Shown here: positions 1-24,896 of the stretch, piece after piece | Position numbering within the stretch: the stretch's first letter is position 1 | How the letters are laid out: the number at the start of each line of letters is the position of its first letter | Origin: a virus | DNA: 24,896 bases | Virus record (IMG/VR): IMGVR_UViG_3300043410_000240 | Location: 1 to 24,896 of that record | Strand: one strand, 5' to 3' | The notes under the pieces: generated by a model | Databases searched by the model: none | The model's input: the letters and a program-made list of their open reading frames with translations, nothing else | Told to the model about the DNA's origin: nothing | Translations under genes and position numbers: made by a program

Positions 1-213
1 AGGGCTGGCTTTAAGCACTATTCAGCGCGAACAATTTTAGAATTCCTACGCCATCATTCGGCACTTGCTGAACGCAATGGTGATGGCTGGAAAATCAACA
101 ATAATTTCACCCCCTATTTGGCAAGACTGTTTGCCATACTTAACCCAAACCTTGCTAACTTGTTTGAATATCGAACCGCGCACCGTGCGTTGCGTGACGG
201 GGTTGTGCGATGA
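1..213 (+). CDS. Conserved phage hypothetical protein, C-terminal fragment
   Basis: This reading frame is open from the first base and stops with TGA at 211-213, giving the last 70 residues of a gene that begins outside the window. The fragment contains the phrase WKINNNFTPYLARLF and is rich in aromatic and basic residues. I associate this pattern with short phage hypothetical proteins, but I cannot name a family with certainty. It has no membrane segment and no catalytic motif I recognise. Its stop codon overlaps the ATG of the next small gene (ATGA, 210-213), so it belongs to the plus-strand cluster of coupled small genes. Function unknown. Confidence 0.7.
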   Translation, partial: RAGFKHYSARTILEFLRHHSALAERNGDGWKINNNFTPYLARLFAILNPNLANLFEYRTAHRALRDGVVR

Positions 214-317
214 AATATGCCCTTAACATTTTGACCAGTTTGTTTTGGGCGGTCGTGCTGGGTATTCTGTGCAAGGTTTACAGTTTCTTTTTTTTGTTTG
301 GGTGGGGCTTGCTATGA
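210..317 (+). CDS. Very small single-pass membrane peptide (35 aa)
   Basis: The ATG at 210 overlaps the stop of the preceding gene (ATGA), and the TGA at 315-317 overlaps the ATG of the next one (ATGA, 314-317). The 35-residue product is almost entirely hydrophobic (MKYALNILTSLFWAVVLGIL and onward, with an FFFLFGWG tail), which predicts one transmembrane helix with a Lys near the N-terminus. It is below usual annotation length limits. Support is positional: exact coupling on both sides and no alternative frame filling this stretch. Function unknown; a membrane-acting early phage peptide is possible but unproven. Confidence 0.55.
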   Translation: MKYALNILTSLFWAVVLGILCKVYSFFFLFGWGLL

Positions 318-502
318 CTGACTTTAACAAACCGACTCATGTGCCCAAAAATGTTCAAGAAGTTGCCGATGAACTGTACCGCGTTGCGTGGAATTCAGCA
401 CTGGAAATGGCGGCATACAGAATTGAGCATGATTTTGTAAATTCATTTGGCAAAGATACGCTATCCAGCATTGCCATTTATTTGCGAGGAATGAAAAAAT
501 GA
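314..502 (+). CDS. Small phage hypothetical protein (62 aa)
   Basis: I chose the ATG at 314 (MTDFNKPTHV) rather than an upstream in-frame GTG at 245. The ATG gives an ATGA overlap with the preceding peptide gene, is preceded by a G-rich stretch (GGTGGGG), and removes an N-terminal extension that would merely be the membrane peptide gene read in another frame. The product is soluble and probably helical (EVADELYRVAWNSALEMAAY). It ends in GMKK, and its TGA overlaps the next ATG (499-502). I do not recognise a family. It is part of the coupled small-gene cluster. Confidence 0.65.
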   Translation: MTDFNKPTHVPKNVQEVADELYRVAWNSALEMAAYRIEHDFVNSFGKDTLSSIAIYLRGMKK

Positions 503-771
503 CACATGATGAAATCATTGAGATGGCTGAACAAGCGGGCATGACGCAAGATGGCAATATGTGGTTTTCAAACGGAAAAGAAGACATGGATGTTGAGCAT
601 AAGCATCTTGTAGCCTTTGCCAATCTTGTAGCCGCCAAGGAAAGAGAAGCCTGTGCAGTATTGACTGATGCTCGCCTTGAAAAGTGGGCAAGCCTTTTTG
701 GAAAAGACAAAATGTACAAATGGATGCTAGGTTTACCTAAAGCCATCAGAGCCAGAGGAGAACAAGCATGA
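499..771 (+). CDS. Phage hypothetical protein with EIIEMAEQAG / AAKEREACA motifs (90 aa)
   Basis: The ATG at 499 forms an ATGA overlap with the upstream gene and has a Shine-Dalgarno-like GAGGAA about 8 nt upstream. The protein has an N-terminal helix (DEIIEMAEQAG), a central MWFSNGKEDM strand region, then FANLVAAKEREACAVL. The pattern of short helix, aromatic strand and 'AAKEREACA' is very common in small accessory proteins of proteobacterial phages. Such proteins are usually next to replication or early genes, and their function is unknown. The TGA stop overlaps the ATG of the following gene (768-771). A minus-strand ORF opposite it (324-746) is judged a shadow. Confidence 0.75.
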   Translation: MTHDEIIEMAEQAGMTQDGNMWFSNGKEDMDVEHKHLVAFANLVAAKEREACAVLTDARLEKWASLFGKDKMYKWMLGLPKAIRARGEQA

Positions 772-929
772 ATGCATTTGATTACAAAGGCGCAAGCATT
801 TGGACGCGCGATGAAAAAATGAAACGCCTAAAACAGGGCGAAGAATTTGCCAAACGCAAGCAAGACAAGCAAGGCATAAACACCAAAACCCAAGTGTTTA
901 TTTATTCAAAAGCATTGTCTAAAAAATGA
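768..929 (+). CDS. Small basic phage protein (53 aa)
   Basis: The ATG at 768 overlaps the preceding stop (ATGA) and has a good Shine-Dalgarno, AGAGGAG, about 7 nt upstream (754-760), the best ribosome binding site in this small-gene cluster. The 53-residue product is highly charged and lysine-rich, for example EKMKRLKQGEEFAKRKQDKQ, then TQVFIYSKALSKK. It has no membrane segment. A nucleic-acid or protein-binding role is plausible from charge alone, but I do not recognise a family. The TGA at 927-929 overlaps the next ATG at 926. Confidence 0.6.
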   Translation: MNAFDYKGASIWTRDEKMKRLKQGEEFAKRKQDKQGINTKTQVFIYSKALSKK

Positions 930-1141
930 TTGATTTGCTGGTCATCATCTTTGTCATGTATGTCGGTGGCGCAATCACCATTGCTGTAATTTGCTTAACA
1001 GCAAACGCCATCGCCATCATGCAAGATTCATGGATTCAGTTTTCACGCTTGCAACTCTGCGACTCCAGCCCTTACCAAAAGTGGCAAATGTGGGTAACGA
1101 CTCTAAAAAGGTCAATCGTTCGGCACAAAAGCGGTCGATAA
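926..1141 (+). CDS. Small N-terminally membrane-anchored protein (71 aa), overlaps endolysin antisense
   Basis: The ATG at 926 continues the chain of ATGA overlaps (926-929) but has no clear ribosome binding site, so expression would depend on coupling. Residues 3-30 form one hydrophobic segment (LLVIIFVMYVGGAITIAVI and on). The rest is polar with tryptophans and a basic end. From 1017 onward the frame runs antisense through the 3' end of the minus-strand endolysin, so residues from about 31 on may be constrained by, or merely derived from, that gene. The membrane half lies outside the overlap and is the convincing part. Confidence 0.5.
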   Translation: MIDLLVIIFVMYVGGAITIAVICLTANAIAIMQDSWIQFSRLQLCDSSPYQKWQMWVTTLKRSIVRHKSGR

Positions 1142-1526
1142 TTTCAGCGGGTTTTAAGGCTTCCACAGCCGCTAGGGTAGCCCTACCTATCACCCCGTCA
1201 TCATCCACGCCTACAGCCCGTTGTAGCAGTCTAGAAGCCCTTTTTACGCCACTGTTCACCGCACAGTCAAAGACGCAAAAATCTACGCCATCAGGTAGCT
1301 TGTCAGCTTGCACCATGTCCCAGTATTTCGCCTTGTATAGGGGTGCGACTTTTTCGGGTGTCAGCATCCGCATTTCCATCTCATCGACTGACTGACCGCG
1401 CCATTCTTCCCAAACGCGCTTTGTCACGCCAAGGTTGGTGATGCCGCCCGGGTCGGCTGGGTGGTTAACAAACCCGCCCTCATGCACCAGCAATTTAAGC
1501 AAAGCCAAATCAAAATTTTCACGCAT
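1017..1526 (-). CDS. Endolysin, GH108-family muramidase with C-terminal peptidoglycan-binding domain
   Basis: This lysozyme cleaves the cell-wall glycan at the end of infection. The N-terminus has the GH108 signature: LLVHEGGF with catalytic Glu16, followed by HPADPGG and TNLGVT (residues 22-35). The C-terminal half contains CVFDCAVNSGVKRASRLLQ and DGVIGRATLAAV, typical of the PG_binding_3 module. At 169 aa it is normal length for the family. I chose the ATG at 1526, because TGAGG (1533-1537) lies 6 nt upstream and the product then starts MRENFD as in relatives. A GTG at 1538 would give a GTGA overlap with the holin stop but lacks a ribosome binding site. There is no signal peptide, so release depends on the adjacent holin. 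Confidence 0.93.
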   Translation of the reverse strand: MRENFDLALLKLLVHEGGFVNHPADPGGITNLGVTKRVWEEWRGQSVDEMEMRMLTPEKVAPLYKAKYWDMVQADKLPDGVDFCVFDCAVNSGVKRASRLLQRAVGVDDDGVIGRATLAAVEALKPAEIIDRFCAERLTFLESLPTFATFGKGWSRRVASVKTESMNLA

Positions 1527-1534
1527 GGGCAACC

Positions 1535-2032
1535 TCACTTAGTTGGGCTGGATTGATGCAACAACTCATCTTTCTTTTGACTGCCAGCGGAACTTCCAAA
1601 ATAAAAAGCAATTATTCCTGTCCACGCTGTGCCCAATGAACCCAGCATCAGCATTAGCGCATCAGATGTTTTGAAGTGTTCGGTCATCAAGCCAGTTAGG
1701 ATGCCAAAAAAGCCAATAGTCACAGCAATCGCCATTGTGCCCGGTATCCACGATTGCGTAGCCGTTTGCATTTCGCGCGCTGATTTGCGGTCATCCACGG
1801 CAAGTTTGGCAAAGTCTAAACCCAATTCCTGTGCCCGTGCCGCCATCGCCAATTCAGCTTCTTTGATCTTGGCAATTTGGTCAGCGTTTAGTTTGCCATC
1901 AGCAATGGTCTTGTTCACATCTTTAGGGTCAATGCCAATTGCTTTGCTCACTGCGTCAACGGCAAGCCCAGCCAATGGACCACCCAGTGCGGTGGCAATA
2001 GTCGGTGCAATTTGTTTAAGCCATTCCATCAT
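1535..2032 (-). CDS. Holin, 3-TM / GTA-holin type
   Basis: Inner-membrane pore-former that lets the endolysin reach the cell wall. The 165-residue protein has a hydrophobic N-terminal segment (PTIATALGGPLAGLAVDAVS), a polar helical middle (DPKDVNKTIADGKLNADQIA ... LDFAKLAVDDRKSAREMQ), then two clear membrane helices (SWIPGTMAIAVTIGFFGILT and LMLGSLGTAWTGIIAFYFGS) and a Lys/Ser tail. The 'DRKSAR' linker before the helix pair is characteristic of the GTA_holin_3TM family. The start overlaps the preceding stop as ATGA (2029-2032), with AAGGA 5 nt upstream. An adjacent second ATG (2029) is equally possible. The endolysin follows immediately. Confidence 0.88.
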   Translation of the reverse strand: MMEWLKQIAPTIATALGGPLAGLAVDAVSKAIGIDPKDVNKTIADGKLNADQIAKIKEAELAMAARAQELGLDFAKLAVDDRKSAREMQTATQSWIPGTMAIAVTIGFFGILTGLMTEHFKTSDALMLMLGSLGTAWTGIIAFYFGSSAGSQKKDELLHQSSPTK

Positions 2033-2310
2033 TTATCCTTTTTTTCCAATTCAATTTGTCTGCGTAGCTGTTGCACTTTGGCAAGCTCAATTTGCACATC
2101 CCGCTTGGCAGTCAATATATCAATGTAAAGAAAACCCAGCAATGGGAGTAACAACCCTATCAACACAGTAGCGGCAATCCAGCCAATCATACTTTCTGCC
2201 AACGGTTTATCAGGTACAGCCACATCCAAAGGTAGAGGAGGAATATAGAAGTCGCCAGCAGAGCCGCTAGGCTTGCCTGTAGGTTTCTTTGGCTTTGCCT
2301 TTGTAGCCAT
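2029..2310 (-). CDS. Small single-TM protein of the lysis cassette (93 aa)
   Basis: The product has a Lys/Pro-rich N-terminus of about 40 residues (MATKAKPKKPTGKPSGSAG), one strong transmembrane helix (about residues 41-63, IGWIAATVLIGLLLPLLGFL) and a charged C-terminal helix (KRDVQIELAKVQQLRRQIEL) that looks like a short coiled coil. The positive N-terminus predicts cytoplasmic N and periplasmic C. The gene starts inside the 3' end of the upstream gene in another frame (124-nt overlap) with GAGAGG about 9 nt before the ATG, and ends in an ATGA overlap with the holin. The position suggests a lysis accessory role such as an antiholin or spanin-like part. I do not recognise a family. Confidence 0.72.
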   Translation of the reverse strand: MATKAKPKKPTGKPSGSAGDFYIPPLPLDVAVPDKPLAESMIGWIAATVLIGLLLPLLGFLYIDILTAKRDVQIELAKVQQLRRQIELEKKDK

Positions 2311-2876
2311 CGGGTCTGCCTCTCTTTGGCTTGTTTTGCGAGCCGCGCCTTGGTTTGCTGTTCCTGTATTTCCTCACGCATAGCGTAAGTCTTTGTGTAA
2401 ATGTCGGCAAGCCCCACCGTTTGGTAAACCATGATTTCGCGTATCTCAGCGGCTAATTTTTCCATTTGCTGTTGGCACAGCACACGATTCATTGCGCTTG
2501 CCATCATTTCGGCATTGCTGATATTTGGGTTATAGACTTTTGCTTTTTCTTCTTCAGCGTGTAAATATTCGTTAAGTTGGTCTTGCAGTGTCCAAAATTC
2601 GGTCAAGTGCTTAACAATATCTGCCGTGGCTTGCGTTTCCGTATAGGCTACATACTTTGTCTTTTTCGCCACAGACTTTGGCGTTTTTTTCTTATCTTTA
2701 AAGAAGTTATTAAATTTAGCCCAAAACCCCGTAACTTCCCTATATATGCCAACCACATCGTCAGCGGTTGACTTAACTTCAAGAAACGATTCACGGGCTT
2801 GCTTGTAAAGTGTGACGCCTTGCTTGATTGCGGTTAGGCAACTATTGGCGGCAAACAGGATGCTGATGGGGTCAAT
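2187..2876 (-). CDS. Phage membrane-tethered helical protein, probable ATT start (229 aa)
   Basis: The first conventional start is GTG at 2756, but the frame stays open another 40 codons back to the stop of the upstream gene. Directly after that stop, AAGGGG (2883-2888) sits 6 nt before ATT at 2876. Reading from ATT gives (f)MDPISILFAANSCLTAIKQG and then TLYKQARESFLEVKSTADDV. The 'MDPIS' opening and following helix match what I know of such lysis-region phage proteins. The rest has a Lys-rich FFKDKKKTPKSVAKK stretch, long helices (residues about 80-190) and a C-terminal membrane helix (SLAALLATSIFLLYLWMWLY). It is soluble with a C-terminal anchor. Function unknown; a lysis-region role is inferred from position. 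The start is inferred, not proven. Confidence 0.75.
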   Translation of the reverse strand: MDPISILFAANSCLTAIKQGVTLYKQARESFLEVKSTADDVVGIYREVTGFWAKFNNFFKDKKKTPKSVAKKTKYVAYTETQATADIVKHLTEFWTLQDQLNEYLHAEEEKAKVYNPNISNAEMMASAMNRVLCQQQMEKLAAEIREIMVYQTVGLADIYTKTYAMREEIQEQQTKARLAKQAKERQTRWLQRQSQRNLQASLAALLATSIFLLYLWMWLYLINRWQKV

Positions 2877-2879
2877 TTT

Positions 2880-3155
2880 TTACCCCTTCTTGCTTGCGTA
2901 AAACCAAACGCCACCCATGACGACAATCAAAAAGCCCTTAGTCAACCAGCTTACAGCGGTACGAAATGCCGTGCGCTTTGCCTCGCGCCATGTATCCAGC
3001 AAGCCGCGCAATTCCTTAACATCACTGCCAGCGTCATCGTCATGCAAGCCAATATCAGCCAAAGCGCGTTTTGCGCCCCATTCTGCCGCCTCGCGTAGCA
3101 TTGTTTTTAATTCTTCATCGCTAATATTGCGTACGGACAAAACGGGTGATTCCAT
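2880..3155 (-). CDS. Small phage protein with C-terminal TM helix (DUF6127-like)
   Basis: The 91-residue product has an N-terminal helical region (ISDEELKTMLREAAEWGAKR), the motif ADIGLHDDDAGSDVKELRGL, then LDTWREAKRTAF and a C-terminal membrane helix (FLIVVMGGVWFYASKKG). The DIGLHDDDA...ELR.LL..WR.AK arrangement resembles the short phage family I know as DUF6127. That name is from memory and should be confirmed. Members sit beside lysis or tail-end genes, as here. The ATG at 3155 has AGGT about 9 nt upstream, overlapping the end of the oxygenase gene. It ends in the same frame as the next gene, separated from it only by TAA and one AAA codon. Confidence 0.75.
   Translation of the reverse strand: MESPVLSVRNISDEELKTMLREAAEWGAKRALADIGLHDDDAGSDVKELRGLLDTWREAKRTAFRTAVSWLTKGFLIVVMGGVWFYASKKG
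2883..2888 (-). promoter_or_regulatory. Ribosome binding site supporting an ATT start
   Basis: On the coding strand this is AAGGGG, embedded in the last codons (AAG GGG) of the upstream gene. It lies 6 nt before the ATT at 2874-2876. Spacing and strength are normal for a Shine-Dalgarno, while the downstream GTG at 2756 has no comparable purine-rich site. Confidence 0.6.
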
Positions 3156-3160
3156 TTTTT

Positions 3161-4273
3161 CTACCTAAAAAATTTGCCAACCATCCAACAAACTACGCTG
3201 TATCGTTCGCCTTCTGTCACATCTTCAACGCCATGCATAATGAACGAAGGAAACACCAGCACAGTGCCTTTGCTTTGTGGCGGGTAAAAGCGTTCGTGCC
3301 CATCTTGCAAGAAGAATTTACCGCCACCAAAATTATCGTTTAAAAACGCTAAAACCGTCAATTTGCGGCATTCGTCACCATGCTGAATAAATGTGTCCAC
3401 ATGGGCTGTATATCGCCCACCAGCGGGATAGGCAAGAAACTCAGCTTGGTTAGCATGGGTAATATCAAACTTCCACGCATGATGGTTTGCAGACAGCCCC
3501 ACAGCCGCCAATCTGCCACCAATGTCTTTGTAGGTGGGCAACATTACACGCTTAACATTTCGCACTGACAAGTCAATTGCGCCAGTACCCGTGCCAATCA
3601 CAGGCGGTTCTTTTGGCACTGCGTCTTGCGTGTATAACTTAATTAAGGCGTCACAGGCTTGCGGTGTCAGTATGTCAGTGAATACACGAAACCGCATATC
3701 GTCAACGGGCAAATTAAGTGCTGGGCGTTTGTCAAACTTCCATTCAGCGTGTGCGCCATCTGCGTCTACATAATGCAAAAAGACTTGTGCTTGCCATTTG
3801 CCTTCTGTGTAGCGTTCGCGCCAATGGTGCTTTTCCATGCCCCTATAAAGCACGGCATCGCCCACAGCCATATCTATGCGGCTTGCGTTTTGTTTGCCTT
3901 CATCGCCCATGTAAATAGCCCACACATCGCCTTCAAACCCAAGGGTCAGCGTTGCGCTTATTTCGCAAGATGGGCGGTCTGTGTGTATCAGCAATTCATC
4001 GTCAGGCGCATACAGCCGTGCGTAGCTGTATGTTGGGTATAGCCGCTTGCCACTTGCTTTTTCAAAGTGCGGCAATAAGTCAACCAGCAATTTATCAAAC
4101 GCCACAGCACCATGTACGGCTTGCGATTTAGGGCATTGCGTGTCTTGCGTAGTTTTTTGTTCGGCAACCAACCTAAACAATTCTGCGGTTAACTCAGCAC
4201 AGGATTCTTTTGCTAAAAAATCTTTAAGATGGACATATTTTTCAACAACAAATTGGCTAAGTTGGTCGCACAT
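3161..4273 (-). CDS. Double-domain 2-oxoglutarate/Fe(II)-dependent oxygenase (370 aa)
   Basis: Two complete 2OG-Fe(II) dioxygenase active sites are visible in one chain. Domain 1 (about 1-175) has metal ligands H97-T-D99 and H149, with K159 ten residues later as candidate 2-oxoglutarate anchor, in YARLYAPDDELLIHTDRP and KHHWRERYTEGKWQAQVFLH. Domain 2 (about 190-370) has a prolyl-4-hydroxylase-like set: H291-V-D293, distal H347 and R357, in YPAGGRYTAHVDTF, LAFLNDNFGGG and FIMHGVEDVTEGERYSVV. Such enzymes hydroxylate or demethylate proteins, nucleic acids or small molecules using O2. The substrate here is unknown. The ATG at 4273 has AAGGA upstream. Sitting between fibre genes and the lysis cassette, it is expressed late and could modify virion proteins or the host surface (inference). 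Confidence 0.88.
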   Translation of the reverse strand: MCDQLSQFVVEKYVHLKDFLAKESCAELTAELFRLVAEQKTTQDTQCPKSQAVHGAVAFDKLLVDLLPHFEKASGKRLYPTYSYARLYAPDDELLIHTDRPSCEISATLTLGFEGDVWAIYMGDEGKQNASRIDMAVGDAVLYRGMEKHHWRERYTEGKWQAQVFLHYVDADGAHAEWKFDKRPALNLPVDDMRFRVFTDILTPQACDALIKLYTQDAVPKEPPVIGTGTGAIDLSVRNVKRVMLPTYKDIGGRLAAVGLSANHHAWKFDITHANQAEFLAYPAGGRYTAHVDTFIQHGDECRKLTVLAFLNDNFGGGKFFLQDGHERFYPPQSKGTVLVFPSFIMHGVEDVTEGERYSVVCWMVGKFFR

Positions 4274-4276
4274 AAA

Positions 4277-4486
4277 TCATCCTTCTGTAATGTCTTGTGG
4301 TTTGATTGTCTTATCGCTTGGGTCATACCAATAATAGTCTTGCGGGACTAACATTGTGTCCAAGTCACTTGGAAAATCAACCCAAAACAATGTATCAGCC
4401 ACAGGGAAAACTTGGTCATCGTAGCTGGTTTGCGCTACCCGATAACCAGTTAATCTCGGTTCTAATGTTGAAATAAGTGCTTTCAT
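4277..4486 (-). CDS. Small fibre-adjacent phage protein (69 aa)
   Basis: The ATG at 4486 overlaps the stop of the glycine-rich fibre gene (TGATG). A TTG one codon upstream is possible but unnecessary. The protein, starting MKALISTLEPRLTGYRVAQ and containing FPVADTLFWVDFPSDLD and YYWYDPSDKTIKP, is rich in aromatics and acidic residues. I recognise this pattern from small proteins that follow tail-fibre genes in aquatic phages, but no function is established to my knowledge. A structural companion or chaperone of the neighbouring fibre is the obvious hypothesis from the translational coupling. There is no membrane segment. Confidence 0.75.
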   Translation of the reverse strand: MKALISTLEPRLTGYRVAQTSYDDQVFPVADTLFWVDFPSDLDTMLVPQDYYWYDPSDKTIKPQDITEG

Positions 4487-5358
4487 CAATAAAATTCCTC
4501 AATAATTACAACGCCCGTCGTTCCTGCGCCGCCCGCTTTTGTACCTGCTGGCGAAGTGCCGGGAGAAGGATTTACACTGCCACCACCACCGCCCCCGCCA
4601 TAACCAGAGCCAGCATTACCAGCAACATTGGGCGCAACTGAACCCGCACCAAAACCCAACAATGAAGAACCGCCAGCTGAACCAACAGCGTTAATTAACC
4701 CAAACCCTCCAGAGCCGCCAGTAGCATTTAATTGTCCATTTGACCCTGTGCCGCCAGCCCCACCACTATTATTAGTTCCAGCAGAACCGCCACCCGAACT
4801 GCCGCCAGTTGCTGTAACAACAGTTGCGGGGGCAAGACCAAACGAAGAGGATAAAGTTGCAGTGCCAACGGTGTAAGGTTGCGGTCCCGGTAAAGATGGG
4901 GCTGGATAAAGACGAACAGCAGAACCACCACCACCACCGCCCCCTCCTGCGCCACCTGTTGTTGGAGTGCCCGGAGTTCCGGGTGCGGGGCTAGACACGC
5001 CGGATCCTCCATTACCACCACCACCAATAACCGTTACTTTAATGCCCTTAACCGTAGCTGGCTTTGTCCATACACCGGGCGTTTGCGTTACAAAAAATGT
5101 TTGTAATGCACCGCCTTGTGGTACGGCAGATGCCCATGCCGTACCATTCCAAGTAACAACATCATTTGTAGCCGCGCCAGTCAATTCAGTCATGGCAGAT
5201 GTGCCAGCACCTAATAATAATGTGCCGCTAGTCACACTAGCTTTTCCTGTGCCGCCATTTGCTACTGGTGTTTGGTTATACAAACCAGCCGCGGCATTGA
5301 GCAAGCCACTGGTATTTACATTATTTGCTAATTGTGAAAGGTTGAAGGCTTGTGTCAT
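4486..5358 (-). CDS. Glycine-rich tail fibre / adhesin
   Basis: The N-terminal 90 residues contain fibre-type phrases (LYNQTPVANGGTG, GTLLLGAG, VTWNGTAWASA). Then comes a glycine-rich domain opened by WTKPATVKGIKVTVIGGGGN and closed by GTTGVVIIEEFY, with runs of up to eight glycines (for example AGGGGGGGGS around residue 140). This is the layout of phage Gly-rich tail appendage domains, and it recalls polyglycine-helix adhesins such as the gp38 of T-even-like phages (analogy, not demonstrated homology). It probably acts at the tail tip in receptor contact. It follows the TipJ-like gene by 1 nt and is coupled to the 69-aa gene downstream. Confidence 0.85.
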   Translation of the reverse strand: MTQAFNLSQLANNVNTSGLLNAAAGLYNQTPVANGGTGKASVTSGTLLLGAGTSAMTELTGAATNDVVTWNGTAWASAVPQGGALQTFFVTQTPGVWTKPATVKGIKVTVIGGGGNGGSGVSSPAPGTPGTPTTGGAGGGGGGGGSAVRLYPAPSLPGPQPYTVGTATLSSSFGLAPATVVTATGGSSGGGSAGTNNSGGAGGTGSNGQLNATGGSGGFGLINAVGSAGGSSLLGFGAGSVAPNVAGNAGSGYGGGGGGGSVNPSPGTSPAGTKAGGAGTTGVVIIEEFY

Positions 5359-5359
5359 G

Positions 5360-8300
5360 TTATGCGGCTCCTACTGCGTCAAAAGTTTGTTGAACAAGAA
5401 TAGTTGTATTGTTGTTGGGTGTTGGTACAAGCGTGTAACTACCTGCGCCTGTTGTGTAGTCTGTGCCTTGGACATATAAACAACCATTACCGTAAAGATC
5501 AAAATAAGCGGCTGTGTATGAATAACTATACAAAGGAACGCCATTTATTGTGTAAGTTGTTACAGAAGTTGGCAAGCCATTTGGCACGCCTGATAAATTG
5601 GGACTCCATTGAATAGTTGTCAAATTTCCACTTGCAGTTGCTGGAAAGTTGTTAATTGTGTTTCCAACTAAATCATAATCTTGGTCATTAACTATTGTGC
5701 CATTAAGAAACAATAACTCAGAGCCTGAAACATATTGGAATGTTGTTGGAGTAAAAGTTGATGCCGCAGTTAATGTATTAGTAAATCTGCTGAATGAACG
5801 ATATGTAGAGCCTGATGCAATTTTGCGATACACAGCATTTCCAGCGGATGCGGTGAATGCCGCAGTAAACACAATCTGTTTGGTTACATAGTTTATTGTG
5901 CTAACTGTAAATTCTGCGGGTGCTGTTACAGCTGTTCCATTTCCAGTACCCGCGCCAGTTGCTTTAAAAACTACACCAACAGTATTAGATGCCGCACCGA
6001 TTGCAACAAAATTTGTTGGAGTTGAACCAAGTGCAGTAATTTGATATGTCGTGCCAATAACAAATGAACCAGCGGTAATAGTTGTTGTGCCAAGCGTGTT
6101 TCCAAATGTTAAAATATCGCCAGCAAAAATTGTAAAATGTGGCAAGTTTGTATAGGTTAAGGTTGTCGTGCCTGTTCCGCTTGAATAATCAATACCGCTG
6201 TCTTGATAAAAATTACCCGATGCAACAGACCGCATTGATGTGATAGTTATTCTGTCGCCTACTGTGCAAGCAGTTCCGAGCGTGACAGTAGTATTGTTTT
6301 CTGTGTATTCAGTCGTATCAAGCAATACGCCATTCTTAAATACCAAATCCATGCCTGTTATATATCCAGCTTGCCGCGCTGTTGGTGTAAATATTGTTTG
6401 GCTTGCCGTGGCGGTAAATTGTTCTGATGTGTAATAAAAATTATCGGGCGGTGTAACACCAACCACACGACCATAAATATCAATGGTTAATTGTGCAATG
6501 TTTGTTGTGTAAGTTGATGGTCCACCAAAATTTAAAAATTGAGCAAGCGAACCAACAAGCGTCCCATTTGGGTTATTGGTAATAGCAATTTGCCCTGAGC
6601 CAACGCTAGTTGTTCCTGTGCGTGTTAATTGCCCAGTGCGTACATCTAAGTCAATGTAATTTGTGCCATCAGGCAAAGCAGACCAAATGGAATCATCAAA
6701 TGTGGATGCTGGTACATAAGCCGCTGTACTTGCCGCGTATACCGCTGGGGCTGTGCCAAAACTGAACTTGCGACCAGTGCGATTGATGTAGCAAAGTTTG
6801 TTGGCAGTACCAAATGTAGGTTGTGCCAAATACCATGTGTAGTTAGCTGGGTTGCTACTGAAAGTGGTGGATGTGCTGTTATACAAGCCGTAATAATTTT
6901 TGCCTGTGGGCGATGAAGATATGCCTGTTCCCACCAAGTCATTACCATATGCAACAACCAAATATTGATTGGCGTATGTAAAGGTGGTGGGTCGCCATTG
7001 GAATATGGGTGATGCTGAACTGTATGGGCTTGAACCCAGACCGTTTACCATGCGCGTAAAGAAATACCAATTGCCAGCGGCAATGTCTGATAGCGTTACT
7101 GTCAATGCCGTATTAGGGTCATACGGGTTGCCATCCGATGCAATAGCCGTTGTTCCCGCAAATATGCGCTGTGCTGTGGTTGGGTTTGAGTAAGCCGAAT
7201 ACCACAATTCAACATAGTCAACAATGCCAGCCGATGATGTAGTGGTGTTAACTATGAAATATGGGTTTGCGTCATTTGGATAATTAGCGGCAACCGATGG
7301 GGTTGGAATTGTTCCAAATGTCAGCGGGCTTGCCAAACCAGTGTTAGGCGATGGCGTAAATTGCGTGATGTTTTTGTCGTCATACACTGTGCTGTTGTAT
7401 TCAGTCAGCATCAGCGTGGCGGTTATTGTGCCGTCACTGCCATAATTTTCAGTTACTTTGGAAATTCTGAATAACTTACCAGTCCACCCATAATTGTCGT
7501 TTGTAATGCTGACAATATCGCCAGCTTCTAATTGCAAACCCACATACCCAATAGTTAGTTGAATTTGCAAATCTTCACGGCAAGTTTCAAGGAAACGATT
7601 AGCAAGATATTGTGCCCGTACATCATTATTCACTAACGGCAAGCTGATGGATTGTTTATTAACAGGCTCGTTTGGGTACAACAATGATGGGTTAACAACT
7701 GCCAAATTAAATGTTGCACTATTAAAACTATCTTGTGCCGTGCTATCAGGAAACTTAACTTCTGCAATATTAAAAGAAGATGCAATATCTAACGGTGTAA
7801 CGCTAATTGCGCCGATGATGTTGCTGTCATTCAAAGCCATCGCAACCGTATAAGTTGGGCTTTGAACAATCACACCCCATGTGCTTGTAATTTCGTTATA
7901 ACGCAACAAACAATCACAGCAAGTAGCCATGTATTGCAAATTGGTCATAATGGGTTGCTGTGTGTCTAGCATTCCATCAAATCTAAATCTTGCTTGTGCC
8001 GCCCCAGCACTGTTGTATGTAATGTAAGAAAACGATTGGGCACAATATACATTTAATGCTGTTAGGCTGGTTGTATCAACATTAGCCGTAGGTATTGCCG
8101 CGCCATAACGGGTGGATGTAAGGTAGTCTAGAAAACAGTCGCCCGGTGCGTATCTGGAATTAGTAACTTGAAAGCGTGTTTGCTGAATGCCTGTTAGATT
8201 TGCGCTTTGCGAATATCTTATTTTGACAATCACAAACGCGCAATTTGTCATTGCTTTTGTGCTATCCCATTTATAAACCAAATTTGTGTTGCCCATGACT

Positions 8301-8824
8301 TGTGTGCCATAAGCAAAAAATGCACTATTGGTTGGGTTGGTAGACCCGTTGCGATAAAAATAAAACTCTAATTTTCCATCTACCGATGTATCGTAAAGAC
8401 CCGTGGATTCATCTAGCAAAGATGCGACTGTGTAACCATTGGCTTGAAAAACAACTCTTTTGCCGCCCCAATAAGCATTGCCAAATGTGATTGTGTCAGG
8501 TGAGCCGCCTGTTTCTGTATTGGTAACTTCACACAAAGCCAAACAATAATACAAATTTTGATAGTCGCTTGTAATGGACAAATCGGTAACAATGCCGCCA
8601 ACATAAGCCGAGCCGTAAACCACGGGCAATTTGTTATCGCCAGCGGGTGGAACTTGTGCGCGACTGCCGGGGTTGCTTAGATCGCCAAGTGTGCTGTTTT
8701 GGTTTGATGCTGGTGTAAATTGTTTTGCAAGTATTGCCGATGCCACCATGTTGATGGCAAATGCGGTCGCGGTAGCTGCGAACCCCGTCATACCTAAATA
8801 CGAAACAATTATTGAACCGGGCAT
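5360..8824 (-). CDS. TipJ-like central tail tip / host specificity protein
   Basis: At 1154 aa this is the largest product. After a hydrophobic N-terminus (about 35 residues) it has the tip-protein phrase DNKLPVVYGSAYVGGIVTDL, an ELLLR-like central section (YMATCCDCLLRYNEITSTWG, FRISKVTENYGSDGTITATL) and fibronectin-like stretches (DYVELWYSAYSNPTTAQRIF), as in lambda J relatives. The C-terminal third is fibre-like: a widespread aquatic-phage module at residues 916-965 (VIGTTYQITALGS ... FKATGAGTGNGTA), and three related repeats of the form 'LxFxNGxxxxxxxY' near residues 850, 1035 and 1115. It should form the distal tip and bind the receptor. The ATG at 8824 lies 2 nt after the GNAT stop. Confidence 0.9.
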   Translation of the reverse strand: MPGSIIVSYLGMTGFAATATAFAINMVASAILAKQFTPASNQNSTLGDLSNPGSRAQVPPAGDNKLPVVYGSAYVGGIVTDLSITSDYQNLYYCLALCEVTNTETGGSPDTITFGNAYWGGKRVVFQANGYTVASLLDESTGLYDTSVDGKLEFYFYRNGSTNPTNSAFFAYGTQVMGNTNLVYKWDSTKAMTNCAFVIVKIRYSQSANLTGIQQTRFQVTNSRYAPGDCFLDYLTSTRYGAAIPTANVDTTSLTALNVYCAQSFSYITYNSAGAAQARFRFDGMLDTQQPIMTNLQYMATCCDCLLRYNEITSTWGVIVQSPTYTVAMALNDSNIIGAISVTPLDIASSFNIAEVKFPDSTAQDSFNSATFNLAVVNPSLLYPNEPVNKQSISLPLVNNDVRAQYLANRFLETCREDLQIQLTIGYVGLQLEAGDIVSITNDNYGWTGKLFRISKVTENYGSDGTITATLMLTEYNSTVYDDKNITQFTPSPNTGLASPLTFGTIPTPSVAANYPNDANPYFIVNTTTSSAGIVDYVELWYSAYSNPTTAQRIFAGTTAIASDGNPYDPNTALTVTLSDIAAGNWYFFTRMVNGLGSSPYSSASPIFQWRPTTFTYANQYLVVAYGNDLVGTGISSSPTGKNYYGLYNSTSTTFSSNPANYTWYLAQPTFGTANKLCYINRTGRKFSFGTAPAVYAASTAAYVPASTFDDSIWSALPDGTNYIDLDVRTGQLTRTGTTSVGSGQIAITNNPNGTLVGSLAQFLNFGGPSTYTTNIAQLTIDIYGRVVGVTPPDNFYYTSEQFTATASQTIFTPTARQAGYITGMDLVFKNGVLLDTTEYTENNTTVTLGTACTVGDRITITSMRSVASGNFYQDSGIDYSSGTGTTTLTYTNLPHFTIFAGDILTFGNTLGTTTITAGSFVIGTTYQITALGSTPTNFVAIGAASNTVGVVFKATGAGTGNGTAVTAPAEFTVSTINYVTKQIVFTAAFTASAGNAVYRKIASGSTYRSFSRFTNTLTAASTFTPTTFQYVSGSELLFLNGTIVNDQDYDLVGNTINNFPATASGNLTTIQWSPNLSGVPNGLPTSVTTYTINGVPLYSYSYTAAYFDLYGNGCLYVQGTDYTTGAGSYTLVPTPNNNTTILVQQTFDAVGAA

Positions 8825-8826
8825 AG

Positions 8827-9273
8827 TTATTTAATCCAAGTTTCTTCCAGCTTTTCAAAGCCAAACCTATCGTAAGACAAGTCAGGGCTGTTGGTCATTT
8901 TACTTAGGCTAAAAAAATGGATGCGCTTTTCTTGCTTCCATTCCTCGCATTGCTGTATGTAAGCATGAAGCAATCGGTGGGCTGTTTTGCCGCCCCTGTG
9001 TTCTTCATCAACCCAAAAAGCAATTTCACTTACTTGCGTTATGTCAGGATTCCAAATGTTTGGGTGCTGTGCGGCTATGACCATGCCAACAATTTGTTCA
9101 TCTTTTTCAGCCACCAAAATAAATCCAGCACCTGCAAGAATATTGCTTATCAGTTTTTCTATGTGTTCCTGATTGCTGGAATCACGCAAAAATTGGGTGG
9201 GTGCTTTGTCACGATATGCCTTAAGCATTCTGACAATTTCGGGTGTATCAAATTTATTGGCTTGTCGTATCAT
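8827..9273 (-). CDS. GNAT-family N-acetyltransferase in the tail module
   Basis: The 148-residue protein has the full GNAT layout: N-terminal MIRQANKFDTPEIVRMLKAY, central strand FILVAEKDEQIVGMVIAA (51-68), motif A with SEIAFWVDEEHRGGKTAHRL (the acetyl-CoA pyrophosphate loop is R93-GGKTA), and C-terminal YDRFGFEKLE (134-143). It transfers an acetyl group from acetyl-CoA; the acceptor cannot be deduced. The ATG at 9273 has AGGACA upstream, and the gene is closely packed between a distal tail protein and the TipJ-like gene. In lambda this slot holds K and I. The enzyme may act on a tail component or a host protein (inference). Confidence 0.92.
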   Translation of the reverse strand: MIRQANKFDTPEIVRMLKAYRDKAPTQFLRDSSNQEHIEKLISNILAGAGFILVAEKDEQIVGMVIAAQHPNIWNPDITQVSEIAFWVDEEHRGGKTAHRLLHAYIQQCEEWKQEKRIHFFSLSKMTNSPDLSYDRFGFEKLEETWIK

Positions 9274-9281
9274 GTTTTGTC

Positions 9282-9971
9282 CTATGAATTTGCTGGTGCG
9301 TTTTTACCGAATTGGTAATTTACTGTTTGAATATAGTTAACCCTGTTCATGCTGGTATCAGTAGGCGCATATTGTTTCCAAGCGTTGTCGTTGGTGTATC
9401 TGCCAGCGGTGCGGTTTTGCAAAATCAATTGAATGCTTGATGCGCTAACAGTTACTGTACCAACATAACCGCGAATCTCTTCCATCCATTGCTCGCTAAT
9501 GCTGAAACTGTTAATGTAACCATTGAAATATTGGTACAAACCACTGCTAGTGTTTGATGATTGCCAAGGCACTTGATAATTTTGGTTATTTGTCCATTCA
9601 ATATAATAATTTGATGCGTTAATCCATGCCGCATTTGTTGTGGTTATTAGATTGCCAGCCGCGTCAAAGAAGCCGTGCCACATCTCAATCTCAGAGCCTT
9701 TAATACCCGCGCCCAACACCAGCGATAGCATGGTTGTGTCTATGCCCACTAGCGTGACCGTGGTTTCGTTTGCCGTGCTTTTAATGTCTCGCGCCACTGA
9801 ACCAATGCTGACCAATTGGCTTAACCCAGTGAAAGGCAAAGAATCAACCGCTGGAACTGTAATTGCCGTAGGCGCAGTAGAAAATCGATAGACAGCCGAT
9901 GCCGTAGTGATACGCACAAAATCCGCATATCGAACAATGTTTGTATCTTCTACTGGCGCAATAATATTCAC
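9282..9971 (-). CDS. Minor tail protein, distal tail / hub region
   Basis: The 229-aa protein is rich in Ser, Thr and Asn with alternating strands. Notable segments are VRYADFVRITTASAVYRFS, GLSQLVSIGSVARDIKSTAN, TVTLVGIDTTMLSLVLGAGI and EIEMWHGFFDAAGNLI. This pattern recurs in phage proteins encoded just before the tail tip gene; I cannot fix a family name. The start is GTG at 9971, giving a GTGA overlap with the preceding gene, with GAGGTG about 6 nt upstream. Its position after the tape measure and before TipJ argues for a baseplate or tip role, equivalent in position to lambda M/L. Confidence 0.75.
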   Translation of the reverse strand: MNIIAPVEDTNIVRYADFVRITTASAVYRFSTAPTAITVPAVDSLPFTGLSQLVSIGSVARDIKSTANETTVTLVGIDTTMLSLVLGAGIKGSEIEMWHGFFDAAGNLITTTNAAWINASNYYIEWTNNQNYQVPWQSSNTSSGLYQYFNGYINSFSISEQWMEEIRGYVGTVTVSASSIQLILQNRTAGRYTNDNAWKQYAPTDTSMNRVNYIQTVNYQFGKNAPANS

Positions 9972-10648
9972 AGCACCACCTCATACGCATTGAATGCGCC
10001 ATCCCAAGCAATGAACGAATCATTGGTCATTGGCACAAGGGTATAGGTAGGGTAGTCTCGCAATACAACAGGGAATGTGATGCCTGTGTAGGTTGAACCA
10101 CCAAGGCTTACAGTCGTTCCATATTGCCCTATAACAGCCCCTATTTGGCTAGATACCGTAGTCATCACTGTTCGGTGAACTGGAATGGTTACAGTAGCCG
10201 AGCCGCCCCGCTGGACATTTGCTGTGGCAATGTATGCGTATCGGTCAATTTGGATAAAGTCGCCCGTCTTAACAATAAATGCTGATGAACTGATTGCTGG
10301 CAAAGTGCCCAGCACAATGTTCATGCCTGTCGTGCTTGTTTCAATAGTAGTTGCATTAGCTTGCAAAGCGGTCATGTCGCCTTGGTATGCAATGTAATTA
10401 AGCCAACCAGTTGTCCCAAAATTTAGATATTGCTCTGTGATTCGGTCAGCAGTACGCAATGCAGACAACACAGCGCGGTTGGTGCTGTATTGCAAATAAT
10501 TCATCGGTTTAAGCGTAAATTGAAATGGCTGAACGGTCAAAATTTCCGATGTGCTGATACGCATATTGCGCGACAACATTTGACCAGCAAATTTATGGTC
10601 ATTGATGCTGACCGTTTCTGTGATTGCAAGAATGCTTTGTAAGCTCAT
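9968..10648 (-). CDS. Minor tail protein, distal tail region
   Basis: A 226-aa beta-rich protein containing ISTSEILTVQPFQFTLKPMN near residue 35, GWLNYIAYQGDMTALQANAT, FIVKTGDFIQIDRYAYIATA and the C-terminal FIAWDGAFNAYEVVL. The 'GDFIQI.RYAYIAT..V' piece resembles a small beta domain seen in tail-tip attached proteins. It is encoded 1 nt after the Thr-rich protein gene and overlaps the next tail gene by GTGA. By synteny it probably occupies the distal tail or hub adaptor position. No enzymatic motif is seen, and the family is not firmly recognised. Confidence 0.75.
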   Translation of the reverse strand: MSLQSILAITETVSINDHKFAGQMLSRNMRISTSEILTVQPFQFTLKPMNYLQYSTNRAVLSALRTADRITEQYLNFGTTGWLNYIAYQGDMTALQANATTIETSTTGMNIVLGTLPAISSSAFIVKTGDFIQIDRYAYIATANVQRGGSATVTIPVHRTVMTTVSSQIGAVIGQYGTTVSLGGSTYTGITFPVVLRDYPTYTLVPMTNDSFIAWDGAFNAYEVVL

Positions 10649-10649
10649 G

Positions 10650-11456
10650 TTAATTCGCCATCATGGTTATCCAATTTGTACCATCGGATTGAAGCATTGC
10701 AAATTTGCCAGCCGTTGCCGCAAGTATGGCAGTGCCAGCCGTGGCAGACCCAAGAGGCACAACATTGGCACTTGCACTTGTAACAGCCGTGGCAGTTATG
10801 TTTTTAATGTACAAAACTTTACCAGTGTAAGAAGCCGCTGATAGCAAAGTAATTGTGGGCGCGGTTGTAGTGACGATTAAACTGTAATCAGAAACAGTTT
10901 GCGTATATGTTGCCGCATTGATTGTTATAGGTGCGGTTGCACGATAACCTTTTGTGATTGTTTCAAGTGAATTTATAGTAGCTGTGCCTGTTGCACCTGA
11001 TACAGCAGAGCCAATATTGATATTGGTAATTGAGCCGCTGACCCCAGCCGTTCCAATATTTACTGTTTTGGTTGTGCCGTTAGTTGTTGCGCCACTTCCC
11101 ACATTGGCTGTAATTGCGCCTGTGCCTGACCCTAATGTTGTGGTTGTTCCTGATGCTGTAAAAGTACCGCTGAATGTGGTTGTGCCTGTAAATGTTTGCG
11201 TAAGAGTGGCTGTTGTTGCCAATGTGCCTGTTATGTTAGGAAATGTATATGTTCTTGTTGTGGCAGTTGTAATTCCTGAAAAATCAAATTGCCCAATTTT
11301 TGTTGGGTCAGTAATATCCTGATATTTGACTGTATCTATAAAAGTAAAAATGTTTCCTGAAATGGTAAATGCGCTGTCGTAATACACAAAATTAGCATCA
11401 AGATTTGCTAATGGAATTGGTGATGTTGCAGATGCAAATGTATTTGGGACTGCCAT
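10650..11456 (-). CDS. Thr/Ala-rich fibre-like structural protein
   Basis: The 268-aa product opens with MAVPNTFASATSPIPLANLD and DANFVYYDSAFTIS, then is dominated by short Thr/Gly/Ser beta repeats (TTTFSGTFTASGTTTTLGSG, NIGTAGVSGSITNINIGSA). It ends in a compact domain (YTGKVLYIKNITATAVTSAS, then KFAMLQSDGTNWITMM). The 'MLQSDGTNWITM' ending and the repeats are typical of phage fibre or appendage proteins. It is unusual that the gene sits directly after the tape measure, where a distal tail protein is expected. It may be a fibre or a tail-decorating protein. The ATG at 11456 has GAGGT upstream. Confidence 0.78.
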   Translation of the reverse strand: MAVPNTFASATSPIPLANLDANFVYYDSAFTISGNIFTFIDTVKYQDITDPTKIGQFDFSGITTATTRTYTFPNITGTLATTATLTQTFTGTTTFSGTFTASGTTTTLGSGTGAITANVGSGATTNGTTKTVNIGTAGVSGSITNINIGSAVSGATGTATINSLETITKGYRATAPITINAATYTQTVSDYSLIVTTTAPTITLLSAASYTGKVLYIKNITATAVTSASANVVPLGSATAGTAILAATAGKFAMLQSDGTNWITMMAN

Positions 11457-11462
11457 GTTTTT

Positions 11463-13553
11463 TTACCTCGATACAGGAACTGAACGGTTAGCCGATTGGT
11501 ACGATGCCCAAATGGTTTGTTTGTTTTTTGCCAAGAATTGAATGCCGCTTTGCGTGTCTATGGCACTCATGCTTGCAATATATGGTCCATTGTAGTTAAC
11601 AGTCTGACCGCCACCGCCCATGACGCTAGATAGTTGGTTGTTTGGAATAACCGTACCTGATGTTTTTGGAACAAATAATTCTGGACCGCGTTCACCAACA
11701 AGCGTTGCCAACCCAACAGGCGGTGTTCCACCTTCAGCCATAGCCATGCCGCTGGGTACGCCCAAATTGACGCTTGGTGTACCGCCACCAAACATAGTCC
11801 AAACGCCTTTCATCCAACTCATCATTTGGGCGCGGGCTTGAATCATTGCCATATCCAACATAATGCTACGGGCAAAATCTTTGAAGTTAAATTTGCCTGA
11901 CCGCACAAAGTTTTGCAAAGCCATGTCCATGTTGCCCATGACAGCCGTAAACGCTTGTTGACCTAACTGCAATTGCGTAGGAATATTTTTTATGTATTCG
12001 TCAAACGCTTTACCCACGCCTTCTGTCCATGTGCCTTCTGTTTGTTTGCGTGTTTCTGTCAACACTTCTTTAGCTTGCTCAATCGAACGCTGGCGCAATT
12101 CGTTATTGCGTTCCAACAAATCATTAGCTTGTTTTTGCGTCAGTTGTTGGCTATCTAATTCCATTTTAATTTGATGTTCTTTTTGTGCGTATTCTGTCCT
12201 GATTTGCAAAATTCTTTCAGCATATTGCATTTCGGCTTCTGTTAAATATTTATTATCTCGATGCAATAAAAAAATTTCTTTTTCGGCATTTAATTGTTTT
12301 TCTAATTGTGTTTGAGCTTCTTGTGCGTTAACAAAATTTATATCTTTAATTTTTGCAATTGCTTCTTCTTTGTCTAATTGGTCGCGCACAGTCATCATTT
12401 CCTTGATAGACAACTGCAACCGTTTTTCTGCGGCTGTCTCGTTGTCTTTCATTATGTTTTCTGTGTAGCGTCTGCGTTCTTCCAAAATGCGTTTGGCTTC
12501 GGCTTCTGCGGCTTTTGCTTTTGTGTCTATGCCAACAGTGGTTTCGCGTGTAGGTGATTGAGCAGAATATTGTTCATAGCCCAACATTCCACGACCTGAA
12601 CCGCCTTGGTTTTTGCCTTGCAAAATATCGTCAAAATCTTTTTGGCTTTTACGCAATGCATTTAATCGCGCATCTGTTTCATCATTTAATTTTTTTAATT
12701 CGTCTAAACCTTTTTTTGACTCGCCATAAGTTTGCATAATCAAAGAATGACCAGCAATTTTTTCTAGCAAAATTCCAATGCTTTGTATTGCCTTGTACGC
12801 ACTGCTTATATTGCTTGCAAGAAAATTAAAAGTGTCTCCAAGCAAAGATATTTTGGTTATGGTTTGGTCGCTTAACTGATTATTGAATGCGCGTAATGTT
12901 GGACCAAGTGCTTCAGCAAACAATATTTGAATCTTGCGAACAATCTTTTCAAAGTTGTCCCATGTTTCTGCACCAGCTTTGATGGCGGCAATTTGCGATT
13001 GCGTCACCTCGGTGGTATTTTTCATTTGTTGGGCAAACGAATCAAACGCAACACCTTTGGCGGCTTTGCTGAAAAAATCCATTGCCCTTGCATTGCGGGT
13101 AACAGTGTCTTCTATTTGTTCAAGCCCTGACAGCACTTTGCCAAGTAGCTGTTCTTGTGACATTGTGCCAATGTCTTTTAACGATACGCCAACAGACTTG
13201 AATGCTTTTTGTGCTTCAAACGAACCGCTTGCCGCTGTGTCAATAAACTTTGTAAACGCTGACAGCATAATGCCAGCTTTGTCTGCCGAGCCACCACTTG
13301 CGTCTAATGCCGCCCGTAATTTGACAACCGTATCAATTGCTACATCGTTGGCTTGCGCTACATCTTGTATATCGTCAGCAAACTTAATTGCCGCAACTGA
13401 CATTGCCGCCAATGCTGTTGCACCATATCTTGCGTATTGGTCAACCGTGCGCCCAAATTGTTCTAATTTTTTGGTGGCGTTTTCAATACCCGCAATAAAT
13501 TCAGCAGTGTTAAGCCCTAAAACAACGCCTAGACGACCAACATTATTCGGCAT
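11463..13553 (-). CDS. Tail tape measure protein
   Basis: This 696-aa protein sets tail length and passes into the host on injection. The N-terminus (GRLGVVLGLNTAEFIAGIEN, then KKLEQFGRTVDQYARYGATA) is typical of tape measure proteins, followed by helical segments and a long Lys/Glu/Gln coiled coil (about 340-510). The C-terminal part carries FKDFARSIMLDMAMIQARAQ, as in lambda-type tape measures, and then the conserved LVGERGPELFVPKTSGTVIP. Using the usual rule of about 0.15 nm per residue, the tail should be near 100 nm (inference). The ATG at 13553 has GGGG about 6 nt upstream and overlaps the chaperone extension by 11 nt. Confidence 0.92.
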   Translation of the reverse strand: MPNNVGRLGVVLGLNTAEFIAGIENATKKLEQFGRTVDQYARYGATALAAMSVAAIKFADDIQDVAQANDVAIDTVVKLRAALDASGGSADKAGIMLSAFTKFIDTAASGSFEAQKAFKSVGVSLKDIGTMSQEQLLGKVLSGLEQIEDTVTRNARAMDFFSKAAKGVAFDSFAQQMKNTTEVTQSQIAAIKAGAETWDNFEKIVRKIQILFAEALGPTLRAFNNQLSDQTITKISLLGDTFNFLASNISSAYKAIQSIGILLEKIAGHSLIMQTYGESKKGLDELKKLNDETDARLNALRKSQKDFDDILQGKNQGGSGRGMLGYEQYSAQSPTRETTVGIDTKAKAAEAEAKRILEERRRYTENIMKDNETAAEKRLQLSIKEMMTVRDQLDKEEAIAKIKDINFVNAQEAQTQLEKQLNAEKEIFLLHRDNKYLTEAEMQYAERILQIRTEYAQKEHQIKMELDSQQLTQKQANDLLERNNELRQRSIEQAKEVLTETRKQTEGTWTEGVGKAFDEYIKNIPTQLQLGQQAFTAVMGNMDMALQNFVRSGKFNFKDFARSIMLDMAMIQARAQMMSWMKGVWTMFGGGTPSVNLGVPSGMAMAEGGTPPVGLATLVGERGPELFVPKTSGTVIPNNQLSSVMGGGGQTVNYNGPYIASMSAIDTQSGIQFLAKNKQTIWASYQSANRSVPVSR

Positions 13554-13899
13554 CTTTTACCCCAAATCTGTCCTTGGAAAACCCCGGTGCTTGGCTCATA
13601 AACACTAACAGTTGTTCATTTGCCTGTTGTTTTATCTCTTGCTCAGTCATCGGAGGGTATAGGTAATCATACGCATTACCAAGAATGTTGGCTAGTTTAT
13701 AGGGCTGTGCGCCAGCCGCCCTCATGTAATTAAATACGCCATTAGTTAAGATTCCCAAAACATTTAACACGCCTTGGTTGCCAATCAAACCATCACCATA
13801 CATAGTCTGAATTTGCGCCATTGTGACTTCATCCAATTCCGCTATTGTTTCGTGTGTGTGCCCATTGAAAATCATCGCGGTGATGACTTGGCTTTTCAA
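13543..13899 (-). CDS. Tail assembly chaperone T-domain, expressed by -1 frameshift
   Basis: This frame encodes VITAMIFNGHTHETIAELDE, YMRAAGAQPYKLANILGNAY and a C-terminal EQLLVFMSQAPGFSKDRFGV. Its first conventional start is a TTG at 13899 that lacks a ribosome binding site at usable distance (AAGGGA is about 14 nt away) and lies in the loop of a predicted hairpin. The frame is -1 relative to the upstream chaperone and is open through that gene's end, so it is best read as the T part of a G-T fusion (281 aa, 13543-14387) rather than an independent gene. In lambda gpGT the T domain binds the tail tube protein and gpG binds the tape measure. It overlaps the tape measure start. Confidence 0.82.
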   Translation of the reverse strand: MKSQVITAMIFNGHTHETIAELDEVTMAQIQTMYGDGLIGNQGVLNVLGILTNGVFNYMRAAGAQPYKLANILGNAYDYLYPPMTEQEIKQQANEQLLVFMSQAPGFSKDRFGVKDAE

Positions 13900-13907
13900 T
13901 GAGCCAA
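13888..13907 (-). other. Hairpin downstream of the frameshift site
   Basis: On the coding strand TTGGCT (13902-13907) and AGCCAA (13888-13893) form a perfect 6-bp stem with an 8-nt loop. The stem begins 3 nt after the slippery heptamer. Its position suggests a frameshift-stimulating structure, although the spacer is shorter than the usual 5-9 nt. Confidence 0.55.
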
Positions 13908-14387
13908 TTAGTTTCCCTTTGTTTCCTTGTATGTTGGGCTGATAGCTTCGGCTATTTTTTCCACCAATTGCATTTGCACTGCCATTGGAAATTCAGCTTG
14001 TATTTCTTCGTAGGTTAAGTCTTCCAGCGTTGCGCCTTCTTGCTCAGGTACAAGTAACTTAACAAATTCAGTTATCTTAATTTCGACTTGCACTTTTTGC
14101 CGTGCCGCTTCTTTTAACGACCGCCCTTCAATCAGCACATCGTCATCGGTAAAAACAAACGCAGAATCTTGGTCTTTTAAAGCCAGCAAAGGGTCGGTCA
14201 TCTGCTTGTATGCTTCTGCCACTTTTGTTTCGTCAGGTTCATTTATGCGCTTGTAAATCTCATCGGATTCGTGAACATAAGGAATCCTGACTCTGAAAGT
14301 GTGACCGCCTAATTCAAATCTGCGGGTAAATATTTTCTCTCTGTTTTGCTGATATTTTGCGCCTAACGCTTCTGCAAATCGTGTCAT
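13908..14387 (-). CDS. Tail assembly chaperone, gpG-like
   Basis: The 159-aa protein contains TFRVRIPYVHESDEIYKRI, then DPLLALKDQDSAFVFTDDDV and LVPEQEGATLEDLTYEEIQA. Size, acidity and position immediately before the tape measure identify it as the first tail assembly chaperone. It keeps tape measure protein soluble while tube subunits polymerise, and is absent from the finished virion. The last codons, AAG GGA AAC before TAA, form a slippery site, so a fraction of ribosomes should produce a 281-aa G-T fusion. The ATG at 14387 has AGGAAA 6 nt upstream. Identification rests on synteny and the frameshift more than on sequence motifs. Confidence 0.85.
   Translation of the reverse strand: MTRFAEALGAKYQQNREKIFTRRFELGGHTFRVRIPYVHESDEIYKRINEPDETKVAEAYKQMTDPLLALKDQDSAFVFTDDDVLIEGRSLKEAARQKVQVEIKITEFVKLLVPEQEGATLEDLTYEEIQAEFPMAVQMQLVEKIAEAISPTYKETKGN
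13911..13917 (-). other. Programmed -1 ribosomal frameshift site (GGGAAAC)
   Basis: On the coding strand the heptamer is G GGA AAC, in the zero frame of the upstream chaperone and directly followed by its TAA stop. It fits the X XXY YYZ rule and differs from the lambda G/GT site (GGGAAAG) only in the last base. A slip of -1 continues as CTA ATT GGC TCA TTG AAA into the downstream ORF. Confidence 0.85.
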
Positions 14388-14395
14388 GTTTTTTC

Positions 14396-14941
14396 CTATC
14401 TTGCTTTGTAATTGTCTATCCTATACGCAATAGCTGTGCCAAGTTTATCCAACACGGCTGGGCTAGCCGATTCTAATGCCGTTCTCATGTACGGGTGCGC
14501 TGGGTTTCGCGCTGAACCAAACTCTTGCGCTATGGCTCGCGCATCGTATGGAAAGCCAGTAGACAAGGCAAATTGCTTGAATTTTGCCGCGCGTTCGGTT
14601 GTACTTAAATTTTTATTTTCTTCGTAGAACTTCTTTTTTAATTTTTTAGGAAACGCTTTTGTCGTTACCAATGCAACCACATTGTCATTTGGCAAAATAT
14701 ATTTAGAACGCCTATCGCGCTTAGTCGGTCGCCTTGCTTCTACTTGTAAATGTGCCGCCAATGCGCCTGTATCTTTAGGTGCTAATTGCCTTGCTTGCGC
14801 TAATGTTGGCTTCATAGCTTCACGCATTGCTGGCACTAATATTTTGCTATTTGCTTTTTTATCGCCAATCTCTTGCGCTATTTCATCAAAATTTTGCAAA
14901 AGAGTATCAAAGCCTTGAAGTTGAAAGCTAACTTTAGCCAA
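14396..14941 (-). CDS. HK97 gp10-like minor head-tail / tail protein, TTG start
   Basis: From the TTG at 14941 the product begins (f)MAKVSFQLQGFDTLLQNFDE, the classic HK97_gp10 opening, followed by ARQLAPKDTGALAAHLQVEA and, near the C-terminus, EFGSARNPAHPYMRTALESA. TTG is favoured because GGAG (14950-14953) lies 8 nt upstream and relatives start MAKVSF. The alternative GTG at 14959 adds six residues and overlaps the previous gene. The protein is 181 aa, slightly long for the family. Members sit at the head-tail interface and usually precede the tail terminator. Here the gene lies after the tail-tube genes. Confidence 0.87.
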   Translation of the reverse strand: MAKVSFQLQGFDTLLQNFDEIAQEIGDKKANSKILVPAMREAMKPTLAQARQLAPKDTGALAAHLQVEARRPTKRDRRSKYILPNDNVVALVTTKAFPKKLKKKFYEENKNLSTTERAAKFKQFALSTGFPYDARAIAQEFGSARNPAHPYMRTALESASPAVLDKLGTAIAYRIDNYKAR

Positions 14942-14942
14942 T

Positions 14943-15182
14943 TCAAATTCTCCATGCACCGGGTTTTATCAGGCGGTGAAAAAGTAATTCGTTTAATTCT
15001 TTGGCGTATTCCACCACTTGTTCAGGTGTCATTGTGTCAGCATGACGCGCCGCGATCTCATGCGCAAGACTTACCGCAGTCATTTTTTGTTGCGTAAAGC
15101 CAAACCAATCCTTGCGGGTTTCGGCTTGCTGAACCAAGAAACTTAATAAATCTGCCGTGTTTTGTATTGTCGTGTCTGTCAT
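14943..15182 (-). CDS. Small helical phage protein (79 aa)
   Basis: The ATG at 15182 has AGGAAT about 6 nt upstream and lies 2 nt after the previous stop. The product is largely helical: TIQNTADLLSFLVQQAETRK, then WFGFTQQKMTAVSLAHEIAA, TPEQVVEYAKELNELLF, and the end RLIKPGAWRI. There is no membrane helix or catalytic motif. It lies in the tail-morphogenesis block between a 66-aa gene and the gp10-like gene, so a minor structural or assembly role is likely, but I do not recognise the family. Confidence 0.7.
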   Translation of the reverse strand: MTDTTIQNTADLLSFLVQQAETRKDWFGFTQQKMTAVSLAHEIAARHADTMTPEQVVEYAKELNELLFHRLIKPGAWRI

Positions 15183-15184
15183 AT

Positions 15185-15385
15185 TTATTCCTGTGGTTCA
15201 GGCGGTGGTGCGCTAACTGGGTTATAGCGGGCAAGAACTGTTAAACAAACAAATTCTGTTGTATCAGGCTTTGCCTTGGCAAGCGCGGTAGCAACTTCGC
15301 TGGCTTTCACTTCCAATCCCTGTGCCACTGCATCTAGGGATTGGTAAGTGGTCGCCAACACTTCAACAGCGTCAGCGACTTTCAT
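15185..15385 (-). CDS. Small phage protein after the tail-tube genes (66 aa)
   Basis: The ATG at 15385 overlaps the stop of the second tail-tube gene by one base (TAATG), indicating translational coupling. The sequence is helical (VADAVEVLATTYQSLDAVAQ, ASEVATALAKAKPDTTEFVC) with a proline-rich acidic tail (SAPPPEPQE). I see no known motif. Position suggests a small tail-assembly or structural accessory. Function unknown. Confidence 0.68.
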   Translation of the reverse strand: MKVADAVEVLATTYQSLDAVAQGLEVKASEVATALAKAKPDTTEFVCLTVLARYNPVSAPPPEPQE

Positions 15386-15900
15386 TAAGAGTTACTCCAA
15401 CCGTATTGGTTGCCGCGTGGGTGGATGGTGAACACACACTTGGCTTCTGCGCCGGGTTGTGCATCAATCTGGAATTGACCCACACGACCATTAAAAGCAT
15501 AAGCCACAGTATTCGTTCCATCATAAGCCGCCACTACATAAGTGCGATCTACAAGACCAGAATATGCGTCAGCTCGAATCAACAACAAACCAGCGTCTGA
15601 GGGATTCCATGCCGCAGTGATGGTCATGGAAGTAGGCGCAGATTGTGTTGGGATTTTGTCGCTTTGGCGTGAACCAGCCACCATGAAGTTTGCAACCGCG
15701 TCATCTTGACCAAACGCGGGTACAGCTTCAATGGTTGCCAAGGCAGTGCCAGCCGCGCCTGTACCGCCAGCGGATGTGCCAACGATGGTTGCGACTTGCG
15801 CTGACCATACAGCCAAGTTTGCAGTTGAAAAAGGTGAGGCGGTTGTTTGCATCCACATTGATGCAACAAAACCGGGTAAGACTTTTGAAGGTAATGCCAT
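15385..15900 (-). CDS. Major tail tube protein paralog 2
   Basis: The 171-aa protein starts MALPSKVLPGFVASMWMQTT and shares most of its length with the neighbouring upstream gene product. Residues 58-102 (EAVPAFGQDD ... AAWNPSD) are identical to residues 50-94 of that protein, and the ending (HPRGNQYGWSNS) is nearly the same. Position after the tail terminator and before the chaperones and tape measure identifies both as tail-tube proteins. The variable parts are an N-terminal stretch (residues 15-56, longer and Gly/Ala-rich here) and a short segment near residue 125. The ATG at 15900 has GGAG about 8 nt upstream. It could mix with, or replace, paralog 1 in the tube. Confidence 0.85.
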   Translation of the reverse strand: MALPSKVLPGFVASMWMQTTASPFSTANLAVWSAQVATIVGTSAGGTGAAGTALATIEAVPAFGQDDAVANFMVAGSRQSDKIPTQSAPTSMTITAAWNPSDAGLLLIRADAYSGLVDRTYVVAAYDGTNTVAYAFNGRVGQFQIDAQPGAEAKCVFTIHPRGNQYGWSNS

Positions 15901-15915
15901 TTTTGTTTCTCCAGT

Positions 15916-16410
15916 TTAGACGGTGTTTGTCCAGCCGTATTGATTGCCGCGAGGATGTAATGTAAAGATTGCCTTTGCCTCAGCACCGGGCTGTGAATCT
16001 ATCTGCCACTGACTAGCACGGGCGTTGAAAGCGTAATTCACCGTGCCTGTACCATCGGTAGCCTGAACCACATAAGTGCGGTCTATCGTGCCGTTGTACG
16101 CGTCTGCGCGGATTAACAACAGCACAGAGTCGCTAGGATTCCATGCGGCTGTAATCGTCATGCTTGTGGGTGCGCTTTGCGTGGGGATTTTGTCCGATTG
16201 ACGCGAACCAGCAACCATAAAGTTTGCCACCGCATCATCTTGCCCAAATGCGGGTACGGCTTCCACTTGCACCAAATTGCCGCTGATTGTGATTGCTGAC
16301 ACATTGCCTAGCGTTCCCAATTGCGCGATGGTTAATGGTGTGGGTGTAGCACTTGGTTGTGCATATAGCGAGGCTACAAACCCCGGTAAGACTTTTGATG
16401 GTAAAGGCAT
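15916..16410 (-). CDS. Major tail tube protein paralog 1
   Basis: The 164-aa protein begins MPLPSKVLPGFVASLYAQPS and contains the same conserved core as the gene that follows it, then LLLIRADAYNGTIDRTYVVQ and a terminal HPRGNQYGWTNTV. Tail-tube proteins polymerise as hexameric rings around the tape measure to form the DNA conduit. The assignment comes from size, beta-rich composition and synteny. The ribosome binding site is strong (AGGAAA, 16417-16422, 6 nt before the ATG at 16410), in keeping with high expression. I cannot tell from sequence which of the two paralogs is the bulk subunit. Confidence 0.85.
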   Translation of the reverse strand: MPLPSKVLPGFVASLYAQPSATPTPLTIAQLGTLGNVSAITISGNLVQVEAVPAFGQDDAVANFMVAGSRQSDKIPTQSAPTSMTITAAWNPSDSVLLLIRADAYNGTIDRTYVVQATDGTGTVNYAFNARASQWQIDSQPGAEAKAIFTLHPRGNQYGWTNTV

Positions 16411-16443
16411 TTTGTTTCCTTCCGATTCGTTGCTGGTCGTGTC

Positions 16444-16863
16444 TTATGTTGGGATGTCGAGGGTACAGTCTAAAAAGACTTGACCCAGTTTGTCTTCGTT
16501 GTCGTAACTGTTGTACAACCACTGCACATCAGCTTTGGCAATCCAAAACCCGTTGGTCGCGCCCCCAAACAAACCACTATACCCGTGGAGGGATTGTAGT
16601 ATTTGATTGGAAATAGTGAAACCATCTTCTATGACTTGCGTGAAAATACTGATTTGAAAAACTGGGCGGTCAATGCTTTTATTGCTTTGAGTTTGTCCAG
16701 TAAAAACTTCTTGGTGAACATTTCTTAACATCCAAGTCACAAACTTTGGCTCAATGGCAAAGTTTCGGTTAAAGGTTGCGTACACAGGCACAGGCGTAAC
16801 AATGCTTTGCAATTGGTACTGAATCGCCTTGGCGTATTGGACTGGGTTCTGTTGCGTTGCCAT
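16444..16863 (-). CDS. Tail terminator / tail completion protein
   Basis: The 139-aa protein begins with an alpha helix (NPVQYAKAIQYQLQSIVTPV), followed by VYATFNRNFAIEPKFVTWML and RPVFQISIFTQVIEDGFTIS, and ends LGQVFLDCTLDIPT. The pattern of N-terminal helix, 'VY' strand, 'RPVFQISIF' strand and a final aromatic and beta segment fits the tail terminator/minor tail U or DUF3168-like fold. This caps the tube and joins it to the head. The gene overlaps the head closure gene by one base (TAATG) and immediately precedes the tail-tube genes, the expected position. Confidence 0.8.
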   Translation of the reverse strand: MATQQNPVQYAKAIQYQLQSIVTPVPVYATFNRNFAIEPKFVTWMLRNVHQEVFTGQTQSNKSIDRPVFQISIFTQVIEDGFTISNQILQSLHGYSGLFGGATNGFWIAKADVQWLYNSYDNEDKLGQVFLDCTLDIPT

Positions 16864-17207
16864 TAGACAGCCACCACAGGGTCATTGCGTACACACATCA
16901 AATGGGCGGTCATGCGGTCATCCGCTTCGCGCACATTGTCGATTCGCCAATCAAAGCCGCGCCATGTGATTGAGTAGGCGTTTTGGTTGTCGATGATTGT
17001 TTTCAGGTTAGGCGTGTAGTTAAGTGTCATTTGCACAATGTCAGAATACACGCGATATTTGTCGGCAATCTTCACATGATTTGCCACTGAATGCACTCTT
17101 GCGCGAGTATTGAACCACAGCGTTTGCGTGGTGCTTTGCTCGCCAAAATCACTTTTGCCAAAGGATAAAGTGTTAACCGCGATGTTTTCAAACCTTGCGA
17201 TTCCCAT
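16863..17207 (-). CDS. Head closure / head-tail adaptor protein
   Basis: The 114-aa product begins MGIARFENIAVNTLSFGKSD, carries QSTTQTLWFNTRARVHSVAN, and ends YSITWRGFDWRIDNVREADD then HLMCVRND. The 'Y.I.WRG..WRIDNVRE' segment is characteristic of phage head-tail joining proteins of the head closure (SPP1 gp16-like) group. These seal the DNA-filled head after packaging and present the tail docking surface. The ATG at 17207 has a strong GAGGT 6 nt upstream. It follows the connector gene and precedes the tail terminator, the canonical order. Confidence 0.85.
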   Translation of the reverse strand: MGIARFENIAVNTLSFGKSDFGEQSTTQTLWFNTRARVHSVANHVKIADKYRVYSDIVQMTLNYTPNLKTIIDNQNAYSITWRGFDWRIDNVREADDRMTAHLMCVRNDPVVAV

Positions 17208-17215
17208 GCTTTACC

Positions 17216-17884
17216 TCACATGACCAATGGTTTGTAAGGTCGCAAAAGCGTAGCCACGCCAAAAGGAATTGGCTTACTGTTGCCATCGGTCGTGTCACTG
17301 CGATTGTTATACAAGTGCGTAAACAACAACAATCCAGCTTGCTTAATTACTGGGTAAGACGCAATCGGATTGGCGGGTGAAATGTATTCGCAATAGACAG
17401 GGCTGGTCATATTGCTATTCAAGTCACTTGGCAAAGTTTGCAAAACAACTTTATTGCCGCTGTTGTCGTAGTAATAAGTTGTTGGGTCAACAGTCGTTAA
17501 TACTGGCGGTTGTCCATCGTTCCAATACTTAACTGCGCTGATTGTCACTCCGCTTGCTGGTGTGGCGTTGTTTTGTGAGACTTCGGGCAAGTCCAAAGAC
17601 AAAGGCGTTCCATACAGGCTTGCCGCGTTGTAGTACACGCGATAGCTTGTGGCAAAAATGCTCATGCCCAAATAATCTTCAATGGCTTGGCGAGTGGCAA
17701 TTTCCAAACCGCCAAGATATGTGTCTTGGCTTGTGTCGTCAAACAAATTAAGCTGTTGGCGAATCTCGGCAAGGGTCAACCATGCGGTGGCATTGTCCCG
17801 CGCAATCTGCTCAATCTTTTCGTAATTGAACGGATTGCGTGTGGGCGCACCAATGTTTAGATAGCCAAGTTGGTCAACAGGCAT
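17216..17884 (-). CDS. Head-tail connector, HK97 gp6-like
   Basis: The 222-aa protein has the gp6-like N-terminal helical domain (WLTLAEIRQQLNLFDDTSQD, then YLGGLEIATRQAIEDYLGMS), a beta insert (YRVYYNAASLYGTPLSLDLP, AVKYWNDGQPP) and a C-terminal helix ending PIPFGVATLLRPYKPLVM. 'LL.PY....' is a standard ending of this connector family. A ring of about 12-13 subunits docks under the portal and extends the DNA channel. The ATG at 17884 lies 2 nt after the stop of the second capsid paralog. It is about twice the length of the HK97 protein because of the beta insert, which is common in relatives. Confidence 0.87.
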   Translation of the reverse strand: MPVDQLGYLNIGAPTRNPFNYEKIEQIARDNATAWLTLAEIRQQLNLFDDTSQDTYLGGLEIATRQAIEDYLGMSIFATSYRVYYNAASLYGTPLSLDLPEVSQNNATPASGVTISAVKYWNDGQPPVLTTVDPTTYYYDNSGNKVVLQTLPSDLNSNMTSPVYCEYISPANPIASYPVIKQAGLLLFTHLYNNRSDTTDGNSKPIPFGVATLLRPYKPLVM

Positions 17885-17886
17885 GG

Positions 17887-18924
17887 TTATGTTCCGATGC
17901 TACGAACACCAGCAAACGGGTCGCGCACAGTGCTGACCATGCGCTTTTCTGCAAACAGGGTGACAAAGCCGGGTGCGGTCTGTTCCATCGCCTGAATTGA
18001 CATTTCTTCTACATCCGCAATGGTCATAAAACGCGGCCAGTTTGCAAGGTAAATCGGGAATGAGCCAACAGTGCCAAATGCATCAAGGTACGGATTGACA
18101 ACCACAGGCCATCCAAAGATATGAACACCAGCACCGCCATCGTCATCGCCAGTTTCAACCAAAGAGTAACCGCCAGCACCGTGGGCATACTTGCGGACTT
18201 CTTGCAGTGCGCTTGGACTCATCATCCATGCTGTGCCCGGCACCGACCAGTATTGCCCCGGCAACCCATTGGCAATATCCACCAACGCTTCGTAATCCAA
18301 CGCAGTGTGTGAATGCCCAATAGTTGTCAGCGTGTGTATGCCGTTTGTGATTGCTGTACCGCTTGTGCCGTATGCGGCTGTTGAGCCAGCAGTACCAGCG
18401 TAATGATTCAAACCACGCAAGCCGTTGATTGCGCCTGTGGTGGTGGTTGTCGAGCCAGCTTGGTCATTGTTGGATGCCATTGATTGGGCTTCCAATTGGC
18501 TGAATTCCATTGCCAAGTCTTCGACAATTGTTTCGTTCAAATAGTTAACATCTGACATGACCGCAGTGCGAATAGGCAATTGAGCCACTAACACGCGAGT
18601 TGGCAATTGCCAAATAGTTGTGTTGACATTGGGCGAGCCTGTGTCAGGTGTAAAGGTATATGTCCACGGGTTTGTAGACGATGCGGCATTACCCGTCTTT
18701 GCTACAAACTGAACGCTAGAGCCGCTGACTTTGATTTGTCGTGCGCCCTGACGAAATGGGTTTGCATACCGCAGTGCGGCAAATGCGTCATCAAAATGGG
18801 TACGACCACCAACATTGTTGCCCGAACCCGTAATAGCTGATGCCTCGCGCAAATCAATCTTGACTTGTTCGCCTGTTTCCAGTGTTTGTTTAATGCCTGT
18901 CAGGATTCGTTCAGTGATGCTCAT
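17887..18924 (-). CDS. Second major-capsid-like protein (HK97 fold), no scaffold domain
   Basis: Start at ATG 18924 (MSITERILTGIKQTLETGEQ), preceded by GGAAA. An upstream in-frame CTG-type extension to 18987 would read through Pro/Phe-rich junk (NPPPFFQQPY) and is rejected. The 345-aa protein aligns along its whole length with the preceding gene product: LREASAITGSGNNVGGRT against LREASALTGGGNNQGGRT, INGLRGLNHYAG against TNGLRGLDQYAG, and the C-terminal FAEKRMVSTVRDPFAGVRS against FGEKRLATSVRDPNAGVRY. It lacks about 79 N-terminal residues corresponding to the scaffold (delta) domain. It may be a vertex or alternative capsid subunit, or a former capsid gene being replaced; sequence cannot decide. 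Confidence 0.85.
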   Translation of the reverse strand: MSITERILTGIKQTLETGEQVKIDLREASAITGSGNNVGGRTHFDDAFAALRYANPFRQGARQIKVSGSSVQFVAKTGNAASSTNPWTYTFTPDTGSPNVNTTIWQLPTRVLVAQLPIRTAVMSDVNYLNETIVEDLAMEFSQLEAQSMASNNDQAGSTTTTTGAINGLRGLNHYAGTAGSTAAYGTSGTAITNGIHTLTTIGHSHTALDYEALVDIANGLPGQYWSVPGTAWMMSPSALQEVRKYAHGAGGYSLVETGDDDGGAGVHIFGWPVVVNPYLDAFGTVGSFPIYLANWPRFMTIADVEEMSIQAMEQTAPGFVTLFAEKRMVSTVRDPFAGVRSIGT

Positions 18925-18990
18925 GGTATTTCCAAAATAAGGTTGCTGAAAAAAGGGTGGAGGATTTTGTCCCCCACCCAACGGCAACTA
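18925..18990 (-). other. 66-nt spacer between the two capsid genes
   Basis: This is one of the few gaps in an otherwise packed operon. On the coding strand, just downstream of the first capsid stop, it contains GTTGCCG and GGGGGACAAAATCC, with CCACCC and a TTTTTT run. GGTGGG and CCACCC can pair imperfectly, so a weak attenuator-like structure between capsid genes is possible. It also carries the GGAAA that precedes the second capsid ATG. Confidence 0.3.
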
Positions 18991-20340
18991 TCAGGTTGCT
19001 GTGCCTGTGGAACGATAGCGTACGCCAGCGTTCGGGTCGCGCACAGATGTAGCCAAACGCTTTTCTCCAAAAAATGTGATTGAACCGGGAAGTGTTTGGT
19101 CGTAGCGACGCATCACCATGTTCAGGCGGTCAACGATAGTGTGGAAACGCGACCAATCAGCAAAGTACATGGGGTACAAGCTGTTAGTACCAGCCGCGCC
19201 TGCGGTGGTCTGTGATGGTGTGTCCAAATACTTGTTCATCACAACATCAAAGCCCAACATCTGACCGATGATGCCATCAGGGTTCAATGATTCCATTGAA
19301 TTGAAGATGGGTCGACCATTGGTGTCTTGCAAACCACGGATTGCTTGGGCAAGAATTGGGTTCACCATGAACTTGGCGTTAGGTGTCCAATATTGCTGTG
19401 GCAATGCGTACATCAGGTTAATCACATCTTTATAAGAGATGTTGTTAGCACCGACTGTGTTTGCGTTAGTGGTCAATTGGTCATAAGTGGCAAGGCTATG
19501 CAAGCCGCTTGTTGAGCCTGTACCGCTTGTACCAAATGATGGTGTGCTGGTTGTGCCACCAGCGTAGGTTGCATTTGCACCAGCGTATTGGTCAAGACCA
19601 CGCAAGCCGTTTGTACCACCGTATGGGTTAGTACCTGATTGGGCGGCTTGGTCGTTGTTTTGAATCATTGACAGGGCTTCGCTTTGTGCGAATTCTGCCA
19701 ACATATCGTCAACGACATTAGCTTCCAAACCATCGATGTCATCCAGCGCGGCTGTACGGATTGGGAATTGCACATTCAAGTCTTGCAAAACCAATTGCCA
19801 AATGCTGGTGTCTTCAGTGGTTGTTGCACCGTTGTTTTGGATAGTGTATCCCCAAGCCGCGCCAGCGTTGCCTGTTTTAACGCGGAACTGATAGCTTGAG
19901 CCATCGGTTGCCACAGTGCGTGAAACACCGCGCAAAGGGTTAGCCAAACGCAATGCAACAAACACAGGGTCATAGCCTGTACGACCACCTTGGTTGTTAC
20001 CGCCACCTGTCAGGGCAGAGGCTTCGCGCAAGTACGCATCGTATTGGCTTTCGTCTTCAAACATCTTCAATTCTTTTTCTACGCGGTTGTTGCCTTTGTA
20101 GAAAGAAATCAGTTGTTCACGCACTGCGCGGTTCACATCGCCACGGATGGTCTTGTGTGGTGCGCGAATGATTGAAGGTGCTTGTACGCTGGAAATTTTT
20201 GCTTCCAATGCAGAAATCTTTTCTGCCATTTCAGCTTTGACAGCTTCCACGGCTTCGGGGATTTTTGCTTCTACTGCTTGAACGGCTTCGACTTGCTTTG
20301 CTTCGATAGCGTCCAGTTTGTCAAGAATGACTTGTGACAT
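18991..20340 (-). CDS. Major capsid protein with N-terminal delta domain (HK97 fold)
   Basis: This is the 449-aa shell protein. Residues 1-55 form a Glu/Ala/Lys-rich coiled coil (LDAIEAKQVEAVQAVEAKIP) acting as the internal scaffold (delta) domain, normally removed by the neighbouring prohead protease. The HK97-fold body begins near residue 70: LREASALTGGGNNQGGRT (104-121, N-arm/E-loop region), DVINLMYALPQQYWTPNAKF (spine helix region) and the C-terminal FFGEKRLATSVRDPNAGVRY. The ATG at 20340 lies 3 nt after the protease stop with AAAGGT upstream, consistent with strong expression. Gene order protease-capsid-connector is standard. A second capsid-like gene follows after 66 nt. Confidence 0.93.
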   Translation of the reverse strand: MSQVILDKLDAIEAKQVEAVQAVEAKIPEAVEAVKAEMAEKISALEAKISSVQAPSIIRAPHKTIRGDVNRAVREQLISFYKGNNRVEKELKMFEDESQYDAYLREASALTGGGNNQGGRTGYDPVFVALRLANPLRGVSRTVATDGSSYQFRVKTGNAGAAWGYTIQNNGATTTEDTSIWQLVLQDLNVQFPIRTAALDDIDGLEANVVDDMLAEFAQSEALSMIQNNDQAAQSGTNPYGGTNGLRGLDQYAGANATYAGGTTSTPSFGTSGTGSTSGLHSLATYDQLTTNANTVGANNISYKDVINLMYALPQQYWTPNAKFMVNPILAQAIRGLQDTNGRPIFNSMESLNPDGIIGQMLGFDVVMNKYLDTPSQTTAGAAGTNSLYPMYFADWSRFHTIVDRLNMVMRRYDQTLPGSITFFGEKRLATSVRDPNAGVRYRSTGTAT

Positions 20341-20343
20341 GGT

Positions 20344-21147
20344 TTAACCTTTCAGTCGTTTATCTAACAGTTTTGACAACTCGCGCATTTCAAGTGCGGC
20401 AAGTATGTCAGCTTCGGTCACATCCACATCGGACTCACTCTGTTGTGGCGCATTTTCAATCGGGGTTTGGATAGCATCGCGCTGTTCCAAAACCTTTTTG
20501 AAGATAGATGCGGAAGTGACCGCATCCTTTTTGGAAATCCCAGCTTCGCGCAGAGCCTTTTCCAAATTCTTTAAATTAGCAGAGCCATCAGCGCGGAAAT
20601 ATTCCAGCTTATGCACTTCTGCCTGTGGGTTATTTGGGTACATCACCACGCTGACTTCACGCAAGCCGCCTTTGGTGATTTGGAAATATCCATCTTCATA
20701 AGGGTCATCACTGCCAATAGTCATTGGTGTGCCATCTTCTTTTACCCATTGATATTCGTCAGCGTAAGCACCGACAGAAACACCGCCAAACATCATTGGC
20801 GATTCGGTCATGATTTGGTACAAATCTGAGCCAGCCGTAGTGTTTAGGTAAATGCGACCTGTGGCTGTCATGCCATCATCGTCAAATTCGAATTCTGTCC
20901 ATTCGCCAACAGGCATAGCGTCAGCGGCATGGTTTAAAAACATTGGCAATGGTTTGCCTTCTGCGCTAAATGTTTTTGCCCAATCCATAAAGCCTTCGGG
21001 CTGATAGTTGAACTTGCGACCATCTGCGCCTTCTCTTGCGCCCCATGTGGTAACACGGGCTTCAATCTTTCCAGTTGGTTCTTTGTCCGCGCTTTGCGCC
21101 TCCATGACCAGCTTGGCTTCGCATACCATCATCAAGTTTTTTGTCAT
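20344..21147 (-). CDS. Prohead protease, HK97 (S78) family
   Basis: This 267-aa maturation protease should cut the capsid delta domain and itself inside the prohead. The N-terminal domain shows the expected catalytic triad: H73 in PMFLNHAADAMPVGEWTEF, S124 in FGGVSVGAYADEY, and E164 in GGLREVSVVMYPNNPQAEV. After residue 190 comes FRADGSANLKNLEKALREAG and SKKDAVTSASIFKKVLEQR, the usual C-terminal tail of these proteases, ending in an acidic and helical piece. The ATG at 21147 has GAGGT 6 nt upstream, an excellent site, although it lies inside a small upstream ORF in another frame. The capsid gene follows after 3 nt. Confidence 0.93.
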   Translation of the reverse strand: MTKNLMMVCEAKLVMEAQSADKEPTGKIEARVTTWGAREGADGRKFNYQPEGFMDWAKTFSAEGKPLPMFLNHAADAMPVGEWTEFEFDDDGMTATGRIYLNTTAGSDLYQIMTESPMMFGGVSVGAYADEYQWVKEDGTPMTIGSDDPYEDGYFQITKGGLREVSVVMYPNNPQAEVHKLEYFRADGSANLKNLEKALREAGISKKDAVTSASIFKKVLEQRDAIQTPIENAPQQSESDVDVTEADILAALEMRELSKLLDKRLKG

Positions 21148-21274
21148 GAATTACCTCATCGACTTTTGTTCGGTCAATGTCTTGTATTGTTTTAGGTGGT
21201 CTACCGCGTGGCGGTTTTCCTACTGGTTTGTAATCTTGCAATAATCCTACCACTTTTTGAAAAATGGTAGTCAT
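21062..21274 (-). CDS. Small AT-hook-like protein between portal and protease (70 aa)
   Basis: From ATG 21274 (GGAAA about 8 nt upstream) the product reads MTTIFQKVVGLLQDYKPVGK, then KPPRGRPPKTIQDIDRTKVD, ending with a Gly/Arg/Lys-rich tail (GAKRGQRTNWKD). The core PRGRPPK is an AT-hook-type DNA minor-groove motif. A TTG at 21286 would add four residues. The last 86 nt overlap the start of the protease gene in a different frame, so only residues 1 to about 42 have independent coding space. It fills an otherwise empty 127-nt gap, and composition and start signals look real. No known phage head family is recognised. A DNA-binding role during packaging is speculation. Confidence 0.6.
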   Translation of the reverse strand: MTTIFQKVVGLLQDYKPVGKPPRGRPPKTIQDIDRTKVDEVIHDKKLDDGMRSQAGHGGAKRGQRTNWKD

Positions 21275-21275
21275 T

Positions 21276-22670
21276 TTATTTTCCAATATTCATTTTTCGG
21301 GTTTGGTTGCCACCGCCCCCGCCAGTGTCCTGTGGGCTTGTGCCCTTTATCGGTTCAGCTTTGCCGTTGTCTTTTAATTCGTCCGCGCCTTCCATGTGCG
21401 CTTTTCCAAGATATTCCCGCGCCTCGTTTTGCGTCATGATTCCAGCATTAACACCAGCCACCGCGTAATTCATTTGGTCAAGTGGCGCGCCCTTTAAAAA
21501 GTCTTGCGTGTCAAACTCAACACACAGATTGGGATAGCCTTTAAACAAAGACGCTTTCAGCTTTTGCTGGACATTAACAATAATCGGGTACATGGTGGAT
21601 TTGTAGAACTCATCCAACATGGTTTGGGTGTTGTTGTATTTTTGGTCGCCAATGTGCAACATTGCTGGCGGTACGCCATACAAGCCGCAAATGCGTTTCA
21701 TGGTTTGCATCTTGAGATTTGCCAAATCAGTGTCTTGCAAACTTAACATTTTCAGCGGTTCGTACTTCATGCCTTGGTCAAGTAGCATTCCCTGACCCGG
21801 CTTGCTCTTGTCTGTCTGCTGACTGCCCACCATGCTAGACCATGCTTCTTTCAGTCGGGCGGCAATTTCCTTATATTTGGCATCAGGAATCACATTGTCA
21901 GTAATGAACATTCCGCTGGGCTTGGCGCCATTCAGCATCACATAATTGGCGTACAGGTCGATGTCCTGATCTAAACCAACTAACTCAGCCGCCAAAATAC
22001 CTTTATTAAAACCTGCTGAACCCTGCCACGCCATATCTTTGCAATGCATCACCTGATGCGCGGCAAGCGGCTCGTCTTTATTGAACCCATAACTAGGCGT
22101 AGACAACCGATAGCTGGGATAGCGTGTAGGCGTAATCGTCACAGCAATAAGCGTGCTGTCCAGCTCGTACATTTCCAACGGGGTTTGGCTTGGGTCGGCT
22201 TGGTCTTTTCTCCACCACAGCGTGAACGCTTCGCCAAGTAATTCGTGCCACATCATCCATTGATACCAATACTCATATTGGCTTTGGAAATTGTTTGGCG
22301 TATTCAACAATGAATAAACTTGCTTGGCTTTGATTTTGTCGCGCACACCCACATTGGGGTCAGTCAGTGCGTTCACATATTTGCCATCCTCGCCCATCGC
22401 CATGATGTTGATGGGCAATTGTGCAATGGCTCGCGCTTTGATGCCAACGCAAGACATCACAGTGCTATTGCGCGTTAAAAGGCTTGTATCTACTGGGCGA
22501 CCAGCATTGGTGCTACTCGCTGTTGTGACATACAGAATCTGCGTGTTTACTGTCGGATTCTTATTATTCCCTTGGTAAACAATGTTATTGCCTAATGCGG
22601 TTTGTCCGAAAAGGGTATTTGATTCTTTGGAATCTTTACCTTTTCCAACGAATCTATCAAATATTCCCAT
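21276..22670 (-). CDS. Portal protein, HK97 family
   Basis: The dodecameric portal is the DNA gate and the assembly nucleus of the head. The 464-aa product starts MGIFDRFVGKGKDSKESNTL and shows the family phrases RNSTVMSCVGIKARAIAQLP, LLNTPNNFQSQYEYWYQWMM, AHQVMHCKDMAWQGSAGFNK and MKRICGLYGVPPAMLHIGDQ, plus NNTQTMLDEFYKSTMYPIIV. The C-terminal tail is Gly/Gln-rich (DTGGGGGNQTRK). The ATG at 22670 has AAAGGT about 6 nt upstream and lies 9 nt after the terminase stop. Length and gene order (TerS-TerL-portal-protease-capsid) are standard for HK97-like phages. Confidence 0.95.
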   Translation of the reverse strand: MGIFDRFVGKGKDSKESNTLFGQTALGNNIVYQGNNKNPTVNTQILYVTTASSTNAGRPVDTSLLTRNSTVMSCVGIKARAIAQLPINIMAMGEDGKYVNALTDPNVGVRDKIKAKQVYSLLNTPNNFQSQYEYWYQWMMWHELLGEAFTLWWRKDQADPSQTPLEMYELDSTLIAVTITPTRYPSYRLSTPSYGFNKDEPLAAHQVMHCKDMAWQGSAGFNKGILAAELVGLDQDIDLYANYVMLNGAKPSGMFITDNVIPDAKYKEIAARLKEAWSSMVGSQQTDKSKPGQGMLLDQGMKYEPLKMLSLQDTDLANLKMQTMKRICGLYGVPPAMLHIGDQKYNNTQTMLDEFYKSTMYPIIVNVQQKLKASLFKGYPNLCVEFDTQDFLKGAPLDQMNYAVAGVNAGIMTQNEAREYLGKAHMEGADELKDNGKAEPIKGTSPQDTGGGGGNQTRKMNIGK

Positions 22671-22679
22671 GATTCACCT

Positions 22680-24341
22680 TTAAAAAGTTCGGAAACCAAA
22701 CCCACTCATTGTTGGATTATCCAGCGAACAATGCATTGCAATAATGAGACTGATTATGCCATCAACTTTTGCAGATTTGTCATTCTCATTTTTTCGAACT
22801 TTAACATTTCCATTCACGTCTGTATACACCTCACAGTTGCCAAGTTGCCAGCCAACAAATGGGTTGCCATCATGCTTAACAGAATAATTCAAAATTAATT
22901 TTTCCAAATGCTTGCTTGGATTACTTAACACCGCCATGCCTTGCCCAACTTTTTTCACAGGCAAGCCAGCATCATGTAACCGCGCCACCAGCGATGCCGC
23001 GTTGTATGCGTCAAAGCCAACTTCCTTAACATCGTATTTGGATGCTTGGGCGATGATGTAATCGCTTATCTCGCGGTCATCCATGACATTGCCCTCGGTA
23101 ATTTGCAAAATCCCTGAGTTAACAGCAACGCGGAAAATATCCGAATAATGTTTAGGAATCAACTCCAAGCCATCTTCAGGCAAGAAAAATTTGAACTCTG
23201 CCTCATAGTCATCGTCAGCAAATCTTTTCAGCGTACAAACGGCATTTAAGTCGCGGGTTGCCGCCAAGTCAAAGCCAATGTAAACCGACTCAGGTTCGCG
23301 TTGTTCTTTAATCCTTGCGCGGTCATCATCCCAATAATCGCGGTCAAGCCACGCAGAATTTGCACTGACATAAATGTTAAGTGTTTTGCAAAGGAATTCG
23401 TTAAGTGCGGCTGGTTTGTGCTTTGCCTGTTCAGCGCGTTCGGCAATGGCATCTTCGTAAATGCTAATGCCGTGCATCGGGTTTGCCTTTGCCCATGTTT
23501 TTGAGTCGCGCCAATCGTCACCAAGGTCAAGGCTATACAGCAAGCCAAACCAGCGCGGGTTGTCGCTTGCTTCGCCTGACAGCATATTTTCCAGCATTTG
23601 CATATCTTCAAAAAACTTGGTGTCTTTTGTAAAACTTGCCGTGGTGATGTAAATACGCAACGGGTTTTTCCGCGCCACCATGCCTGAGTGCAAAACCTCA
23701 ATGGCGTTCCTGTCCACAATCTGCGCGGCTTCATCAATGATGGCACATGATGGATTCATGCCATCGCCTGACTTTTTGGTGTCTCTACTTAACGCTTTAA
23801 ATTTGGTTTGGCTATCTCCTGCCTTGGTAATTTGGTTACGCTGTACTGTGTAAAGCTGGGCTACATCGTGTGGCATATTTTCCACAAACCCTTTGGCGGC
23901 ATCAAACACAATGGATGCTTGCTCGCGGGTGGTTGCCAATGTGTAAACCTCTGCGCCAGCTTCGCCCCAATTTAATTCATACAAAGCAATTGCCGCTGTT
24001 AGCGTGGATTTGCCCGCCTTGCGTGGGATGAACACAATCACATCTGTGACCATCCGCGTTTTAGGGTCGCGTTTACTGCGAAACCCATAAATGGCGCACA
24101 CAATGAAAATCTGAAACGGCTCAAGTATCAAAGGTTTGCCCGCGTCGGGTCCTTTGGTGTGTTTCAGCGTAGACGCAAATTCTAGGAAGTGTTCAACATA
24201 GTCAACATGGAATTCCCACGCCCATGACTTGTCTTCCAGTTGATTTAAAAAACGCTGACACGCCAAGCGCACATTTCGGCAAACAGGTATTGCGCCTTTG
24301 GCAACATCCACGGCATACAAAATGCCATCTTCGTAAGTCAT
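22680..24341 (-). CDS. Terminase large subunit
   Basis: The packaging motor ATPase and nuclease, 553 aa. Walker A is FIPRKAGKST (residues 104-113, P-loop K111) and Walker B is AIIDEAAQ with D203 and E204, followed by the coupling motif YITTAS (231-236). The nuclease domain shows YIGFDLAATRDLNAVC with acidic D358 and D364, and the distal VDGIISLIIAMH with D527. These features match the HK97-type (Terminase_1) lineage. It works with the small terminase upstream and the portal downstream. The ATG at 24341 forms an ATGA overlap with the small subunit stop. Confidence 0.96.
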   Translation of the reverse strand: MTYEDGILYAVDVAKGAIPVCRNVRLACQRFLNQLEDKSWAWEFHVDYVEHFLEFASTLKHTKGPDAGKPLILEPFQIFIVCAIYGFRSKRDPKTRMVTDVIVFIPRKAGKSTLTAAIALYELNWGEAGAEVYTLATTREQASIVFDAAKGFVENMPHDVAQLYTVQRNQITKAGDSQTKFKALSRDTKKSGDGMNPSCAIIDEAAQIVDRNAIEVLHSGMVARKNPLRIYITTASFTKDTKFFEDMQMLENMLSGEASDNPRWFGLLYSLDLGDDWRDSKTWAKANPMHGISIYEDAIAERAEQAKHKPAALNEFLCKTLNIYVSANSAWLDRDYWDDDRARIKEQREPESVYIGFDLAATRDLNAVCTLKRFADDDYEAEFKFFLPEDGLELIPKHYSDIFRVAVNSGILQITEGNVMDDREISDYIIAQASKYDVKEVGFDAYNAASLVARLHDAGLPVKKVGQGMAVLSNPSKHLEKLILNYSVKHDGNPFVGWQLGNCEVYTDVNGNVKVRKNENDKSAKVDGIISLIIAMHCSLDNPTMSGFGFRTF

Positions 24342-24796
24342 GGTCCACTAAGCAGTTTGGAATATTTACCGCCCTCTTGCTTGTTTGTAGCAAGCCGACC
24401 GCGCGGTGTTAAGCCCAGTTCGTTCATCAACACAATCGCACGGCTCAAGGCTTTATCGCCAGCGGTCAGGAACGGGTTTGGTCCAATCGTTGCCCCGCTA
24501 TTGAATTGCGTGATGATGCCGCCCTTGGCAACGCCTTTCATGCACTTGATATAAATGTCCATCTGGTTGGCAAGTGCCGCCAATATGTGTTTGTCTTGGT
24601 CTGAGCCAATGCCGTAGGTTTCCCATAAAAAGTCGCTGGTCTCTTTGATGAAAACATCTTTGTCCCATGCGTCTGGGTTGTCCAGCCAATCGGCTTTGGG
24701 TACACGCTTGCGTACATTTTCAGGAAGCGCACCGCCTTTATGCGATTGCTTTGTGCCATGAACCAAATGCAATTCTGGTGGAAGTCGGTTGACCAT
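24338..24796 (-). CDS. Terminase small subunit, P27 family
   Basis: This DNA-recognition subunit, 152 aa, begins MVNRLPPELHLVHGTKQSHK with a basic N-terminus and has a helical centre (FIKETSDFLWETYGIGSDQD, KHILAALANQMDIYIKCMKG). It ends with ATIGPNPFLTAGDKALSRAI and then VLMNELGLTPRGRLA. The 'NP.L.....A......ELGLTP..R' ending is the hallmark of P27-type small terminases. The ATG at 24796 has AAGGA about 8 nt upstream. Directly downstream, with a 4-nt overlap, is the large subunit. This is the first complete gene of the late operon on the right side of the window. Confidence 0.9.
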   Translation of the reverse strand: MVNRLPPELHLVHGTKQSHKGGALPENVRKRVPKADWLDNPDAWDKDVFIKETSDFLWETYGIGSDQDKHILAALANQMDIYIKCMKGVAKGGIITQFNSGATIGPNPFLTAGDKALSRAIVLMNELGLTPRGRLATNKQEGGKYSKLLSGP

Positions 24797-24896
24797 TTTT
24801 TTTCCTTGCGTTTAGGGAATTCCCTTTTTTTTCCGCCCCGATGATACCTTTTTTTTGTTAACCCCCCTTTTGAAACTTGTTTTGTGGGAAATTGGG
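24797..24896. other. Leader region upstream of the terminase genes, T8-rich
   Basis: About 100 nt with no gene I can support. On the minus strand it holds the ribosome binding site (AAGGA) for the small terminase. On the plus strand there are three runs of eight T (24796-24803, 24825-24832, 24849-24856), a C6 run and the palindrome GGGAATTCCC (24815-24824). The late promoter or a packaging (cos/pac) signal may lie here or just beyond, but no -35/-10 pair is convincing. Short frames entering from the right edge could be the end of another gene. Confidence 0.4.

Follow-up and report, generated by a model that had tools for sequence, protein, structure and literature searches.

Tandem tail tube paralogs of a siphophage family change in concert as proteins while their silent sites diverge

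The analyses presented here indicate that two neighbouring tail tube genes, ttpA and ttpB, which are found as a pair in many related phages, encode proteins (A and B) that evolve in concert while their DNA does not. The explanation that we consider probable is an old duplication whose products share one tail tube and co-evolve at their shared interfaces. The window, that is, the whole stretch of DNA that was analysed (24,896 nt, 24.9 kb), holds a siphophage morphogenesis region with every gene on the minus strand. The gene order is terminase large subunit, portal, prohead protease, two tandem major-capsid paralogs, connector genes, the two tail tube genes, tail genes, a lambda-type tape measure, tail tip genes and lysis genes. 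The tail tube pair thus sits between the head-tail connector genes and the tape measure gene, as does the single tail tube protein (TTP) gene of phage P19250A, and an SD-like sequence precedes each of the two genes. The features discussed are collected in Table 1. A 2OG-Fe(II) oxygenase-type protein and a GNAT acetyltransferase are encoded among the tail and lysis genes (3161-4273 and 8827-9273).

Table 1. Positions of the tail tube genes and related features in the window
Feature	Coordinates	Strand	Support or remark
ttpA, tail tube protein A, 164 aa; class also found in single-copy relatives	15916..16410	-	AF2/Foldseek, gene order
ttpB, tail tube protein B, 171 aa; starts 15 bp downstream of ttpA	15385..15900	-	PHROG 158, AF2/Foldseek
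Block in A, residues 50-94 (beta2, beta2-beta3 loop, beta3)	16129..16263	-	
Block in B, residues 58-102; protein identical to A block, 30 silent differences	15595..15729	-	
beta2-beta3 loop of A, residues 52-83	16162..16257	-	54-79 below pLDDT 50 (monomer model)
beta2-beta3 loop of B, residues 60-91	15628..15723	-	64-88 below pLDDT 50 (monomer model)
Class-specific segment of A, residues 13-49	16264..16374	-	5 parallel, 6 antiparallel: concerted change absent
Second concerted region in A, residues 123-164 (beta5, beta5-beta6 loop, beta6)	15919..16044	-	40 parallel, 7 antiparallel (summed)
Tape measure protein, 696 aa	11463..13553	-	Pfam Tape_meas_lam_C, E 2.8e-14
Tandem major-capsid paralogs, 366 and 449 aa, 41% identity	17887..20340	-	Internal control

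Both proteins have the fold of a tail tube subunit. Foldseek searches with the AF2 models (pLDDT 78 for each) gave lambda gpV and a close phage tail as the best matches, with E values of about 1e-4 for A and 1.6e-5 for B against the gpV structures. In profile searches, B matched the PHROG 158 major tail protein (E 1.5e-6) and A matched Pfam PF08813 at E 9e-4, which is sub-threshold and under the gathering score of that family; a sequence search of the solved structures in the PDB returned no match for the tail tube proteins. The models, which are monomers predicted from an input alignment without the P19250A row, show a beta-sandwich with a flanking helix and a long beta2-beta3 loop in both proteins. 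The elements of A are beta2 (49-51), the disordered loop (52-83), beta3 (84-89), the helix (95-106), beta4 (110-118), beta5 (123-138) and beta6 (146-162). In tail tubes, the beta2-beta3 loop makes the inter-ring contact, the barrel and ring interface run along beta2-beta3-beta6-beta5, and lambda residues D61/D62 are needed for ring stacking (PMC8718954). Residues D58-D59 in the loop of A were invariant across the 80-sequence family alignment, and a more distant relative (L378) has GQED where the others have GQDD.

In the window, residues 50-94 of A and 58-102 of B are identical at all 45 positions, and the initial annotation, which had placed these blocks at 16129-16263 and 15595-15729 in tandem paralogs, was exact. 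It had counted roughly two dozen DNA differences between them, all silent; silent they all are, but they number 30 positions in 23 of the 45 codons. The switches between AGY and TCN serine codons that it described are real and affect four of the five serines (A72/B80, A79/B87, A83/B91 and A93/B101) rather than three. Fourteen of the 21 fourfold sites in the block differ between the two genes. Outside the block the proteins are identical at 12 of 37 positions in residues 13-49 and at 50 of 69 in residues 95-164.

The single-copy relatives have a block that is almost the same (EAIPAFGQDDAVASFxVAGSRQSDKIPxQSAPTSMTITAAWNPSD is one example), so that the identity in this window cannot by itself imply co-assembly. 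The extreme protein constraint proposed from that identity holds insofar as the block is conserved, but this conservation is mostly family-wide, with near-identical blocks in P19250A and other single-copy relatives, and the block is not frozen. A family-wide constraint had been named as the circumstance that would make the block unrelated to co-assembly; it exists, yet the two copies vary together between phages. The evidence for the putative co-assembly is this concerted change between phages, not the identity in the window.

We collected at least 372 loci and at least 186 unique A/B pairs from IMG/VR, mostly on metagenomic contigs; the loci are the best 80 matches of each scan, and the sampling is biased toward the queries. 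In the 186 pairs, A and B were always in tandem on the same strand, almost always 8-16 bp apart. Block identity between the A and B of one phage averaged 0.946 (94.6%), a mean difference of 2.4 residues, against 0.864 for A-A, 0.877 for B-B and 0.867 for other A-B comparisons between phages. The block therefore varies from phage to phage, with the two copies varying together. Fourteen pairs had blocks identical at 45 of 45 residues; these blocks represent nine different sequences, among them QAVPAFGMDDAVANFSVAGSRQSDKIPVQSAPTSLSVTASWNPAD, so that the identity is not due to chance. In a MAG contig outside the data set (L376), A and B both carry VANFSVAGARQSDKIPVQSAPTSLSITAAWNP. Residues 13-49 behaved in the opposite way, with an identity of 0.454 between own A and B, 0.684 for A-A and 0.736 for B-B (186 pairs). 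This segment is class-specific, contrary to the suggestion in the initial annotation that outward-looking segments differ freely.

The 186 phages were then arranged into 93 tree-disjoint phage pairs, using FastTree trees built from the tube genes themselves, and positions were scored where both copies differed between the two phages. A change was called parallel when A and B shared their state in each phage and antiparallel when the change was opposite. Across these contrasts the block showed 45 parallel against 2 antiparallel residue changes (P=8e-12), and residues 95-164 showed 58 against 14, while residues 13-49 gave 5 against 6. The fourfold silent sites of the same block gave 36 parallel and 41 antiparallel changes. 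These counts show that concerted evolution takes place in the proteins but not in their DNA, a result for which gene conversion fails to account. The outcome was the same with a nucleotide tree (42:2). As a control for branch-length artefacts, 39 same-side and 5 opposite changes were counted at homologous positions, compared to means of 4.6 and 3.7 (same-side maximum 9) when B was shifted against A so that non-homologous positions were paired. The capsid paralogs of the same phages served as a second control; their own identity was 0.406 against 0.401 for other pairs, with 37 parallel and 23 antiparallel changes. Since the capsid pair shows almost none of the effect, the concerted signal is not a general property of tandem paralogs in these phage genomes. 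Together, the non-homologous positions, the silent sites, residues 13-49 and the capsid paralogs rule out a generic artefact that would come from setting paralogs of related phages against each other. P19250A also has tandem HK97-type capsid paralogs (genes 0005/0006 by position), as do nearly all of the loci whose length allows a judgement, and one of the two may be a minor or vertex form.

When assigned to structural elements, the parallel and antiparallel changes numbered 28:1 in the beta2-beta3 loop, 16:1 in beta3, 14:4 in beta5, 13:1 in the beta5-beta6 loop and 13:2 in beta6, compared to 6:4 in the helix and 4:4 in residues 18-48; parallel changes were not concentrated in beta1 or in residues 18-48. 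The elements that change in concert are the contact surfaces that would be expected in a tube. The initial annotation had singled out the constant block for structural mapping. This block comprises beta2, the beta2-beta3 inter-ring loop and beta3, and concerted change extends beyond it to beta5 and beta6.

Each class of tail tube protein has a single origin. Once the concerted sites were removed from the tree, all 186 B copies split from A and the single copies. In the full tree, which contains every copy, the B proteins are nested within A, a placement that is taken as an effect of the concerted sites. In a tree rooted with a distant relative, A plus the single copies formed one clade (support 0.999), the position of the root among B being uncertain. 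A distant single TTP, encoded by a contig in a Nitrosotalea MAG (L379, 8001-8519), is B-like in the 13-49 segment, and from this resemblance B may be nearer to the ancestral form and A derived. The capsid-gene tree shows at least 13 changes in the number of TTP genes, indicating that the tail cassette has been exchanged between phages. Because single-copy phages build their tails from an A-type protein alone, B is not essential in the family.

Copy number is also associated with the tape measure. The median tape measure length is 795 aa in two-TTP phages and 602 aa in single-TTP phages, and the two-TTP member has the longer protein in nine of nine independent contrasts (median +142 aa, some differences being small). 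The tape measure sets the tail length of siphophages, so phages with paired TTPs probably have longer tails.

We propose that ttpA and ttpB arose when a tail tube gene of the lambda gpV type was duplicated once, long ago, and that their products would be built into the same tail tube, touching within rings, between rings, or both. From the pattern of substitutions we infer that the virion contains both proteins and that they are in contact. The surfaces used by every tube subunit (the beta2-beta3 inter-ring loop, beta3, beta5 and beta6) would have to stay compatible; a substitution at a shared contact in one copy would select for the same substitution in the other, while silent sites would drift apart. 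Segment 13-49 would lie off the interfaces and retain its A or B identity. As to the arrangement, we lean to mixed rings (such as ABABAB) over stacked A and B rings or a B end ring, since barrel strands, which make contacts within a ring, are among the concerted sites; the concerted change of these strands suggests that A and B may form one pseudo-hexameric ring. As a counterpoint, the barrel strands also line the lumen, and a shared partner such as the tape measure or DNA could give the same pattern.

The strongest alternative, which we nevertheless regard as unlikely, is that A and B are not in contact and that a common third partner (tape measure, lumenal DNA, tail terminator or distal tail protein) drags both along, for instance if B formed only an initiator or cap ring. 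In its favour, beta3, beta5 and beta6 of the concerted set would line the lumen, and tape measure length tracks TTP copy number. Special end-ring paralogs are also known in contractile systems, such as Afp1/Afp5 and T4 gp19/gp54. However, among the strongest sites is the inter-ring loop, whose contact is with the neighbouring ring and not with the lumen, and a cap ring would touch A itself, which leads back to the contact between A and B proposed above.

Parallel adaptation without contact, in which each protein independently tracks host, temperature or water chemistry, appears very improbable. The contrasts do set phages of different habitats against each other, but such adaptation should not bring identical residues to matching positions of A and B and yet spare residues 13-49, and it should affect the capsid pair too.

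Hardly any weight is left to repeated old gene conversion, by which the block would have been homogenised with its silent sites diverging again later. It would likewise make the copies alike within a phage, but a parallel excess at silent sites is absent from the block even in close contrasts (distance below 0.1, orthologs differing at 22% of fourfold sites), where the residues of the block plus 123-164 gave 19:2 and the silent sites 31:39. Of 222 matched residues, only 102 were encoded by the same codon, silent sharing was not enriched near parallel residues (9 against 6.6 +- 2.5 expected), and no DNA run shared by A and B was longer than the between-phage maximum. Fourfold sites matched between A and B at 0.35 within a phage and 0.32 between phages. 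Within the resolution that silent sites, shared runs and local silent identity allow, gene conversion is thus refuted for the block. The initial annotation had argued for an old duplication and against recent gene conversion, and both conclusions are borne out by fourfold sites near saturation, by the balance of silent changes in the block and by the lack of an excess of long shared runs. Some extra silent matching was found in the first 12 codons (15865-15900 and 16375-16410), where fourfold sharing, unlike that in the block, was 0.548 within and 0.411 between phages; this could be due to a start-region constraint or to short conversions.

Plain family-wide constraint on functionally unrelated copies, although real and visible in the single-copy relatives, has next to no chance of being the sole explanation, as it can yield neither a within-phage identity above that of orthologs nor the 45:2 parallel changes.

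If the proposed explanation is true, two paralogs changing in step at ring contacts constitute a natural hetero-tube, and at least 186 virus pairs provide an unusually clean natural record of duplicated homomers locked by a shared interface. The link to tape measure length suggests a route to longer tails, and the concerted residues are a ready list for assay in an expression system. A wider statement is one that we make tentatively, as slightly more doubtful than even: the tail tubes of a widespread family of freshwater phages would be hetero-oligomers of two separate subunits that co-evolve, an unfused equivalent of the tubes of T5 and P74-26 that is maintained by co-evolution of the interface in the absence of gene conversion and is linked to longer tails.

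The tail tube of siphophages is usually drawn as a single repeated protein, and in a mainly non-subscription literature we found no report of separate, co-evolving tail-tube paralogs. Chains A and B of Sf11 in the PDB were rejected as a two-TTP precedent, its paper giving one TTP, gp24. Among known systems, lambda gpV and its relatives share with A and B the fold, the beta2-beta3 loop that is disordered in the monomer, the gene order ahead of a lambda-type tape measure and the invariant Asp pair in the loop (D58-D59 here, D61/D62 in lambda; PMC8718954). They differ in that here two separate genes co-exist, without the C-terminal Ig domain. The closest named genome, Methylophilaceae phage P19250A (KX815270), has the same gene order and the same tandem capsid paralogs, with a single tail tube gene whose product is 66% identical to A and a tape measure of 594 aa against 696 aa here. 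A hetero-hexameric ring of two tube-fold paralogs is indicated, by PDB title only, for Hcp2-Hcp3 of the Bacteroides fragilis T6SS (PDB 9vnd), which is a secretion-system ring and no phage tail. Duplicated homomers that share an interface respond to selection in a correlated way through structural pleiotropy (Marchant et al. 2019, PMC6711710); that work dealt with dimers, in yeast and in silico, whereas the substitutions described here are natural parallel ones in a virus tube. In the TTPs of T5 (pb6) and P74-26, a duplicated tube domain is fused in one chain, giving trimeric, pseudo-hexameric rings (PMC8718954, PMC10034513). There, as would be the case here, an ancestral duplication placed two non-identical tube domains within one tube; ttpA and ttpB, however, are separate ORFs rather than two domains of one polypeptide, and while the domains of P74-26 are 16% identical, the contact surface here stays nearly identical.
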